Source: [Clostridium] clostridioforme AGR2157
GTDB taxonomy: Bacteria > Bacillota > Clostridia > Lachnospirales > Lachnospiraceae
DNA length: 64,000 nucleotides
NCBI RefSeq assembly: GCF_000424325.1
Contig: NZ_AUJR01000020.1
Span: 1 to 64,000 of the forward strand
Reading direction: 5' to 3'
Positions 1-64,000 of the stretch are shown here, one piece after another; the first letter of the stretch is position 1; each line of letters opens with the position of its first letter. The notes below the pieces were generated by a model. That model searched no databases, was not told the origin of the DNA, and saw nothing but the letters and a program-made list of their open reading frames with translations. The translations under genes and the position numbers were made by a program.

Positions 1-317
1 AGCTTTACTCCGTGACAGCGAATGTTTTATCGCCACTTTCACGTCCGTGAGACCTCCCCGGGTACTCACACGTTCTTTCCCACTTATACCTGCCCCGTTT
101 ACTGCTGGCGTTCCGTGCAGTTATTGGACTTTAGTTTGTTAGGCAACCTCATCCACGCTTCACAGCCTATCCGGACAACTTTTACAGGCCAGTGGTTTGC
201 CTCCGGCTTCCTTCAGACCCCACCTCACGATGACGCCCTTGCCATTGGCTGCACCCTTCCCACTGCCGGGCGGGTCAGGGACTTTCACCCGTTAGAACGT
301 GCGCCCGCCGGGCGCAC
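1..317 (-). mobile_element. Group II intron, 5' part (probably class C), cut by left edge
   Basis: Read on the minus strand, the sequence from 317 begins GTGCGCCCGGC, the usual 5' end of a bacterial group II intron. It continues with typical domain I signatures, including a GGTGAAAGTCCCTGA-like segment and, near 45-65, a GGAGGTCTCACGGACGTGA-like segment. The reverse transcriptase/maturase and domains V-VI would lie beyond the left edge. The intron starts three bases after the T-run of an intrinsic terminator, which is the known target preference of class C introns. The apparent plus-strand reading frame across 22-513 is a shadow of this RNA. Confidence 0.8.
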
Positions 318-325
318 CTATAAAA

Positions 326-353
326 GCCCCGGATACGAAAATAATCCGGGGCC
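326..353 (-). terminator. Intrinsic terminator of the FMN riboswitch
   Basis: On the minus strand GCCCCGGAT pairs with ATCCGGGGC around a 9-base loop and is followed by TTTTATAG. It lies just 3' of the FMN aptamer, so it is the expected off-switch of the expression platform. The intron begins at once after it. Confidence 0.85.
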
Positions 354-376
354 TGTTCATCTGCCGCTTACACACC

Positions 377-487
377 TTCTTCTCTCATCCAGACTATACT
401 GTCGGTTTTGGAATCGCACCAAATCAGCCGCCGTAGCGGGTCGCGGACTATTACCGCCGGTAGGGAATCACACCCTGCCCCGAAGAA
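377..487 (-). promoter_or_regulatory. FMN riboswitch (RFN element)
   Basis: The minus strand carries the conserved RFN blocks in order: GGGGCAGGGTGTGATTCCC, CTACCGGCGGTAATAG, a GGTGCGATTCC-type block, then GACAGTATAGTCTGGATGA. The closing helix P1 pairs TTCTTC (487-482) with GAAGAA (382-377). The riboswitch reads toward the left edge, so it should control a riboflavin synthesis or uptake gene beyond it, not the nitroreductase, which lies upstream. Confidence 0.93.
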
Positions 488-579
488 CTTATTTTATTAT
501 AGCTGAATCATAGCACACATGGAGGTGGTTGGCAATAGGCTGCGCCATAATTTCTGCATTTCAGACTTAACGTTCAGAC

Positions 580-1170
580 TCAGCGTTTCCAGACCACCAC
601 ATCCTCCAGCCTTTTGCGGGGACGGGGGGACGGCGACTCCTCCGCATAGCCAAAGGCCACTGCCGCCACCAGCTCATCCCCGCAGTCCATCCATCCGCAC
701 AGTTCCTCATAGGCGAAGAATATGTCGCATATCCACAGGCTGCCGATTCCCATATCCGCTGCTTCCAAAAGCATATTCTCAATGGCAGCGCTGACAGACT
801 GGATATTACAGAGCTCATAAATCCGTTCCTCGTCATCCAGGGAGGCAAACATCCCTTTTCCCTCTGAATTCAAAACAAATATGACCACAGGCGCCTGTTC
901 CATGATTCGGACCGTGTACTCCGCGCCTCCCAGGTGCCTGCTGCTGTCCGGCAGCAGTGCCCTGCCTGTCTTCTCCCGCTGGATTCCGGCCCGGAACGCC
1001 CTCAGCATGTCCGCCTTTGCCTGGCCCTGGATGACCATAAATCTCCACGGCTGCCTGTTCTTGGCTGACGGGGCCTTTATCCCGCTTTCCACAATTTTAC
1101 AGATAACCTCATCCGGTATCTCCCTGTCTGAAAACCTGCGTATACTCCTGCGGCTGTCGATTGCGTCCAT
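580..1170 (-). CDS. Nitroreductase family protein
   Basis: This 196-residue FMN-dependent oxidoreductase of the nitroreductase fold would reduce nitro, quinone or enone substrates with NAD(P)H in the cytoplasm. The N-terminus carries SRRSIRRF (residues 6-13), the usual FMN-phosphate-binding arginine patch. PSAKNRQPW (34-42) follows, and a glycine-rich MGIGSLW segment lies near 145. The start at 1170 follows AAGGAG at good spacing; a longer frame extends to 1311 but overlaps the dehydrogenase and does not look like family sequence. It lies 47 bases downstream of the iron-type alcohol dehydrogenase on the same strand, so the two probably share a transcript. The substrate is not predictable. Confidence 0.9.
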   Translation of the reverse strand: MDAIDSRRSIRRFSDREIPDEVICKIVESGIKAPSAKNRQPWRFMVIQGQAKADMLRAFRAGIQREKTGRALLPDSSRHLGGAEYTVRIMEQAPVVIFVLNSEGKGMFASLDDEERIYELCNIQSVSAAIENMLLEAADMGIGSLWICDIFFAYEELCGWMDCGDELVAAVAFGYAEESPSPRPRKRLEDVVVWKR

Positions 1171-1217
1171 TCTCCGTCTCCTTATTATCTTCCGGGTATG
1201 CCAAACTCCTATGCTCC

Positions 1218-2402
1218 CTACTCCCCCATGGCCATCCTGTAAATTTCCATCATCTCTTCCTTGCCCAGTTCCCGGATACCCGGCAGGGTGCGTTTGCCCA
1301 TGTTGGTGCATTTCTCAGCCATCTCTTCCAGGCGTTCTTCCTCCACGCCCAGTTCTTTTAGGGTGGAGGGCATACCCAGGCTCTTATAAAAATCCTCCGT
1401 GGCCTGGATTCCTGCCAGGGCCGTGTTCATGGGGCAGTCAAAATCCATGTCTATGTTCCACACCCGGACAGCATACTGGGCAAAGCGGTTTACATCGGAA
1501 GGACACACAAACCTGGCCCAGGACGGCCACAGGGCTGCCAGACCTGCCCCATGGGCAATGGAGGGATACATGCCGGAAAGCTCATGCTCCAGCTGGTGCA
1601 CCTGCATGAGGAAATTCCTTCCTGCCCCTGTCAGTCCGTTATGAGAAAGGCTTCCTCCCCACATAAGGGCGGCCCTGGCCTCATAGTTATCCAGCGCCTT
1701 ATCGGCAATTCTGCCCGCCTCCACCGTGGACTTTAAAAGGGCCTCGGCTATGCGGTCCGTCAGTTCCGTGTCCCTGGTCTTGCTGAAATACCGCTCCAGT
1801 GTGTGCATCATGATGTCCACCGTGCCGCAGGCTGTCTGGTATTTGCTTACCGTGCAGGTCAGCTCCGGGTTGCAGATGGAAAACAAGGGGCGGTGGGTCA
1901 CGCTGTTAAAGCCCCGCTTAAAGCCATTTTCTTCGTTTGTAATAACGCAGGAAGCGCTCATCTCGCTGCCGGATGCAGACAGGGTGAGGATAACGCCAAC
2001 CGGCAGCGCCTTGGCCGGAACCGCCTCCTGGCGGAAATAGGTCCATACATCCACATCCGGATTCCCTGCGCCGTCTGCTATACATTTGGAAGAATCAATC
2101 ACGCTTCCTCCTCCAACGGCCAGCACCAGGTCCACGCCCTCCTTCAGACACAGGCTGATGCCCTCCTTGGCCTTTGCCAGGGTGGGATTGGCCTGTACGC
2201 CTCCCAGAGTCACATACTGTATTCCCTCCGCCTCAAGGGCTCCTGTAACCGCGTCCAGAAGACCTGTCTTCTTAGCGCTGGCCCCGCCGAAATGCACCAG
2301 CACCTTCTTAAATCCATATTCCTTTACAATCTTTCCTACCTGCAGATGGGTATCCTTTCCGAATATCATCCTGGTAGGTGTGAAAAACTCAAAATTCTCC
2401 AT
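1218..2402 (-). CDS. Iron-containing alcohol dehydrogenase (butanol dehydrogenase-like)
   Basis: This 394-residue group III dehydrogenase would interconvert aldehydes or ketones and alcohols with NAD(P)H. The nucleotide-binding GGGS is at residues 97-100, followed by VIDSSK. The metal site is visible as the Asp and His of CGTVDIMMHTLE, the His of QLEHELSG and the His of SIAHGAGLA. Length and order fit the BDH/YqhD branch. AAGGAGG precedes the ATG at 2402; an in-frame upstream methionine lacks such a site. It sits between the MATE pump and the nitroreductase on the minus strand, suggesting a small detoxification or redox operon. The exact substrate is unknown. Confidence 0.9.
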   Translation of the reverse strand: MENFEFFTPTRMIFGKDTHLQVGKIVKEYGFKKVLVHFGGASAKKTGLLDAVTGALEAEGIQYVTLGGVQANPTLAKAKEGISLCLKEGVDLVLAVGGGSVIDSSKCIADGAGNPDVDVWTYFRQEAVPAKALPVGVILTLSASGSEMSASCVITNEENGFKRGFNSVTHRPLFSICNPELTCTVSKYQTACGTVDIMMHTLERYFSKTRDTELTDRIAEALLKSTVEAGRIADKALDNYEARAALMWGGSLSHNGLTGAGRNFLMQVHQLEHELSGMYPSIAHGAGLAALWPSWARFVCPSDVNRFAQYAVRVWNIDMDFDCPMNTALAGIQATEDFYKSLGMPSTLKELGVEEERLEEMAEKCTNMGKRTLPGIRELGKEEMMEIYRMAMGE

Positions 2403-2471
2403 TATGTAATCCTCCTTCATGCCGCGTTTACCGCTGTCTTCATTATACATAAATCAGGGGTGTTTTTCCAC

Positions 2472-3857
2472 TTAAATCTGCTGTCTGTTTTTCCCTTGGC
2501 CTTCTTTTGCTTCTCCCATTTTCTTCTCCCACCTTCCCCGCCTGAAATACCAGGCTCCTGCCAGGGCCGGCAGCAGGGGCGAAAGGGCCTGCCCCAGGCA
2601 TATTCCCGTAAATCCAAGACCCATCAGGGAACCCAGAAGCCAGCTGAAGGCCAGGCGCACCACCACGGAGTCCAGCAGGGAGTTGACCATTGCCACGCAG
2701 GCAGCCCCCACGCCGGTGGCAAAGGAATCATAGGTATACATGGCCGCATATACCAGACTGTTTGCGCAGCAGCAGATGCGCAGATACAGCACGCCGTATT
2801 GGGCCACAGCCTGATCAGAGGGCGCAAACAGGGATATGATGCGGACGGCGGATACCTGGACTGCCAGAACCGCGCACAGCGTGACCGCCAGATTAAGCGC
2901 CAGCCCTGTCCTCACTGTCTCCCTTACACGTCCCGTCTTACCTGCACCCATGTTCTGGCCCGTCATGGCTGTCACAGCCTGTCCCACGGCCCAGCAGGGC
3001 ATGCCTGCAAAGGTATTGACTTTGAGTCCGATTCCCACGGCGGCAGCCACTTCCATGCCATGGGCATTGAACATACCGGTAATCAGCAGATAGGAGAGAT
3101 TGACCACCACCATCTGTACGGCGGACGGCAGTCCCACTGACAGAATGGAAACCAGCCTGTCCCATTTTACAGCAAAGCTCCTCCGCCTGAACTCAAAGAC
3201 AAAATCCTGCCTCCGCAGATGAACCACGGAAACCGCAAAGGATACGCCCTGGGAGAAAACAGTCGCACAGGCAGCGCCCTTTGTCCCCATGCCCCATACC
3301 CCCACCAGCAGGATGTCCAGTATGATGTTCACCACCGTTGCCACCAGGACAAAATACAGGGGGCTTCGGGAATCCCCCATGCCCCGCATGACGGCGCATA
3401 CAGCATTGTAGCCAAAGACGCAGATAGTCCCGCAGCAGATGATAAACATATAGTCACACGCATCCTTCATGGCGGCCTCCGGCACGCCCAGGAGTCTGAA
3501 TACAGTGGGGTAGCCGGCCAGTCCTGTCAGTGACACCAGCACTGCTGCCGCGGCTGACAGGGAAAACAGGGTGCCTATGGTCTCCCTCTGCCCTACCCTG
3601 TCCCCTGCGCCCTTGCACCTGGCTGCCAGAACAGTTCCTCCGATGGTCACGCCCGTACATATGGAATTGATGATAAAACTAATCATGGATGCGTTGCTGA
3701 TTGCAGCCAGCCCTGTGCTGCCCACCACATTTCCCACCACCAGCATGTCCACGATGCTGTAAAAGGATTGAAGAAGGTTCGCCAAAAACAGTGGGATTCC
3801 AAAGCGGATAAGCTGTTTTGTGATATTTCCTGTTGTCAGGTCCTGTTCAAGATTCAT
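2472..3857 (-). CDS. MATE family efflux transporter
   Basis: This polytopic membrane protein of about 461 residues has the MATE arrangement: an N-terminal LTTGNITKQLIRFGIPL segment, then roughly twelve hydrophobic helices in two homologous halves. MATE proteins export cationic drugs or metabolites using sodium or proton gradients. The start at 3857 follows GGAGGAG; the in-frame upstream methionine at 3902 lies inside a leader hairpin and is rejected. It is the first gene of a probable minus-strand set with the dehydrogenase and nitroreductase. The leader (3876-4030) is strongly structured, which suggests attenuation control. Confidence 0.9.
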   Translation of the reverse strand: MNLEQDLTTGNITKQLIRFGIPLFLANLLQSFYSIVDMLVVGNVVGSTGLAAISNASMISFIINSICTGVTIGGTVLAARCKGAGDRVGQRETIGTLFSLSAAAAVLVSLTGLAGYPTVFRLLGVPEAAMKDACDYMFIICCGTICVFGYNAVCAVMRGMGDSRSPLYFVLVATVVNIILDILLVGVWGMGTKGAACATVFSQGVSFAVSVVHLRRQDFVFEFRRRSFAVKWDRLVSILSVGLPSAVQMVVVNLSYLLITGMFNAHGMEVAAAVGIGLKVNTFAGMPCWAVGQAVTAMTGQNMGAGKTGRVRETVRTGLALNLAVTLCAVLAVQVSAVRIISLFAPSDQAVAQYGVLYLRICCCANSLVYAAMYTYDSFATGVGAACVAMVNSLLDSVVVRLAFSWLLGSLMGLGFTGICLGQALSPLLPALAGAWYFRRGRWEKKMGEAKEGQGKNRQQI

Positions 3858-3875
3858 GATATTCTCCTCCGAATA

Positions 3876-4030
3876 AAGTAAAAGCAGAAGGTCCCGCATC
3901 AATGCGTAAAACCTTCTGCTTTAAGTGTTTCCTGCGCAAAAATGACGCAGTTCCTGCTCCCATGTCCGCTCAAGGACATACGTCCCCCGGACCGCGCAAA
4001 AGGCCGCAGACGAAACATCGCTGCGGCCCG
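3876..4030 (-). promoter_or_regulatory. Structured leader with terminator-like hairpin upstream of MATE gene
   Basis: Reading the minus strand toward the MATE gene there is a GGCCGCAG/CTGCGGCC hairpin (4028-4002), then ATGTCC/GGACAT (3979-3962), then a TGCG/CGCA hairpin (3949-3933). Last comes a perfect 12-bp helix AAAGCAGAAGGT/ACCTTCTGCTTT (3922-3881) capped by GCAT/ATGC. The last helix is followed by TTTACTTTATT and then the ribosome binding site. This looks like an attenuator. I could not match it to a known riboswitch class. The rest of the 3858-4501 gap holds no gene that I can see. Confidence 0.5.
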
Positions 4031-4501
4031 AAAATCCATCATTCACTGCACGGCAAAGCCCGCTAATAGAAATACACTGATTCCATTAGCCCATGTACTT
4101 AAAATTCCAGCTCTGCCGATGAAGCGCCAGGGGCTGTCCCTGTCCTGTCTTTTACTCCGTACAATGCTTCATCTTATCCATTTGTCCGGAGCGTATCCAA
4201 TGCACAGTTTCATGATGTTTAACCTTTTCGAATTCAAATATGATTCTTTTATTGTAACCTGCCGCACAGGAAGTGTCAAGGCCGGCTTCACAACAGATTA
4301 TCCCGAAACTCCCTCGCCATCTGTTCCTGCCATCCCCCTCCACAGGTCCCCTGGGCCAGCCTGGCCAATGCCTCGCCGGGGAACCGGCGCCACATACAAA
4401 TTGCCCCCTCTCCCCTCGTTCATGCATAAAACAGCATGGACAGACATAAGATTACTCCAGGACCCATATTTCCCGAAAGGGTGTCAGGAGGCGGTTATAC
4501 C

Positions 4502-5773
4502 ATGAGATTCTTCCGAATGCTCCGGGAGCATTTACATATCAGTACAAAGACAGTGATTTACGGGGAAATGCTGGTGCTGAGCCTGCTGTGTCTCGGCATC
4601 TTCCTGTTTAAGACAGACCCGGGCCAGGCAGTCATGAGCCAGGCCTCCAGGCTGGCCGGATACATGAATCCCCTGGAAAACACGGAAGGCGCAGACCCGG
4701 GCAGAACAGGGACAGATAAAAAGACAGATAAGAAAGCGGATAAAAATAAGGATTATATCAAATGGGTGGACTTTGGCGTCACCTCAGAGGCAATGAACCA
4801 GGCATTCCGCCTTGACGTGGACACATGTCAGGCTGACATCCACCTGAACTGGGTGGATTTACTGGCCTATCTGGGGACCCGTTACGGCGGAGACTTTTCA
4901 AAATATAAGCCGGAACACATGACCGCGGTGGCGGAAAAGCTGAAAAACGGAGAAACCACCATGGAAGAATTGACAAAAGACATGAAGTATTACTCTTATT
5001 ACCGTCAGGCTTACGGGGCTGTATTAGACGGCATGGTAGGGCAGTTTGAGGCAGAGATACCTGCAAGCCAGGCCCCGGCCGCTTATCTTCCCTCAGGCGT
5101 AGCAGGGGGCGCCCCCGGAGACCCCGCCACGGTTTGGGTGACAAAATACGGACTCAAGGCATTTTCCCCCATCGCCAAGGGCTTTCCCTACAGTGATTTT
5201 GACGACTTCGGCGTGGCCCGCAGCTATGGCTTCAAGCGCCAGCACCTGGGCCACGACATGATGGGCCAGGTGGGGACTCCGGTGGTTGCCGTGGAATCCG
5301 GCTATGTGGAAGCCCTGGGCTGGAACCAGTATGGCGGCTGGCGGCTGGGAATACGCAGCTTTGACCACAAACGCTACTACTATTACGCCCATCTGCGCAA
5401 GAATTATCCCTACCAGTCAGGCCTGGAGGTGGGCAGCGTGGTGCAGGCCGGGGATGTCATAGGCTATCTGGGACGCACTGGTTACAGCCGCACAGAAAAC
5501 ACCAACAACATCGACGACCCCCATCTCCACTTTGGCCTGGAACTCATATTTGATGAATCTCAAAAGGACAGCAACAATGAAATCTGGGTCAGCTGTTATG
5601 AACTGGTAAAATTCCTGAATCTGAACCGCTGCGAGACGGTAAAGGTGGAGGGCACAAAGGAGTGGAAACGGTTGTACGGCATCAAGGACCCGTTGGTTCC
5701 GGTACAGCCGGCTACGCCGTCCCAGACCGGGCCTCCGACGAAATCGCAGGCAGAATTAAAAACAGAATCATAG
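4502..5773 (+). CDS. M23 family metallopeptidase, membrane-anchored
   Basis: This 423-residue envelope protein should cleave or bind peptidoglycan cross-bridges outside the membrane. A single hydrophobic anchor spans about residues 17-36, followed by a lysine/aspartate-rich linker and a poorly conserved middle domain. The C-terminal lysostaphin-like domain carries the zinc ligands HLGHDMMG (around 248-255), the YYYAHL block and DPHLHFGLEL (around 338-347). The start at 4502 has AGGAGG upstream; an in-frame ATG at 4436 has none. It is a lone plus-strand gene followed by its own terminator. A sporulation or cell-wall remodelling role is possible but not shown. Confidence 0.88.
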   Translation: MRFFRMLREHLHISTKTVIYGEMLVLSLLCLGIFLFKTDPGQAVMSQASRLAGYMNPLENTEGADPGRTGTDKKTDKKADKNKDYIKWVDFGVTSEAMNQAFRLDVDTCQADIHLNWVDLLAYLGTRYGGDFSKYKPEHMTAVAEKLKNGETTMEELTKDMKYYSYYRQAYGAVLDGMVGQFEAEIPASQAPAAYLPSGVAGGAPGDPATVWVTKYGLKAFSPIAKGFPYSDFDDFGVARSYGFKRQHLGHDMMGQVGTPVVAVESGYVEALGWNQYGGWRLGIRSFDHKRYYYYAHLRKNYPYQSGLEVGSVVQAGDVIGYLGRTGYSRTENTNNIDDPHLHFGLELIFDESQKDSNNEIWVSCYELVKFLNLNRCETVKVEGTKEWKRLYGIKDPLVPVQPATPSQTGPPTKSQAELKTES

Positions 5774-5785
5774 TCACATTCCACC

Positions 5786-5840
5786 AAAAGGGCGCATCCT
5801 CTTTTGCATGTCACATACAGAAGAAGCTGCGCCTTTTATT
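5786..5840 (+). terminator. Terminator of the M23 peptidase gene
   Basis: AAAAGGGCGCA (5786-5796) pairs with TGCGCCTTTT (5828-5837), with additional inner pairing around ATGTCACAT, and runs into TTTTATTT. It starts 13 bases after the M23 stop codon. Confidence 0.65.
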
Positions 5841-6140
5841 TACCTGCGGTTTTTCTTACCCATGGCCTCAATTCACCCATGGATTCTCTTCTCACCCGCG
5901 GCTGTCCCTCTCGCCCACCACAGCCACTCCGCCGTTCTTTAAGAACTCCTGCAACGAGCGTATGGAAATCATCGTTCCTGCTATGGCAAAGCAAGGGCGT
6001 GACCGAAGCACTCAAAGCGGCTGACCAAATGGAATGGGTGCGCCAGCTCCTTTTGATCCTTGTGCAGCTCCCACAGGAGAGGTCATTGGCAGATGCGCCG
6101 TAATCACGCCGCTGGGATATAATACCACGGAAACAAAGGT
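5841..6140. other. No intact gene seen; probable mobile-element debris
   Basis: About 300 bases between the M23 terminator and the recombinase remnant. Short frames exist on both strands but none has a ribosome binding site or recognisable motif. Given the adjacent recombinase fragment it is probably degraded integrative-element sequence. Confidence 0.4.
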
Positions 6141-6400
6141 TTACGAAAACCAGAAGGCCATATAGAGAAACGGCGCAAACTTATTGCTGTTCTGGCCATC
6201 ACTGTCCACGCTGTTGGCAATCGCAACAAAGTGAATGCCGTGCTGACGGAACATGACCTCGGTGTAAAAGCCTGTCTGCAAATAATCTCTGCCGATTCGG
6301 CTCATGTCCTTTACGATCACATGGGCAACCTTACCGGCTTCAATATCTGCGATAAGCTGCTTCCGCGCAGGGCGTTCAAAATTGCCGCCACTCCAACGCC
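6141..6400 (-). pseudogene. Serine recombinase (large resolvase type) fragment
   Basis: Minus-strand translation gives an uninterrupted stretch of about 80 residues with resolvase catalytic-domain signatures. In order these are a GGNFERPARKQLIADIEAGK-like segment, VIVKDMSRIGRDYLQTGFY (with the SR.GRDYL motif), then HGIHFVAIANSVDSD and FAPFLY. The frame ends in a stop at 6141, and there is no N-terminal catalytic serine region or C-terminal DNA-binding part. It is a dead remnant of a large serine recombinase such as those of clostridial mobilisable transposons. Confidence 0.7.
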
Positions 6401-6492
6401 TTCTTGTAGCCGTAGATGCCGCGGTAGGAAAGAAAACGTTTTAAAATAGATGGAAAAATATTCATGAAGTCTACCAATCAGGTTCTTTTCGT

Positions 6493-6583
6493 TGTATAAT
6501 GAGTTTGTCGTACAGGGTCACTTTCCTTTGTATATTTTGTTGGCAAACTAATTATACACCAAAGTGTCCTGTACGATATTTTT
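6493..6583 (+). repeat. Interleaved inverted repeats (two mutually exclusive hairpins, one terminator-like)
   Basis: Four segments lie in the order A-B-A'-B'. A (6493-6507, TGTATAATGAGTTTG) pairs with A' (6544-6558) with one mismatch. B (6508-6524, TCGTACAGGGTCACTTT) pairs with B' (6561-6576, AAAGTGTCCTGTACGA) with a small bulge or mismatch. There is no spacer between A and B, so the two long helices cannot form together. The B helix is followed by TATTTTTT, giving it terminator character. It lies immediately upstream of the small gene at 6610. Confidence 0.6.
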
Positions 6584-6609
6584 TCCCACTGGCAGAAATG
6601 GAGGCATCT

Positions 6610-6879
6610 ATGTTCGGAATAAAGAAAAAGACAGAAGTGTTCATGACCAACGACCTGGAATTATACACCACCGTACATCAGGCCCTGAAGGCCGGACAGA
6701 TTCCCTATGAAGTAAAGGTTGTCAATACCGGCACCCAGAACAGACGGACCGGCACACTCATCGTCAGGGTGGGCGAACGGCCTGAGCTGGAAATCCAGTA
6801 CTATATCTATACGCCCCGGGAATTTGCGGAGAGGGCGAAGTATGTGATTGATGAATATAGGAAGAATTTGTCCCGGTGA
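6610..6879 (+). CDS. Conserved hypothetical small protein (possibly DUF2007-like)
   Basis: This is a predicted 89-residue soluble protein starting MFGIKKKTEVFMTNDLE, without signal peptide or membrane segment. The pattern (short strand, helix with QALKAGQIPYEVK, strand with VRVGERPELEIQYYIY, final helix) resembles the small ferredoxin-like DUF2007 family, but I would not press that. The start at 6610 follows GGAGG. An in-frame ATG at 6598 overlaps the binding site, and one at 6499 lies in the inverted-repeat element. The gene is flanked by that element and a bidirectional terminator, so it is probably monocistronic. The function is unknown. Confidence 0.65.
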   Translation: MFGIKKKTEVFMTNDLELYTTVHQALKAGQIPYEVKVVNTGTQNRRTGTLIVRVGERPELEIQYYIYTPREFAERAKYVIDEYRKNLSR

Positions 6880-6964
6880 GGATGTCTGAAAAATCATCTT
6901 TCGTAACATAATCCTGCATTAAATACAATAGTCTTACGGAAACGGTCAGTTACTGTTACATATA

Positions 6965-6998
6965 AAAAAGCGCGGACAAATATTCAATCTGCGCTTTT
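6965..6998. terminator. Bidirectional terminator
   Basis: AAAAGCGCGGA pairs with TCTGCGCTTTT (one wobble) around a 12-base loop, with A and T runs on both sides. It separates the convergent genes ending at 6879 (plus) and 7026 (minus). Confidence 0.75.
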
Positions 6999-7025
6999 GA
7001 CTATTGAGCTGTATTTTCCAAATTA

Positions 7026-7817
7026 TTACAAACTATTTTCAAAGGCCAGCAGCCGTTCCACATCCTCCACAATACCCTGGCAGTCATCCGCTGTCTCCAT
7101 GCCGTACTCCACTACCAGGTCAGCCTGAGGGGTATATTCCCTGGCCCATGTCATAAAGCTTTCAAAATCCAGGGTTCCGTCTCCAATCCGCCTGTGGCTG
7201 TCGTGAACTCCGTCATTGTTGTGAAGATGGTATGCCAGAATCTGCCCCCGGAGACGCTCCATAACGCTGCGCAGGTCCCAGCCATTGGCATGGGCATGGC
7301 CGATGTCTATGAGCACCGGGTACTTTTCCGTCCGGCACAGGGAGACAAACTCATTCTCATCCAGCAGCATATTGTTCCGGTCCATAACCCCTGCATTCTC
7401 CACTGCCACCGGTATTCCAAAGGGACGAAACAGTTCCTCCACCCTGCGGTAATTCACGCAGGAATCCCTGAGCATCCTCTCCTTATCCCTGACAACACAG
7501 TTGTTGTGATGAAAAACCAGATAACGGCTGTTAAGTTTCTCTGAATAACGAAGGGTCTGCTCCACCAGTTCCATGGTATACTCATAGCCCGGGGTTCCCT
7601 GGGGCGCCGAGTGCTCCGCCTTGTAATAGGGACCGTGAAAGCTGATGGGAACACGGCTTAAAATGTCCATGCTCTCCTCAAGAAGAGGGGCAAATATCTG
7701 CTGGTGGAACATGGGAAATACTTCCACCCCCACCTGTCCCCTCCATTTTTCCGCATAGGGCAGAACTCTCTTAAACTCCTCCGCCTTATACATATTGGTA
7801 CTGATGAGCAAAGCCAT
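7026..7817 (-). CDS. Sugar phosphate isomerase/epimerase-like TIM-barrel protein
   Basis: This 263-residue protein belongs to the AP-endonuclease-2 (xylose isomerase-like) TIM-barrel superfamily. These proteins use a divalent metal to isomerise or epimerise sugars or inositol derivatives. Likely metal ligands are in VAVENAG, VLIDIGHAHA, HLHNNDGVHDSH and VVEYG, the usual strand-end positions. It starts inside the 3' end of the ABC ATPase gene (32-base overlap), so it is translationally coupled and the last gene of the importer operon. By context it probably processes the imported sugar. The specific substrate cannot be read from the sequence. Confidence 0.82.
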   Translation of the reverse strand: MALLISTNMYKAEEFKRVLPYAEKWRGQVGVEVFPMFHQQIFAPLLEESMDILSRVPISFHGPYYKAEHSAPQGTPGYEYTMELVEQTLRYSEKLNSRYLVFHHNNCVVRDKERMLRDSCVNYRRVEELFRPFGIPVAVENAGVMDRNNMLLDENEFVSLCRTEKYPVLIDIGHAHANGWDLRSVMERLRGQILAYHLHNNDGVHDSHRRIGDGTLDFESFMTWAREYTPQADLVVEYGMETADDCQGIVEDVERLLAFENSL

Positions 7818-8964
7818 TGTCGTTCTCTCCCTTCTTTTTGGCGACCTTTGGGAGTATATGCGGCTCCTTGGCGGCCCTCAGCTGTTCAGGATAGCCCAGG
7901 GATACCTGGGTGGTCCTGTCAAAGAGATGGATTCTGTCAAAATCCGGCTGGATGTATACGTTCTCTCCCGGAGCAGGGATATCGCCCTCGCTCACAGCGA
8001 TAAACTCCATATTGTCCACCTGCACGTATACGCCGTACCGGTTGCCGTAATCCTCCACGTACTTGACGGTTCCTTCCAGGGTATTGTCCTGGTGCCTGCG
8101 AAACAAAACCATGTGCTCCGGACGGATTCCCAGGAACAGGCGGCCGGACTCGTTGCGTGAGGCCAATCCGGACCACATGTCCGGCAGCCAGATCACCTGT
8201 CTTCCAATCACCAGCGTTCCCTTGGTGTAGGATGCCTCCACAATATTCATGGAGGGGGAGCCGATGAATTTTGCGGTAAATACATTGGCCGGACGGTTGT
8301 ATACATTGGAAGGGGTGTCAAGCATCTGCATTTTCCCCTCGTGCATCAGTGCTATGCGCTGTCCCACGGTCATTGCCTCAATTTGGTCATGGGTTACATA
8401 AATAAGGGTCTGGTGGTACATCTCATGGATTTTCACCAGCTCCTTCCTGGCCCGCAGCCTCAGCTGGGCGTCCAGGTTGGAAAGGGGTTCGTCCAAAAGA
8501 AAATAATTCGAGCGCTTCACCACTGCCCTGGCCAGCGCGACCCTCTGGCGCTGGCCGCCGGAGAGGTCCTTAGGCCTGCGATCCTCCAGTCCCTTCAGGT
8601 CCAGCATATCCAGGACCTCCGAAAGTCTGGTCTTTATCTCCGCCGGATCCATCTTGTGGGCCTTTAAGCCGTAAATGATATTATTTTGCACCGTCATATG
8701 AGGAAACAGGGCATAGTTCTGAAATACCATGGACACATTCCTCTCCCCGCAGGGAACATCATTTACCAGACGGCCGTCCATATAGAGATTTCCCCCGCTG
8801 AGCTTCTCCAGACCCGCAATCATCCGCAGGGTGGTGGATTTGCCGCAGCCGGAAGGTCCCAACAGAATCAGGCGCTCTCCTTCCCTGATTTCCATATTCA
8901 AATCCTTTACGATTACATTTTTGTCATAAGCCTTTACTACATGGTCAAATACTATGTTTTTCAT
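7786..8964 (-). CDS. Sugar ABC transporter ATP-binding protein (MsmX/UgpC type)
   Basis: This 392-residue ATPase would power the two adjacent permeases. The Walker A GPSGCGKST is at residues 36-44. The signature LSGGQRQRVALARA and Walker B YFLLDEPLSNLD follow, then the switch histidine in YVTHDQIEAM. The roughly 140-residue C-terminal extension is the OB-like regulatory domain typical of the CUT1 family. The final residues overlap the downstream TIM-barrel gene. Some firmicute ATPases of this type serve several importers; here it is encoded within the operon and is probably dedicated. Confidence 0.93.
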   Translation of the reverse strand: MKNIVFDHVVKAYDKNVIVKDLNMEIREGERLILLGPSGCGKSTTLRMIAGLEKLSGGNLYMDGRLVNDVPCGERNVSMVFQNYALFPHMTVQNNIIYGLKAHKMDPAEIKTRLSEVLDMLDLKGLEDRRPKDLSGGQRQRVALARAVVKRSNYFLLDEPLSNLDAQLRLRARKELVKIHEMYHQTLIYVTHDQIEAMTVGQRIALMHEGKMQMLDTPSNVYNRPANVFTAKFIGSPSMNIVEASYTKGTLVIGRQVIWLPDMWSGLASRNESGRLFLGIRPEHMVLFRRHQDNTLEGTVKYVEDYGNRYGVYVQVDNMEFIAVSEGDIPAPGENVYIQPDFDRIHLFDRTTQVSLGYPEQLRAAKEPHILPKVAKKKGENDNGFAHQYQYV

Positions 8965-9003
8965 TTATTTCTCCTTATTTGATTCCCTTGACCGCGAACT
9001 CCC

Positions 9004-9828
9004 CTAACCCTTGATGCCCGACATGGCAAAGGTGTTTATGATGTATCGCTGGAACAGGATATACAATGCCAGCGGAATAATCATGGTCATGACGGAAACA
9101 GCCATTGCTATGGTAAATTCCGTCCCTCCCTCCGCGCTTATGTACATCTGCAGGGCCAGGGACAGGGTATAATTCTCCTTGCTTTTCAGTATAAGAACCG
9201 GCCACACATACTCGTTCCAGGAATTGATGAAAAAGATAATTCCCGTGGAAATGATGGAAGGCCGCACTAACGGGATGATGATATCCCTCATAATTTTCAG
9301 ATTCTTCACATTCTCCATCCTGGCCGCCTCGATAAGAGCTCTGGGGATTCCCCGCATGGACTGGCGCAGAAGAAAGATTCCCAGCACATCGGCCAGCTGG
9401 GGCAGTGCCACGCCCCATATCTTGTCGCTGAGGCCGATTTTGGAAATCATCAGATAGTTGGGAATCATGGTAACGGTAAATGGTATGAACATAGTGGCCA
9501 GCATGATAAAGTACAGGATTCCCTTGCCCCTAAAATCAAAATACACAAAGGAATATGCTGCAAACAGGCTGGTAATGGTCTTAAAAATGGTTACAGTGGC
9601 AGCAATCAAAAAGGTATTCATGGTAATCCTTAAAAAGGGCAGCTTGCTAAATACATGGATGTAATTCTGCACCGTGGGTCTTGCCGGGATAATCTGAAAC
9701 ACCGTATTGAAGGCATCCTGCATGGTCTTAAAGGAATTGGACACAGCAAAAACAATGGGCATCAGGAGAAGGAACACGGTACACAGAAGAAGCAGGTGCC
9801 ATCCCGGCTGCATTTCTTTAATTTTCAT
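9004..9828 (-). CDS. Carbohydrate ABC transporter permease (MalG/UgpE type)
   Basis: This inner-membrane protein of about 274 residues has six hydrophobic segments. The EAA loop EAARMENVKNLKIMRDIIIP couples to the ATPase. The start at 9828 has AAGGGGG upstream; a longer frame to 9876 runs into the preceding permease and is not needed. It overlaps the upstream permease by 11 bases, indicating translational coupling. It forms the channel together with that permease. Confidence 0.92.
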   Translation of the reverse strand: MKIKEMQPGWHLLLLCTVFLLLMPIVFAVSNSFKTMQDAFNTVFQIIPARPTVQNYIHVFSKLPFLRITMNTFLIAATVTIFKTITSLFAAYSFVYFDFRGKGILYFIMLATMFIPFTVTMIPNYLMISKIGLSDKIWGVALPQLADVLGIFLLRQSMRGIPRALIEAARMENVKNLKIMRDIIIPLVRPSIISTGIIFFINSWNEYVWPVLILKSKENYTLSLALQMYISAEGGTEFTIAMAVSVMTMIIPLALYILFQRYIINTFAMSGIKG

Positions 9829-10708
9829 AATATACCCCCTTTTCCACAAACCGGAATTCCAGAAGCAGCAGTACAATGAACAGCACCATGGTAATCACTG
9901 ACACGGCTGATGAGGTGCCGGTGCGGTATAGGGTAAATGCCTCATGGTAGGACATGTATATCAGGTTGGAGCTGGCGTAGTTTGGGCCGCCCTGGGTTAC
10001 CACCTTGATGGGCGTGAACACATACTGAAGTCCCTGTACAATGGTGGTGATAAACACGTAGATTCCGGTAGCCGAGCTCATGGGGACCACCATGTCACGG
10101 AATATTTTCCACAGGGGAATGTTGTCCAGCCTGGCCGCCTCAATGACCTCTGTGGATACCCCGGACACACCTGCCAGTATGATGATAAAATTATAGCCGA
10201 ACACCTTCCAGGAGGTGATTACGCTCAGCACCGCGATGACCCAGCCCTCTGTCTTGGACCAGAAGGGAAGGGCCAGGCCAAAGTACTTTAACACAAGGGC
10301 CGCCGGGCCGGAAATGGGATTCAGAATCCAGATATACAGGATGGAACCCACCACCAGGGAGATGACGCTGGGAAGGAAAAACACAGCTTTGTAAAATCCC
10401 TGTCCCCTCTTAATCACCGCTGACAGGATGAAGGAAAGGATGTAGGGCAGAACAAAATTCAGTATCAGCAGTACAAGGATATACACCACCGTATTGCCTG
10501 CAATCTTCCAGGAATTCGGGTCCTTAAAAATGGCTGCATAGTTAGCCAGCCCCACAAACTTTTTCACCGGTTTCACCATATTCCACTCAAAAAAACTGAG
10601 ATAGACCGTATAAAACAAAGGATAAAACATGAATACCGCAAACACTGCCAGGGATGGCACAAGAAACAGATATCCCAGTAATGTCTGCTTTTTTTCTTCC
10701 TGATTCAA
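9818..10708 (-). CDS. Carbohydrate ABC transporter permease (MalF/UgpA type)
   Basis: This 296-residue membrane protein begins MNQEEKKQTLLGYLFLVPS, a common N-terminus of CUT1 permeases, and contains six hydrophobic helices. The ATPase-contact loop EAARLDNIPLWKIFRDMVVP lies in the second half. It follows the binding-protein gene after about 90 bases and overlaps the next permease. The pair would import an oligosaccharide or sugar derivative delivered by the lipoprotein upstream. Confidence 0.92.
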   Translation of the reverse strand: MNQEEKKQTLLGYLFLVPSLAVFAVFMFYPLFYTVYLSFFEWNMVKPVKKFVGLANYAAIFKDPNSWKIAGNTVVYILVLLILNFVLPYILSFILSAVIKRGQGFYKAVFFLPSVISLVVGSILYIWILNPISGPAALVLKYFGLALPFWSKTEGWVIAVLSVITSWKVFGYNFIIILAGVSGVSTEVIEAARLDNIPLWKIFRDMVVPMSSATGIYVFITTIVQGLQYVFTPIKVVTQGGPNYASSNLIYMSYHEAFTLYRTGTSSAVSVITMVLFIVLLLLEFRFVEKGVYYEN

Positions 10709-10798
10709 TCTGACTTTACCTCCATAAAGGGGCAGGTACCCCCAAATATTCCGGGGATACCCCCTCCAATTTATTGTAAGCGGCTGTATGCCAACCGG

Positions 10799-12235
10799 TT
10801 ACTGTACTGCCAGCAGCTGGTTGATGGCATCCTGTGTTGCCTTCATGCCCTGCTCTGCCGTCACCTGTCCGCCCAGAATCTGGTCCCTCATGTCTAAGAG
10901 CATCTGCTCTGCCTGAAGGCCTGCGTCTCCCGGGAACGCTGTCCACGGAACCACTCCGTCCATCTGCTCGATGGCCGCGTTCATCATCTTGTTCTCAGCC
11001 AGGAATGTCTTAAGTCCGTTCTCCGCCCCGGCCACATCCTTTCTGGGAGGCACATAACCGGTACCCTCTGTCCAGGCTGCCATGGACTCCACGCTGTAGA
11101 GGAACTTCTCAAATTCCCATGCCGCCTTCACCTGGTCGTCGCCCTGGGCCGTAATGGCCAGGAAGCATCCGCCTGCCGGAACCATGCGCTCCTTGTCATT
11201 CCACAGAGGGGATTTTACGGTTGCAACGTCAAACTGCGCTCCCTTCTGTACGGAAGCCCTTCTGGCAATGGTGGTGTAAAGCATGGCGCAGTTGCCGTCG
11301 ATAAAGCTCTGGCAGCCTTCCTCCCAGGAGATATGTAAAGCGGTCTGGTCCTTCACCATATCAGCCATCAGCTGCATGGCTTCAATTCCATCCTCCGTGG
11401 CAAAGGCGGCCTCTTTTTTGCCTTCTGCGTTGGTGGTCAGCATCTTAGCCCCGCTGCTTTCAATCAGTCCCTGCTGAGCCCAGAAATCTGCGGGCTCCTG
11501 CATATAAAATCCGTACTTTCCGGTCTTTTCCTTAACGGTCTTTGCAAACTCGCTGACCTCCTGCCAGGTAGTTGGGCCGTCTTCCGGAAGTCCTGCCTCT
11601 CTTAAGATATCCTTGTTGATGTAGAGAACCGGATTACTCAAAGAATACGGGATGCCCACCTGTGAACCCTCGCTGTTTACAGCCAGCTCAAGGACATTGG
11701 GAAGGAATTTGTCCTGAAGGAAACCGGCATCCTCCTTGTCAAACTTGTCAATGGCTTCCTGAGGAGACACATAGGAGAAGTTATTGGAGAAATAATCCAG
11801 GAACGCCCAGCCAATCTGCACCAGCGCCGGAGAATTGCCCGCTGCCGCCTCTGCCTGAAGGTTCTGCATCAGCCCCTTATACATGTCCGGGTTGTATTTT
11901 GCCACTACCTGGATGTGATCGTTGCTTTCGTTAAACTGCTTAACCAGCTCGTCTACCACCAATCCTCCCTGTGTTTCCGCGTTGCAGTGCCAGTATTCGA
12001 TTACTGTTTTTCCTCCGGAGGAGCTGTTTCCTTCCGCCTTTGTTTCTGTATTGGTTTCTGTGTTGGCTTCCGCCCCGCTTCCTGTCTGGTTTACCGCCGC
12101 CACGCTGGTCTGGGCATTGGATGCGCCCGTGTTATCCTGGGCTCCGCTTCCCGCCGCAGCCGCACCGCAGCCGGATAATACAGCCATTGAAGCTGCCATG
12201 GCCAATGCCATCAAAGATATTACACTTCTTCTCAT
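10799..12235 (-). CDS. ABC transporter sugar-binding lipoprotein (family 1)
   Basis: This 478-residue extracellular solute-binding protein has a signal peptide MRRSVISLMALAMAASMAVL ending in the lipobox LSGC. A low-complexity Ala/Thr/Gly linker lies at about 25-75, then the two-lobed binding domain begins at VIEYWHCNAE. The size and the aromatic residues (for example AAWEFEKFLYS and MAAWTEGTGYVPPRKD) match CUT1 sugar-binding proteins. It is the first gene of the importer operon, preceded by AGGAGG. The ligand is not predictable. No regulator is linked on either side. Confidence 0.92.
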   Translation of the reverse strand: MRRSVISLMALAMAASMAVLSGCGAAAAGSGAQDNTGASNAQTSVAAVNQTGSGAEANTETNTETKAEGNSSSGGKTVIEYWHCNAETQGGLVVDELVKQFNESNDHIQVVAKYNPDMYKGLMQNLQAEAAAGNSPALVQIGWAFLDYFSNNFSYVSPQEAIDKFDKEDAGFLQDKFLPNVLELAVNSEGSQVGIPYSLSNPVLYINKDILREAGLPEDGPTTWQEVSEFAKTVKEKTGKYGFYMQEPADFWAQQGLIESSGAKMLTTNAEGKKEAAFATEDGIEAMQLMADMVKDQTALHISWEEGCQSFIDGNCAMLYTTIARRASVQKGAQFDVATVKSPLWNDKERMVPAGGCFLAITAQGDDQVKAAWEFEKFLYSVESMAAWTEGTGYVPPRKDVAGAENGLKTFLAENKMMNAAIEQMDGVVPWTAFPGDAGLQAEQMLLDMRDQILGGQVTAEQGMKATQDAINQLLAVQ

Positions 12236-12333
12236 TACTCCATTTCCTCCTAATCATTCCGTGGTATGTTCTTATCTTAAAGATTGAATGTAAATTCCGG
12301 AAGATAAAATCTGTAAAATCTTTGCAAGAAATT

Positions 12334-12374
12334 GGAAAAAACAAAGCACGGACCCAATCCTTCGTCCGTGCTTT
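12334..12374 (-). terminator. Terminator after the sugar-acid operon
   Basis: On the minus strand AAAGCACGGAC pairs with GTCCGTGCTTT (perfect 11 bp), followed by GTTTTTTCC. It closes the uxaB/uxaA-remnant operon and lies about 100 bases upstream of the sugar-binding lipoprotein gene. Confidence 0.85.
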
Positions 12375-12451
12375 AATCCGTAAATCTGCCATATCAATTA
12401 ATCCGCCCGCCGTACAGGCAGGCCTGAAATTCCCGAATCCGCTCTATCCTT

Positions 12452-13086
12452 CTACAGTGTAACTCCCTGCTTAAAGATAGCCAAATCATGAAAGCCAGCT
12501 TCCTCTGGCCCAGAAGCTCCATGGCAGCCTACATTTCATCCTCACAGTCCTGGCATTGCAGGAATTTCACCCGTTCCGGGTCATACTCCCCGATATAGTC
12601 CATCAGAACCGGTATATTGCAGTTTTCACAGCCCAGTCCCAGGACCAGCACACCGCCCGCGTTGGGATGATGGATGATGTCAGCCAGCACCTTCCTGGTA
12701 TTCTCCTGGTCCTCTCCCATCTGGGAGCATCCGTATGGATGGGCAAATGCAACTCCATTGTGGCCACTGAATTCACGCAGCCTACCGTGGGAAGAAACCA
12801 CAACTCGTTGCGCACTCCTCAGCACATCTCCCAGGGCAGTGCGTACATTATGGATATGCACCCAGACCCCGGGCCGGATCTGCCGGGAGGCATATCCGAT
12901 ACGGCAGCCGTATTTGATGACAGGCGCGCCCTCCGGCATTTGGCAAACGGCAAACTTGTGTCCCTGGGGAATATCCTCCTTTAAGACCACCGTATTTTGG
13001 TCCGTCTCAACCGTACTTCCTTTGGGCAGCGGCTTTAACGCCACTGCCACCGTATCTTCCCTGTTGATTTTTATAAACTCCTGCAT
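12452..13086 (-). pseudogene. uxaA: Altronate dehydratase (UxaA family), internally deleted
   Basis: The open frame from 13086 to 12529 gives 185 residues. It contains the SAF domain (MQEFIKINREDTVAVALKPL to about residue 95) and the start of the catalytic domain, with HGVAFAHPYGCSQMGEDQEN-like and LVLGLGCENC segments. It then stops right after QDCEDEM. Intact family members are about 490 residues. About 30 bases further, in another frame, the string AGFHDLAIFKQGVTL ending at 12452 resembles the family C-terminus as I remember it. That suggests a large internal deletion of roughly 300 codons. An intact enzyme would dehydrate D-altronate to 2-keto-3-deoxygluconate; this one is very unlikely to work. 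Confidence 0.75.
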
Positions 13087-13183
13087 ATGACTCTTCCTCC
13101 GGGTCTGCACACTGTTGTACTCCGCATATTATTTTACCTCTTCATATCATCGGATCTCGCACATCATTTATCCCTGACGGCAT

Positions 13184-14521
13184 TTACTCCGATTCACTCA
13201 GAACCGCATCATATGCCTTATCCATGCCCTCTGTCTCAATCAATTCATACCACCTCTTCACATCCGCGAGAAGGGGACTTAAATCCTGTCCCCAGTAATC
13301 TTCCCTCTTTAAAATGTCCTCCACCGGGGCTGTCTTCATGAAATCCATGATTTCCTGGCCGTCATTGGCATCATCGGTGCGGTAAAACGCCATGAGGGCT
13401 GCCAGTGAAAAGGTAAGTCCCTGTGGGCAGGAACCGAACATATCCCTGTATTCCAGTATGGTAGGCAGTACCCTTGCGCGGAATTTGGACACGGAGTTAA
13501 GCGCAATGGAGAGGAGCATATGCTTTATAAAGGGGTTGGAGAACCGCTCCAGCACTGCTTCTCCGAATTTCCGGTTGTCTTCCGTATCGCCAATGGCCGG
13601 TATGATTTCCCTGAATATGCATTTGCGTAAAAGGGCGGACACCTTTTCATCCTTCAGGCACTCTCCCACTGTCTTAAGTCCATATAAATGGGCTCCCAGC
13701 ACCATGGAAGTATGGGCTCCGTTCAGGATGCGCACCTTCCTCTTTTTATACGGATCCACATTGTCGGTCCAGACCACATTAAAGCCGGCCTTTTGCAACG
13801 GAAGCTCATCCTCATGGCTTCCCTGGATGACCCACAGGTGAAATATCTCAGCCGTATCCATCATATTGTCCTGTTGGCCAATCCTCCGGCTAAGCTCCTC
13901 ATGTTCATCCCTGGGGAATCCTGTGACAATGCGGTCCACCAGGGTGGAGCAGAAATCATTTTCACGTACAAGCCATGTCTTAAATTCCTCTCCCAGCCCC
14001 CACAGATCCGCGTAACGGAGACAGCATTTTTCCAGCTCCTCGCCGTTGTGGTCAATCAGCTCACAGGAAAGAATGATGAATCCCTTAAGGCCCAGCCGGA
14101 ACCGCTTATATAAAAGCTGGGTCAGTTTGCCTGGGAATGACATGGCCGGCGCATCCGTAAATTGGTTGGAATCCACGTACTCAATTCCTGCTTCCGTGGT
14201 ATTGGACACAATAAAGCGGAAATCCGGGTTCTCAGCCAGCTTCATATAGGACTCAAAATCACCATATGGATTCACGCACCTGGATATGATGTCAATATGA
14301 GTATGCTCATCCACCACCTGTCCATTATCAATGCCTCTGAGGAACAGGTTGTACTCACATCCCTGCTGCTCCAACACGCTGCACATCCCTTTTTCAATGG
14401 GCTGGACTATGACCACAGAGCCGTCAAACAGCCCTTTGTCCTGCAGCTTTTGGAAAAAATAATCTGCAAAGCCTCTGAGGAATCCGCCTTCGCCAAATTG
14501 AATTACTGTTTCTTTTCTCAT
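13184..14521 (-). CDS. uxaB: Tagaturonate reductase (altronate oxidoreductase), mannitol dehydrogenase family
   Basis: This enzyme of about 445 residues reduces D-tagaturonate to D-altronate with NADH. The N-terminal Rossmann motif GEGGFLRGF lies near residues 8-16. Catalytic-type residues appear in FIVSNTTEAGI and in KVRILNGAHTSMVLGAHLYG, where the Lys-Asn-His arrangement of polyol dehydrogenases is visible. The start at 14521 follows GAAGAGG. It lies 17 bases after the zinc dehydrogenase and upstream of the uxaA remnant. Fructuronate reductase is the nearest alternative, but the altronate dehydratase neighbour favours tagaturonate reductase. Confidence 0.85.
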   Translation of the reverse strand: MRKETVIQFGEGGFLRGFADYFFQKLQDKGLFDGSVVIVQPIEKGMCSVLEQQGCEYNLFLRGIDNGQVVDEHTHIDIISRCVNPYGDFESYMKLAENPDFRFIVSNTTEAGIEYVDSNQFTDAPAMSFPGKLTQLLYKRFRLGLKGFIILSCELIDHNGEELEKCCLRYADLWGLGEEFKTWLVRENDFCSTLVDRIVTGFPRDEHEELSRRIGQQDNMMDTAEIFHLWVIQGSHEDELPLQKAGFNVVWTDNVDPYKKRKVRILNGAHTSMVLGAHLYGLKTVGECLKDEKVSALLRKCIFREIIPAIGDTEDNRKFGEAVLERFSNPFIKHMLLSIALNSVSKFRARVLPTILEYRDMFGSCPQGLTFSLAALMAFYRTDDANDGQEIMDFMKTAPVEDILKREDYWGQDLSPLLADVKRWYELIETEGMDKAYDAVLSESE

Positions 14522-14538
14522 TTTATTTTCCTCTTCTC

Positions 14539-15573
14539 TCAACTTAAATCCCCAGTGAAATCTATGACCACCTTTAACATATTTCCAGGATTGTGTGCGA
14601 AATCATAGAATGCTTTAGCCCCGTGTTCAAATTTATATACGTTTGTAATGATATTCTCAATGGGCGTCTTCCCGCCTTTAACCAATTCAATCAATTCCAC
14701 GAAATCCTTTTTTAAAGCATTCCTTGAACCAAATACATTCAGTTCCTTTTTCTGCAGTAATGTAAAATTAAAATCCAGGTTTTTCTTACCCACGCCAATG
14801 ACCACCACCTTACCGCCAAAGCACGCTGCATCTATGCAATTCTGGAACGTGGAAGGAAGCCCTACTGCCTCAATCGTTGTATCAAACCCGTTTCCTCCTG
14901 TAATCTCATTCACTGCTTTTTCAAAATTCTCCGGAGAGTCATTCAGAATTGTGCCATCTACCCCAAAGGCCTTTGCCATCTCTAACTTTCCCTCGGAAAC
15001 ATCAGATATATAAACAAGTGCGCCTTTTGCTTTTGCAGCAACAGCAGCAAGCACACCAATGGTTCCTGCCCCAATTACAAGCACTTTTTCTCCGGCTCCC
15101 ACCTCTGCCCGGCTGACGCCATGATAACTTATACAAAACGGTTCAATCACGGCAAGGAGCATGGGGTCTATCCCCTTTCCATCATATACCCGTTCTGAGG
15201 GCATTGTTATATATTCCTGAAATGCACCATCGCGCTGGCACCCCATGGTCTGGTTATCCATGCATGCATTTACAATCCCATTTTTACAGGAGTAACAGTG
15301 TCCGCAATTGAAGTAGGGATTGCATGTAACAATCATTCCCGGCCGCAGCCCCTGTTCGTTGTCCTCATCCGCCTCAACGATTTCCGCTGAAAATTCATGA
15401 CCGGGAATCCTTGGATAATCGAAGTATGCAAAAGTTCCCTTGTATGAACCCAGGTCACTTCCGCAAATCCCCCCGTAAAGCAGTTTTAATAATACCTCGC
15501 CCTTCTTTCTCACAGGTTTTTCTACATCTATAAATTCTACCTGTCCGGGCTCTTTTATATACATCGCCTTCAT
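14539..15573 (-). CDS. Zinc-binding alcohol dehydrogenase (candidate L-galactonate/aldonate 5-dehydrogenase, LgoD-like)
   Basis: This is a medium-chain dehydrogenase of 344 residues. The catalytic zinc site is in GGICGSDLG and GHEF; the structural zinc loop is CGHCYSCKNGIVNAC; the nucleotide-binding motif is VIGAGTIGVLAA. Its close paralogue lies at 24663-25691. By context it should feed UxaB, the way LgoD (YjjN) oxidises L-galactonate to D-tagaturonate. That assignment is an inference; L-threonine or sorbitol dehydrogenase activity is the generic alternative. The start at 15573 has GGAGGG upstream, 31 bases after the amidohydrolase stop. Translation is in-frame throughout. Confidence 0.85.
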   Translation of the reverse strand: MKAMYIKEPGQVEFIDVEKPVRKKGEVLLKLLYGGICGSDLGSYKGTFAYFDYPRIPGHEFSAEIVEADEDNEQGLRPGMIVTCNPYFNCGHCYSCKNGIVNACMDNQTMGCQRDGAFQEYITMPSERVYDGKGIDPMLLAVIEPFCISYHGVSRAEVGAGEKVLVIGAGTIGVLAAVAAKAKGALVYISDVSEGKLEMAKAFGVDGTILNDSPENFEKAVNEITGGNGFDTTIEAVGLPSTFQNCIDAACFGGKVVVIGVGKKNLDFNFTLLQKKELNVFGSRNALKKDFVELIELVKGGKTPIENIITNVYKFEHGAKAFYDFAHNPGNMLKVVIDFTGDLS

Positions 15574-15604
15574 ATTTCCCTCCATGTTGGATTGATATTT
15601 GTAT

Positions 15605-16519
15605 TTAAAGGGGGTAAACATCCTTTGCATTTTTGTACATTACCTGTTGGAATTCCAAATCGGTAAAGATGTTTCCCTCATATAAGTAACGCCATAAATT
15701 TTCATAGCTTTCCCTGGTCAGAGGACTGGGCACATCGGTCCCCCATACAAGCTTCTCAGCCCCCGCAATCTGTCTTGCAAGTCTTACAAACGCCTGCCCC
15801 GTAGGATACGGATATGTTTCGGGAGCCACATTCCATGGCACTGCAGCCAGGTCAAACCATACATTAGGAAGTGATAATATACTCAGTCCTTCCTCAAGCA
15901 TTTTATAATCCCCCAAAGAGGGGGCCAGAAGATGGCAAACCAACAGCCTCATTTTAGGATGTCTTTTTGCTATCTCTGCCACTGCCTCCGGCTGAAAACT
16001 GGGCATCCCAGGGCTTCCTATATCGAGAACCAATGTTGCCCCGGCTTCGGCAATCATTGTGAAAAATTCACGAAATACATCTCCGTCAATTCTGAAATCA
16101 TCATGATAGCCCATCAGTCCGCCTCCGGATGAAGTCTCAAATTTGACAATCCTAAATCCCAATTCATATAGGAACCGGTGCAGCAAAGATTTAGCATTCT
16201 TGCAAAATGGGTCACATGTGGCTGCAGGAACGAACAGGTCCGGATAACGTCTGGCTGATTCAAGGACATATTCATTTTGAAATCCGTAGAAGCTTCCCTG
16301 CAATAACACTGCACGTTCAACATTATTTTTCTGTAATAATGCAGCTAATGTTTCTGCTGCAAAGGATCGTTCCCCCAAACCGGGCGGAATCATCTCTATC
16401 TCATCACCATTTGCCCATCGCGCCCGTCCGCCTCCAATGGGGCGCAATTCGCCGCGGGGGCCGAATCCGCAAAGTTGTTCAAACACATGTGTATGTGCAT
16501 CAATCAGCTTCATTGTCAT
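15605..16519 (-). CDS. Amidohydrolase family protein (candidate aldonolactonase)
   Basis: This 304-residue amidohydrolase-2 TIM barrel has the N-terminal metal motif DAHTHVFE, a strand with LVLDIGSPG, a histidine in LLVCHLLAP and the late aspartate in VWGTDVPSP. This family includes L-fuconolactonase and related sugar lactonases as well as decarboxylases. Placed between a ribose-type importer and an aldonate dehydrogenase, a lactone hydrolase giving the free aldonate is the most coherent role. This is inference. The start ATGACAATG at 16519 follows AAAGGCGG. It lies 15 bases after the permease stop. Confidence 0.82.
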   Translation of the reverse strand: MTMKLIDAHTHVFEQLCGFGPRGELRPIGGGRARWANGDEIEMIPPGLGERSFAAETLAALLQKNNVERAVLLQGSFYGFQNEYVLESARRYPDLFVPAATCDPFCKNAKSLLHRFLYELGFRIVKFETSSGGGLMGYHDDFRIDGDVFREFFTMIAEAGATLVLDIGSPGMPSFQPEAVAEIAKRHPKMRLLVCHLLAPSLGDYKMLEEGLSILSLPNVWFDLAAVPWNVAPETYPYPTGQAFVRLARQIAGAEKLVWGTDVPSPLTRESYENLWRYLYEGNIFTDLEFQQVMYKNAKDVYPL

Positions 16520-16534
16520 ACATCCGCCTTTCTG

Positions 16535-17566
16535 TTATATTGTCTTAAACTCCCCCTCCTTGCGGCTAAAGATTCTGGCCAATACACCCGAGCGTTTCAA
16601 ACCGCTATTCTTATACCGCCCATATGCATCTGCCGCTACAGCTACAATAATTACAATCCCTTTAACAACACTGTGATACGTTGATGGTACTCCCAACAAA
16701 CGTAAACCATTGTTAATCATTCCAACCAAAAGAGCTCCAAACATGGCTCCCTGCAGTGACCCTTCACCTCCCATAAGGCTGGTGCCGCCTACTACAATAG
16801 CAGTAAGTACATCATTTTCGTATCCCTGCGCTGCTTTTGCAATTGCCTGCTGATTCATACTGGCCAGCACAATACCTGCCAATGCCGCAGTAAAACCTGA
16901 AATAGCATACGATACTGTGGTTATCCGTTTGGAGGATACTCCAGAAAGATTACTAGCCTCCTTATTTCCGCCAACCGCATAAACCTGGCGTCCAAAGGTA
17001 GTCCGGTTAAGCAGCCAAAAGCTGATTAACGCCACAATCACCAATATACAAACCGAAAAAGGAATACCAAACAGTCTTCCTCCGCCAAGAAATGTGAATG
17101 CTGCCGGTTCCAGACAGCTGATAACCTGGTTGCCGGTCAGCAGCTGTGCAATTCCATAAATAATGTTTTGACTTGCAAGGGTAATCAGAAAAGGCGGAAC
17201 ATTGAAATTTGAGACGATTGCGCCATGGGCAATTCCGGCCATTACACCGGCAGCAAGTCCAAATAAAATACCTAATATGACTCCTGTATAGCTATAGTCC
17301 ATCCTGACAATGGTCAACACAACACAGGCCCCGCTCATTGCAGCGGTTGCCCCCACCGCAAGGTCAATTCCTCCCAGCAGAATGGGATAGATGGTGCCGC
17401 AGACCATCACTCCATATATAGAAATTGCAAGAAGAATACTTTTAAAATTTCCCAGCGTCAAAAAAATCCCCGAATTCATTAACGTGAGCACCAACATGAC
17501 CACAAGAAGAATCAACGGTTTCTGAAAACGACTGGTCAGTGCTTTATAGTTCTTACGACTGCTCAT
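16535..17566 (-). CDS. Sugar ABC transporter permease (RbsC type)
   Basis: This 343-residue membrane protein of the branched-chain/ribose permease family has multiple hydrophobic helices and the typical glycine-rich motif GGIDLAVGATAAMSGA near residue 65. A VGGTSLMGGEGSLQGAMFGAL-like segment is in the C-terminal third. It overlaps the ATPase stop codon by four bases (ATGA). It is one of two different permeases in this operon, so the channel is probably a heterodimer. Confidence 0.92.
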   Translation of the reverse strand: MSSRKNYKALTSRFQKPLILLVVMLVLTLMNSGIFLTLGNFKSILLAISIYGVMVCGTIYPILLGGIDLAVGATAAMSGACVVLTIVRMDYSYTGVILGILFGLAAGVMAGIAHGAIVSNFNVPPFLITLASQNIIYGIAQLLTGNQVISCLEPAAFTFLGGGRLFGIPFSVCILVIVALISFWLLNRTTFGRQVYAVGGNKEASNLSGVSSKRITTVSYAISGFTAALAGIVLASMNQQAIAKAAQGYENDVLTAIVVGGTSLMGGEGSLQGAMFGALLVGMINNGLRLLGVPSTYHSVVKGIVIIVAVAADAYGRYKNSGLKRSGVLARIFSRKEGEFKTI

Positions 17567-19086
17567 GTGTTATTTTCCTCCTTTTTAGCAGTATCAATGC
17601 CGGACGCAGCCATTAATATATCCTCCTGCGTAATGACACCGCTATCAAATTCCTTCTGGATATGACCTTTACGAAATACCAGAATACGATGGGAAACCCG
17701 CAGCAATTCCTGCAAATCCGATGAGACTAAAAGAATTGATACCCCCTGTTCAGCAAGATTATCAAGAATCTTATATATTTCGTCCTTTGCTCCGATATCA
17801 ATACCCGCCGTAGGTTCATCAATCAGAAGGACCCGCAGGTCACGCGCCAGCCACTTTCCAATAACCACCTTCTGCTGGTTTCCTCCGGAAAGGTTGCCCA
17901 CAGGAAGCTGCGAATCAGCCGGACGGATATCCAGTTTTCCCACAGCATCTATACCAAGCTTTTTTTCTTCTGCCCTGTTCACATTTGATGCCTTGCTCAG
18001 GAAATCATAGTTTGGCACGGCAATATTGCGTTCAATAGACAATAGTGGTATGAATCCCTGATTACGCCTGTCTTCCGGAACCAGCCCAAAGCCTTTTGAA
18101 ATTGTCTCTGAAACCCGGCATAGCAGCTTCTTTCCCTCAAAAAAGATTTCCCCTCCGTCATAAGGGTCTGCGCCAAATATACAGCGCAGCACCTCGGTCC
18201 TTCCTGCGCCTACCAGGCCTCCAATTCCCAGAATCTCTCCTCTGTGCAGTGTAAAGCTAATATCTGAAAATGTGCCTTTTCGGCTGAGAGACCGAACTTC
18301 AAGTACCGGTTCCATATTACTGCGGTGCAGGTATCGGGAGGCAGTGGCCTCACTGAGTTCCTTTCCAATCATCATTTTAATAACATCCGGAGGATTAATC
18401 TGCTCCTTTTCAAGCACAGCAACCTTTTTGCCATCGCGCAATACGGTTAAACGGTCAGCCAGACGGAAAACCTCCTCCAATCTATGGGAAATATAAAGAA
18501 TGGACACCCCCTTTTCCCTTAGCTGATTAATGATTCCAAATAATGCCTCTGATTCTTTACTTGAAAGCGAAGCCGTAGGCTCGTCCATGATAATAAGTGA
18601 TGAATCCTCAGACAGGGCCTTCAGAATCTCCACTGTCTGCCGCTGTGCAATTGAGAGAGTCTCAACAATTGCATCCGGCTGAAGATTAAAGTCATAATAC
18701 TGAATTAAATCGCTTACTTTTTTCTTCATCTCACGTATTTTAAGAAGACCGCAACCACTCTTTTCCTTACCAAGCATTACGTTCTGCATAACACTCAGTG
18801 TTGGAATCAGGCTTAGTTCCTGATAAATGACACCGATACCCAGTTTCTGTGCATCACTCCGCGAATTAATCTCACAAGTCTTTCCTGCGAAGGTAATGGA
18901 ACCCCCGTCCTTTGGATAAACCCCAGTCAGAATCTTAATCAATGTGGATTTTCCCGCGCCATTTTCCCCCATTAAAGCATGCACTTCGCCACGGGCCACT
19001 TCCATATCAACCTTCTTCAGCACCTGAACGTCTCCAAACTTTTTTTCTATCCCATTCATAGAAAGCAGGATTTCTCTCTCAATCAT
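17563..19086 (-). CDS. Sugar ABC transporter ATP-binding protein (RbsA type, two ATPase domains)
   Basis: This 507-residue fused ATPase has a first domain with Walker A GENGAGKST, signature LSIAQRQ and Walker B LIIMDEPTAS. The second domain starts at about residue 250, with the degenerate Walker A GLVGAGRTE, signature LSGGNQQK and Walker B LLIDEPTAG. One intact and one degenerate site is typical of RbsA/MglA. It overlaps the permeases on both sides by four bases (ATGA), so the three are translationally coupled. It energises uptake by the RbsB-like lipoprotein. Confidence 0.95.
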   Translation of the reverse strand: MIEREILLSMNGIEKKFGDVQVLKKVDMEVARGEVHALMGENGAGKSTLIKILTGVYPKDGGSITFAGKTCEINSRSDAQKLGIGVIYQELSLIPTLSVMQNVMLGKEKSGCGLLKIREMKKKVSDLIQYYDFNLQPDAIVETLSIAQRQTVEILKALSEDSSLIIMDEPTASLSSKESEALFGIINQLREKGVSILYISHRLEEVFRLADRLTVLRDGKKVAVLEKEQINPPDVIKMMIGKELSEATASRYLHRSNMEPVLEVRSLSRKGTFSDISFTLHRGEILGIGGLVGAGRTEVLRCIFGADPYDGGEIFFEGKKLLCRVSETISKGFGLVPEDRRNQGFIPLLSIERNIAVPNYDFLSKASNVNRAEEKKLGIDAVGKLDIRPADSQLPVGNLSGGNQQKVVIGKWLARDLRVLLIDEPTAGIDIGAKDEIYKILDNLAEQGVSILLVSSDLQELLRVSHRILVFRKGHIQKEFDSGVITQEDILMAASGIDTAKKEENNT

Positions 19087-20084
19087 ACAGCAGCCTTCCT
19101 TTCCTCCTCCAGGGCTTTGCGGTGGACCATTTTCTCATCCATATACTTGTTATAAACAGAATCAAATATAATCATGGCCACAATAACCATGCCCTTGATA
19201 ATTAACTGGACCGCTGTTGGAAGATTATATTTGTAGATGCCATTGGTTAATACCATCATAAACAGAGTTCCAACCACAGTACCAAAGATATCACCGCGGC
19301 CTCCGCTAAAGGCACATCCGCCTACTACTACCGCTGCAATAACATCAAATTCAAGACCAATGCCTGTCTCAGGAGTCGCAGAGCGAATCTTGCCCATTAA
19401 AAAAATTGCAGAAATACTGCAGCACAGACCGGTCAAAGTAAATACAGTCCGTTTAATTCTCCCAAAATTAATTCCAGACAATTCTGCTGATTTGCAGTTG
19501 GCTCCTACCGCATAGGTATAGACTCCCAGCTTAGTCCGTTTCAGAAGGAGCTGCCCCGCGATTGCAATAACAAAAAATGCTATTGTAACTAGATATACTC
19601 CGTTAATGCTTCCTCCCAGAACAAGAAAGGTCCGGTTATCAATTACCTTATTGGAAATCATGCCTGTGGCGGTGCGAATAGCAAAAATAAGGGCCAGTCC
19701 CCTAAACAGAAATTGTGTGGAAAGAGTCGCTATAAAATCGGGTATGCGCAGTACCGTTACCAACACCCCATTTAAATAACCTCCCAGAGCCCCAACTGCA
19801 AGGGCAATCAGAATGATGATACCAGACGGAAGATGGGTATAATAAAGCAGATTTGCACAGAGCATTGCCACAAAGCCTGCCAGCGCACCAGTTGACAGGT
19901 CTATGCCGGCAGTTATGATTACCATGGATACACCGACCGCGATAATTCCTATGGTAGAACACTCACGTAATAAGGTAAAGATATTGTTAGCAGTAAAAAA
20001 GTATTCGCTGGTAAGGCCAAAAATTAAAATCAGTGCAAAAAGCAAGCCGACAGATATCAGCCGGCGTATTGTCTCTTGTCGCAT
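19083..20084 (-). CDS. Sugar ABC transporter permease (RbsC type)
   Basis: This membrane protein of about 333 residues starts MRQETIRRLISVGLL with AAGGAGG upstream at 20084. A longer frame to 20174 adds sequence without family character. The conserved GIDLSTGALAGFVAM segment and the C-terminal VGGCAFSGGRGDIFGTVVGT identify the RbsC family. It is about 150 bases downstream of the binding-protein gene. That spacer contains a TTCCAGG/CCTGGAA inverted repeat, which could act as an mRNA-stabilising hairpin that keeps binding protein in excess. Confidence 0.92.
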   Translation of the reverse strand: MRQETIRRLISVGLLFALILIFGLTSEYFFTANNIFTLLRECSTIGIIAVGVSMVIITAGIDLSTGALAGFVAMLCANLLYYTHLPSGIIILIALAVGALGGYLNGVLVTVLRIPDFIATLSTQFLFRGLALIFAIRTATGMISNKVIDNRTFLVLGGSINGVYLVTIAFFVIAIAGQLLLKRTKLGVYTYAVGANCKSAELSGINFGRIKRTVFTLTGLCCSISAIFLMGKIRSATPETGIGLEFDVIAAVVVGGCAFSGGRGDIFGTVVGTLFMMVLTNGIYKYNLPTAVQLIIKGMVIVAMIIFDSVYNKYMDEKMVHRKALEEERKAAV

Positions 20085-20233
20085 AGTAGTTCCTCCTTTT
20101 ATCATAACCGGAATCTGCCTGAAATCCATCGCCCCTCTAAATATGCCGCAAACCGCATCTACGCTGAGAGGCATTCCAGGAAGATGCAGGGTGGAATGGG
20201 TCCGCCCTGTTCCCTGGAAAAGAATCTGTTGTA

Positions 20234-21286
20234 TTACCAGCGAATATCAGGACCAATTGATTCCACTGTATCAGGGGTTACTACAATTGGGGCCATCTTA
20301 ATGATTGGAGTCTCTGTATAAGAGGATGTATCTGCCTCAGAGCCAATAAAGTACATTGCAAGCCGTGCTGCAGTTGCTCCCTGGTCATAGCAGTTCGTAT
20401 AAATGGTGCCGGCCATCTTTCCCTTTTCGATATATTCCAGTGCTTTTGACTCACCGTCTGCTCCCCAAATCACCATTTCTCCCAGACGGCCTGCTGCCTC
20501 CGCTGCCTGTGAAGCTCCTTCTGCCATTGCATCATTGTGACAGAATACAGCATCGATTTTATTATACTTAGTTAAAAAGTCATTCATGACTACATTTGCT
20601 TTCTCAGTAAGCCACTCTCCGGTCTGGGCATCTATAATCTCCACTTCCGGATGCTTAGCCATCTCATCCCTAAAACCAGCTTCAAGAATTTCTCCGCGGC
20701 TTGCTCCAGGTGTGGCCTGAATAATCACAACATTTCCGGCCTCTCCAATGGAAGCAGCAATATTCTTAGCTACCAGCGCTCCGGCCTCATAGTCAACCAT
20801 GGCAACCAACGCTGCATGCGGGGTGGAAGCATCCATGTTTAATGTTATGACCGGAATGCCTGCCGCCTCTGCCTGTTCTACCGAAGCTGCAAGGGCCGCT
20901 GCATCTGTTGCCTGCAATATGATTGCATCGTAATGCTGGTTAACCAAATCTGACATTATCTGAACCTGTGTTTCAGCAGAAGCCTTACCATCAAAGCGTT
21001 GGAATGTAACGTTTTCAAAAATGGATAATTCTTTTTCCATGCCGTCTCCCCAAGCGGCAGCAACTGAATCTCCAATAACGTTAGGTACAAATGCAATTTT
21101 AACATTGTCTGCATACGGGTCTTTGACATCCGACTTAACTGCATCCTCCTGAGTTCCTTTTGAACTGGATGTGTTTGACGTTGTATTCTTTGAATCTGCA
21201 CCATCAATTTGTACATTGCCACACCCCGACAAAGCCAATCCAGTTACCATCAGCGCCGCTAAAAAACCTGCATAAATCTTTCTCAT
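20234..21286 (-). CDS. Substrate-binding lipoprotein of sugar ABC transporter (RbsB type)
   Basis: This 350-residue periplasmic-binding-protein-like lipoprotein has signal MRKIYAGFLAALMVTGLA with lipobox LSGC, then a Ser/Thr/Asp linker, then the type 1 fold beginning NVKIAFVPNVIGDSVAAAWG. Repeated features include ILQATDAAALAASVEQAEAAGIPVITLN and a NDAMAEGASQAAE segment, both usual in RbsB/YtfQ proteins. The start at 21286 has AGGAGG. It is the first gene of the operon running to about 12452. Upstream AT-rich DNA holds TTGTAT repeats (21350-21450) that might bind the GntR regulator. Confidence 0.92.
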   Translation of the reverse strand: MRKIYAGFLAALMVTGLALSGCGNVQIDGADSKNTTSNTSSSKGTQEDAVKSDVKDPYADNVKIAFVPNVIGDSVAAAWGDGMEKELSIFENVTFQRFDGKASAETQVQIMSDLVNQHYDAIILQATDAAALAASVEQAEAAGIPVITLNMDASTPHAALVAMVDYEAGALVAKNIAASIGEAGNVVIIQATPGASRGEILEAGFRDEMAKHPEVEIIDAQTGEWLTEKANVVMNDFLTKYNKIDAVFCHNDAMAEGASQAAEAAGRLGEMVIWGADGESKALEYIEKGKMAGTIYTNCYDQGATAARLAMYFIGSEADTSSYTETPIIKMAPIVVTPDTVESIGPDIRW

Positions 21287-21461
21287 TCTATAACTCCTCC
21301 TGTTTTTAGTTTTTGCATCTTCATACAACCGCAGCAGACTCTAAAAGATAAATGAATCCAGTGCGCCTGCCATGAAGCATACATTGATGTATATATAAAC
21401 CGATACAACAAGTATAATAGAATTTATACAAATTTGTGGTATAATTGTATATTATTATATT

Positions 21462-22748
21462 TTAATAGAACAGATTGACCAGCACTGTGGTAAATCCTGG
21501 AATCCAGGTCAGGAGCATTAAGTTAATAAGCAGTAAGAAGTAAAAAGGAACTGCCTCCCGGATAAATGCCGCTGTTTTACACTTGGTAATACTGCAGGTA
21601 ACAAACATCAAGGTTCCCATCGGCGGCGACAGGGCTCCGATGGCATTGTTAAAGATATAGACCATAGCAAACTGAATCTCATTGATACCGTAGGATTTTG
21701 CTATCGGCGCAAGCAATGGAACCAGAATGATCATAGAGGCATTCCCTTCAATAAACATCCCGACAATCAGTAGAAAAATATTCAATACAAGAAGGAATAC
21801 ATACTTATTGTTAATCGTTGCCATCATCCACTCTGTCAGCTGCTGTGGGATCTTCTCTTTTGTCAGAACCCAGGAGAATACACTGGCTGCCGATACAATC
21901 AACATAATCGAGGCGGTGGTGGTTACTGTTTCCTTCATTCCCTGGACAATGTCTTTCATATGCATTTCTTTGTATATGATACCTAAAAACATTGCATAGA
22001 TAATTGCCACTGCACCGGCCTCTGTTGCGGTGAAAATACCAAGACGGATTCCCCCGATTATGATAATCGGAAGGCAGAGGGGCAAAATCGCCGGTTTAAA
22101 GGCTTTCCAGAACTTCGGCCAGGTGATCTTTTCCGTAGTCAGATTTCCATATCCTCGCTTTTTGGAGATAAATCCGACCAGAATCATCATGGTGATGCAG
22201 AGGAGTGCTCCTACCCCTAAACCGGATATAAACAGTTTTCCAATGGACACGTCAGCGATGCATCCATAAAGTATCATGGCGATTCCCGGAGGAATCAGGG
22301 GGGTAATCATGGAAGATGCTGCCGTTACCACGCTGGAGAATTCTTTTGAGAAACCTTTTTTCTCCATCTCCGGAACCAACATCTTCGCTTCCATAGCGGC
22401 ATCCGCAATATTGGAACCGGAAAGGCCTCCCATGATGGTGGACAGCAGCACGTTAACCTGTGCCAGGCCACCCGGAAGATGTCCGGTGACAACCTCACAG
22501 AAATCCATAATTCTTTTGGTAACGCCTGTGTAATTCATAAATATCCCCGCACACACAAAAAACGGAATGGCCAGAAGGGATATTTTCTCTGTTCCAATAA
22601 TCGTCTGCTGGGCAAATACGATAGGATTTACCCCTTGATTCATCACAAAATATACCATAGCTCCGCCGAGTACGGCGATGTACACCGGAACCTTCAGAAA
22701 TAAAAGTACCAGCATGATAATAGATGCCAACAATAAAATATCACTCAT
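21462..22748 (-). CDS. TRAP transporter large permease (DctM family)
   Basis: This 428-residue protein with about twelve hydrophobic helices has TRAP large-subunit signatures such as GGLSGSNIADAAMEAKMLVPEM and SSMITPLIPPGIAMILYG. Together with the small subunit it imports organic acids using the sodium gradient. Its start overlaps the DctQ stop by eight bases. It is the last gene of the TRAP set, and the ABC operon starts about 175 bases further on the same strand. Confidence 0.93.
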   Translation of the reverse strand: MSDILLLASIIMLVLLFLKVPVYIAVLGGAMVYFVMNQGVNPIVFAQQTIIGTEKISLLAIPFFVCAGIFMNYTGVTKRIMDFCEVVTGHLPGGLAQVNVLLSTIMGGLSGSNIADAAMEAKMLVPEMEKKGFSKEFSSVVTAASSMITPLIPPGIAMILYGCIADVSIGKLFISGLGVGALLCITMMILVGFISKKRGYGNLTTEKITWPKFWKAFKPAILPLCLPIIIIGGIRLGIFTATEAGAVAIIYAMFLGIIYKEMHMKDIVQGMKETVTTTASIMLIVSAASVFSWVLTKEKIPQQLTEWMMATINNKYVFLLVLNIFLLIVGMFIEGNASMIILVPLLAPIAKSYGINEIQFAMVYIFNNAIGALSPPMGTLMFVTCSITKCKTAAFIREAVPFYFLLLINLMLLTWIPGFTTVLVNLFY

Positions 22749-23247
22749 TATCTGATGCCGCCTCCTTTGCCTCTGATTTAACGCCGGTTATAATACTGTA
22801 GAAGTAACTGATAACCATCAGCACATAAGATAACGGAGCAATTCCGTATATCAAGGCATACGGTATCTTAATCATGCTGGTAGAACGGCCGCTTTTCAAA
22901 AACATCTGGATGAAACCAAGGCTCTGATAGAATAAATATCCCAGCACCGCTACGACAACAATGGAGAGCAACACTTCCATCAATTTCTGCAGTTTTGCAG
23001 GAAGCAAATCCACAATTACTTCAATCGCTACATGGTTTCCTGTACGGAACGCCGCACCGCCTGCTGCAAATACGATCCACACCATACATGCCAGCTGTAC
23101 TTCCTCCAGCCAGGTAAACGGTTGCCCAATCACCCGGCGCCAGATGACGCCGAGAAATGTGAGCACAATCAAAATACCAAGAACCACTGAGGCAACAAGC
23201 AAATCCAGGTTACAGAGAAAAGACAGAATCTTATTTTTTCCTTTCAT
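22741..23247 (-). CDS. TRAP transporter small permease (DctQ family)
   Basis: This 168-residue protein has four hydrophobic helices. The WLEEVQLACMVWIVFAAGG segment after helix two is diagnostic for DctQ. It bridges the binding protein DctP and DctM. It begins 29 bases after the DctP stop and overlaps the DctM start. Confidence 0.92.
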   Translation of the reverse strand: MKGKNKILSFLCNLDLLVASVVLGILIVLTFLGVIWRRVIGQPFTWLEEVQLACMVWIVFAAGGAAFRTGNHVAIEVIVDLLPAKLQKLMEVLLSIVVVAVLGYLFYQSLGFIQMFLKSGRSTSMIKIPYALIYGIAPLSYVLMVISYFYSIITGVKSEAKEAASDNE

Positions 23248-23276
23248 ACTTTTACCTTTCTAAAATCATCGCTGAT

Positions 23277-24374
23277 TTATTCTGCACCCATCGCATTCTT
23301 TACGGTCTCATACAGATTGTCAGACCATCCGAATTTATCTCGCAGTGTATAGAAGGACTGTGCTTTCTCCTTAAAGCCCGCCAGAACTTCCATACTCGGT
23401 TCTACAACGGTAACGCCTTCATCCTTCATTTTTTGCAGATACTCCGCATCTGCTTTCTGCTGTACCTCGTTATTGTACAAGCCCGCCTCTTCCGCAGAAG
23501 AAAGCAGCCAGCCCTGCTGTTCTTCCGTCAAGGAGTTAAACCAATCTGCCGAGCAGACAAGGGTGGTAAAATTCTTTACATGGCCGTCCAGAATCAGATA
23601 TTTGGCAACCTCATGAAGTTTTCTGCCATATAAGGTGGCCAACGGATTCTCAGCTCCGTCGATAGTCTTTGTCTGAAGTGCCTGGTATACATCGCCCAAA
23701 TCCATGCCGGTGGAAGTTGCGCCTAATGCGTCAAAGCCTTCGGACTGGATGGCATTGCCTGGTACACGGATCTTCATGCCTTTTAAATCCTCTACCGTGT
23801 TTACAGGCTTTGTGGTCAATGTGTGGCGCTCACCATAAATCCAGTTGGAAGCCACAATCTTTAATCCCTTTTCTTCCAGTTTTGCACACTGCTCCTGATA
23901 CCAGTCAGATTTGGTCAATGTCCAGCATTGATCCCAGCTGTCAAACAGAAACGGTCCGAACACAATGCCAAAGTCCGGCACACCATAGTCCGCATAGAAC
24001 GCTCCATCTGCAAGCGTACACACATTTTCTCCTAAAAGCATGGTGTCGATCAATGAGGATTTACCTCCAAGCTGTGAATCAGGATAAATCTCAATCTTCA
24101 TGGTGCCGCCTGATTTTTCTTCCAACAGCTCCGCCCATTTTTCAATTCCCTGCCCAAAGGGCTCAGAGATGGAGTTCTCAAATCCAACCTGAAGAACAAC
24201 AGCATCCTTGTTATCTGTCCATTCCCCTGGATTGCCGACCTCTTCCTCTGTCTTCTTTGTCTCTCCGGCTGCCGTCCCCGCGGTATTGCCGTTACCACCG
24301 GAACCTCCGCATGCTGTCAAAGAAAATACCATAGTACCCACCATTACGATTGCTGCTAACTTCCTTAATCTCAT
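23277..24374 (-). CDS. TRAP transporter substrate-binding protein (DctP family)
   Basis: This 365-residue exported binding protein has an N-terminal signal ending in the lipobox LTACGG followed by a glycine-rich linker. Family motifs include SQLGGKSSLIDTMLLG, the arginine-containing LKGMKIRVPGNAIQSEGFDALGA (the carboxylate-binding Arg), and a GAENPLATLYGRKLHEVAKY segment. The ligand should be a carboxylate, plausibly a sugar acid given the neighbours. AAAGGAG lies upstream of the ATG at 24374. It is the first gene of dctPQM. Confidence 0.93.
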   Translation of the reverse strand: MRLRKLAAIVMVGTMVFSLTACGGSGGNGNTAGTAAGETKKTEEEVGNPGEWTDNKDAVVLQVGFENSISEPFGQGIEKWAELLEEKSGGTMKIEIYPDSQLGGKSSLIDTMLLGENVCTLADGAFYADYGVPDFGIVFGPFLFDSWDQCWTLTKSDWYQEQCAKLEEKGLKIVASNWIYGERHTLTTKPVNTVEDLKGMKIRVPGNAIQSEGFDALGATSTGMDLGDVYQALQTKTIDGAENPLATLYGRKLHEVAKYLILDGHVKNFTTLVCSADWFNSLTEEQQGWLLSSAEEAGLYNNEVQQKADAEYLQKMKDEGVTVVEPSMEVLAGFKEKAQSFYTLRDKFGWSDNLYETVKNAMGAE

Positions 24375-24452
24375 CGATAAATCTCCTTTCTACTACAATA
24401 TATTTATGGTTAATATCCCTTACAGCCAGTAAGGAATTTTCCATCTTGTTGC

Positions 24453-24605
24453 TTAAGCTGTTAGAATGTATGGAGCAATAGGTATGTCGTCTTCCCCGCC
24501 TTCTTTTATCAGATCAATTAATTCCAGGAAATCCTTTTTCAGCGCATTTCTGGAGCCATACACATACAGCTCTTTCTTCTGAAGCTGTGCGAAATTGAAA
24601 GCAGA
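24453..24605 (-). pseudogene. Fragment of a third zinc dehydrogenase copy
   Basis: Minus-strand translation gives about 50 residues (FNFAQLQKKELYVYGSRNAL, then KKDFLELIDLIKEGGEDDIP), ending in a stop at 24453. It aligns with residues about 275-320 of the intact paralogues at 24663 and 14539, which read FNFTLLQKKELNVFGSRNAL. No start or N-terminal domain is present. It lies between the TRAP set and the intact copy and is best explained as a decayed tandem duplicate. Confidence 0.75.
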
Positions 24606-24662
24606 GTTGCGGGGAATTATACCCTGAGAGATTAATTTTTTGTTACCTTTACCTTTTGTGTT

Positions 24663-25691
24663 TTATCTGTCCGTAAAGTCCAGGATTACCTTCAGCATAT
24701 CTCCCGGATTGTTGGCAAAATCATAGAACGCCTTGGCCCCATCCTCAAATTTGTATATATTGGTGATGATTCCCTTTACCGGTACCTTTCCTTCCTTGAC
24801 CAGGTCAATCAGCTCCACAAAATCTTTCTTAAGGGCATTTCTTGAACCGAATACATTAAGTTCCTTTTTCTGGAGCAGTGTGAAATTGAAATCCAGATTT
24901 TTCTTTCCTACCCCGATGACAACCACCTTTCCCCCAAAACAGGCCGCGTCAATGCAGTTCTGGAATGTGGATGGAAGTCCGACCGCCTCAATGGCTATAT
25001 CAAACCCATTCCCGTCTGTAATCTCCTTCACCGCCTTGTCAAAGCTCTCCGGGGAATCATTGAGGATGATGCCATCCACGCCAAACTCCCTGGCCATGTC
25101 CAGTTTCCCCATGGACACATCGGATATGCAAACCACTGCCCCCTTTGCCTTGGCTGCCACTGCAGCCAGAACACCGATGGTACCGGCTCCTATGACCAGA
25201 ACCTTGTCCCCCTGCTTTACCTCTGCCCTGCTGACCCCATGATAGCTGATGCAGAAAGGCTCAATGGCTGCAAGAAGCATGGGATCCAATCCCTTTCCGT
25301 CATACACACGCTCCTCAGGCATGGTTATATACTCCTGAAACGCCCCGTCTCTCTGGCATCCCATGGTCTGGTTATCCATACATGCATTCACGATTCCGTG
25401 CTCGCAGGAATAACAGTGTCCGCAGTTAAAATATGGATTACAGGTTACAATCATTCCCGGGCGCAGTCCCTGGTCATTGTCCTCATCCACTTCCACGATT
25501 TCCGCAGAAAACTCATGGCCTGGTATCCTTGGATAATCGAAGTACGCGAAGGTCCCCTTGTAGGAACCCAGGTCGCTTCCGCATATTCCTCCGTACAGGA
25601 GTTTCAGCAGAACCTCACCCTTTTGCCGCACTGGTTTATCGATATCCCTGAACTCTACCTGACCGGGTGCATTAATATACATTGCTTTCAT
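24663..25691 (-). CDS. Zinc-binding alcohol dehydrogenase (LgoD-like paralogue)
   Basis: This 342-residue medium-chain dehydrogenase is nearly the same protein as that at 14539-15573. The same catalytic block GGICGSDLG, structural zinc cysteines CGHCYSCEHGIVNAC and VIGAGTIGVLAA motif are present. It probably oxidises a sugar acid brought in by the TRAP transporter. Start ATG at 25691 follows GGGAGGAAG; the longer frame to 25781 covers the promoter. A clear promoter and a palindromic operator lie upstream, next to the divergent GntR gene, so this gene is the likely regulated target. Confidence 0.88.
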   Translation of the reverse strand: MKAMYINAPGQVEFRDIDKPVRQKGEVLLKLLYGGICGSDLGSYKGTFAYFDYPRIPGHEFSAEIVEVDEDNDQGLRPGMIVTCNPYFNCGHCYSCEHGIVNACMDNQTMGCQRDGAFQEYITMPEERVYDGKGLDPMLLAAIEPFCISYHGVSRAEVKQGDKVLVIGAGTIGVLAAVAAKAKGAVVCISDVSMGKLDMAREFGVDGIILNDSPESFDKAVKEITDGNGFDIAIEAVGLPSTFQNCIDAACFGGKVVVIGVGKKNLDFNFTLLQKKELNVFGSRNALKKDFVELIDLVKEGKVPVKGIITNIYKFEDGAKAFYDFANNPGDMLKVILDFTDR

Positions 25692-25724
25692 TAATCTTCC
25701 TCCCAGCTGAGATATATTCTCTGT

Positions 25725-25765
25725 TGTATACATCATAGTATATATTAATAAATACATCATGTCAA
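25725..25765 (-). promoter_or_regulatory. Promoter with overlapping palindromic operator for the dehydrogenase gene
   Basis: Minus strand: -35 TTGACA (25765-25760), 17-base spacer, -10 TATACT (25742-25737). The perfect palindrome TGTATACA (25732-25725) follows at the expected transcription start. An 8-bp palindrome at +1 beside a divergent GntR gene fits a repressor site. Confidence 0.7.
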
Positions 25766-25926
25766 CTGATTCTCTGACCATGTTTTATATTTTGTATATA
25801 ATGACCGATTCTATTCTATATTTTTATGCAATATGACCATTGCTCAATCATTTTATTTTACCCTCTTATTGAACCGGCGCGATATCTATGATAAAATACT
25901 TTCATATATATTAAAAGAGGGGGGGT

Positions 25927-26610
25927 ATGTTCATCGTGGTTAAAACCAATCTGAAGACCTTGGCATACAACACAATAAAGCAAAAAATCGTCACCTGTGA
26001 ATATGCGCCGGGGACGTTTTTAAATGAGGAAATCCTGACCGATGAATTAAAGATAAGCAGAACGCCCATCCGCGATGCCTTAAGCAGGCTGGAGCAGGAG
26101 GGGCTTATTGAGATAAAACCAAAGAAAGGAATCACCGTGACCGCCCTGTCCATCAAGGACGTGAACATGATTTTTGAGATACGGAAATTATATGAACCTT
26201 ATATCTTGAAAAATTATGGTTCATTTCTGGACGAGGACAAGCTGAACGAATTCTACCATATTTTTTCCCATAAAGACGCAAACAGCGAGTGCTTTCAGAA
26301 CAACAATTACTTTTATGACTTAGATTCCTCCTTCCACCAAATGATTGTGGACGCCTGCCCTAACGTTTACCTGCGCCAGAATTACGCACTGATACAGACC
26401 CAGAGCGAGCGTTTCCGCTTCATGACAGGAAATATCTCCAACAACCGTTTGGAGGATACCTTCAGGGAACACATTGACATCATTGTCCCCTGCCTGCAAA
26501 AAGACTGGGATACCGCTGTGGAAAAGCTCTTGTATCACCTGGACGAGTCTAAGAGGTCCACTTTCAAGTTGGTGTTTGATAGTATTGACAGCAACAATAT
26601 TGGGTTCTGA
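25927..26610 (+). CDS. GntR family transcriptional regulator (FadR/FCD type)
   Basis: This 227-residue regulator has an N-terminal winged helix (about residues 8-75) containing ISRTPIRDALSRLEQEGLIEI, the hallmark of GntR recognition helices. An all-helical FCD ligand domain follows, with candidate metal/ligand residues in DLDSSFHQMIV, FREHIDII and YHLDES. FCD regulators sense sugar acids or other carboxylates and usually repress their uptake genes. It is transcribed away from the dehydrogenase and TRAP genes. GAGGGGGG precedes the ATG. Its probable operator is TGTATACA at 25725-25732. Confidence 0.92.
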   Translation: MFIVVKTNLKTLAYNTIKQKIVTCEYAPGTFLNEEILTDELKISRTPIRDALSRLEQEGLIEIKPKKGITVTALSIKDVNMIFEIRKLYEPYILKNYGSFLDEDKLNEFYHIFSHKDANSECFQNNNYFYDLDSSFHQMIVDACPNVYLRQNYALIQTQSERFRFMTGNISNNRLEDTFREHIDIIVPCLQKDWDTAVEKLLYHLDESKRSTFKLVFDSIDSNNIGF

Positions 26611-26772
26611 TTAATTTAGATGTAAAGATGTAGAGGGGTTAGGTGCATCCGTCCGTGAGTGGGATGGGGGTGGCCGCGGCAGCAACTTTCCGATTAGCCA
26701 GCATCACCAGCCAGAGATACTTTTTCTATCCTTTGCGTGGAAGAGACAGCGGACGCTCTGGAAATGTAGTGG

Positions 26773-27038
26773 GTGAGAGCCGGGAACGCAGGGCGGGAGG
26801 TGGCTTTGGAGCAGTTCGGAGAGACTTAGGCGCAAGGGGCAGGCAAAGCCGGGGTTGCGCAGGGCGCTCCACGCCCGGAGCAAAGCAAACATGGAGCCGA
26901 ACTCATCAGGAGTTCGGCGTAATTTTTGCGGTCCCCGGGTTTTCCTGCCCCTTGGGTCTTAGTCTCTCCCACTGCGGAAACGGTCACCTCCCGGACTGCG
27001 TTCCCGGCTCTCACGGACGCGGCTCCCCACGCGCGTCC
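26773..27038. repeat. Long imperfect palindrome with internal hairpins (convergent intergenic region)
   Basis: An 82-base left arm (26773-26854) is reverse-complementary to an 82-base right arm (about 26933-27014) at roughly three quarters of positions without gaps. The outermost 19 positions are perfect (GTGAGAGCCGGGAACGCAG), and an inner perfect block CAAGGGGCAG also pairs. The roughly 79-base centre holds a GCCGAACTC/GAGTTCGGC hairpin (26897-26918) followed by TAATTTTT, and a GGGCG/CGCCC hairpin. A GGACGCG/CGCGTCC hairpin follows at 27015-27038. It fills the gap between the GntR stop and the DUF1015 stop. I see no coding sequence; 26611-26772 also holds no gene. Confidence 0.8.
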
Positions 27039-27059
27039 GCGTACCCCCTTCCCCTCATC

Positions 27060-28307
27060 CTACCCCAACCTATGTATAAACAGCCCACTCCGAAGCTTCG
27101 GCTCAAACCAGGTAGACTTAGGCGGCATGAGAAGCCCCGCGTCCGCCACAGACAACAACTCCTCTATGGATGTGGGGAACATGGAAAATGCCACCTCCAT
27201 ATCCTCACCAACCCGGCGCTCCAGTTCCTTAAGTCCCCGTATCCCGCCGATAAAGTCAACGCGCTTATCAACCCTGGGGTCGCCGATTCCAAGCACCGGC
27301 CCCAGAAGCTGGTCCTGAAGGATAGACACGTCCAGCCCCTTCACCGGGTCACTGCTCACAAACTCCGGCTTCACCTTAAGACTGTACCATCTGTCCTTTA
27401 AGAACATGCCGAATGTGCCCTTCTCCTCAGGCCCAAAGGCCCCGGTTCCTGCCCCGCCACGTTCCTGCACCTCAAAGCGCTCCGAAACAGCAGCCAGAAA
27501 ATCTTCCTGTCCCAATCCGTTTAAATCCTTCACTACCCGGTTGTAGGGCAGTATCTTAAGTTCCTCGTCCGGGAACAGTACGGACAGGAAATAGTTGAAA
27601 GGTTCCTTCCCCGTATAATCCGGGTTCTCTTCCCTTCTCTTAAGCCCCACCTTCACAGCGGAGGCAGCCCTGTGATGTCCGTCCGCAATATAGGTGGCCG
27701 GTATGGCCGCAAATGCATCCTCCACGGCCCGCACCATATTTCTGGCGCCAATCATCCACGCCCTGTGGCGGATTGCGTCCTCTGACACGAAATCATACAG
27801 AGGCACCTCCTCCTTCACCTGGGCCACCAAAGCCTTAAGCTCCTGATTCTGCCTGTAGGCCAGGAAAATAGGGCCTGTGTGGGCGTTAGTGGTATCCACG
27901 TGGCGGATGCGGTCCAGTTCCTTATCCTCCCTGGTATTCTCATGTTTCTTCACCACGCCGTCCACATAGTCGTCAATGGAACAGCAGGCCACGATACCGG
28001 TCTGGCTCCTGCCATCCATGGTGAGTTCATAGAGATAGTAATTTTCCTCAGGGTCCGTCACATAGACCCCCTCCTCAATCTGACAATCAAGCAGCTCCCT
28101 GGCCTTGTCATAGACACGGCTGTCATAGGTGTCCACGTCATCCCCAAACTGAGTCTCAGCCCTGTCAATGTTCAGGAAGGAAAGGGGATTCCCCTTAACG
28201 GCCTCACAGGCTTCCTTCCTGTTATACACATCATAGGGCAGGGCCGCTACCCGGGCCGCCTTGTCCGCCGCGGGCCTGATACACATAAATGGTTTTACTA
28301 CTGCCAT
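27060..28307 (-). CDS. DUF1015 family protein
   Basis: This 415-residue cytoplasmic protein of the conserved family DUF1015 has the characteristic start AVVKPFMCIRPAADKAARVAALPYDV with the PYDV motif, a central KKHENTREDKELDR block, and YIADGHHRAASA near residue 210. The biochemical role is not established as far as I know. It is frequently found beside serA/serC, and here it follows serA by about 50 bases. It is the last gene of the serine operon and ends against the large palindrome. Confidence 0.9.
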   Translation of the reverse strand: MAVVKPFMCIRPAADKAARVAALPYDVYNRKEACEAVKGNPLSFLNIDRAETQFGDDVDTYDSRVYDKARELLDCQIEEGVYVTDPEENYYLYELTMDGRSQTGIVACCSIDDYVDGVVKKHENTREDKELDRIRHVDTTNAHTGPIFLAYRQNQELKALVAQVKEEVPLYDFVSEDAIRHRAWMIGARNMVRAVEDAFAAIPATYIADGHHRAASAVKVGLKRREENPDYTGKEPFNYFLSVLFPDEELKILPYNRVVKDLNGLGQEDFLAAVSERFEVQERGGAGTGAFGPEEKGTFGMFLKDRWYSLKVKPEFVSSDPVKGLDVSILQDQLLGPVLGIGDPRVDKRVDFIGGIRGLKELERRVGEDMEVAFSMFPTSIEELLSVADAGLLMPPKSTWFEPKLRSGLFIHRLG

Positions 28308-28358
28308 AGTTTCTCTCCTGTTTATCTAAGGTTACAGTCCGGCCATGGTAGAGCGCAG

Positions 28359-29522
28359 TTACTTAACCACCCGCACCCTCAGCACGCCTTTGATGGCCCT
28401 GAGCTTCTGGATGGTGGCATCCTCTGCCTTGTGCTCCAAATCCAGCAGCGTGTAGGCATACTTATCCCGGCTCTTATTGGTCATATCGGAAATGTTCATG
28501 CCCTGTTCAGCCAATATACCCGTAATCTGTCCAATCATGTTGGGAATGTTCATATGAAGCACGGCCACACGGCTCTCTGCCTGGCACATGCCCATATCGC
28601 AGGACGGAAAGTTGACGGAGTTCTTGATATTGCCATTCTCCAGGTAATCTGTCAGCTCCTTCACCGCCATCACCGCGCAATTGTCCTCGGACTCCTTTGT
28701 GGAAGCGCCCAGATGGGGAAGCAGGATAACCCTCTCCATGTTTGCGACCTTTGGATTGGGGAAATCGCTGACATAGTAGCGCACCTTTCCCGCGTCCAGC
28801 GCAGCCGCCATATCATCGTCATTGACCAGGGTATCCCTGGAGAAGTTGAGGATTACCACCCCATCCTTCATGATAGCCAGTTTTTCCCTGTTAATCATTC
28901 CCCTGGTGGTATCCATAAGGGGCACATGGATGGTAATATAATCACATTCCTGGAAAATAATGTCCGCATTGGTGATATGCTTTACACTCCTGGACAGCCT
29001 CCAGGCCGCGTTGATGGAAATATATGGGTCGTATCCGTATACCTCCATTCCCAGATGGGTAGCAGCGTTGGCAACCTCCGCGCCGATGGCTCCCAGGCCG
29101 ATAACACCCAGCTTCTTGCCCTTAATCTCGCAGCCGGCAAATGCCTTCTTGCTCTTCTCTGTGTCCTTGGTAATGTTGTCGTCCTCCGCATTGGCCTTGC
29201 ACCACTCGATACCTCCCACGATATCCCGGGAAGCCATGAGCATGCCTGCAATCACCAGCTCCTTTACGCCGTTGGCATTGGCTCCCGGTGTATTGAATAC
29301 AACGATGCCCTTCTGCGCGCAGGAATCCAGCGGGATGTTATTGACACCGGCTCCCGCGCGGCCCACCGCCACCAGGTTCTCCGGAAGTTCCATATCATGC
29401 ATGGAAGCGCTGCGCACCAGGACGGCGTCAGCGTCCGCCACGTTGTCTGTCATCTCATATCCGGCCGGAAACAGCTCCGTGCCGCACTTCGCAATGGGGT
29501 TCAAGCAATGAATTTTTTTCAT
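28359..29522 (-). CDS. serA: D-3-phosphoglycerate dehydrogenase (short form with ACT domain)
   Basis: This 387-residue enzyme catalyses the first step of serine synthesis, 3-phosphoglycerate to 3-phosphohydroxypyruvate with NAD. The nucleotide-binding motif is GLGAIGAEVA, the catalytic Arg lies in LVRSASMHDMELPENLVAVGRAG, and the His lies in LLPHLGASTKESE. The last roughly 75 residues (MNIPNMIGQITGILAEQGMNI to the end) form an ACT domain that usually binds serine for feedback control. It lies 35 bases downstream of serC. AGGAGAG precedes the ATG. Confidence 0.95.
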   Translation of the reverse strand: MKKIHCLNPIAKCGTELFPAGYEMTDNVADADAVLVRSASMHDMELPENLVAVGRAGAGVNNIPLDSCAQKGIVVFNTPGANANGVKELVIAGMLMASRDIVGGIEWCKANAEDDNITKDTEKSKKAFAGCEIKGKKLGVIGLGAIGAEVANAATHLGMEVYGYDPYISINAAWRLSRSVKHITNADIIFQECDYITIHVPLMDTTRGMINREKLAIMKDGVVILNFSRDTLVNDDDMAAALDAGKVRYYVSDFPNPKVANMERVILLPHLGASTKESEDNCAVMAVKELTDYLENGNIKNSVNFPSCDMGMCQAESRVAVLHMNIPNMIGQITGILAEQGMNISDMTNKSRDKYAYTLLDLEHKAEDATIQKLRAIKGVLRVRVVK

Positions 29523-29557
29523 AATAATCCAACTCTCCTCTATATGTCCAAAGACTT

Positions 29558-30643
29558 TTATTTCCTGTGCTTCTTCTCGAAGTCAGCCATAAATTCCACC
29601 AGTTTCTCAACACCCTCCGCAGGCATTGCATTGTAAATGCTGGCACGCATGCCGCCCACGGTTCTGTGTCCCTTCAGATTCTCAAAGCCCGCTGCCTTTG
29701 AATCCTTCACAAACAGGGCGTCCAGTTCCTCGTCCCCTGTCACGAACGGCACGTTCATCAGTGAGCGGTCCTTCTTAACCACAGTACCCTTAAATAACCG
29801 GCTTTCATCCAGAAAATCATAGAGGATCTTAGCCTTCTTTTCGTTGTATTCCTTCATGGCTGCCAGGCCGCCTCTGGCCTTCAGCCACTTAAATACCTTT
29901 CCGCACATGTATATGCCGTATGTAGGCGGGGTATTGTACAGTGACTCTGCGTCCGCATGGGTCTTATAGCGGAGCATGGTAGGTGTCCCGGGCAGCACAT
30001 CCTCTGTCACCAGGTCCTCCCTCACAATGACAATGACGGTTCCAGCCGGTCCCACGTTCTTCTGGGCGCCTGCAAAGATCAGGCCGTACTTTGACACATC
30101 CACGGGCTCGGACAGGAAGCATGAGGACTGGTCAGCTACCAGAAGCTTTCCCTTTGTGTTGGGAAGGGTCCAGTACTTGGTGCCGTAAATGGTGTTGTTC
30201 TCACAGATATACACATAGTCAGCGTCCTCGGATACAGGCAGGTCGGAGCAGTCCGGAATATAGCTGAAGGTCTTGTCAGCGCTGGAAGCAATGGCATTGG
30301 CCTTTCCGTAAATGGAGCCTTCCTGACAGGCCTTCTTAGCCCACTGACCGGTAAGGATGTAATCTGCCGCCTTGTTCTTCATCAGGTTCATGGGCACCAT
30401 GGCAAACTGCTGGGATGCGCCCCCCTGAAGGAACAGTACCTTATAGTTATCCGGAATATGTAAAAGATCCCGCAGGTCTGATTCAGCTTCCTTGATGATG
30501 GTGTCATAAGCCTTAGATCGATGACTCATCTCCATCACTGACATTCCTGTTCCCCTGTAATCCAGCATCTCTGCTGCGGCTTCCTTCAGGACGTCCTCCG
30601 GCAAAACGGCCGGTCCGGCTGAAAAATTGTAAACTCTGCTCAT
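29558..30643 (-). CDS. serC: Phosphoserine aminotransferase
   Basis: This 361-residue PLP enzyme converts 3-phosphohydroxypyruvate and glutamate to phosphoserine. It begins SRVYNFSAGPAVLPEDVL, the standard SerC N-terminus. The phosphate-binding GGASQQFAMVPMNL segment and the PLP lysine in IFAGAQKNVGPAG are visible. The start at 30643 follows AAAGGAGGAG; the 35 extra in-frame residues up to 30748 are not family sequence. It is the first gene of serC-serA-DUF1015. A CCTCT/AGAGG hairpin lies shortly upstream of the binding site. Confidence 0.95.
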   Translation of the reverse strand: MSRVYNFSAGPAVLPEDVLKEAAAEMLDYRGTGMSVMEMSHRSKAYDTIIKEAESDLRDLLHIPDNYKVLFLQGGASQQFAMVPMNLMKNKAADYILTGQWAKKACQEGSIYGKANAIASSADKTFSYIPDCSDLPVSEDADYVYICENNTIYGTKYWTLPNTKGKLLVADQSSCFLSEPVDVSKYGLIFAGAQKNVGPAGTVIVIVREDLVTEDVLPGTPTMLRYKTHADAESLYNTPPTYGIYMCGKVFKWLKARGGLAAMKEYNEKKAKILYDFLDESRLFKGTVVKKDRSLMNVPFVTGDEELDALFVKDSKAAGFENLKGHRTVGGMRASIYNAMPAEGVEKLVEFMADFEKKHRK

Positions 30644-30809
30644 CTTGTTCTCCTCCTTTAAATGGTTGTACTTGCTGCACATATCCTCTTTAATATATAT
30701 ATACAGAGGACTCCTCCATATGCGGAACCCGGCACAATACAATGCCATACCGCATACAGAGAAGTCGCCTGACTGTATACTCCATCGTATATCTGTCCCA
30801 CCTGGCCCA

Positions 30810-30842
30810 GAGCGTGTCTGAAAATTGCTTTCTGATACGCTC
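30810..30842. repeat. Hairpin repeat between ilvB and serC
   Basis: GAGCGTGTCTGAAA (30810-30823) pairs with TTTCTGATACGCTC (30829-30842) with two mismatches around ATTGC. There is no T-run on either side, so it is not a standard terminator. A second imperfect inverted repeat, AGCA/TGCT, lies just beyond at 30844-30872. The arrangement looks like a dispersed intergenic repeat. Confidence 0.5.
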
Positions 30843-30917
30843 TAGCATGCATTCTGTCGCTTTATCGTGCTAATCTGATAACGCAGCCAAGATATTAAAG
30901 ACTACTATACACTGTTT

Positions 30918-32600
30918 TTAATTAATTTTCAAGTCCGTATCGTCAAAAGCATCCGCAATGGGCGCTCCCGGCGATACCATGGGGAATACCTTATCATCGC
31001 AGCTGATCTGACAGTCAATGACCACAGGAATGTTTAAGGAGATGGCTTCGCGGAGCACCGGCTCCAGCTCTTCCTTCTGCGTCACACGGTAAGCCCTGGC
31101 TCCCATGGCCTCTGCGATCTTCACAAAATCCACCGAATCATTCAGTATGGTCTGGGAATAACGCTTGCCGTAGAACAGGGTCTGCCACTGGCGTACCATG
31201 CCCAGCACATGGTTGTTTACAATGACCTCCACCACCGGGATATTATACCGGGTGGCCGTGGCAATCTCGTTCATGTTCATGCGGAAGCAGCCGTCGCCTG
31301 CAATGTTGATGACCGTCTTATCCCTGCATCCCATCTTTGCGCCGATGGCAGCGCCCAGGCCATATCCCATGGTTCCCAGTCCTCCCGAAGTAAGGAGGGT
31401 GCGGGGCTGGCGGTACTGGTAGTACTGAGCCGCCCACATCTGGTGCTGCCCCACCTCAGTGACAATGACAGCGTCCCCGCCAGTCACCTCGTTGATGGTC
31501 TGTACGATGAAAGGACCTGTGAGCAAGTTCTTATCATAGCGCAGCGGGTACATATCCTTCATACGCTCTATATGGGCTATCCACTCGTCGTGGTTCACCG
31601 GGTCCAGCCTGGCATTCAGCTTGCGCAGGATGACCTTCACGTCGCCAATGATGCTGGCGTCCACCTTGATATTCTTGTTAATCTCCGCCGGGTCGATGTC
31701 CAGCTGGAGAATCTTTGCATTCTTTGCAAACTTGGATGCGTTGCCGGTCACACGGTCGCTGAACCTGGCGCCCACCACAATCAGCAGGTCGGCCTCGGTT
31801 ATGCCGAAGTTGGAGGTCTTGGTGCCGTGCATGCCCGCCATGCCTGTGTACAGCTCGTCAGCCCCGTCAAAAGCGCCCTTTCCCATAAGGCTGTCTGCCA
31901 CCGGCGCCTGAATCTTATGGGCAAATGCCCTCAGCTCGTCGGACGCATTGGACAGCACAGCACCGCCGCCCACAAAGATAAACGGCTTTGCCGCCTTGCG
32001 GATCATCTCCACGGCCCGGTCCATATCCTGCTCTGTAATGGTATCGCTCTGGTGCACGATTTCCTCCGGAACCCGCTTCTCATATTCGCAGAGCGCAGCC
32101 GTCACGTCCTTGGTGATATCCACCAGCACAGGTCCGGGACGTCCTGTCTGCGCTATGGTAAACGCCCTGCGGATGACCGTTGCCAGACGTTTTACATCCT
32201 TTACAATAAAATTATGCTTTGTAATGGGCATGGTCACGCCCGTAATGTCGATTTCCTGGAAACTGTCCTTGCCCAGCAGGCTGTTGGTCACGTTGCAGGT
32301 AATGGCCACCACCGGCACGGAATCCATATAAGCAGTAGCGATGCCTGTCACCAGATTGGTAGCGCCCGGGCCGGATGTGGCAAGGCACACGCCCACCTTG
32401 CCGGTGGCCCTTGCGTAGCCGTCGGCTGCATGGGAAGCCCCCTGCTCGTGGGATGTCAGGATATGGGTGATTTCATCCTGATGCTGGTACAATGCATCAT
32501 ATATATTCAGGATAGCGCCGCCCGGATAACCAAATACGGTGTCCACACCCTGTTCCTTCAAACACTCAACTACAATCTCTGCCCCCGTCAATTTGCTCAT
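30918..32600 (-). CDS. ilvB: Acetolactate synthase large subunit
   Basis: This 560-residue thiamine-diphosphate enzyme condenses pyruvate (or pyruvate plus 2-ketobutyrate) in valine, leucine and isoleucine synthesis. The catalytic glutamate region is VFGYPGGAILNIYDALY; the conserved HEQGASHAADGYARATG follows. The ThDP motif starts at NIAGDGCFRMNMNE and ends ...VNN. The length fits biosynthetic, FAD-dependent AHAS. I chose the ATG at 32600 (SKLTGAEIVVECLK) following GGAG; an in-frame ATG at 32624 is possible. No ilvN regulatory subunit is adjacent. It is the last gene of leuB-ilvD-ilvB, separated from ilvD by the cloverleaf element. Confidence 0.95.
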   Translation of the reverse strand: MSKLTGAEIVVECLKEQGVDTVFGYPGGAILNIYDALYQHQDEITHILTSHEQGASHAADGYARATGKVGVCLATSGPGATNLVTGIATAYMDSVPVVAITCNVTNSLLGKDSFQEIDITGVTMPITKHNFIVKDVKRLATVIRRAFTIAQTGRPGPVLVDITKDVTAALCEYEKRVPEEIVHQSDTITEQDMDRAVEMIRKAAKPFIFVGGGAVLSNASDELRAFAHKIQAPVADSLMGKGAFDGADELYTGMAGMHGTKTSNFGITEADLLIVVGARFSDRVTGNASKFAKNAKILQLDIDPAEINKNIKVDASIIGDVKVILRKLNARLDPVNHDEWIAHIERMKDMYPLRYDKNLLTGPFIVQTINEVTGGDAVIVTEVGQHQMWAAQYYQYRQPRTLLTSGGLGTMGYGLGAAIGAKMGCRDKTVINIAGDGCFRMNMNEIATATRYNIPVVEVIVNNHVLGMVRQWQTLFYGKRYSQTILNDSVDFVKIAEAMGARAYRVTQKEELEPVLREAISLNIPVVIDCQISCDDKVFPMVSPGAPIADAFDDTDLKIN

Positions 32601-32631
32601 ATATACTGCACTCCTTTTCTCCATGTTATTT

Positions 32632-32782
32632 GTAACAGTTCAGACGGCGGAAAAATCGGTGCAGAAGCGGGTGTTAAGCTGGCTTATAAAACCAATTCTG
32701 CACCAATTTTTCCATCGGATGGACATCCGATGCTTCTTGACCGGCATTTTCGGTCAAGAAGATGCGCCGTCTGAACTGTTAC
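32632..32782. repeat. Four-helix cloverleaf element between ilvD and ilvB
   Basis: The outer helix is 18 bp and perfect: GTAACAGTTCAGACGGCG (32632-32649) with its complement at 32765-32782. Directly inside, without spacers, come three hairpins. The first is GAAAAATCGGTGCAGAA (32650-32666) with 32696-32712, 16 of 17 paired. The second is CATCGGATG (32713-32721) with CATCCGATG (32724-32732). The third is CTTCTTGACCG (32733-32743) with CGGTCAAGAAG (32751-32761), perfect 11 bp. Only three bases separate the last hairpin from the closing strand. About 110 of 151 bases pair in one four-way junction. I do not recognise a family. It has no coding capacity. Confidence 0.9.
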
Positions 32783-32852
32783 TGTTATTTCATGATGCGC
32801 GCCCCCTACCGCTGCCGCCGGACAGCCCGGTAACGCCCGCAGGCTCCGGAAC

Positions 32853-34517
32853 CTACTTTACCTGCAGCACAGCTCCCCTCTCAGCGGAAGTAACCAGGGA
32901 CGCGTATCTGGCCAGATAACCCGTGGTGACCTGCGGGGTGCGCGGCTGCCACCTGGCTTTCCTGGCCGCCATCTCCTCGTCAGATACCAGCACGTTCAGC
33001 TTATGGTTGTCGATATCAATGGAAATAATATCCCCCTCTTCCACCAGGGCAATGGGTCCGCCCACTGCTGCCTCCGGTGAGGCATGGCCGATGGAAGCGC
33101 CTCTGGAAGCACCGGAGAAACGTCCGTCTGTAATCAGGGCCACCGTGGAACCCAGTCCCATACCGGCAATGGCAGAAGTAGGATTGAGCATCTCCCTCAT
33201 GCCCGGGCCTCCCTTAGGTCCTTCATAACGGATGACCACCACATCTCCGGCCACAATCCTGCCGCCCTTGATGGCATCAATGGCATCCTCCTCGCAGTCA
33301 AATACCCTGGCCGGTCCCTCATGCTTTAACATCTCAGGCGCAACAGCGGAGCGTTTCACCACTGCGGAATCCGGGGCCAGATTGCCCTTTAATATGGCAA
33401 TGCCGCCGGTCTGGCTGTATGGATTCTCCACCGGACGGATAACCTCCGGGTTCTTGTTGACACAATCCTTTATGTTTTCCCCCACGGTCCTGCCCGTGAC
33501 AGTCATGCAGTCCAGGTTCAAAAGTCCCTTCTTGCTGATTTCCTTCATTACCGCATAGATTCCCCCGGCCTCGTTCAAATCCTCTATGTAGGTGGGGCCT
33601 GCCGGCGCCAGATGGCACAGGTTGGGAGTCCTTGCGCTGATTTCGTTGGCAATATCCACGTTCAGCTCCACGCCCGCCTCATGGGCAATGGCAGGAAGGT
33701 GAAGCATGCTGTTGGTGGAGCATCCCAGCGCCATATCCATGGTCAGGGCGTTAATGAATGCCTCTTCTGTCATGATATCCCTTGGGCGTATGTTCTTCTC
33801 GTACATCTCCATCACCTTCATGCCGGCATGCTTCGCCAGCTTGATGCGCTCGGAGTAAACAGCCGGGATCGTGCCGTTTCCCCTGAGTCCCATGCCCAGA
33901 ACCTCGGTCAGACAGTTCATGCTGTTAGCCGTATACATACCGGAACACGAACCGCAGGTAGGACATGCCTTATTCTCAAACTCCTTAACATCCTCCTCGG
34001 ACATATTGCCTGCCGCGTAAGCGCCCACCGCCTCAAACATGCTGGAAAGGCTGGTTTTATGCCCCTTCACATGGCCGGCCAGCATGGGGCCGCCGCTGAC
34101 AAACACCGTCGGCACATTAATCCTGGCCGCCGCCATCAGAAGTCCCGGAACATTCTTATCACAGTTCGGAACCATTACCAGCGCGTCAAACTGATGGGCC
34201 AGCGCCATACACTCCGTGGAATCCGCAATCAAATCCCTGGTCACCAGGGAATACTTCATGCCGATATGTCCCATGGCAATCCCATCGCAGACAGCAATGG
34301 CCGGGAACACCACCGGGGTGCCGCCGGCCATGGCAACGCCCAGCTTCACGGCATCCACAATTTTATCCAGGTTCATATGGCCCGGAACTATCTCATTATA
34401 GGAACTTACAATACCCACCAGAGGCTTTCTCATTTCTTCCTCTGTCATACCAAGAGCATTAAACAGGGACCTGTGGGGTGCCTGCTGCATACCTGTCTTA
34501 ACTGCATCACTTTTCAT
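32853..34517 (-). CDS. ilvD: Dihydroxy-acid dehydratase
   Basis: This 554-residue iron-sulfur enzyme dehydrates 2,3-dihydroxy acids to 2-keto acids, the penultimate step of valine and isoleucine synthesis. Cluster cysteines appear in [10 protein letters not shown] and [17 protein letters not shown]. The conserved [24 protein letters not shown]-like region and the C-terminal GRFSGASRG are present, so it looks complete. AAAGGGG precedes the ATG at 34517. It lies about 50 bases downstream of leuB. Confidence 0.96.
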
Positions 34518-34565
34518 GTCGTATCCCCTTTCATCTAATCCGGACAGGAATCCATCCGGCCTTCA

Positions 34566-35651
34566 TCATCCAATCCGTCCCGCAATCAAATCACCCATTT
34601 TGCAGGTGCCCACCTTGACGCATCCCTCCGACATAATGTCCCCGGTGCGGTATCCTTCGGTCAGAACAGCCTGTACAGCCTGCTCAATGGCATCTGCCTC
34701 CCGGTCCAAATCAAAGGAATAGCGCAGCAGCATGGCTGCCGAAAGGATGGTGGCAATGGGGTTGGCCATATCCTTACCCGCAATGTCGGGAGCAGAGCCA
34801 TGGCTGGGCTCATAGAGACCAAACCTGCTCTCATTCATGCTGGCGGAGGACAGCATTCCGATAGAGCCTGTAATCATGCTGGCCTCATCCGAAAGGATGT
34901 CCCCAAACATATTCTCCGTAAGAATCACATCAAACTGACCGGGATTCATGACCAGCTGCATGGCACAATTGTCCACCAGCATGTGGGACAGCTCCACTTC
35001 CGGGTAATCCCCGGCCACTTCCTCTACCACCCTCCTCCACAATCTGGAGGAATCAAGGACATTGGCCTTATCCACGCTGGTCACTTTCTTCCTGCGCTTC
35101 ATGGCAATATCAAACGCCTTAACGGCAATCCTTCTGATTTCCTTTTCATTATATGTAAGTGTGTCCACGGCTGTCATGACGCCGTCCACTTCCCTTGTAT
35201 ACCTGTCCCCAAAATAAAGACCGCCGGTAAGCTCCCTCATAATGACCATATCAAAGCCATCCCCTATAATATCCTTCTTCAGAGGGCAGGCCTCAGCCAA
35301 TTCCTTATAAAGATAAGCCGGCCTGATATTAGCAAAGAGCCCCAGCCCCTTGCGGATAGCCAGAAGTCCCGCCTCCGGCCTGAGGTTGGGAGCCACATCA
35401 TACCACCGTGAGTTTCCCACATCTCCGCCCACGGCCCCCAGAAGCACCGCATCGCTCTTTCTGGCCGTCTCCAGAGCTTCCTCTGTAAGCGGAACCCCAT
35501 ACGCATCAATGGAGCACCCCCCCATCAGAATCTCGGTATAATCAAACGAATGGCCGTACACCTTTCCCACCTGGTCCAGCACCTTCCTGGCCTCTCTCAC
35601 AATCTCCGGTCCAATCCCATCACCCGGAATCACAGTCACATTATAATTCAT
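34566..35651 (-). CDS. leuB: 3-isopropylmalate dehydrogenase
   Basis: This 361-residue NAD-dependent decarboxylating dehydrogenase of leucine synthesis begins [21 protein letters not shown]. Substrate-contact arginines lie in [10 protein letters not shown], the metal-binding aspartates in the [15 protein letters not shown] region, and the coenzyme loop is [19 protein letters not shown] precedes the ATG. It is the first gene of leuB-ilvD-ilvB and has a good promoter at 35719-35747. leuA and leuCD are not in the window. Confidence 0.95.
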
Positions 35652-35718
35652 GATGCATGTCTCCCCTATTTTCTATTCTTTGTGGTTATATTTATCCGCA
35701 ATAAAACGATTTCTTTCA

Positions 35719-35747
35719 ATCATATATCATTTGAAAAGGTATTTCAA
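35719..35747 (-). promoter_or_regulatory. Promoter of leuB-ilvD-ilvB
   Basis: Minus strand: -35 TTGAAA (35747-35742), 17-base spacer, -10 TATGAT (35724-35719). The TTGAAA is one arm of an inverted repeat TTGAAA-N5-TTTCAA (35731-35747), which could serve as an operator. No T-box or leader peptide is evident. Confidence 0.65.
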
Positions 35748-35860
35748 CCTTTCCGGCAGAATTTCGCCATAGTGAAATATACAAGTTTGGAATTATTATC
35801 ATGACTGGAAGTTATGGAAGAACCGCAAACAGCCTGCCTCCTATTGCCTATCTCCGGCTC

Positions 35861-36493
35861 CTATGCCTCCCTGACCAGACAATACTGTCTCAACGCAAAA
35901 TGCTTTTCCATCACGCCAAAGACCTTAAACCCAAAATGCTCATACAGAGGCACATTATCCGGATTATGGGTTTCCAGCGATATCATGAGCTTGTGCTGGT
36001 CAGCATAACGGATGACCTCACCTAACAGCAGGGCTGCCAGGCCGTGATGCTGCATATCCGGCCGGACAGCCAGGTAAATAATGTGTATCCGTTCCGTCTG
36101 GTGGAGCTGGGCCGTCCATCTGGAGTTGAGGTAATCCTTGCCCAGCATGAACTTCCACAGAGTCTTAAGGCTGGGGTCCTCCTTAATCAGGAACTCATCG
36201 GTCCTAAGAGAAGCCCATGCCTCTGCCAGATAATAGGTCAGCGGGTTATATGGCTCGGTTTCATCGGAAACAACCAGCAGGGAATTCATCTCAGGGCTGT
36301 CTGAGTATATCTCGCAGGTCTCATAGAATTCTGTCAGGTCACAGGCAAACAGCTCCGGCAGAAGCCGTTTCCTTATCTCCTCATCCGGGATCAGTTTACA
36401 GTATAACGGGTCGTGTTCAAAACACCCGGTCAGCAGTTTCTCCAATCTGGGCAAGTCCTCCTCCTTAACCCGGTATAATTGTCGGCTTTCCAT
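35861..36493 (-). CDS. GNAT family N-acetyltransferase
   Basis: This 210-residue protein has a GNAT fold in its C-terminal half. The acetyl-CoA-binding strand-loop-helix is IYLAVRPDMQHHGLAALLLG (the R/Q-x-x-G-x-G/A-type loop), followed by SLETHNPDNVPLYEHFGFKV. The N-terminal half (PEELFACDLTEFY-like) resembles other clostridial GNATs of unknown substrate. It starts eight bases downstream of the M28 peptidase stop, with AGGAG spanning the junction, so the two form an operon. Confidence 0.88.
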   Translation of the reverse strand: MESRQLYRVKEEDLPRLEKLLTGCFEHDPLYCKLIPDEEIRKRLLPELFACDLTEFYETCEIYSDSPEMNSLLVVSDETEPYNPLTYYLAEAWASLRTDEFLIKEDPSLKTLWKFMLGKDYLNSRWTAQLHQTERIHIIYLAVRPDMQHHGLAALLLGEVIRYADQHKLMISLETHNPDNVPLYEHFGFKVFGVMEKHFALRQYCLVREA

Positions 36494-36500
36494 CTCTCAT

Positions 36501-38600
36501 TTACTCCTCCTGTATCTTACTCTCATTTGTATCTAAGTCCTTATTTATTTCAGAAGCCCATTGAACTGCCTGCCGGATTGCCTCCAGGAGTTTGCCGGCG
36601 GATGTAATCATGTACCGGATGTCATCCTCATAGCAGCCAAGCTGGTTTTCCCGCGCCCTGACAAGGACATCATATTCCTCCCGGGTATCCGGGTTTTCTT
36701 CCCGCGCCTTGGCCTTCAGGCTCTCAACCAGGCTAAACAGGTTCTGGTGATGGACAATCCTTCCCGCCCCCCATTTAAGCCGGTCAGAAGGCTGGTTCAG
36801 GACGTATTCCGTAAAATAGGTATAGACCTCCTCCTCAAACAAAAGCGCGTAGCGGTTGTTGTCTATGGTATAGACAGCCTCCAGGGCTCCGGTCAGGTCA
36901 TGCTTTTCAAGACAGGCAATGGCCCTGTCCATGGCCCTTACATTTTCCTGGACCGCCTGCTGGGGAAAGAGCACATCATCGTGCCAGCTCAGCCGGACAA
37001 AATAATCCTGTTCCTTTTTAAAGATGCGCAGGAGTTCCCGGTTAAACGGCCGGCACCCCGCTGCCAGTTCATCGGCTTTCTCTTCCTCGCCGCGGTCCAG
37101 AAGCCGTCCGTATATCCTGTTTATTTCCCTTATTTTTCCATAAAGGGCTTCTCCTGCTTCGATTCCCTGGTCCAAAACCAAACGCAGCCCCGGCAGATCG
37201 GCTCCCGCCCCGCGGCAGACGCTGCCGTCAATGCTGGCCGCTGCGCCCTCAAACAGTCTTGCAAAATTCATGGGCACTGCCGCTGTCCTGTCAAAAGCCA
37301 GGACAAGGCCGGCGTACATCTCATGGTGGAACCGGTACACCGGTTCCTGGTAAAAGTTTTCATTGTCATACTGGGAATGGTAATGGGTCTCCATAAATTC
37401 CCCTGCGCTGAAATCATTGACCATGGACGGAATTCCCCCGATAGCCATGGAAAAATCATCCGACCAAGTCTGTATGGGGCTCAGCACTTCCACCCCCTCC
37501 GGATATGGCTGGCAGGTAAAAAAACCGGCTGGCGAACCGGTTATAAATTCCTCCAGGAAATCCGTGAACTCATACACGCACCGCACAGCATCCTTCCTGC
37601 CATGGGCATGGGCAGGCAGTTCGAAGTTCAGATCCGCAATAACCTTTCCCGCCCAGTCAGGCCTGGCTGTAAATACCTGCTCATAGGCGCCGGCGGACCA
37701 GTCGTATTTGGAATTCACCACTCCCCACTCCTCCGCAGCCATGGCGCAGAACACAAGTGTCTTTCTGGGCTTATATCCTGACCGCAGCACGGCTCTGGCT
37801 ATGCCAAGCATCATGGCCACCGCGGCATTGTCGTCCTGAAATCCGCTGAAATAGGAGTCGTAATGGGCCGACAGCAGAATCATTCCTTCCTCTGTCCCCG
37901 GTATGGTTCCTATGATATTATAAGTCTCCTGATCCTTAAGCACCGTGGATGAGGCGTCCAGGCGCACCCGCACCTGATTTTCCTTCCCCATGGACGCCTT
38001 CAGCACACCAGCGTCCGCCCGGGACATGGAAAAGGCAGGGGCGTCAGCCGGCCCTGCTATGTCCTGGGCGTTAAGGGCCGTGTCGTTTATCTCCCCATAC
38101 CCCCGCTCCTGGACAGCAATCAGGGCAGCTGCCCCTTTGAGCCGGGCCTGGTATACGGGAAAATTGATCCACCACTCATCCCTCTGGTTGATATCGATGA
38201 GAACCAGCTTTCCGGCCACATCCACCTGTCTGTAATCTGCCGCCGTCCCCTTTCCCAGGTATACCAGGCTGAATTCCCGAAATCCGCCGGTATGGAAATC
38301 TGTCTGGTAAGCACCCAATTGAAACTCGTGCTCCCTGCCCCGGCTGTCTGTAAAAAGCATGACTGCCTTCTCAAACTCCCAGCTGTCCACGGATATCCTG
38401 TCCTTATGTACGTCCGCAAGCCCCAGGGACTCCATTTCCCGGACCAGCATCCCGCCTGTCTCAAACTCCGCCCTTGACCCGGCGGTTCTGTATCCCAGCA
38501 CCGGGTTGGTGCGGTACTGCTCCATCCGCTTAGCCAGATCATAGGAATATCCTGTGTCTGTTTCCATGCAGATTCTCTTTCTCCACTCTTCCTCATTCAT
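36501..38600 (-). CDS. M28 family zinc peptidase with PA domain
   Basis: This is a 699-residue aminopeptidase-like protein. An N-terminal prodomain-like region is followed by a protease-associated insert (about residues 130-220, around LVLIDINQRDEWWINFPVYQ). The M28 catalytic core carries metal ligands in SAHYDSYFSGFQDDNAA (His and Asp), AAEEWG (the Glu pair) and DLNFE. No signal peptide is visible, so it may act inside the cell. The long C-terminal region (after about 430) is unusual for simple M28 enzymes and is predicted helical. GAGGTG precedes the ATG. Confidence 0.88.
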   Translation of the reverse strand: MNEEEWRKRICMETDTGYSYDLAKRMEQYRTNPVLGYRTAGSRAEFETGGMLVREMESLGLADVHKDRISVDSWEFEKAVMLFTDSRGREHEFQLGAYQTDFHTGGFREFSLVYLGKGTAADYRQVDVAGKLVLIDINQRDEWWINFPVYQARLKGAAALIAVQERGYGEINDTALNAQDIAGPADAPAFSMSRADAGVLKASMGKENQVRVRLDASSTVLKDQETYNIIGTIPGTEEGMILLSAHYDSYFSGFQDDNAAVAMMLGIARAVLRSGYKPRKTLVFCAMAAEEWGVVNSKYDWSAGAYEQVFTARPDWAGKVIADLNFELPAHAHGRKDAVRCVYEFTDFLEEFITGSPAGFFTCQPYPEGVEVLSPIQTWSDDFSMAIGGIPSMVNDFSAGEFMETHYHSQYDNENFYQEPVYRFHHEMYAGLVLAFDRTAAVPMNFARLFEGAAASIDGSVCRGAGADLPGLRLVLDQGIEAGEALYGKIREINRIYGRLLDRGEEEKADELAAGCRPFNRELLRIFKKEQDYFVRLSWHDDVLFPQQAVQENVRAMDRAIACLEKHDLTGALEAVYTIDNNRYALLFEEEVYTYFTEYVLNQPSDRLKWGAGRIVHHQNLFSLVESLKAKAREENPDTREEYDVLVRARENQLGCYEDDIRYMITSAGKLLEAIRQAVQWASEINKDLDTNESKIQEE

Positions 38601-38612
38601 GACACATCACCT

Positions 38613-38652
38613 CAAAAATAGCTGTAGGAGTACATTCCTATACTCCTACAGC
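38613..38652 (-). terminator. Terminator of the cell-wall-binding protein gene
   Basis: On the minus strand GCTGTAGGAGTA pairs with TACTCCTACAGC (12 bp perfect, 38652-38621), followed by TATTTTTG. It separates the gene ending at 38678 from the M28 gene starting at 38600. Confidence 0.85.
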
Positions 38653-38677
38653 ATCCTGTATTCCATGTTCAGTTGTG

Positions 38678-39649
38678 TTACTGGTTAATCTTTGCCCCGT
38701 CATCCCCTACCCAGTAGGAATCCGGTGTCAGACAGTTGGTCAGCATCTCGCCGTTGTCGGAGCAGTAATACTCCTTACCGTCCCACTGTACCCATCCGGT
38801 CACCATGTAGCCCTGTGCGTCAAAGAAATACCACTTATCTCCTATCTGCTGCCAGCTGTTGGCCGGATAGCTGCCGTCCGCGTTGCGGTACCACCATCTG
38901 CCGTTCTCCGGGGTCTGTACCCATTCTCCGTTACCTCCCGTGGGATTCTCCCTGAACTGGGCCGCCTTTTCCTCCGGTATGTAGGTGCTGGGAGATTCCG
39001 CCCAGTCTCCTTTTTCCTTGCTGTCGAATTTGCTTACAGGCCTCACCTTGACCGTGTAGGCCGTATCGCCCTTCTGCAGGCGCTCACGGCAGTTGCATGT
39101 ATTGGTGCCCACTGTCATGACAGCGCCCACTGCCTTGTCGTCCCTGTACACACGCACCTCATAGCTGCCCGCTGCCGGTATGGCGTCCCAGGTGGCTATG
39201 CCGTCCTCTGTGAGGACCACGTTCGTCAAAGCATGAAGGGAGGTGTTCAGGGCCTGGAGCTCCACTTCCATCAGCAGGGTGGTGCTGGAATCCTCCCTCT
39301 TGGAATTTTTGAACTCAGCTCCGCCTTTTATGATCACCTTATCCTTTGGAAGGGACTGGAAATAATAATCATCGTTGGCTGTGAGGGTAATCTGGATTCT
39401 GGGTATGGTGTCCTCCCTCCATTCCACATCGTCATTCAGAATTTCATAGCCATCCACAGAGTACTTGTTGCTGCTGGTCTCAATCTCTATCAGCTCGTCT
39501 CCGAAATCCGTATCCGGCTTTATCTCTGCTTTTATTGTCAGGTTTATGGACTTAATGGGTTTACGGCTGGCGCCGTATGCAGGAAACACCATCAGGGCAG
39601 CCAGTACTCCTGCCGCAGCCATCATTAATCTCCGCTTCATGTGCAGCAT
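38678..39649 (-). CDS. Secreted protein with C-terminal cell-wall-binding (choline-binding-like) repeats
   Basis: This 323-residue exported protein has signal peptide MKRRLMMAAAGVLAALMVFPAYG after a four-residue start. The middle contains a beta-rich region and a fibronectin-like stretch (GIATWDAIPAAGSYEVRVYR). The last roughly 85 residues hold aromatic cell-wall-binding repeats: WWYRNADGSYPANSWQQIG, then KWYFFDAQGYMVTGWVQ, then EYYCSDNGEMLTN. Such repeats anchor proteins to wall polymers. AGGAGG precedes the ATG at 39649. The gene appears monocistronic, with its own terminator. The specific role is unknown. Confidence 0.87.
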   Translation of the reverse strand: MLHMKRRLMMAAAGVLAALMVFPAYGASRKPIKSINLTIKAEIKPDTDFGDELIEIETSSNKYSVDGYEILNDDVEWREDTIPRIQITLTANDDYYFQSLPKDKVIIKGGAEFKNSKREDSSTTLLMEVELQALNTSLHALTNVVLTEDGIATWDAIPAAGSYEVRVYRDDKAVGAVMTVGTNTCNCRERLQKGDTAYTVKVRPVSKFDSKEKGDWAESPSTYIPEEKAAQFRENPTGGNGEWVQTPENGRWWYRNADGSYPANSWQQIGDKWYFFDAQGYMVTGWVQWDGKEYYCSDNGEMLTNCLTPDSYWVGDDGAKINQ

Positions 39650-40011
39650 ATTATGATTCCTCCTTTTTCCGTTCCTGGTATAACCCTACTTTATCCAGTT
39701 TTGCCTGCTGTGTCAATATACATTTCCTTAAGATTCTCTGGCTGAAGATTCTACGGCTATCATAATTCTCCACGAACATGGATACAAATCCTCCTTCGGC
39801 ATCCGGAACACCAGATAGGAGACCCGGGCACCATGTCCAATCAGCCTTGGGTCAAGGGCCGGATGGCCGTTGGCCATCCTCCTGATGAAAAAACAGGCCG
39901 TTTAATTCCCAGTTTATACACAATGCAGATCACATATATTCTAGCATGATACATGGATGGTACAATCTCTTTTTCTTTAAACAGTTATTTACCAAACCTA
40001 TACTTCCCGGA
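39650..40011. other. Intergenic region with hairpin and a weak small frame
   Basis: 362 bases between the LysR stop and the cell-wall-binding gene. It contains a perfect GGATGGCC/GGCCATCC hairpin with a 3-base loop (39862-39880). There is also a 49-codon minus-strand frame (39728-39877, MANGHPALDPRLIGHGARV...), but its ribosome binding site abuts the ATG, so it is probably not expressed or is a remnant. I see no confident gene. Confidence 0.4.
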
Positions 40012-40929
40012 TTAATCAGGCGCTCCTGACAGATAGGAGGTCACCTGTGGTATTGTCTCCAGCTTTTTATGAAGGAGCTTTAAAAAAAGGGAGACGGTCT
40101 CCGTCTGCTTGCACGTTTTTTTCAGATAATATATAATCCGGTCCGGCGGCGGCGAGGACAGGTAGTGAATCGAGACATGGCTGCCAACGATTTTATCCGC
40201 CACGGACGCAGGGACAATAGCCCAGGTATCTTTCCAGAGCAGGGCATGTTCCAGCAAATCCATCTGATCCAGCGATACTTCGAATTCCGGCCTGGAGCGG
40301 AACCAGTAATCATGCCATGCATCGTACTCAGGGTTCCACGGAAGCAGGATTTCCTGACTGGGTTTCAGCATAGCAGGAGAAACCGAGTCAGGATAATTGC
40401 AACTGTTGTTTGCAACGAAGACCATTGGCTCAAAAAAGGCGGGAATCGTCTCCACATTCTTATAATACATATGGTCCGAAATAAAAGCGATGTCAATCAG
40501 CCCACTGTCTATATACTGATAGGCTTCATAGGAATGGTAGTTGTGAAAGCAGATGCTCACTTGAGGATACTGCTGTGAGAATTGTTCAAAAACATCCGGC
40601 AGAATATAACTGCTCACGCTTCCCACAGAGGACAGATTTAGGATTCTGGGGCTGTTAAGCCGTTTGATTTCCTGGGCTTCCTGCCATACGCCAAGCCATT
40701 TGTGGGCGACAGCAATGAATGCTTCTCCCTGCTTTGTCAGGACAATATTACGCTTTCCCCTGTTTCGTTCAAATAACGGATATCCCAGTTCTGCTTCTAA
40801 GACTTTGATTCTCCGGCTGAGTGCCGGCTGGGTCACATACAAATTCTGCGCGGCACAGGATATGGAGCCGGCCTTCAGTATCTCAAAAAATGCTTCAATT
40901 TCCAGATGAGTCATGGTTCTTTCCCTCAT
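40012..40929 (-). CDS. LysR family transcriptional regulator
   Basis: This 305-residue LTTR has the N-terminal winged helix (about residues 5-65) with AFFEILKAGSISCAAQNLYVTQPALSRRI. The periplasmic-binding-like effector domain begins near RILNLSSVGSVSSYILPDV. It is divergently transcribed from the MATE gene at 41020, the classic arrangement for a regulator controlling its neighbour. The start may be 40929 or the internal ATG at 40914, which has GAGGG upstream. A perfect palindrome lies in the shared promoter region. The effector is unknown. Confidence 0.92.
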   Translation of the reverse strand: MRERTMTHLEIEAFFEILKAGSISCAAQNLYVTQPALSRRIKVLEAELGYPLFERNRGKRNIVLTKQGEAFIAVAHKWLGVWQEAQEIKRLNSPRILNLSSVGSVSSYILPDVFEQFSQQYPQVSICFHNYHSYEAYQYIDSGLIDIAFISDHMYYKNVETIPAFFEPMVFVANNSCNYPDSVSPAMLKPSQEILLPWNPEYDAWHDYWFRSRPEFEVSLDQMDLLEHALLWKDTWAIVPASVADKIVGSHVSIHYLSSPPPDRIIYYLKKTCKQTETVSLFLKLLHKKLETIPQVTSYLSGAPD

Positions 40930-40948
40930 AATATAAAGTTCCGTTTAT

Positions 40949-40965
40949 ATATTATCGCATAATAT
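40949..40965. promoter_or_regulatory. Palindromic candidate LysR operator
   Basis: ATATTATCGCATAATAT is a perfect 7-bp inverted repeat with a 3-base centre and contains the T-N11-A pattern of LTTR sites. It lies between the divergent LysR (starting 40929) and MATE (starting 41020) genes. Confidence 0.6.
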
Positions 40966-41019
40966 GGCATTTTACAACTATTTTTCTTTGCGGTAAACTG
41001 TTATGCGGAGGTAACAACG

Positions 41020-42354
41020 ATGAATCTGACTGATGACTTAACAAACGGCATTATCTGGAAACAGTTGACTGCCCTGGCCCTGCCTTTGATATGGGGAAAT
41101 ATCCTGCAGCAGATGTATAACACCATTGATTCCTTTGTAGTGGGGCATTATATCGGAGAAACCGCCTTTGCAGCCGCGGGCGTTGCAGGCAGTGTCATGA
41201 ACTTGTCTCTTTTTGTCATAAGCGGGTGCTGTAACGGGATTGCGATTATCATAGCGGAATTGTATGGACAAAAGAACTGGGATTTATTAAGGAAAGAAAG
41301 CTTTCTATCGCTTGCATTCGGGGGCGGCTTTACGATCATGCTGAGTATGTGCGGGATGCTGGCCTTGCAGCCTTTACTCAGAGGCATACAGACACCGGCA
41401 GAGGTTGCGGGGTTTGTACAGGAGTATCTGAGGATTATCTATTTGGGGCTGCCTGCGGTATTTCTTTATAACTGGTGTGCGGCCGTACTGCGCGGGGCAG
41501 GCGATACGGGAGCATCCCTTTGGATTCTCTTGCTTGCTATGGGGTTAAACACCATTCTTGACTTCCTCTTTGTCCTTTCCTTTGGCTTGGGGATGGCCGG
41601 CACTGCGTATGCTACCGTGGTTTCGCAGTTGTTCGCTGCTTTTATATGCCTGGGATATATGAAAAAACAGACTCCGAAACTGCTGTTTCATGCGAGAGAT
41701 GTCTCTTTCCATTTTCCATTGTTTATGAGAACAATCATGTTGGGAACGATCTCTGCGCTCCATCAGTCAAGCCTCTATATCGGGAAACTGCTGGTACAGG
41801 GAACCGTAAATACCGGCGGAACCGGAATGATATCCGCCTACACCGCCACGGCGCGGATCGAAGGGTTTGCCAATTCCTTCGGAGACAGCGGCTGTACGGC
41901 AATTTCAATCTTCACGGCACAAAACCGCGGAGCCCACAAAAGAGTGAGGATAAGGCAGGGATTTTTGTGTGGATTACGGATGATGGCGGGCCTGGGGCTG
42001 GTATTGTCCATAACTATGTTTTTGACATCAGGACCTGCTGTGATCTTGTTGATGGGGGCGGCATCTGGTCCGGTTTTAAACCATGCCAGGTCTTATATGA
42101 ACGTAATATCCGTCTTTTATGTCCTCTGCTTCCTTGGTAATTCCTTTGTAGGCTTTTATCGCGGGCTTGGCATGGTACAGGTTCCGGTCTTTGGTACCAT
42201 CCTGCATATTTCGATCCGCGTAATTCTGTCCTATGTATTGATCAGGCATTGGGGGCTGGCGGCGGTTGCTTTTGCTACCGGAGCCGGATGGGCAGCGGTG
42301 GTGCTGTTCCAGTGGATACTGTACCGGAGAGTTACCACCGAGCCGGAAGCTTGA
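41020..42354 (+). CDS. MATE family efflux transporter
   Basis: This 444-residue polytopic protein begins NLTDDLTNGIIWKQLTALALPLIWGNILQQMYNTID, the classic clostridial MATE N-terminus, and has about twelve hydrophobic helices in two halves. It is only distantly similar to the other MATE at 2472-3857. GGAGG precedes the ATG. Its 3' end overlaps the convergent exported-protein gene by 23 bases. Regulation by the divergent LysR is likely. Confidence 0.92.
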   Translation: MNLTDDLTNGIIWKQLTALALPLIWGNILQQMYNTIDSFVVGHYIGETAFAAAGVAGSVMNLSLFVISGCCNGIAIIIAELYGQKNWDLLRKESFLSLAFGGGFTIMLSMCGMLALQPLLRGIQTPAEVAGFVQEYLRIIYLGLPAVFLYNWCAAVLRGAGDTGASLWILLLAMGLNTILDFLFVLSFGLGMAGTAYATVVSQLFAAFICLGYMKKQTPKLLFHARDVSFHFPLFMRTIMLGTISALHQSSLYIGKLLVQGTVNTGGTGMISAYTATARIEGFANSFGDSGCTAISIFTAQNRGAHKRVRIRQGFLCGLRMMAGLGLVLSITMFLTSGPAVILLMGAASGPVLNHARSYMNVISVFYVLCFLGNSFVGFYRGLGMVQVPVFGTILHISIRVILSYVLIRHWGLAAVAFATGAGWAAVVLFQWILYRRVTTEPEA

Positions 42355-43033
42355 CAATCCGCTGCACCGTATTCGCTTCATCCAGCCAGACTAGCAGCTT
42401 GTTAGATTCTGAGATGATGCGGAAAGAGGAGAGTTCATTCATACCGTAGGATATGACGGGACAGTCTTTGGGAACCTGGTAAACGGTACCTGATGAAGAG
42501 ACCAGGCACCAGCTTTCATCTTCCTGCCGCTCAAAGGCATCTGTGAGGATATAATCCGGGGCGCTGACGCCTTCTGGCATTTGGCTGATGATAATCTCGG
42601 CCGTGGTCTGGGGAGGCAGGCTTTCGGCCACCGTAGTCCGGATATCGGCATAAATCACATCCCCGGCCTTGATATCAGACAGCTCTGCCCGAAAGCCGCT
42701 CTCCCCGTTTACGAAACGGGTGTCATAGACGGAAGTGTGTAAAAGAATCTCTCCGCAATAAGTTTCCTCAGACTGGCTTTCTACCAGGATTTTCTCATCT
42801 TCTACTTCTTTTACGATTGCCCGGATGCGCATGGTTTCCGTCTGCTCCGCTTCTATGCCGGGACCGTATGCTTCTTCAGCGCGGGTTTCGGAAACCAGAA
42901 GAACCGAAGACTGTGCCATGGCAATCCCCGAGTTTAAGATGGACATAATCCCTGTGCAGCAGAAAATAAAACCCAACTTTCTCTTAAACGTGTTTCCTGG
43001 CGGGAACCAATCAATACTTCGTTTATTCTTCAT
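42332..43033 (-). CDS. Exported hypothetical protein
   Basis: This 233-residue protein has a positively charged N-terminus and a hydrophobic segment, LGFIFCCTGIMSILNSGIAMA, acting as a signal or anchor. A predicted beta-rich exterior domain follows (for example IRAIVKEVEDEKILVES, IKAGDVIYADIRTTVAE). I do not recognise the family; the AGDVIYADI stretch hints at an OB-like fold, as in DUF3221-type proteins. The start at 43033 follows AAAGGAG; the in-frame ATG at 43078 lacks one. It is convergent with and overlaps the MATE gene. Confidence 0.7.
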   Translation of the reverse strand: MKNKRSIDWFPPGNTFKRKLGFIFCCTGIMSILNSGIAMAQSSVLLVSETRAEEAYGPGIEAEQTETMRIRAIVKEVEDEKILVESQSEETYCGEILLHTSVYDTRFVNGESGFRAELSDIKAGDVIYADIRTTVAESLPPQTTAEIIISQMPEGVSAPDYILTDAFERQEDESWCLVSSSGTVYQVPKDCPVISYGMNELSSFRIISESNKLLVWLDEANTVQRIVKLPARW

Positions 43034-43190
43034 GACAGTCTCCTTTGTGAGTGATTTCTTTTTCCTGAACAGTTTCAATAAGGCATGGTCGCAATGATGG
43101 CTTTATGCTTCCTGTGCTGCATCAATAATGGCATTTATCTCCTGATGGGTAAGAACCGGCGGAAGAGTGCACCCTTTATGGACGGGGGAT

Positions 43191-43307
43191 ATGCGGCGGT
43201 GCAGCGTGTGCGGTGCGCCCTTTGCGTCCAGCTCTAACCGGGCTATTTACTGCCCGGACTGGCGGAAGCGTATCACCCCCAGACAGACCGCCGAACGCAT
43301 AAGGTAA
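43191..43307 (+). CDS. Small zinc-ribbon-like protein, probably a mobile-element remnant
   Basis: A 38-codon frame encodes CSVCGAPFAS...AIYCPDWRKRITPRQTAERIR, with a C-x2-C...C pattern typical of small zinc-ribbon proteins of integrative elements. GGGGG lies just upstream of the ATG, but spacing is short. It sits in an otherwise gene-free stretch (43034-43473) with no other feature that I can support. It may be a truncated end of a longer protein. Confidence 0.35.
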   Translation: MRRCSVCGAPFASSSNRAIYCPDWRKRITPRQTAERIR

Positions 43308-43473
43308 ATGCGGGCGAATGTGTCCGTGTGCAAAAAGGAAGCGGTAAGGAATTTATACCTTTACCCCCGGAAATGGCGTTCTATTGCGTAACAATCCAAT
43401 CTCTGCACCCACGAAAAACCGGGGCGCGGTAGCTATCTGATGCTGACGCATCCCGGCTCTTTATAAAGAAACT

Positions 43474-44031
43474 CTAACATCCACTTGACTTAATTAACTT
43501 TCGAACTTCACGAATTCTTCGAATAACAGCAGTTTCACTTTGTTCATATTGTCTTTGAAGTGTACGAATAAATACTATTTCATCCATTTTGGGAACACTA
43601 TGATCATATTTATAAAGCTCACTCACAATTTGCTCAAATGGCATAATATAAGCTGCTGTCATATAATTAGTTCTCTGCTCTTCGTGACTGTTGGTTTTTC
43701 CTTTCTTTTTTCTAAAAAAACACTCATCCACTTTGTTGCCATACCCAACATCAAATATATAATGAATAATCTCATGAATATACGCAAATTTATGTTTTTT
43801 TAGTTCTTTTCTTAGCCTAATTAGACCATAATAATTGCTGTCATCAATTGGAATGAGTTCTGCCTCGTTATCATCAGCCATATTTGTAACATATTCAACT
43901 TTTAGCCCTAATTTCCCGGACAAATCGTCATCATCAGCACTTAATTTTAACAAATATAACTTACTATTTCTTAGAGTATTTTCCATCTCTTCCATTTCTG
44001 CAACAGTAAAGTCTTTTTTTCTCCAAAGCAT
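43474..44031 (-). CDS. ImmA/IrrE family metallo-endopeptidase
   Basis: This 185-residue protein has the zinc-peptidase motif HEIIHYIFD (HExxH) near residue 87 and a downstream helix EEQRTNYMTAAYIMPFEQIV, the family's third-ligand and structural region. ImmA/IrrE proteases usually cleave an HTH repressor to induce a mobile element or stress genes. No XRE repressor is adjacent. Instead a two-helix membrane protein precedes it and may be its partner. The start at 44031 follows AGGGG; the in-frame start at 44067 overlaps the upstream gene. AT-rich codon use differs from neighbours and suggests acquisition. Confidence 0.8.
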   Translation of the reverse strand: MLWRKKDFTVAEMEEMENTLRNSKLYLLKLSADDDDLSGKLGLKVEYVTNMADDNEAELIPIDDSNYYGLIRLRKELKKHKFAYIHEIIHYIFDVGYGNKVDECFFRKKKGKTNSHEEQRTNYMTAAYIMPFEQIVSELYKYDHSVPKMDEIVFIRTLQRQYEQSETAVIRRIREVRKLIKSSGC

Positions 44032-44054
44032 AAATTCACCCCTATTCAATATGT

Positions 44055-44309
44055 TTAGACTAGCCATGGGCTAATCAAAACCGCCCTTTTTACTCGATTA
44101 TATATTTCAAAAGTCAAAAAAAGACCACAAACAAACAGTAAAATAGGGGCAACATAAGGAAGTATCGTATTATTATTTCCAACGCTGAGGGTTGCAAAAA
44201 AAATTGCAAGGAAGTCAAATATCAGTCGAATAACAAGCTTTGCATTTTGGGGAGAGTGTCCATTATATCTTCCATATGTATCATACGCACCAGAAACTAC
44301 ATCCCACAT
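44055..44309 (-). CDS. Small membrane protein upstream of the IrrE-type protease
   Basis: This 84-residue protein has two hydrophobic segments (LIFDFLAIFFATLSV and YVAPILLFVCGLFLTFEIY) separated by a short loop and a basic tail. I do not recognise the family. It ends 23 bases before the protease start at 44031 and is AT-rich like it. The ATG has no good ribosome binding site, and a terminator-like hairpin sits only a dozen bases upstream, so the 5' end may be truncated. Confidence 0.5.
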   Translation of the reverse strand: MWDVVSGAYDTYGRYNGHSPQNAKLVIRLIFDFLAIFFATLSVGNNNTILPYVAPILLFVCGLFLTFEIYNRVKRAVLISPWLV

Positions 44310-44321
44310 TGCATTTTACAT

Positions 44322-44353
44322 ATAAAAAATAAACCTGCACCAAAGACGCAGGT
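44322..44353 (-). terminator. Terminator-like hairpin upstream of the small membrane protein
   Basis: On the minus strand ACCTGC pairs with GCAGGT, followed by TTATTTTTTATA. It lies between debris upstream and the start at 44309, so it may insulate the IrrE module or attenuate it. Confidence 0.5.
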
Positions 44354-44446
44354 ACCTTTCTACTTCAATAGGATTTACTTGTATGCCTATTATCTTCGGC
44401 ACCCATATTATTATATTGGCATTATATCATGTACTCTGCAGTCTGT

Positions 44447-44678
44447 CAAACCTTTGGATACGAACGGGAGCTGGCCGCTGCCTATAAGCGGATCCAGCAG
44501 CTGGAAAACAGGGCGCTGCGGGCGGTAAGCTGAAACGGAACTCGAAGAAGAAAAAGGAAAGAATCTGCGGTTAATGACCCAGATCAATAAGGATTTCGAA
44601 AATTCTTCCCTGCCGTTGGAAATTATAAAAGCTAATAAGAAGTTACAAGAAGTAAAAAAATGCCCCAAACCCGCATGA
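44447..44678 (+). pseudogene. IS66-like transposase N-terminal debris, frameshifted
   Basis: Plus-strand frames give YERELAAAYKRIQQLENRAL then, after a stop and frame change, NLRLMTQINKDFENSSLP. A coiled-coil start followed by NKDFENSS-type sequence resembles the N-terminus of IS66-type transposases. Nothing downstream continues it. Treat this as weakly identified debris. The stretch 44310-44727 holds no intact gene. Confidence 0.4.
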
Positions 44679-44712
44679 ATACTGGATTCTTACGGTATTT
44701 AGGGCATTTGGT
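44652..44712 (-). terminator. Terminator of rny
   Basis: On the minus strand AAATGCCC (44709-44702) pairs with GGGCATTT (44665-44658), extended by AAA/TTT, and is followed by a T-run (44660-44652). It begins about 16 bases after the rny stop. Confidence 0.7.
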
Positions 44713-44727
44713 TTTCACTCCGAACAA

Positions 44728-46278
44728 TTACTTCGCGTAATCCGTGACTCTTGATTCACGAATCACATTTACCTTAATCTGTCCCGGATATTCCAGCTCG
44801 TCCTCAATCCGTTTGGAAACATCTCTTGCCAGCAATATCATATCGTCATCGCTGATCTGTTCCGGAACTACCATGATACGAACCTCGCGGCCTGCCTGAA
44901 TGGCAAAAGACTTGTCCACTCCCTTAAAGGAATTGGTTATATCTTCTAATTGTTTCAATCTGTTTGTATATGTCTCCAGAGTCTCACGCCTTGCACCGGG
45001 TCTTGCAGCAGATATGGTATCAGCTGCCTGTACAATGCAGGAAATGAGGCTGGTAGGTTCAACATCGCCATGATGGGATTCCACCGCATTCAGCACAGTG
45101 GCAGATTCCTTATACTTCTTACACAGGTCTGCACCTAGCTGAACATGGGTGCCCTCCATGTCATGGTCAACGGATTTACCAATGTCATGTAATAAACCGG
45201 CACGTTTGGCTAAACGTACATCCACTCCAAGTTCTGACGCCAAAAGTCCTGACAGCTGGGCCACCTCGATAGAATGCCTTAATGCGTTCTGGCCATAGCT
45301 GGTCCTGAACTTCATCTTACCAAGTAACTTAACTAATTCCGGATGAATTCCGTGGATGCCAACTTCAAGACAGGCTGCCTCGCCCTCTTCCCTCATGTTG
45401 TTCTCCACTTCTTTCTGTGCCTTCTCTACCATCTCCTCGATTCTGGCCGGATGAATACGTCCGTCCACAATCAAACGCTCCAATGCAATTCTAGCAACTT
45501 CTCTACGTATTGGATCAAATCCGGATAATACTACTGCTTCCGGGGTATCGTCGATAATCAGTTCCACACCCGTAAGGGTCTCAAGGGTACGAATGTTGCG
45601 GCCCTCTCGTCCGATGATGCGGCCTTTCATCTCGTCGTTAGGAAGCTGTACAACAGAAACCGTTGTCTCAGCCACATGGTCTGCGGCGCACCGCTGAATG
45701 GCAGTCACCACTAAATCCCTGGCCTTCTTGTCAGCTTCTTCCTTTGCCTTGTTTTCAAGTTCCTTAATTAATTTAGCTGTGTCATGTTTTACATCTTCTT
45801 CAACAGATTTTAAAAGATATTCTTTTGCCTGTTCGGAGGTTAGACCGGATATCCGTTCCAGTTCCTGTATCCCCTGCTCATACTGGGATTCCACTTCTGC
45901 AGTACGCTTACTGAGAATATTTTCCCTCCTGACCAGGTCCGCCTCCTTCTTTTCCAGGGCATCTGCCTTTTTTTCAACGTTTTCTTCCTTGCTTAATACT
46001 CGTTTTTCATAACGTTGAAGTTCCGCTCTTCTTTCCTTGGTTTCCTTCTCTAACTCATTTTTCGTCTTTAAAGATTCTTCCTTGGCTTCCAGGAGAGCTT
46101 CTCGCTTCTTTGTCTCTGCGGTTTTTAATGCTTCATCTATTATTTCCCTTGATTTTTCTTCTGCACTTCCTACCTTGCTGTCATACTGCTTCCTCTCGTA
46201 ATTGCGTGCAGCAAACCAAGTAATAATAGCCACAACTATCATAACGATAATCATCATAGGGACCATTATCTGTGACAC
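44728..46278 (-). CDS. rny: Ribonuclease Y
   Basis: This 516-residue membrane-tethered endoribonuclease initiates mRNA decay. It has an N-terminal transmembrane helix (about 5-22), then a long charged coiled coil to about residue 200. A KH domain contains [13 protein letters not shown], and the HD domain has [10 protein letters not shown] and [12 protein letters not shown]. The start is GTG at 46278, with AAGGAGGTG directly upstream; internal ATGs lie within the anchor. It ends at its own terminator. The order recA-recX-rny is common in clostridia. Confidence 0.96.
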
Positions 46279-46412
46279 AGGAGCACCTCCTTATTTAATT
46301 TTCATTGTACGAACTACAACATATTAATTTTATACTTTTTTCAGAATTATGTCAAGTATCTTCCCCTTATTTTCCCGCAGAGACAGACAATATAGACAAA
46401 TTACAACAGGGT

Positions 46413-47030
46413 CTAATCCTGGTTTTCAGCGGTTTTAATCTCCCTCAATACCCTGTTTATCACTTCAAAGGAGTATCCCTTCCTCCCTAAAAAGGCCGCC
46501 AGACGGCCTTTTTCCTGGTAGGATACCTCCTGTTTTCCCTTAAGCCGCCTGGTCAGAGCCTGCCTGGCTGATTCCTCCTCGTCCACAGGCGACTGGTCCA
46601 GCGCTTCCTCTATGTAAGCCGAATCCACGCCCTTTTGCTGCATCTCATATACCATCTGGCGGCGGCTCTTTTTCTCCGCATAGGAGCGCACATAGCTCTG
46701 GGCATAGGCATTGTCATCCACAAAATGGTATTCCTTCAGGAAATTTACAGCATATTCCACTGCCTCTTTGGGGTATCCTGCCTTACCAAGTTTTTCCTCC
46801 ATCCACTTCTCGGTTTTTCCTGAATCCTTTAATAAATGGAGGGCATACTCCTTTGACCTTGGACACAGTACATCCCTGAGGATTTCCTCATACACCCTGT
46901 CTTCCAGCTCTCTGCCTTCCTCTATCCTGTACCGTTCCACCTCACCCCTGTATAAAACAAAGGCAAAGCCTTCCTCCAGGAAGACTTTGCTCTTTCTCTT
47001 ATCTACAGGGATGACGGCTGCCACCATCAT
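46413..47030 (-). CDS. recX: Regulatory protein RecX
   Basis: This 205-residue modulator of RecA has three-helix RecX repeats, visible in [53 protein letters not shown] and in the C-terminal [23 protein letters not shown]. The ATG at 47030 overlaps the recA stop as ATGA, so the two are translationally coupled and co-induced by the SOS promoter. The N-terminal roughly 60 residues are an extension seen in clostridial RecX. Confidence 0.92.
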
Positions 47031-48163
47031 ACCAGTTCAGGGGCATCCGCATCAGGTCCCCCTGTTTCAGTTTCCGCCTGTTTGGCGGCTGTCTTGAAGG
47101 CTTCGGCTGCCTCCATGGCTTCCTCTGCCCCGGGCAGTTCATACTTTGCCCTTACCTTGGCCTCCACCTCAGCGCAGATGACCGGGTTATCAGACAGGTA
47201 CTGCTTGGAATTCTCACGTCCCTGGCCAATCTTAGAGCCGTTATAGGCGAACCAGGCGCCGCTCTTCTCAATGATGTTCTCCTTAACAGCCAGGTCCAGG
47301 ATATCGCCTTCCTTGGAAATGCCCCTGCCAAACATGATATCGAACTCAGCCTCCTTAAAAGGAGGTGCAATCTTATTCTTCACTACCTTTACCCTGACAC
47401 GGTTTCCGGTGACCTCTCCGCCCTGCTTTAAGGTTTCTATCCTGCGGACATCAAGACGCACGGATGCGTAGAACTTCAGAGCACGTCCGCCTGTGGTGGT
47501 CTCCGGGTTGCCAAACATGACGCCCACCTTCTCACGCAGCTGGTTGATGAAGATGACAATACAGTTGGACTTGCTGATGACAGCGGTCAGCTTCCTCAGA
47601 GCCTGTGACATAAGTCTGGCCTGAAGGCCCACATGGGAATCTCCCATCTCGCCGTCAATCTCAGCCTTGGGAACCAGGGCTGCCACGGAGTCCACAATCA
47701 CGATATCCACGGCACCGGAGCGCACCATGGTCTCGGTAATCTCCAGGGCCTGCTCGCCGCTATCCGGCTGGGAGATGTACAGGTTATCAATATCCACTCC
47801 TATGTTCCTGGCATATACAGGATCCAGGGCATGTTCCGCATCAATGAAGCCTGCAATGCCTCCGCGCTTCTGTACCTCTGCCACCATGTGCAGGGCGACC
47901 GTGGTCTTACCGGAAGACTCGGGTCCATATACCTCTACGATCCTGCCCTTGGGAACTCCGCCCAATCCCAGAGCAATGTCCAGGCTGATGGAGCCGGTGG
48001 GAACTGTCTCAATATTCATGTTGGCCCTGGAATCCCCCAGCTTCATGACGGATCCTTTTCCGTATGCCTTCTCAATCTGGGTCAGGGCAGCGTCCAACGC
48101 CTTTAACTTCTCGTCTTTATTCATATCGCGGTTGATTACATTACTCTTCTCTTCTCTGGCCAT
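47027..48163 (-). CDS. recA: Recombinase RecA
   Basis: This 378-residue DNA strand-exchange ATPase and LexA coprotease has the Walker [10 protein letters not shown], the [17 protein letters not shown]-region and the L2 loop around [22 protein letters not shown]. The acidic C-terminus ends [11 protein letters not shown]. The start at 48163 (MAREEK) follows GGAGG; an in-frame ATG at 48175 is less well placed. It is preceded by a sigma-A promoter with a LexA box and followed by coupled recX. Confidence 0.98.
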
Positions 48164-48186
48164 AGTTTCCTCCAATGCCTTTCATG

Positions 48187-48241
48187 CGAACAAATGTTCT
48201 CTGATAGTTACAATAATAGTATAGTTCCCCCAAAATGTCAA
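48187..48241 (-). promoter_or_regulatory. recA promoter with LexA (SOS) box
   Basis: Minus strand: -35 TTGACA (48241-48236), 17-base spacer, -10 TATTAT (48218-48213). The firmicute LexA box CGAACAAATGTTC (48187-48199, plus-strand reading, CGAAC-N3/4-GTTC type) lies just downstream of the -10. LexA binding there would block recA transcription until DNA damage. Confidence 0.85.
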
Positions 48242-48592
48242 CCTCTATTTTCCCGCCACGCCCCCTTTTCACGCTGGTTTCATATGACCGCCATGATGCT
48301 CTCTCACGCCACTGTCAGATGGTTTCCATAGTACTTCCATACTGCTTCCATACTACTTCCAAACCGTTTTCCTGTCTGTCATACAAGTGGATTCCGGGCG
48401 AACCGCCCCCTTACAGGTGCCTGTGCACGCACCCCAACGCCTGCGCACAAAACGCAGTGCCAAAGCTATCACGGCAAGAAATGCCGTGGAAGTAGTATCA
48501 GAATATCATAAAATCATGCTGATTGCAAGGATTTCTGCCGGGCTTTCCGGAGGCGCTGCCTGCCGGGACTTCCCGGACGCGCACTGCCCGGC
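48242..48592. repeat. Gap with short direct and inverted repeats
   Basis: Between recA and the acyltransferase. At 48323-48360 the unit TTCCATACTNC is repeated about four times. One copy, ATACTACTTCC (48350-48360), has a perfect inverted copy GGAAGTAGTAT at 48488-48498. A GCCGGGC/GCCCGGC pair near 48538-48596 may form a hairpin at the end of the acyltransferase gene. Short frames here have no support as genes. Confidence 0.45.
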
Positions 48593-49642
48593 TTACCTTC
48601 CTCCGGACAGCATATAATAAACATTGGGTACGAACCTTCTCATAACGCCGCCAATCAGGGCGCTGATCGCCGTCATGAGGGCGGGCATCAGGATGAATAC
48701 GGCCAGGGCAATGAACGCACTTCCGGGGAAGGCAGCCGCGGCTGCCTTGTTGATAAGCCTTACCCAGGCAAAATGAATGGCATACAGGAAAAAGTTATGC
48801 TTCATCCACTCCCTGGCAGCCGGAAGGTCCGCTGCCTTCACAGCCAGGACAGCCGCGCAGACTCCCCACAGCCTCCAGCATACGGTGTAAAGCGGGCGCT
48901 CCCACAGCAGGCCTCCGAAGCGGCCCAGGTACAGAAGAAAGCCCATGGCCAGCAAAAGAATGGCTCCTGCCGCCATATTCTTCCCAGCCCCAGCCCTTTC
49001 CTCTATTTTCCTACCCCAGGTATCCCTGTGAAGGCTCACCCAGGCAGCGGCGCAGAAATAAAACAGGGCGTCCAGGTTAAGGAGGGGCATGGCCCAGTTC
49101 TTCCAAAGACCATAAACCATGATTCCCAGGGCAGCGGCGCCTGTGACATTTCCCCGCATCACAGTATAAACCAGAGGTGCCAGCGCCACCAGAAGAATCA
49201 GCTGGAACAGATACCAGAACACCGGATTATAGGAATAGCACACAAGAGCGTCAAAGAGCCGGGTCCCGTTAAAGGGTATGGGCGTCTTTCCCACCACCCC
49301 GGACAGGCCGGCCAGGCGGGTGGCCGCCACATACCCCATATAGTAAAGGAAATTCCACAAAAGATAGGGCAATACCAGGCTTCTTATCCTGGAACGCCAC
49401 TTTGGAATGAGCTTCTCCCAGCAAAAACCGCGAAAAAACAGATAGGAGGACACCATGAAGAATCCCGGCACCGCTATCTGTCCCAGTCTCTCTCCCAGTA
49501 TACGCTCTATCCCTGCGTCCTTAAGGGCTGCCTCCGGGGTCCCCATGAACAGCTCCCCATTAAAGGAGTGCACCCATACCACCAGCAGGCTGAACAGGAA
49601 TGTAAGCCAGTAAACCTTGTCGCGAAACTGCTTTTCTTCCAT
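48593..49642 (-). CDS. Acyltransferase family 3 membrane protein
   Basis: This 349-residue integral membrane protein has about ten hydrophobic helices. The N-terminus (VYWLTFLFSLLVVWVHSFNG) carries the conserved histidine of the first helix of the OafA/YrhL family. Such proteins acetylate or succinylate surface polysaccharides or lipids. GVPGFFMVSSYLFFRGF-like and YNPVFWYLFQLILL segments match the family. It is monocistronic by spacing. The acceptor substrate is unknown. Confidence 0.85.
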   Translation of the reverse strand: MEEKQFRDKVYWLTFLFSLLVVWVHSFNGELFMGTPEAALKDAGIERILGERLGQIAVPGFFMVSSYLFFRGFCWEKLIPKWRSRIRSLVLPYLLWNFLYYMGYVAATRLAGLSGVVGKTPIPFNGTRLFDALVCYSYNPVFWYLFQLILLVALAPLVYTVMRGNVTGAAALGIMVYGLWKNWAMPLLNLDALFYFCAAAWVSLHRDTWGRKIEERAGAGKNMAAGAILLLAMGFLLYLGRFGGLLWERPLYTVCWRLWGVCAAVLAVKAADLPAAREWMKHNFFLYAIHFAWVRLINKAAAAAFPGSAFIALAVFILMPALMTAISALIGGVMRRFVPNVYYMLSGGR

Positions 49643-49683
49643 ACAGTATCTTCCCCCTGTCCCATAACAAATGTCAGATATCC

Positions 49684-49756
49684 AAAAAGGCCGCCCCCAT
49701 GACCTGCCTTAAGCGCCGCAGCATACCCCGGCAGGCAGATATAGGAAAACGGCCTT
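49684..49756 (-). terminator. Candidate terminator after the PRPP synthetase gene
   Basis: On the minus strand AAGGCCG (49756-49750) pairs with CGGCCTT (49693-49687) and is followed by TTTTTGG. Inside is a second helix CCTGCC/GGCAGG. It starts about 23 bases after the prs stop. Confidence 0.55.
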
Positions 49757-49779
49757 GTATCCTTTACATCACGTTCCTG

Positions 49780-50949
49780 TTAACTGCGGTACTGAGCCAG
49801 CAGCCGGTTGATCCGCTTGGTAGGCGTCAGCAGATCGCTCAGGGATGCGTCATGATTGAGGTTGTCGATAATGAGGGCAATATACTTGCTCATATCCACA
49901 TTAATATAGTATGGTCTCTCAAGAAGATCCGGGGTCTGATATACCAGGTTCGTGGTCAGTATCCGGTCAATGATTCCCTTATCATAATACTCGTCAAACT
50001 TTGTAAGTCCCCCTGTAAAAAGGCCAAAGGTAGCGCACACAAAAACCTTCCCGGCCTTCCTGCGCTTCAGCTCCTTGGCCACATCCATGACACTCTCACC
50101 TGAGGAAATCATGTCGTCGACGATGAGCACGTCCTTACCCTCCACGCTGGCTCCCAGGAACTCATGGGCCACGATGGGGTTGCGTCCGCCAACGATTTTC
50201 GTGTAATCGCGGCGCTTATAGAACATACCCATGTCCAGTCCCAGCATGTTGGAAAAGTACACGGCTCTTCCCGTGCCGCCCTCATCCGGGCTGATGACCA
50301 TCATATGGCTGCTGTCAATCTGCAGGTCTGTCTCATTCTTTAAAAGATATTTTAAGAACTGGTAGATAGGCTGAACTGTCTCAAATCCCCGTAAGGGAAT
50401 GGCATTCTGGACCCTGGGGTCGTGGGCATCAAAGGTAATGATATTCTCCACTCCCATGTTCACCAGTTCCCTGAGTGCCAGGGCGCAGTCCAGGGATTCT
50501 CTCCCGGAACGCCTGTGCTGGCGGCTCTCATATAAGAACGGCATGATTACATTAATCCTGTGGGCCTTGCCTGCTGCCGCTGCAATCACGCGCTTCAAAT
50601 CCTGGAAATGGTCGTCCGGTGACATATGGTTGGTCATTCCGAACAGGGAATAGGTCAGACTGTAGTTGCATATATCTACCATGATATACAAATCGTCGCC
50701 CCTTATGGACTCTGTCACAAGTCCCTTGCCCTCTCCCGTGCCAAACCTGGGGGTTACGGCGTTGATGATATAGGAATCTCTCTGATATCCGGAAAATGCT
50801 ATGGTAGACTTGTGTTCGCTTTCCCGCTCCCGTCTCCAGTCCACCAAATAGGCATCCACCTTATTACCCAATTCCGTACAGCTCTTTAATGGAATCAGTC
50901 CCAACGGACCCACGGGAATGGTTTCAATGATTTTCTCCTCGTATAACAT
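49780..50949 (-). CDS. prs: Ribose-phosphate pyrophosphokinase
   Basis: This 389-residue PRPP synthetase makes phosphoribosyl pyrophosphate from ribose 5-phosphate and ATP for nucleotide and amino-acid synthesis. The PRPP-binding loop is visible as VLIVDDMISSGESVMD. The ATP/metal region includes MPFLYESRQHRR and ITFDAHDPRVQNA. It is longer than the usual roughly 315 residues and has a distinct N-terminus (LYEEKIIETIPVGPLGLIPL), as in several Lachnospiraceae homologues; a classical paralogue may exist elsewhere. The ATG at 50949 is chosen because AGGAGG abuts the earlier in-frame ATG. Confidence 0.92.
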   Translation of the reverse strand: MLYEEKIIETIPVGPLGLIPLKSCTELGNKVDAYLVDWRRERESEHKSTIAFSGYQRDSYIINAVTPRFGTGEGKGLVTESIRGDDLYIMVDICNYSLTYSLFGMTNHMSPDDHFQDLKRVIAAAAGKAHRINVIMPFLYESRQHRRSGRESLDCALALRELVNMGVENIITFDAHDPRVQNAIPLRGFETVQPIYQFLKYLLKNETDLQIDSSHMMVISPDEGGTGRAVYFSNMLGLDMGMFYKRRDYTKIVGGRNPIVAHEFLGASVEGKDVLIVDDMISSGESVMDVAKELKRRKAGKVFVCATFGLFTGGLTKFDEYYDKGIIDRILTTNLVYQTPDLLERPYYINVDMSKYIALIIDNLNHDASLSDLLTPTKRINRLLAQYRS

Positions 50950-51070
50950 GGTTAACATCCTCCTGTTTTTTGCCGGAGGCCTCTTTGCCCGGACCGGCAT
51001 ATACTTTTATACCATCATTCTCCATGATTCGTCAAGGCCCTTCCGACCCCGGAAATGCCTTAATTATACG

Positions 51071-52051
51071 TTACTTTTTTAACAGTCTGATATCTCCTCC
51101 ATATAACGGGATAATCCTGTATCCGCTCATGATCCTGGAGGTAACACGGTCCGTATAGGAATCCCTGAGCCGGGCCAGAGTCAGGTTCGTGGATATGATG
51201 GTGGAACGGCTCATGTTCATCCGCTCATTGATACAGTAGAACAGCTGGGAGGAAGTAAAGCTGTTGTTTAACTCCGTTCCCAGATCATCAATGATGAGAA
51301 GGTCACAGTCCAGGATGAACCGGTACATGTCCTTCATGTCCTCCGCATTATCATAATCAAACTTATTCCTGGAAAATACATCAAATAGATCGCTGGCTGT
51401 CAGATAGATGACTGAATGGAAATCATCCATCAGTTCCCTGGCAATACAGTTGGTGAGAAACGTCTTTCCCACGCCCGTGCTTCCTGTAAACAGGAGGTTA
51501 TCATGTTTCTTATCAAAGTCCCGGACAAACTCCTTACATCCCGCCACTACCCGGCGCATGTAGGCTGCATTGGTAATGCCCAGCTGGGGAAGTATCTCCG
51601 TATCATCGTAGTACTGATAACTCAGAGCCTTAAAATTCTCCCGTTCCAGCACATCCTCCAGATTGGACTGGGCATGAAGCAGCCTCATCTGGGCCTGAAG
51701 GAAACAGTGGCACTTACGGCCGTCTATAAGCCCCGTATCCCTGCAGTCCGGACAGCGGTAATGAAGCTCCAGGTAATCGTCAGAATAGCCGGCGGCCCTG
51801 ATGATAAGGGCCTTCTGTTCCCGCAGATCATTAAGGTCCTCCTTCAGCCGGTCCAGGGCACTTTTATCCCCTTCCAGCAGCTTTTTGGCGCATGCCACGG
51901 AACGCTCTGCGATTTCCGCTTCCAACTGCCTTACCACCGGCAGCCTTGTGTAAATCTCTCTGCGCCGCTCCTCCAGTTTGTGGTGGTTCTCGATCTGCTG
52001 CCTTCCATACTCCCTCATGATTGCGTCGTACTGGGAATTGCTCAGTGCCAT
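51071..52051 (-). CDS. DnaC/DnaI-like helicase loader ATPase
   Basis: This 326-residue AAA+ protein has Walker A FTGSTGVGKTFLTN and Walker B LLIIDDLGTE, followed by sensor-1-like STIISTNLT. The N-terminal roughly 150 residues contain a four-cysteine-type zinc motif (YRCPDCRDTGLIDGRKCHCF), as in firmicute DnaI-type loaders. It loads the replicative helicase during initiation or restart. It lies 21 bases downstream of the DnaD-like gene, forming a primosome operon. Confidence 0.92.
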   Translation of the reverse strand: MALSNSQYDAIMREYGRQQIENHHKLEERRREIYTRLPVVRQLEAEIAERSVACAKKLLEGDKSALDRLKEDLNDLREQKALIIRAAGYSDDYLELHYRCPDCRDTGLIDGRKCHCFLQAQMRLLHAQSNLEDVLERENFKALSYQYYDDTEILPQLGITNAAYMRRVVAGCKEFVRDFDKKHDNLLFTGSTGVGKTFLTNCIARELMDDFHSVIYLTASDLFDVFSRNKFDYDNAEDMKDMYRFILDCDLLIIDDLGTELNNSFTSSQLFYCINERMNMSRSTIISTNLTLARLRDSYTDRVTSRIMSGYRIIPLYGGDIRLLKK

Positions 52052-52072
52052 GGTTCACTCTCCTTATGTGTA

Positions 52073-53305
52073 TTAGGGCTGCTGCCCCACCCACTCCTTT
52101 ACCTGCTTTAAGACCAGCGCATCATAATCCGTATCCCTCTGCTTGAAATTATGGAACTGGTTGGATGAATTCTTCCTGGCCCCTGAGCCCTGCCTGGCCG
52201 ATGAGACGCCGGAGTCATACTTCTGCAGTCTCTTCTCCCTGCATTCACCGCTCTCCTCCCTGACAGCCGTGCGCTTTACATCCAGGTCCTTTATATCAGC
52301 TAAGCCCCGTACGCCGGCCTTCTGCCAGTCTGACAAAATCTTGTCCGCATACTGGAAGCTGGGGTTGTGGATGGCCGTGATTGTCCTGTTGCACGCTTCC
52401 AATACCACTTCCCTGGAAAATCCATAGTCCCTGAACCACTTGTCCATCAGCTTCTGCTCCGGTGCCGCCGGCTTCCTGCTGTTGATGCCAAATGCCTTCA
52501 TGACCGCAAAGGAATCACGGTTATGGGAAGTGCTGTAATCCTTGGCCTCCAGTGCCGTCCTAATTCCCTTTTCATGCCAGCTCATGGCCACGGTCTCCAT
52601 GTAACGCACCGATATGTGGCCGTTCTGTACACAGTATTCCACCAGATACTCTAAGAGCTCGCTGCTCATGGATAAACCCTCATACAGATAGGCAAATACC
52701 TGGCAGTCCCTGGGGGTAAATACCTTATTCATGTACTTCTGGGCAATATAGAGAAGCTGGGAAAACTCCTCGTCCTGAGCCAGACGGTTTACCTGTTCCG
52801 TGGAATAGACAGGAATACAGCCGTCCTCCTGACCCATGGTTTCTGTGCGCTCCCGGACTCCGGCCTGTTCCCGGATGCCTGTCTGTTCCCGGACTCCGGC
52901 CTGTTCCCGGATGCCTGTCAGCCCGCGGACATCTGCACGCCCGGCTGTCCCGTTTTCCCTCTTAAACGTCTCAGCCCGCAAATCAGGGACCGCTGCCTGT
53001 ACCCCGTCCTGCTCCCGCGTAAGGGTACGGGCCCCGGACTCAGGGCGGACCAGTTCACCCTGAACCGGCTGTTCCTGTTCAGAGGCAGTCAGCACGCCCG
53101 CCTTCTTCCAATAGGAGAGGGCTCTGCGCACATCTGATTCCGTATGGTTCAAGGCATCCGCAATCAACTCTATGGTGATATCCTCACCCTGATGGCGGAG
53201 CACATAGAGGTACACCTTCACATATTCGCCGTTGGCGGCAGCCATATATGTATCAATGAATTCATTGGCCACAGCCGTAACCGGAACACTCCATCTATCC
53301 TTCAT
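52073..53305 (-). CDS. DnaD domain protein (primosome component)
   Basis: This 410-residue replication protein has an N-terminal winged-helix DDBH1-like domain (EFIDTYMAAANGEYVKVYLYVLRHQGE, then LIADALNHTESDVRRALSYWKKAGVL). A poorly conserved linker follows that contains a six-residue repeat (G-I/V-R-E-Q-A/T). The DnaD C-terminal domain follows (about residues 185-325, with DCQVFAYLYEGLSMSSELLEYL and a DKWFRDYGFSREVVLEACNRTI stretch). It recruits the helicase loader encoded next. The start at 53305 follows GGGTGGAAA; upstream in-frame methionines extend into DnaA-box DNA and are rejected. Confidence 0.88.
   Translation of the reverse strand: MKDRWSVPVTAVANEFIDTYMAAANGEYVKVYLYVLRHQGEDITIELIADALNHTESDVRRALSYWKKAGVLTASEQEQPVQGELVRPESGARTLTREQDGVQAAVPDLRAETFKRENGTAGRADVRGLTGIREQAGVREQTGIREQAGVRERTETMGQEDGCIPVYSTEQVNRLAQDEEFSQLLYIAQKYMNKVFTPRDCQVFAYLYEGLSMSSELLEYLVEYCVQNGHISVRYMETVAMSWHEKGIRTALEAKDYSTSHNRDSFAVMKAFGINSRKPAAPEQKLMDKWFRDYGFSREVVLEACNRTITAIHNPSFQYADKILSDWQKAGVRGLADIKDLDVKRTAVREESGECREKRLQKYDSGVSSARQGSGARKNSSNQFHNFKQRDTDYDALVLKQVKEWVGQQP
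52849..52925 (-). repeat. Minisatellite in the dnaD-like linker
   Basis: About two copies of a 36-base unit, each made of two similar 18-base halves (plus strand CGGACTCCGGCCTGTTCC and CGGATGCCTGTCTGTTCC). It encodes the hexapeptide repeat GIREQA/GVREQT and stays in frame. The copy number is likely variable between strains. Confidence 0.85.
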
Positions 53306-53396
53306 ATTTCCACCCATCCCTACCACTCCTTGGTTCATTCTATCATAACACATCCACTTCCAAAAGAAAATAGGTGCGGTTTTGCACACTCTTTGA

Positions 53397-53579
53397 TGTG
53401 GATAATGTGGATAATGTGGAAAAATGGTGGACATAACTGTCCCCGTTCTTCATAAAACTCCATTTTTACCGTATAAATCCAAGATTTTTTAAATCGTGCG
53501 ACATTTTTTTATGTTAATCAAAAAATCCACATAGTTTCTTTACATAAAATGTTGAAAACTATGTGGATAATGTGGATAA
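53397..53579. promoter_or_regulatory. Two tandem DnaA-box arrays flanking an AT-rich stretch
   Basis: Perfect DnaA boxes TTATCCACA (minus strand) occur back to back at 53397-53405 and 53406-53414, with a near copy at 53415-53423. Two more perfect boxes lie at 53562-53570 and 53571-53579, ending at the murC stop. All point the same way with no spacer. The roughly 140 bases between are AT-rich (runs at 53487-53495 and 53506-53526). It is the only DNA upstream of the dnaD-dnaC genes and so probably holds their promoter. Confidence 0.8.
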
Positions 53580-54965
53580 CTATTGTCCTAACAGCTTTTC
53601 TCCTACTTTTACAATGTCTCCGGCCCCCATAGTTATCAACAAATCGCCGTTCATACAATTTTCCAAAATAAATGTTTCAATCTCATCAAAGGACGGAATA
53701 TAGTGGGCCTTGGTGCCCAGCTTCTCAATCCGCTCCGCCACGTCCCGGGAGCTGACCCCCAGGGTATCTGTCTCGCGGGCTGCATAGATATCAGCCAGAA
53801 TCACTTCATCCGCAGCGGACAGAGCCTCCGCAAACTGGTCCAGGAATGCTCTGGTCCTGGTATAAGTATGAGGCTGGAACACACACCACAGCTTCCTGTG
53901 GGGATAATTCCTGGCCGCCGCCAGGGTAGCCTTTATCTCCTGTGGGTGATGGGCATAGTCGTCAATGACCGTGACACCTGCCACCTCTCCCTTTTTCTCA
54001 AACCGTCTGTCCGTGCCGGTAAATCTTCCCAGCCCCGACATAATGGCGTCAAATCCGACTCCCAGCTCCAGTGCAATGGCAATGGCTGCCAGGGAATTAT
54101 ATACATTGTGCTCTCCCGTGACACCCAGAGTGATGCGGCTCACTGCCTCTCCCTGGATTACCAGGTCATAGGAGGGCCTGGCAAACCCGTCATATGTTAT
54201 GTTCCGGGCCGTGTAGGTGCTGGAAAGAGGCTTTCCAAAGGTAACCACCCTGCACTTGAGGCCTTTGGTGATTTCCTCAACCTTCTCAATTCCGCTGTTC
54301 ACCACCAGAAGGCCTTTGGCGGGAAGCTTCTCGGCAAACAGCCGGAAGGAATGGCGTATGTCCTCAATATCCTTAAAGAAGTCCAGATGGTCCTCCTCAA
54401 CATTCAGTATAACTTCCATGGTGGGATAAAAAGACAGGAAACTGTTGGTATATTCACAGGCCTCTGTTACAAACAAATCAGGACCGCCCACACGGATGTT
54501 GCCTCCTATGTCCTTTAGAATACCACCCACGGAGATGGTGGGATCCAGGCCGCCTGCCAGGAGGATATCCGTGAGCATGGAAGTGGTGGTGGTCTTACCA
54601 TGGGTTCCTGAAATGGCTATGGATTCTTTGTAATTACGCATCAGCTCCCCCAAAAGCTCTGCTCTGGAAAGCATGGGGAGTCCTTTATCCCTGGCTGCCC
54701 TGAACTCCGGATTATCTTCATGGATGGCTGCCGTATACACCACCACGCTGATTCCCGGCTCCCTCTCAATATTGGCTGCCCTCTGCCCGTAATATACCCG
54801 TGCTCCCTTCTTCTCAAGATGCTCCGTCAGGGCCGTCTCATGGGAATCGGAACCGGATATGGAGAATCCCTCATCCAAAAGGATTTCCGCCAGGCCGCTC
54901 ATGCTGATGCCTCCGATTCCGATAAAGTGTACATGTTCTGGTTTATTAAAATCTATCTGATACAT
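53580..54965 (-). CDS. murC: UDP-N-acetylmuramate--L-alanine ligase
   Basis: This 461-residue cytoplasmic ligase adds L-alanine to UDP-MurNAc in peptidoglycan synthesis. It begins YQIDFNKPEHVHFIGIGGISMSGLAE with the GIGG nucleotide motif. The ATP loop is AISGTHGKTTTTSM, and the DDYAHHPQEIKATL motif in the C-terminal half is typical of MurC. The start at 54965 follows GGAAGG; in-frame methionines up to 55010 lie in the promoter. The gene ends inside the downstream DnaA-box array. Confidence 0.96.
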   Translation of the reverse strand: MYQIDFNKPEHVHFIGIGGISMSGLAEILLDEGFSISGSDSHETALTEHLEKKGARVYYGQRAANIEREPGISVVVYTAAIHEDNPEFRAARDKGLPMLSRAELLGELMRNYKESIAISGTHGKTTTTSMLTDILLAGGLDPTISVGGILKDIGGNIRVGGPDLFVTEACEYTNSFLSFYPTMEVILNVEEDHLDFFKDIEDIRHSFRLFAEKLPAKGLLVVNSGIEKVEEITKGLKCRVVTFGKPLSSTYTARNITYDGFARPSYDLVIQGEAVSRITLGVTGEHNVYNSLAAIAIALELGVGFDAIMSGLGRFTGTDRRFEKKGEVAGVTVIDDYAHHPQEIKATLAAARNYPHRKLWCVFQPHTYTRTRAFLDQFAEALSAADEVILADIYAARETDTLGVSSRDVAERIEKLGTKAHYIPSFDEIETFILENCMNGDLLITMGAGDIVKVGEKLLGQ

Positions 54966-55025
54966 AATCAATAATCCTTCCCTGTGCCTGTCATACATTT
55001 TCCTGCACAAAAATATCTCTTCCCT

Positions 55026-55034
55026 ATTATATCA
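55026..55034 (-). promoter_or_regulatory. Extended -10 promoter element of murC
   Basis: The minus strand reads TGATATAAT, an extended -10 (TG-N-TATAAT), about 60 bases before the murC ATG. It follows a T-rich tract; no clear -35 is visible. Confidence 0.5.
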
Positions 55035-55173
55035 AAAAAAAATCGAAAAGCTATATAAAAAATGGAGAAATACCGGCTCCCCGGCATTCCTCCTTGACAG
55101 ACCTGATATAGGATATACGCTTTGGCCGCGGCTTGAGCCTGCTCACCCGCTTTCCAAAACGTTTTTGCACATT

Positions 55174-55206
55174 AAAAAGGAGAGGATCCGGCTCCCGGTC
55201 CTCTCC
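55174..55206 (-). terminator. Terminator of queT
   Basis: On the minus strand GGAGAGGA pairs with TCCTCTCC, with inner CCGG/CCGG and a GAG loop, followed by TTTTTAAT. It shows that a short frame across 55051-55218 is not a gene. Confidence 0.88.
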
Positions 55207-55282
55207 CAATTGATTCATATTTATTTTCCGCCTTTCTGCGAAAGGCACCGATGGGATTATGAAACCCGTTCTCTGACGGCGT

Positions 55283-55780
55283 TCATGCTTCCTGCCGCCT
55301 GAAAACCAGGTCCTTATACCGCTCAAGCGTAATCAGCAGCGTATTGCCCAGCACGCCGATTGCCAGAATCTCTCCGATTCCCACTGTCACCATTGCCATA
55401 AGAATCATATCCTCAGAACCATAGGCATATCTTAACACCCATGGAATGATAATGGTGTTGGACAAAATAGGCGGTATGCAAACGCACCATTTGTGATTTC
55501 TCAGATACCATGAACCGGCAGCGCCAATAAGCGTGGCCAGGCTTCCGAATACCACGTCCAAGGGCATGGCCCCGCAGAGCAGGTTGGAAAGCAGGCATCC
55601 CACAAATAGTCCCGGCACGGCTGCCGGCGTAAAGAATGGCAGTATACAAAGCGCCTCCGCGATTCTGAACTGGACCGGGCCGAAGCTGATGGGCGCCAAT
55701 ACCATGGTAAGCACCACATAGATGGCTGCAATCATGGCCCCCTGGGCCAGTCCGTACAGTTTCCTGTTGTTTTGTCTCAT
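55283..55780 (-). CDS. queT: QueT-family queuosine precursor transporter
   Basis: This 165-residue membrane protein has about five hydrophobic helices and family features such as YVVLTMVLAPISFGPVQFRIAEALCILPFFTPAAVPGLFVGCLLSNLL (positions about 19-67). It is probably the substrate-binding S-component of an ECF importer for preQ1 or related 7-deazaguanines. The preQ1 riboswitch just upstream supports this. GGAG of the ribosome binding site is part of the riboswitch tail. It is followed by a strong terminator. Confidence 0.93.
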   Translation of the reverse strand: MRQNNRKLYGLAQGAMIAAIYVVLTMVLAPISFGPVQFRIAEALCILPFFTPAAVPGLFVGCLLSNLLCGAMPLDVVFGSLATLIGAAGSWYLRNHKWCVCIPPILSNTIIIPWVLRYAYGSEDMILMAMVTVGIGEILAIGVLGNTLLITLERYKDLVFRRQEA

Positions 55781-55787
55781 ATTCTGT

Positions 55788-55833
55788 TGTCTCCTTTAGT
55801 TTTGTTTTAGGTGTGGAAGGTCTCGAACACACC
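55788..55833 (-). promoter_or_regulatory. preQ1-I riboswitch controlling queT
   Basis: On the minus strand GGTGTG (55833-55828) pairs with CACACC (55815-55810) around the loop TTCGAGACCTTC. The A-rich tail TAAAACAAAACTAAAGG follows, whose AAGG can pair with CCTT of the loop to form the class I pseudoknot. The tail runs into the ribosome binding site AAAGGAG, implying control of translation. Confidence 0.8.
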
Positions 55834-55995
55834 GGTGTTTGTTGCAGATTGTCCCGGAAATGCTGATGAATACTGGGAATCTGCGGCCTTATTGCAGGGG
55901 ATAGTGTAGCATATTTTTTGTGGAAATGCAAGCCGCTACTCCATTTTTACCCCATCAGGCAAATTTATATAGAAAATGGGCCAGTTTCCAGGCCC

Positions 55996-56264
55996 TTAAA
56001 ATGCTTTTGCAAACTTCACACCCTGGGCCGGGTCGTATCCATCAATGGCAGGATATAAGGCAAGATAGCCCTCCTGCTCCAGGTCCTCCAGTTCCCAGCT
56101 GTCCCGGTACTTCCAGGCCACTGCATGGATGAAGCGCCGCACCTGAGCTGCTCCATATTCCCAGCCACGTCCTCCTCGCCTTAATCTGTCTGCCCTCAGC
56201 GGCACGATTCCCGCATCCGGCCATTATGAAAAGCAATACAAAGCAGAGCAATCCGTTTTTTCAT
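55996..56264 (-). pseudogene. Debris: lipoprotein signal remnant followed by sigma-70 region 2-like fragment
   Basis: Two fragments lie on the minus strand. The 3' part (55996-56130) encodes WELEDLEQEGYLALYPAI then DGYDPAQGVKF, matching region 2 of sigma-70 factors, but it stops at once. The 5' part at 56264 starts MKKRIALL and, after a one-base frame change, continues CFVLLFIMAGCGN, a broken lipoprotein signal. The two belong to different original genes. No intact gene is seen in 55834-56409. Confidence 0.5.
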
Positions 56265-56409
56265 CTTTACTGCCGCCTTTCCTCCAATGCTTTCAGCAGA
56301 TATGCCATGTTCTGACCGAGATTTCTCATGGTGTCGAGACCTTCTTCATCCTTCATCCTCCGGCATCTGCCCGTAGGCCATCGGTCAGTAAGAGGAGGAG
56401 CGTAACCCT

Positions 56410-56507
56410 ATGCCATTACCAGCCGCCAGATGGACTATTATAAAAAACTGGCCCTCTATCAGGGGGCAGGGGTACGTGAATACTGGATTGTAGACCCGGA
56501 TACTTAA
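56410..56507 (+). pseudogene. Collapsed copy of the Uma2 gene
   Basis: The first bases (ATGCCATTACCA, preceded by GGAGGAGCGTAACCC) match the start of the intact gene at 56970. The rest, in another frame, encodes MDYYKKLALYQGAGVREYWIVDPD and a stop. This corresponds to residues about 116-140 of the intact protein (MDYYTKLALYREAGVREYWIVDP). So it is a paralogue with about 110 codons deleted. No gene is seen between 56508 and 56714. Confidence 0.8.
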
Positions 56508-56714
56508 ATCCGCTGATAAAACCATTCTCCTGGCTGCAACAGCCCACCTCCGGACAGATTTCCTCCAGCTCCGCACTGGGAGACAGAATTCCTTAGTGAA
56601 TCTGGTCGTATATCATTCCTATACTTTTTTATTTTATTTGAAATTAAATTGTTTGCATTGTAAACGAATTAGTGTTATAATAGTTATATAAATCAACAGG
56701 AAGGAAGTGATATA

Positions 56715-56933
56715 ATGCCACTGACTTTTGCTGAAAAGGTCAAAATAATATTAAATCGGCGCAATATGACTATCACTGATTTAGCCGCCTCACTCGGTAC
56801 AAGCCGTCAAAATTTAACTAACAAATTAGCCCGTGACAATTTCCAAGAAAAAGAAATGTTTGAAATATCCAGTAAATTAAATTGTTCTTACAAAGGGCTG
56901 ATAGTTATGAATGATACTGGGGAAGAATTATAA
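56715..56933 (+). CDS. Small HTH (Cro/CI-like) protein
   Basis: This 72-residue protein consists almost entirely of a helix-turn-helix fold: FAEKVKIILNRRNMTITDLAA then SLGTSRQNLTNKLARDNF (recognition helix), then EISSKLNCSYKGLIVMND. AGGAAGG precedes the ATG. It lies 36 bases upstream of the Uma2 gene on the same strand and probably regulates it or itself. AT-rich promoter DNA upstream contrasts with the flanks. Confidence 0.8.
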   Translation: MPLTFAEKVKIILNRRNMTITDLAASLGTSRQNLTNKLARDNFQEKEMFEISSKLNCSYKGLIVMNDTGEEL

Positions 56934-56969
56934 ATATCCCCATACCCCACAGGAAGGAGCGTAACCCCT

Positions 56970-57515
56970 ATGCCATTACCAAAAGAAAGAATCTATACCT
57001 TGGATGATATCTACAACCTGCCGGATGGAACCCGGGCAGAACTGATTGACGGTCAGATTTATTATATGGCGCCGCCCAGCAGGAAACACCAGGATATCCT
57101 TTCATTCCTGCATTTGGCTATCGGAAATTACATCACCCGGAACAAAGGAGAATGCAAGATTTACCCGGCCCCCTTTGCTGTATTCCTCTTTGAGGATGAT
57201 TCAAAGTATTTGGAACCTGATATTTCTGTAATCTGCGACAAGGATAAACTGGATGAAAGAGGCTGCAAGGGTGCACCAGATTGGATTATTGAGATTGTAT
57301 CCCCCAGCAGCAAGCCTATGGACTATTACACTAAGTTAGCCCTATATCGTGAAGCTGGTGTCCGTGAGTACTGGATTGTAGACCCATTACGGCAAATTAT
57401 CCTTGTGTATGATATGGAGCATGGGGACAGCCCGGTTATTCATTCATTTAGTGATTCAATCCTAGTAAGGATTTATCCCGGATTTTCTATTGACTTTAGC
57501 CAATTAACACTTTGA
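56970..57515 (+). CDS. Uma2 family (DUF820) putative restriction-like endonuclease
   Basis: This 181-residue protein of the PD-(D/E)XK-like Uma2 family has an N-terminal LPDGTRAELIDGQIYYMAPPSRKHQ (a catalytic-type Glu after DGT). The core motifs follow: YLEPDISVI and DWIIEIVSPSSKPMDYYTKLALY, then GVREYWIVDP. The acidic residues EPD and E-x-V-S-P-S are in the usual positions. Its biological role is not established; many copies occur in cyanobacteria and mobile regions. GGAAGGAG lies upstream. It is paired with the HTH gene and has a decayed sister copy upstream. Confidence 0.85.
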   Translation: MPLPKERIYTLDDIYNLPDGTRAELIDGQIYYMAPPSRKHQDILSFLHLAIGNYITRNKGECKIYPAPFAVFLFEDDSKYLEPDISVICDKDKLDERGCKGAPDWIIEIVSPSSKPMDYYTKLALYREAGVREYWIVDPLRQIILVYDMEHGDSPVIHSFSDSILVRIYPGFSIDFSQLTL

Positions 57516-57739
57516 TACCATCCACCTTGCAGCAGAGCCATGACGGGCCTGCTGCTTTTCCTTTGCCCATCTGCCTGTATCCACATCGCGTAATACAGTT
57601 CAATTCCCCATTTTTATTCCTTAAGCAATACTTTTATCACCTGGAATGTTTCTGTCCATTCTCGCCCGTCCTGCTCTTTGATTTCTGGACATAGACACAT
57701 CTTTTTGCCAGCCCCGAAGGTATATACTGGTATGACGCT

Positions 57740-57993
57740 GTCAGCAGAATGCCTGTCAGCCCCAGCCAAAGACTCCGAAAAAAGCCAGGTCAAACAACTG
57801 GCGCCGGATTCCAGGCCGCTTACGTCCGCAAGATACTCATGCAGGGCGCAAAGGACCAGGCAGAAGCAGGCAAGGACTCCGGCAGTACGGTTCCGGCAAT
57901 AAGGACGGAGGCAGTACGGACAGCGGGGCCGCCGGGGCAGACAGGAACATCTCCAGCACCCTGACCCTGGCCAGATATGTCAGGCCCGCATGA
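57740..57993 (+). pseudogene. 3' remnant of an unidentified gene
   Basis: Plus-strand frames give GFQAAYVRKILMQGAKDQAE and, after a frame change, GSGNKDGGSTDSGAAGAD, then STLTLARYVRPA. The stop at 57993 lies inside the left arm of a strong plus-strand terminator. The low-complexity Gly/Ser linker and the terminator suggest the end of a real but frameshifted gene of unknown function. From 57516 to 57739 I see nothing supportable. Confidence 0.35.
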
Positions 57994-58031
57994 ACACAGC
58001 TTTATATACCGTGTTCATGCGGGCCTTTTTT
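57983..58031 (+). terminator. Strong plus-strand terminator
   Basis: GGCCCGCATGAACAC (57983-57997) pairs perfectly over 15 bp with GTGTTCATGCGGGCC (58011-58025), followed by TTTTTT. It ends plus-strand transcription before the convergent ABC permease gene. Confidence 0.9.
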
Positions 58032-58061
58032 CTGATTTTGTTGATTTTCCGCCGAATTCCT

Positions 58062-58823
58062 CTAATCTATCGTCCACTTTAACAAATACTTTTTCAGCAT
58101 CTCAAATATCTGCATCACGATAACCAGTACGACTACCATAAAAACAAAACCAACCCATGTATTGGCGAAAATACCTAACTCCGCATACTTCTTCACGAAA
58201 TATCCCATGCCCTGTCCTGCCCCGTACATCTCAGCAAACACCAGCATAACGAAGGAACTGCGCAGGGAATTGACAAATCCCGCCAGGATGGATGGGCTTG
58301 CCGCCGGAAGGATGACTTTTATCAGCCTCTTAAACCCCCGCAGTTCCAGGGTGGCGGCCTTGTCCAGATATCGTTTGTCGATTGTCATGATACCTGTAAT
58401 GGTGGCAAAAAGGGTTGACCACATAATGTTGTAAACAATCAAAAAAACGGATGCCGAAAACAGGCTTGGAGCCATGAGAAGTACAAAGGGGGACAGGAGA
58501 ATGGATGGTATCACGCTAAAAGCGTAAATGACCGGATACAGGACTTCCCTTACCCTTGTATTCATCCCCATGATTGTTCCAAGGAACAGGGCAATAAGCA
58601 GCGAAACTGTCACGGACGGTATCAGCAGCTTAAAGGATGCCAGCATATTGCCTGCCATCATGCCGCGGCTTGAGATAAATGCCTGTTTAATCGCGTCTGC
58701 TGATGGGAACAGATATGGATTCACCAGTTTATTTTCCGTCACATAAACATACAGCAGCACCAGCCCTGAGAATATGCAGAATGTAATCCAATATTTTTTT
58801 ATAAATGCTCCTGCCTTATTCAT
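58062..58823 (-). CDS. ABC transporter permease (NitT/TauT family)
   Basis: This 253-residue membrane protein has six hydrophobic helices. The coupling loop AATLELRGFKRLIKVILPAASPSILAGF carries the usual conserved Gly and Pro. It is the channel of an importer of the nitrate/sulfonate/taurine/thiamine-precursor class. It is the last of four minus-strand genes, 25 bases after the binding protein. Confidence 0.92.
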   Translation of the reverse strand: MNKAGAFIKKYWITFCIFSGLVLLYVYVTENKLVNPYLFPSADAIKQAFISSRGMMAGNMLASFKLLIPSVTVSLLIALFLGTIMGMNTRVREVLYPVIYAFSVIPSILLSPFVLLMAPSLFSASVFLIVYNIMWSTLFATITGIMTIDKRYLDKAATLELRGFKRLIKVILPAASPSILAGFVNSLRSSFVMLVFAEMYGAGQGMGYFVKKYAELGIFANTWVGFVFMVVVLVIVMQIFEMLKKYLLKWTID

Positions 58824-58848
58824 GTCCCCGTCTCCTTAACCGCTCCTC

Positions 58849-60051
58849 TTATTTGTCGTTCTCTTCAAAGAAGGTTTTCATATTCTGGTAGAACTCAGGC
58901 GTTTCCCCGCCATATGCCTCTGCTGCTTCCCCAAGGGCTTCCTCATATAACTTTGTATTGATATGGTCATCAATATTGATCTCTTTTGCTTTTTCATCTA
59001 AGAATCCTGTTTTGTCAAGGATATCCCACGCCCGCTTTACAGAATTTTTAAGGGGGTCAGCACTTACAAAATAGTGCTCGTCATCCAACATATAAGCAGC
59101 CACATATTCTTCCGTGGCCTTGATCTTTGCGGCATGTAATTTTACGGCCTCCTCCTTATTGCTCTCATAATAAGACTGTGCCCGTAACAATGCGCGGATA
59201 ACGGCTTTTACCGTATTGGGATTATTATTTACCCATTGGGTCTGGCCTTCCATCCTGCAGCAGGAATAATTCTCCATGATTTCACTCTGATAGCTTACAA
59301 TGTCAATTTCCCCGTTTTTCGCCATCTCCTGAACAGCCAGGTTCTGTCCTGTTCCCATAAGCGCATATTCTACGTCCCCGCGGATTACGGCTGCCAGGGC
59401 GTCATTGTAATCGGAATAAATTTCCCAGTCCACGGCTTCAAGGGGATTATCATAGCCAAGGTCCATCACTGCGCCCGTAAACGCAAAGTAGCTTGGATTC
59501 ACCGCCACCTTTTTGCCGATAAAGGATTCGATTCCGTTCCACTGGGCACCGGCTTTCGCCACAACCGGCATACAGCCTTCCACCATGTGACCCCCAAAGA
59601 TTGTCAGGTCCACCCCGGCTGCAATCTGCTGCAGTGGGTTGCTTGTTCCTGCATTCGATACAACATCCACCTTGCCCGTAGCTAACAGCGTCATTGCGTC
59701 GGCATTAGCATTGGCCTCAACGTACTCGATTGTGATTCCCTCGTCTTTCAGATATCCCTTTTCCTCTGCAATTGTCAGAAGCACATTACCGCTTGTTCCG
59801 CAGTTCCATTTTACCACGCTCTGCTCCGGCGCGTTTCCACTCGATGCCTTTTCATCCGATGCTGCCTGCTCCGATGTATTCTCCACAGGTGTTTCTTTTG
59901 ATGCAGCCTCACTTTCCTCCTTTGACGCGCTTTCGCTTGCTGATGTCTCCTCTGTTTTTCCACCGGCATTGTTCTCTGCCGTGCCGGCGCAGGCCGCCAG
60001 ACTGACTGACATAGCCGCTGCCAGAAGCACTGTAAAGATTCTCTTTTTCAT
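58849..60051 (-). CDS. ABC transporter substrate-binding lipoprotein (NitT/TauT family)
   Basis: This 400-residue binding protein has signal peptide KKRIFTVLLAAAMSVSLAAC with the lipobox LAAC. A Glu/Ser/Ala-rich linker covers about residues 25-78. The domain begins VVKWNCGTSGNVLLTIAEEKGYLKDEGITIEYVE, typical of SsuA/TauA/NMT1-type proteins, with a central VAVNPSYFAFTGAVMDLG. The ligand is unpredictable; sulfonates, nitrilotriacetate-like compounds or pyrimidines are imported by relatives. GAAAGGG precedes the ATG. Confidence 0.92.
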   Translation of the reverse strand: MKKRIFTVLLAAAMSVSLAACAGTAENNAGGKTEETSASESASKEESEAASKETPVENTSEQAASDEKASSGNAPEQSVVKWNCGTSGNVLLTIAEEKGYLKDEGITIEYVEANANADAMTLLATGKVDVVSNAGTSNPLQQIAAGVDLTIFGGHMVEGCMPVVAKAGAQWNGIESFIGKKVAVNPSYFAFTGAVMDLGYDNPLEAVDWEIYSDYNDALAAVIRGDVEYALMGTGQNLAVQEMAKNGEIDIVSYQSEIMENYSCCRMEGQTQWVNNNPNTVKAVIRALLRAQSYYESNKEEAVKLHAAKIKATEEYVAAYMLDDEHYFVSADPLKNSVKRAWDILDKTGFLDEKAKEINIDDHINTKLYEEALGEAAEAYGGETPEFYQNMKTFFEENDK

Positions 60052-60113
60052 AGCTTTTTCCCTTTCTGCTACCGTATATTTATGGTTATAGGTCCTGACA
60101 GCCGGTCAGCTCC

Positions 60114-60911
60114 CTATCCATCCTCTATTTCAATGTGGTCTTCCACATCCCTGTTAATCTGGCAAATCAATTTGGTGCGCATCCTGAGCATTTCCAGATT
60201 CTCAAACTGTGTCTTTCTTGTGGGGCGCCCGTCTTCCGGAATCGCGCACTCATATATTATGCTGCTTGGCGATTGACCCAGCACAATGATGCGGCTGGCG
60301 AGAAGCATTGCCTCATCTACATCATGGGTCACAAAAAACACGGTTTTCTTTGGATTGTCCTGTGCCCACAGCTTGAGTACCAGGTCCTGAAGCCTGGCCC
60401 GCGTCACTGCGTCCAGCGCCCCAAACGGCTCGTCCATCAGCAGGATGGGCGGGTCCATGCTGAATGCCTGGGCAATCGCACACCGCTGCTTCATGCCGCC
60501 GGACAATTCCTTTGGAAGCATCTTATAGACGGATTCCTCCAGCCCCACTTCCAACAACATGTTCACGGCAGTCTGCTTTAGCTCCTGCTTTGTCCTTCCT
60601 GGAAAACGCTGTTTTAATGTAAGCAGGATATTTTCACCGGCTGTCATCCACGGGAACAAACCGTAATCCTGGAATACAACGCCGCGCTCCAGACTGGCTC
60701 CTTCCACCTTTTTATCTCCGATTAACAGTTCTCCGGACGTGGGCTTTAAAAGGCCGGCCAGCAGGCGCAAAAGCGTGCTTTTGCCGCACCCGGATTGTCC
60801 CAGAATACAGACAAACTCTCCCGCCTCCACCTCTATATTTATATCCTTTAAAATTAATTTTCCGTTGGCTTCATATGCAAAAGACAATTGATTTATTATA
60901 ATATTTTCCAT
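60114..60911 (-). CDS. ABC transporter ATP-binding protein (NitT/TauT family)
   Basis: This 265-residue ATPase has Walker A LGQSGCGKST, signature LSGGMKQRCAIAQA, Walker B ILLMDEPFGALD and the switch His in FFVTHDVDEAM. I chose the ATG at 60911. A TTG at 60941 overlaps the upstream lyase stop as TTGA and could be the true, coupled start, adding ten residues. It energises the permease at 58062. The C-terminal roughly 30 residues are an acidic tail. Confidence 0.92.
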   Translation of the reverse strand: MENIIINQLSFAYEANGKLILKDINIEVEAGEFVCILGQSGCGKSTLLRLLAGLLKPTSGELLIGDKKVEGASLERGVVFQDYGLFPWMTAGENILLTLKQRFPGRTKQELKQTAVNMLLEVGLEESVYKMLPKELSGGMKQRCAIAQAFSMDPPILLMDEPFGALDAVTRARLQDLVLKLWAQDNPKKTVFFVTHDVDEAMLLASRIIVLGQSPSSIIYECAIPEDGRPTRKTQFENLEMLRMRTKLICQINRDVEDHIEIEDG

Positions 60912-60937
60912 ATCCGCAAGTGTCACTTTATCCTTAA

Positions 60938-62106
60938 TCAAACGTGTTTCAGGGCCCGGATTATATTCTGCGCCGCCAGTTCAATATTTTCCTTTCTGGT
61001 CGCAAGATTAACGCGGATAAATCCGGCATACCCGCCTTCACCAAACCAGCTGCCATAATCCACTGCCAAACCGCATTTGTCCTGGATGACATGTTTCATG
61101 TCCTCCGGCTTTATGTATCTGCCCAAATCAATCCACATCAGGTACGTTCCTTCCAGTTCGGAAATCCACACATCCGCAAGCGCCTCCAAAAGCGCATTTC
61201 TCATATAGCGGTAATTGGCCTCTATGATATCCAGTACCTGCTCAAGCCAGTCCCTTCCCTTTTCATAGGCGCTTTGTACCGCAATATAGCCAAATGCATT
61301 CCCGCCATTAATCCGCAGCCGTTTTAAATACTGGTCATACATATCCCGCAGTCCCTGATTAGGAATGATCAGGATAGAATTCTGGCAGGCTGCCAGGTTA
61401 AATGTCTTGGTCGCTGCGGTAAGTGTGACCAGAATATCATCGTACGTCCCGGTGGTGGCAGCTACAACATGCTCATGGCCTTTCATGATGATATCCTGAT
61501 GAATTTCATCGGAGATAACATAGACATGATGCTTCTTACATATATCCAGCGCCTTTTGTATCTCCTCAGATGTCCATACCCTGCCCACCGGATTATGAGG
61601 GGAGCACAGTATGAACAGCCTTACGTCATGTTCCGTGATTTTCTGTTCAAAATCCTTATAGTCCATCACATATCCATTTTCCGTACGGACAAGGGGACTT
61701 TCCACAAGCTGTCTGTTATTATTAAGGATTGCATCGCGGAATGGATAATACACAGGAGGCATAATAATAACTCCCTCCTGTTCCCTGGTCAGTATATGCA
61801 TCAGCCAGTTGACGGCAGGAACAACTCCGGGAGCAAAACGCATCCATTCTCTTTTTACCTGATAATTGTGATATGTTTCCTCCCACCGGATAAATGCATC
61901 TCCGTATGCATGAGGCGTATTATAATATCCGAACACTCCGAAATCAGCGTATTCCTTTATCGCATCCTTCACACATTCCGGAACCTCAAAATCCATATCA
62001 GCCACCCACAAAGGAAGCAGGTCCTCATTGCCAATTTCTCCCCGCAGTTATCCCACTTCATGGAGTTTGTATTTTTTCTTTCCTTATAAATTATCTGATT
62101 CATCAT
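60938..62106 (-). CDS. MalY/PatB family aminotransferase (cystathionine C-S lyase-like), apparent frameshift near 62034
   Basis: This PLP enzyme of the PatB class cleaves C-S bonds of cystathionine or related thioethers. The 357-residue main frame (60938-62011) begins at WVADMDFEVPECVKD and has the PLP lysine in TLTAATKTFNLA and NPVGRVWTSEEI. The expected N-terminus is present upstream in another frame (MNQIIYKERKNTNSMKWDNC from 62106). The two join if one A is added to the AAA run at about 62034-62036, giving EKIGNEDLLPLWVAD. It may be a real mutation or a sequence error. It heads the NitT/TauT importer operon, hinting at import of a sulfur compound. Confidence 0.8.
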
Positions 62107-62256
62107 GACCCTCTTTTGTATTATCAAATTATTGTTTGGATTATACATTTAATTTAGTTTACTAATAAAAAAATTGTTTGTCCAATTGGATTTTTCTATG
62201 TAACGGTTCTTACCTGTAATGTTATTTAGGCCCCGGCTTGATGTAAAAAGAGGACA

Positions 62257-62298
62257 TGAAAAATGCCGGTACGTGAATCCATATCCACATGCCGGCAT
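62257..62298 (-). terminator. Terminator of the NifX-like gene
   Basis: On the minus strand ATGCCGG (62298-62292) pairs with CCGGCAT (62269-62263), with GTG/CAC inside, followed by TTTTC. It starts about 27 bases after the stop at 62325. The remaining bases to 62106 are AT-rich promoter DNA for the lyase operon. Confidence 0.75.
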
Positions 62299-62324
62299 CT
62301 ATCTGCTTTATTCACTTTTTTTTA

Positions 62325-62717
62325 TTAATTATGCTCCCCGCAGCTGTGTCCGTGTCCATGGCAGTTATGCTCCCCGCCCTCATGGTGATGGCTGCACATG
62401 GTATTTGGATCATAATCCAGGCTGCCGCTTAACAGCGCCTCCACTGCCTGGTCTGCATCCCCGGATGCACCTGGATACAGTTCGATTCCGGCCTGGGTCA
62501 GGGCTGTCCTGGCGCCGCCGCCGATTCCTCCGCAAATCAGCACCTTTACTCCCAGGTTCTTCAAAAACACAGCCAGGGCCTCATGGCCGCTTCCGCCTGT
62601 TCCCACTACCTGTGAGGACAGGATTTTCTTATCCTTTGTGTCATATACCTTGAACTCCTTTGTATGGCCAAAATGCTGGAATACCTGTCCGTTTTCATAT
62701 GTTACAGCAATCTTCAT
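62325..62717 (-). CDS. NifX/NifB-type dinitrogenase iron-molybdenum cofactor-binding family protein
   Basis: This 130-residue protein begins KIAVTYENGQVFQHFGHTKEFKVYD, the standard fold start of this family. The conserved VKVLICGGIGGGARTALTQAGIELYPG follows. The last roughly 25 residues are His/Cys-rich (CSHHHEGGEHNCHGHGHSCG), suggesting metal binding. Stand-alone members in anaerobes are thought to bind iron-sulfur or other metal clusters and need not relate to nitrogen fixation. The start at 62717 has GGAGG and overlaps the DUF134 gene by 23 bases, so the two are coupled. Confidence 0.9.
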   Translation of the reverse strand: MKIAVTYENGQVFQHFGHTKEFKVYDTKDKKILSSQVVGTGGSGHEALAVFLKNLGVKVLICGGIGGGARTALTQAGIELYPGASGDADQAVEALLSGSLDYDPNTMCSHHHEGGEHNCHGHGHSCGEHN

Positions 62718-63069
62718 TACAATCTCCTCCTTGTTTGTTATTACAGCGGCGTCTGTGGCGCCCGCGTTTCCCGCAGTTCTTCCCGCAGCAGTTTCCTCCG
62801 TCCGGGCACAGCTGGTAGTTGCCTCCCCGGATTTCCAGCCTCTTCCCATTGACCAGACAGTCCGCCAGCTTTTTCCTGGCTGAATTATACACGGCCTGGA
62901 CCGTGGTCCTGGCCACCCCCATCTGGTCTGCGCACTCTTCCTGGGTGCAGTCCAGCCAGTCAATGAGCCGTATGGTCTCATACTCCTCCAACCTGAGCTC
63001 CACCACGCTGTCCATCTCCTGGTTCAAAGGACCAAACGTGTCTATGGACAGGGCCGTCCCCTGCCTCAT
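62695..63069 (-). CDS. DUF134 family DNA-binding protein (sigma-70 region 4-like HTH)
   Basis: This 124-residue protein has a helix-turn-helix, ETIRLIDWLDCTQEECADQM then GVARTTVQAVYNSARKKLADCL, the recognisable DUF134 core. The C-terminus is cysteine-rich (CPDGGNCCGKNCGKRGRHRRRC, then CNEDCCN), consistent with metal sensing. The usual family N-terminus (MPRP...-type basic-cysteine segment) is not seen: the frame opens RQGTALSIDTFGPLNQ at an ATG without a good ribosome binding site, so the 5' end may be altered. It regularly accompanies NifX-like genes and may regulate them. Confidence 0.85.
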   Translation of the reverse strand: MRQGTALSIDTFGPLNQEMDSVVELRLEEYETIRLIDWLDCTQEECADQMGVARTTVQAVYNSARKKLADCLVNGKRLEIRGGNYQLCPDGGNCCGKNCGKRGRHRRRCNNKQGGDCNEDCCNI

Positions 63070-63133
63070 TCAATGTATGCAGAAAACGGCCCTGTCATCA
63101 TTATTTCTTTGTACCCGAGCAGACATTGCTATC

Positions 63134-63562
63134 TCATGAATACGACGGCAGAAAGACCCGTCCCATATTTCCTGTCAGATGCCCCAGCCCTAAGCTGGTA
63201 ACCATGGCCTGTTCGATTCCCGCCATCTGCCCGGAATCCAGATGTCCTATGTATTCCTTCAAACGGTTCCGGTCTATGGTGCGAATTTGTTCTGCCAGTA
63301 CGGTGGAATCCTGCTTTAAGCCGCCGCGCATCCTGCGGATACACACATGGGTGGGAATGGCTGCCTTGGTGGAGCGGCTGGTGATGGCTGCCACGATTAC
63401 GGTTGGGCTGTATTTGTTCCCCACATCATTCTGGATGACCAGAACCGGCCGGATTCCCCCCTGCTCAGACCCCACTACCGGCGACAGGTCCGCATAATAT
63501 AAATCTCCTCTCAAAATTGTCTGGTGCACACACTGGTTCATGTTCTTGTTCTCTCTATACAT
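63134..63562 (-). CDS. mazF: MazF/PemK family endoribonuclease toxin
   Basis: This protein of about 142 residues has a roughly 16-residue leader then the full MazF/EndoA core: [20 protein letters not shown] (with catalytic-type Arg/Asp), [25 protein letters not shown], then [15 protein letters not shown]. Such toxins cut mRNA at short motifs. The start at 63562 follows GAGGTAATG; an in-frame ATG at 63583 is also possible. No MazE-like antitoxin frame is found directly upstream (63563-63626), unlike in Bacillus and most clostridia. Confidence 0.9.
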
Positions 63563-63626
63563 ATCATTACCTCGCTGATTCATAAATGGTGTTTTCTAAT
63601 TGAAAGTATCACCATCCCTGAGGTAA

Positions 63627-64000
63627 TTAATCATATGTGGGACAACCTTTTTTATTCTGCAGTTCCCTGCAAATCATCCTGTACGTATCCGCGTATATAC
63701 TTCCCTTATTCCATATAAAGGCAAAGTCATGTTCCATCTGGAAATCCCTCAGTTCCAGTTCCCTGAGCCCCCCTTCCTTTATCCCTTCCTCCACCGCAGT
63801 CCGGTACAGGAAGGTGATTCCCGCATCCTTTTCCAGCAGCTGGAGAATGACATGCATGCTGCCGATTTCTGTAATGTGGGCAAAATCAGACAGGCGGATA
63901 TTCTTGATATCCAGATTCTTCTCCAGGATATCCCTGGTTCCCGACCCTGGCTCCCGTATGAGCAGATGTTCCTCCAAAAGATCTCTTAACCGGACCGGCT
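63627..64000 (-). CDS. LysR family regulator, C-terminal part, cut by right edge
   Basis: About 124 residues of an LTTR effector domain are visible: LLIREPGSGTRDILEKNL (the ligand-loop motif REPGSGTR), then IGSMHVILQLLEKDAGITFL and a final YADTYRMICREL. The frame stays open through position 64000, so the DNA-binding half lies outside the window. The REPGSGTR motif is typical of the CysL/CbbR-like branch. Confidence 0.85.
   Translation of the reverse strand, partial: PVRLRDLLEEHLLIREPGSGTRDILEKNLDIKNIRLSDFAHITEIGSMHVILQLLEKDAGITFLYRTAVEEGIKEGGLRELELRDFQMEHDFAFIWNKGSIYADTYRMICRELQNKKGCPTYD

What the first reader, a model, noticed from the sequence alone, without database searches (positions are those of the whole stretch)
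32632..32782. Near-perfect four-helix cloverleaf between ilvD and ilvB
Four helices (18, 17, 9 and 11 bp; three perfect, one with a single mismatch) abut with almost no spacer to form one four-way junction of 151 bases. Both strands can fold. It is non-coding and matches no riboswitch or T-box that I know. It could be a structured RNA in the ilv transcript, a processing or protein-binding site, or a palindromic mobile repeat with a dedicated transposase elsewhere.
Basis: seen in the sequence. Interest (0 to 1): 0.85.

Follow-up and report, generated by a model that had tools for sequence, protein, structure and literature searches.

The report
Jumping DNA with conserved cloverleaf fold
The cloverleaf between two amino-acid synthesis genes is a tiny jumping element, apparently moved by an enzyme encoded elsewhere, and its unusual, well-preserved fold links it to a widespread gut-bacterial "RNA" of unknown function that also looks like a jumping element.

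Summary
The cloverleaf is real (32632-32782; RNA fold z -13.9), but it is not an ilv regulator. It is a 151-bp non-autonomous mobile element (MITE): 18-bp terminal inverted repeats (TIRs) starting GTAACAGTTCAG, flanked by an exact 8-bp duplication, TGTTATTT. Two sister genomes have the empty site with one TGTTATTT; a third holds a 44-bp remnant there. The first 12 TIR bases bound 121 elements fetched from named genomes (63 with exact, 98 with at least 6-of-8 flanking duplications) and six copies of a 1.8-kb IS66-type insertion sequence in Sporofaciens musculi, 6 of 6 with exact 8-bp duplications. An IS66 transposase acting in trans is the likely mover; the window's own genome has no close relative of it.

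The interior is more than a chance palindrome. Across 60 copies, 30 of 61 pairs show two-sided changes (shuffles 14.2). A second TIR-sharing family covaries too, keeps a strand-specific tandem G-A motif (41 of 48) and resembles Rfam's Clostridiales-1 RNA, whose strongest loci themselves show 5-6-bp flanking duplications. The window family's arm A matches Clostridiales-1's arm A. Which process uses the fold is unproven.

The parts
32624..32631 (.). left copy of the 8-bp target-site duplication TGTTATTT
   Evidence: read, checked; a single copy is present at the empty sites of G004 and G015
32632..32649 (+). left terminal inverted repeat GTAACAGTTCAGACGGCG; 5' strand of the 18-bp outer stem
   Evidence: its first 12 bases are shared with IS66-type insertion sequences
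32650..32712 (+). arm A: stem free in sequence but kept paired, capped by a small hairpin with loop G(CTGG)C (loop 32679-32682)
   Evidence: 15 of 16 stem pairs with two-sided changes; loop; matches arm A of Clostridiales-1 loci
32713..32732 (+). arm B: 8-bp hairpin CATCGGATGGACATCCGATG, conserved in sequence
32733..32761 (+). arm C: 12-bp hairpin CTTCTTGACC..GGTCAAGAAG, mostly conserved in sequence
32765..32782 (+). right terminal inverted repeat CGCCGTCTGAACTGTTAC; 3' strand of the outer stem
32783..32790 (.). right copy of the target-site duplication TGTTATTT
30918..32624 (-). ilvB-like acetolactate synthase ORF beside the insertion; the likelier start is the ATG at 32600, with an AAGGAG ribosome site at 32611-32616
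32853..34517 (-). ilvD-like dihydroxy-acid dehydratase ORF on the other side of the insertion

Best explanation
The cloverleaf is a 151-bp non-autonomous transposable element (MITE) that inserted into the ilvD-ilvB spacer and duplicated 8 bp of target. SHOWN: flanking duplication, empty sites, dispersal, and identity of its first 12 TIR bases and its duplication length with IS66-type insertion sequences that carry a single transposase ORF. INFERRED: an IS66-type transposase supplied in trans recognises the GTAACAGTTCAG ends and moves it. SHOWN: the interior keeps its base pairs across copies while arm A changes freely in sequence. INFERRED: since this insertion is absent from 15 of 16 relatives and other copies lie elsewhere, what keeps the fold probably acts on the element as it spreads, not on each host locus; strand-specific features in the sister family and weaker hints in this one point to a folded single strand, RNA or single-stranded DNA, as the selected form. 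In ilv itself the element is probably a bystander that lengthens the spacer just upstream of ilvB.
For: Duplication: exact here. Over 179 elements, flank identity is 0.82 at repeat length 8 and 0.30-0.42 at every other length from 4 to 12. Empty site: G004 and G015 read CATGTTATTTCATGATG with one TGTTATTT; G012 has a 44-bp remnant at the same place. Dispersal: 15 of 98 genomes, the own one included, match by BLAST; with model R1, 44 places in G014 and 2 in the own genome (recounted). Transposase: L139 81-1909 has this TIR at both ends (right end with one mismatch) and encodes P0001, Pfam DDE_Tnp_IS66 E 5e-19. S. musculi has six ~1.8-kb copies, 6 of 6 with exact 8-bp duplications, three of them with an uninterrupted match, and nine TIR pairs 142-144 bp apart. 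In the same genus, G015 has a decayed relative ending in CTGAACTGTTAC. In L139 the IS left end and a MITE right end 5.9 kb apart share an 8-of-8 duplication that neither makes with its own partner end. Fold: (30 of 61 pairs changed on both sides; 196 such cells against 57 in shuffles; slid controls at most 14 pairs and 40 cells); second family.
Against: The own genome has no P0001 relative at E<=0.001. IS66-domain stretches in 6 of 9 genomes searched have no paired ends of this kind nearby; single, unpaired end-like sites with two mismatches lie near such fragments in the own genome (L059) and in G013 (L058). So the transposase is inferred from relatives. Only the first 12 of 18 TIR bases are shared with the insertion sequences. 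P0001 relatives at E<=1e-60 are rare (2 of 397 Lachnospiraceae genomes). L139's insertion sequence has no duplication across its own two ends. Of the 60 aligned copies 21 have an exact 8/8 duplication and 41 have 6 or more matches. RNAalifold with default settings pairs the left TIR with arm B rather than with the right TIR; the cloverleaf came out with ribosum scoring. The strand hint from G-U against A-C changes is mixed: arm A 25 against 10 events, but TIR 21 against 19, arm C 13 against 11, arm B 0 against 6. No clear bias of orientation to flanking genes (25 loci: 10, 4, 6, 5; crude gene calls). No movement was observed.
Confidence: 0.85

Rival explanations
1. A structured RNA of the ilv leader or spacer that regulates or processes the ilv transcript.
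For: It lies in the ilvD-ilvB spacer, just upstream of ilvB, and folds very stably.
Against: None of 16 genus relatives has the full element there: 15 have none and one has a 44-bp remnant. Other copies lie elsewhere, e.g. contig C17 of the own genome. The strand that folds better across the family (50 of 60) is antisense to ilv here. No Rfam match at gathering score.
Confidence: 0.03
2. Mobile element, but the pairing is kept without selection: mutations in one arm are copied to the other by hairpin-templated repair or template switching.
For: Many two-sided pair changes on terminal branches (40: 28 in arm A, 7 in arm C, 3 in the TIR, 2 in arm B); whole arms are lost in short copies (98, 71, 44, 28 bp), as hairpins prone to slippage would be.
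Against: Templated repair should act on all arms alike, yet on internal branches two-sided changes fall 13 in arm A, 2 in its cap, 1 in the TIR, 1 (to G-U) in arm C and 0 in arm B. It does not explain the conserved non-Watson-Crick tandem G-A of the sister family (41 of 48) or the G(CTNG)C cap.
Confidence: 0.15
3. Mobile element moved by a transposase other than the IS66 type.
For: No P0001 relative in the own genome; other families also make 8-bp duplications (recalled).
Against: GTAACAGTTCAG ends, 8-bp duplications and an IS66 gene go together in six copies of one genome; the ends flank an IS66 gene in L139, and one such end lies next to an IS66 gene in a genome labelled Armatimonadota (L216).
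Confidence: 0.06
4. A host small-RNA gene that happens to be repeated (as Clostridiales-1 is typed in Rfam).
For: Strand-specific structural features; arm A similarity to Clostridiales-1 loci.
Against: Copies are flanked by duplications, are absent from the same site in sister genomes and show no clear orientation rule. Clostridiales-1 loci themselves show 5-6-bp flanking duplications.
Confidence: 0.05

Closest known systems
IS66 family, single-ORF insertion sequences (transposase with Pfam PF03050; ISBst12-type by recall)
   Same: first 12 TIR bases GTAACAGTTCAG and 8-bp target duplication
   Different: no transposase gene; no interior similarity to the insertion sequence was seen (not tested systematically); 151 bp instead of ~1.8 kb
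Bacterial MITEs in general (Correia, RUP, ERIC and others; recalled, not tested)
   Same: short, TIR-bounded, duplication-flanked, multi-copy, no gene
   Different: multi-arm fold whose pairs covary strongly across copies, in two TIR-sharing families
Clostridiales-1 RNA, Rfam RF01699 (Weinberg et al. 2010, PMC2864571; table row, its legend and passages seen, not the whole text or the supplement)
   Same: four-way cloverleaf with arm A capped by G(CUNG)C; the window family's arm A matches it on the same strand; a sister MITE family matches the whole model
   Different: closing stem is of the TGATNCC..GGTATCA kind, not the GTAACAG TIR; flanking duplication 5-6 bp, not 8; the window element itself has no RF01699 match at E<=10

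Membership tests
IS66-derived MITE | TIR beginning GTAA and matching an IS66 insertion sequence | tested here: met
   12 of 12 leading bases shared with both ends of six S. musculi copies and with the left end of L139's (right end 11 of 12); the remaining 6 TIR bases differ
IS66-derived MITE | 8-bp target-site duplication | tested here: met
   exact in the window; 179 elements peak at length 8
IS66-derived MITE | empty site in a relative | tested here: met
   G004 and G015
IS66-derived MITE | transposase source in the same genome | tested here: not met
   no P0001 relative in G000 at E<=0.001, only fragments of other IS66 domains; a decayed P0001 relative in G015 of the same genus. This concerns the source of movement; it is not needed for a MITE left behind
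IS66-derived MITE | movement by the transposase in trans | not testable with these tools
   only the shared 8-of-8 duplication of an IS end and a MITE end in L139 bears on it
Clostridiales-1 RNA (RF01699) | covariance-model match at the gathering score | tested here: not met
   no match in the window stretch at E<=10. Sister family: 1 of 20 loci scanned has its element over the score (L093); 9 of 12 scanned at low threshold match full length below it
Clostridiales-1 RNA (RF01699) | arm A with G(CUNG)C-type cap on the RNA strand | tested here: met
   137 kb of control sequence gave one hit, E 0.029
riboswitch, T-box or other catalogued leader RNA | Rfam match at gathering score | tested here: not met
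   the window scan gives only an FMN riboswitch, a group II intron and uup RNA, all elsewhere

The most novel reading that the evidence does not exclude
Lachnospiraceae carry SINE-like elements: a four-way-junction RNA fold of the Clostridiales-1 kind has been captured between the ends of at least two different transposon systems (GTAACAGTTCAG ends with 8-bp duplications, IS66; TGATNCC..AACATCA ends with 5-6-bp duplications, mover unknown). The fold, not the ends, is the lasting unit, and it helps the element spread, for example by acting as RNA or as single-stranded DNA at the replication fork. Clostridiales-1 would then be a mobile element rather than a host small-RNA gene.
Probability: 0.35. 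Interest if true: 0.88.

Novelty: new variant of a known kind. Interest (0 to 1): 0.66.

Why it matters
It turns an apparent ilv riboregulator into a mobile element, and shows that such elements in gut Lachnospiraceae keep an elaborate fold under constraint while most of one stem's sequence drifts, which ordinary MITEs are not expected to do (judgement from recall). It also gives a testable answer to what the Rfam family Clostridiales-1 is: 176 of 397 sampled Lachnospiraceae genomes carry it above the gathering score, and its strongest loci look like insertions. If the fold aids transposition, this is a bacterial parallel to RNA-derived SINEs. Practically, annotators should not read these as cis-regulators.

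Tried and rejected
Plasmid and phage collections: no match to the element. Among the IS66 copies found first in the genus, ends could be identified for one, in G011: TIRs GTAAGCGTCAAATAACAG with an exact 8-bp duplication, so it is not the partner; for the others no paired ends were found. A 4.4-kb TIR pair in L119 with an 8-of-8 duplication was judged chance: poor ends, T-rich repeat, housekeeping-type genes between. Orientation rule relative to genes: none found with a crude ORF caller. A clear strand preference from G-U against A-C counts: not established for the window family. The idea that Clostridiales-1's best loci carry the IS66 TIRs was tested and is wrong: the 30 loci have other ends. 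Papers: searches for MITE with IS66 and Clostridium, ISBst12, miniature inverted-repeat with IS66, with Lachnospiraceae, MITE with Roseburia, the 12-base TIR, 'Clostridiales-1 RNA', miniature inverted-repeat with Rfam, and RF01699 gave listings (titles and starts of abstracts) in which I saw no report of this element or of Clostridiales-1 as mobile. I opened two papers for passages only (PMC2864571; PMC4383904). The eight papers on MITEs and IS66 were not opened, so IS66-derived MITEs in other bacteria may well be described there. The library holds open-licence papers only.

Full report
OBSERVATION.

IT IS AN INSERTION. At the orthologous ilvB-ilvD spacer, 16 of 16 genus relatives could be compared. 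G004 (97% identical over 501 bases of ilvD) and G015 (91%) read through CATGTTATTTCATGATG with a single TGTTATTT, that is, the empty site. G012 has at the same point a 44-bp remnant with both TIR ends. The other 13 have no element; the spacers as printed, which include a few coding bases, run from 47 to 120. The window's own genome has a second full copy on another contig (91%, between what look by eye like transporter genes) and two fragments of 34 and 28 bases.

IT IS ONE OF A LARGE FAMILY. DNA search found matches in 15 of 98 genomes: 14 of the genus, the query genome included, and G035 of the same family (at most 8 candidates scored per genome). With a covariance model (R1), 5 of 7 genomes gave matches: 44 places in G014 (61 rows, both strands, overlaps merged; recounted), 3 in G012 and 2 in the own genome, none in G004 or G015 (150 candidates scored per genome, so lower bounds). 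G014's contig length equals that of CP102272.1, [Clostridium] asparagiforme DSM 15981, so the genus is Enterocloster by inference. Of these 63 have an exact 8-bp duplication, 98 have at least 6 of 8, and one lies at a contig edge. Seven stretches carry labels far from Clostridia (Omnitrophota 5, Armatimonadota 1, Bryobacterales 1); the rest are labelled Lachnospiraceae or their genera, or more loosely. By blastn the interiors fall into 16 clusters (48, 20, 13, 12, 11, 4, 3, 2 and eight singles); 23 of 31 interiors tested, ends trimmed, fold with z below -3. Across 179 elements the flank identity is 0.82 at repeat length 8 and 0.30-0.42 at other lengths; the 84 exact duplications are 75% A+T against 57% in flanks.

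WHAT MOVES IT. In L139 (Roseburia inulinivorans) the same TIR starts an insertion sequence at 81-1909 (right end with one mismatch) with one ORF, P0001, matching Pfam DDE_Tnp_IS66 (E 5e-19) and NCBIfam transpos_IS66 below its cut-off (132.9 against 180 bits). Its own two ends show no duplication. Searching 12 genomes that hold MITEs found P0001 relatives in 6. S. musculi has six copies of 1814-1817 bp, each with TIR GTAACAGTTCAGCCTTGCGA and an exact 8-bp duplication, three with an uninterrupted match, and nine TIR pairs 142-144 bp apart plus one of 101. G015, of the window's genus, has a decayed relative followed by CTGAACTGTTAC. In L139 the insertion sequence's left flank and a MITE's right flank 5.9 kb away share ATTTGCAT 8 of 8, while the MITE's own flanks match 1 of 8; this reads as joint movement of an IS end with a MITE end, though it is one case among many pairs screened. 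Against: the own genome has no P0001 relative; its other IS66 fragments have no paired ends of this kind, though an unpaired end-like site with two mismatches lies near one of them (L059); and such transposases are rare (2 of 397 family genomes at E<=1e-60).

THE FOLD IS UNDER CONSTRAINT. Sixty distinct copies (A1) were counted on the cloverleaf: 92.5% of cells pair; 30 of 61 pairs have two-sided changes (shuffles 14.2 +/- 1.9, slid partners at most 14); 196 such cells (57 in shuffles, at most 40 slid). Arm A has two-sided changes at 15 of 16 stem pairs (6 of 12 in arm C, 2 of 8 in arm B, 4 of 18 in the TIR stem). On a parsimony reading internal branches carry 13 two-sided changes in arm A, 2 in its cap, 1 in the TIR, 1 (to G-U) in arm C, none in arm B; terminal branches 28, 0, 3, 7 and 2. 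Templated arm-to-arm repair remains a rival but does not by itself predict this split. RNAalifold's default consensus differed (left TIR with arm B); with ribosum scoring it gave the cloverleaf. Short copies of 98, 98, 71, 44 and 28 bp have lost arms but keep the ends.

A SISTER FAMILY AND A KNOWN RNA. The largest other cluster (48 elements, A2) shares the TIR and the capped arm A: 38 of 60 pairs change on both sides (shuffles 25.7, slid at most 27), 422 cells against 134 in shuffles and at most 111 slid. The cap reads G(CTNG)C in 56 of 60 window-family copies; G(CTTG) or G(CTCG) in 38 of 48 of the sister family. Inside a covarying helix the sister family keeps ATGAG/CGAAT, a tandem G-A motif, in 41 of 48, and G-A on both sides in 43 of 48; the complementary strand would have T-C mismatches, so the + strand is the one that folds. 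The + strand is also the more stable as RNA in 50 of 60 and 43 of 48. G-U against A-C cells in arm A of the sister family are 66 against 43, but 7 against 9 and 12 against 11 in two other helices. That CUUG loops and tandem G-A pairs are known RNA motifs is recalled; stable DNA versions are known too (recalled), so RNA against single-stranded DNA is not settled.

Rfam RF01699, Clostridiales-1, matches sister elements full length, 3 bases inside each end: L149 38.5 bits; L093 48.8 bits, the one of 20 loci over the gathering score of 48; and 9 of 12 loci scanned at low threshold, four of these 12 also, at E 2e-6 to 7e-3 (L107, L110 and L168 not). Weinberg et al. 2010 list it as probably RNA, not cis-regulatory, not a switch (PMC2864571; table row, legend and passages). 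In 397 Lachnospiraceae genomes 176 have it over the cut-off and 215 at E<=0.001. Its 30 best loci do not have GTAACAG ends; most begin TGATNCCAGGG. Ten that I folded form a four-way cloverleaf. In the 21 of 30 with a recognisable right end, the flanks agree at 0.71-0.72 for a 5-6-bp repeat at one fixed junction (0.64-0.65 when the same alignment is drawn out to 7-8), against 0.30-0.52 at other settings; in a looser test 15 of 31 loci have a 7-of-8 repeat against 1 of 31 controls. So Clostridiales-1 itself looks like an insertion with other ends. The window family's model matches arm A of five of these loci on the right strand (E 2.6e-5, 2.9e-5, 5.7e-5, 0.007, 0.04 in 145 kb; alignments); the five are close relatives of each other, and one match at E 0.011 lay elsewhere (L299). 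137 kb of control sequence gave one hit, E 0.029. The sister family's model matches 6 of the 30 at E 4e-6 to 0.04. The window element as a whole has no RF01699 match at E<=10, so I do not file it there.

CONCLUSION. Ordinary: a MITE, most likely moved by an IS66-type transposase. Not ordinary: its fold is kept across copies and appears to be shared, in part, with a widespread 'RNA' family that shows marks of mobility and different ends. Who benefits from the fold, and as RNA or DNA, is open; bench tests are listed.

Noticed in passing
L291-L320 (RF01699 loci): Clostridiales-1 RNA loci are flanked by 5-6-bp direct repeats at a fixed junction after ..CCCCAACATC(A) in the 21 of 30 with that right end; Rfam's sRNA looks like a mobile element.
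   Followed up: partly
L209 / L272 (G012:C8:6413-6456): 44-bp remnant of the element at the orthologous ilv spacer: both TIR ends kept, interior mostly lost.
   Followed up: partly
L205, L206, L207, L208: Copies of 71, 98, 98 and 28 bp in which arms are missing but the TIRs remain; the 28-bp one is just the two ends as a palindrome.
   Followed up: no
L139 81-5952: IS66-type left end and a MITE right end share an 8-of-8 flanking duplication around 5.9 kb with acyl-CoA-dehydrogenase-like and flavodiiron-like ORFs (names by eye): possible composite transposon.
   Followed up: partly
L204 2200-2226, L139 81-108: Ends of the IS66-type insertion sequence are themselves TIR hairpins (GTAACAGTTCAGCC, four bases, GGCTGAACT).
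   Followed up: no
L092, L111, L124, L142, L174, L146, L162: The same 12-base TIRs in MAGs labelled Omnitrophota, Armatimonadota and Bryobacterales; exact 8-bp duplications in 5 of these 7 elements, 6 and 4 of 8 in the others. Wide spread, or binning error.
   Followed up: no
window 67-234 (-), 373-491 (-), 4154-4201 (-): Rfam matches: group II intron D1-D4-3, FMN riboswitch, uup RNA.
   Followed up: no
L055 1265-3786: Another complete IS66 element in the genus, with different TIRs (GTAAGCGTCAAATAACAG) and an exact 8-bp duplication GAATTAAG.
   Followed up: partly
L058 803, L059 2706: Unpaired end-like sites, 10 of 12 bases of GTAACAGTTCAG, near IS66 gene fragments in G013 and in the window's own genome: possible ends of diverged or decayed partners.
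   Followed up: no
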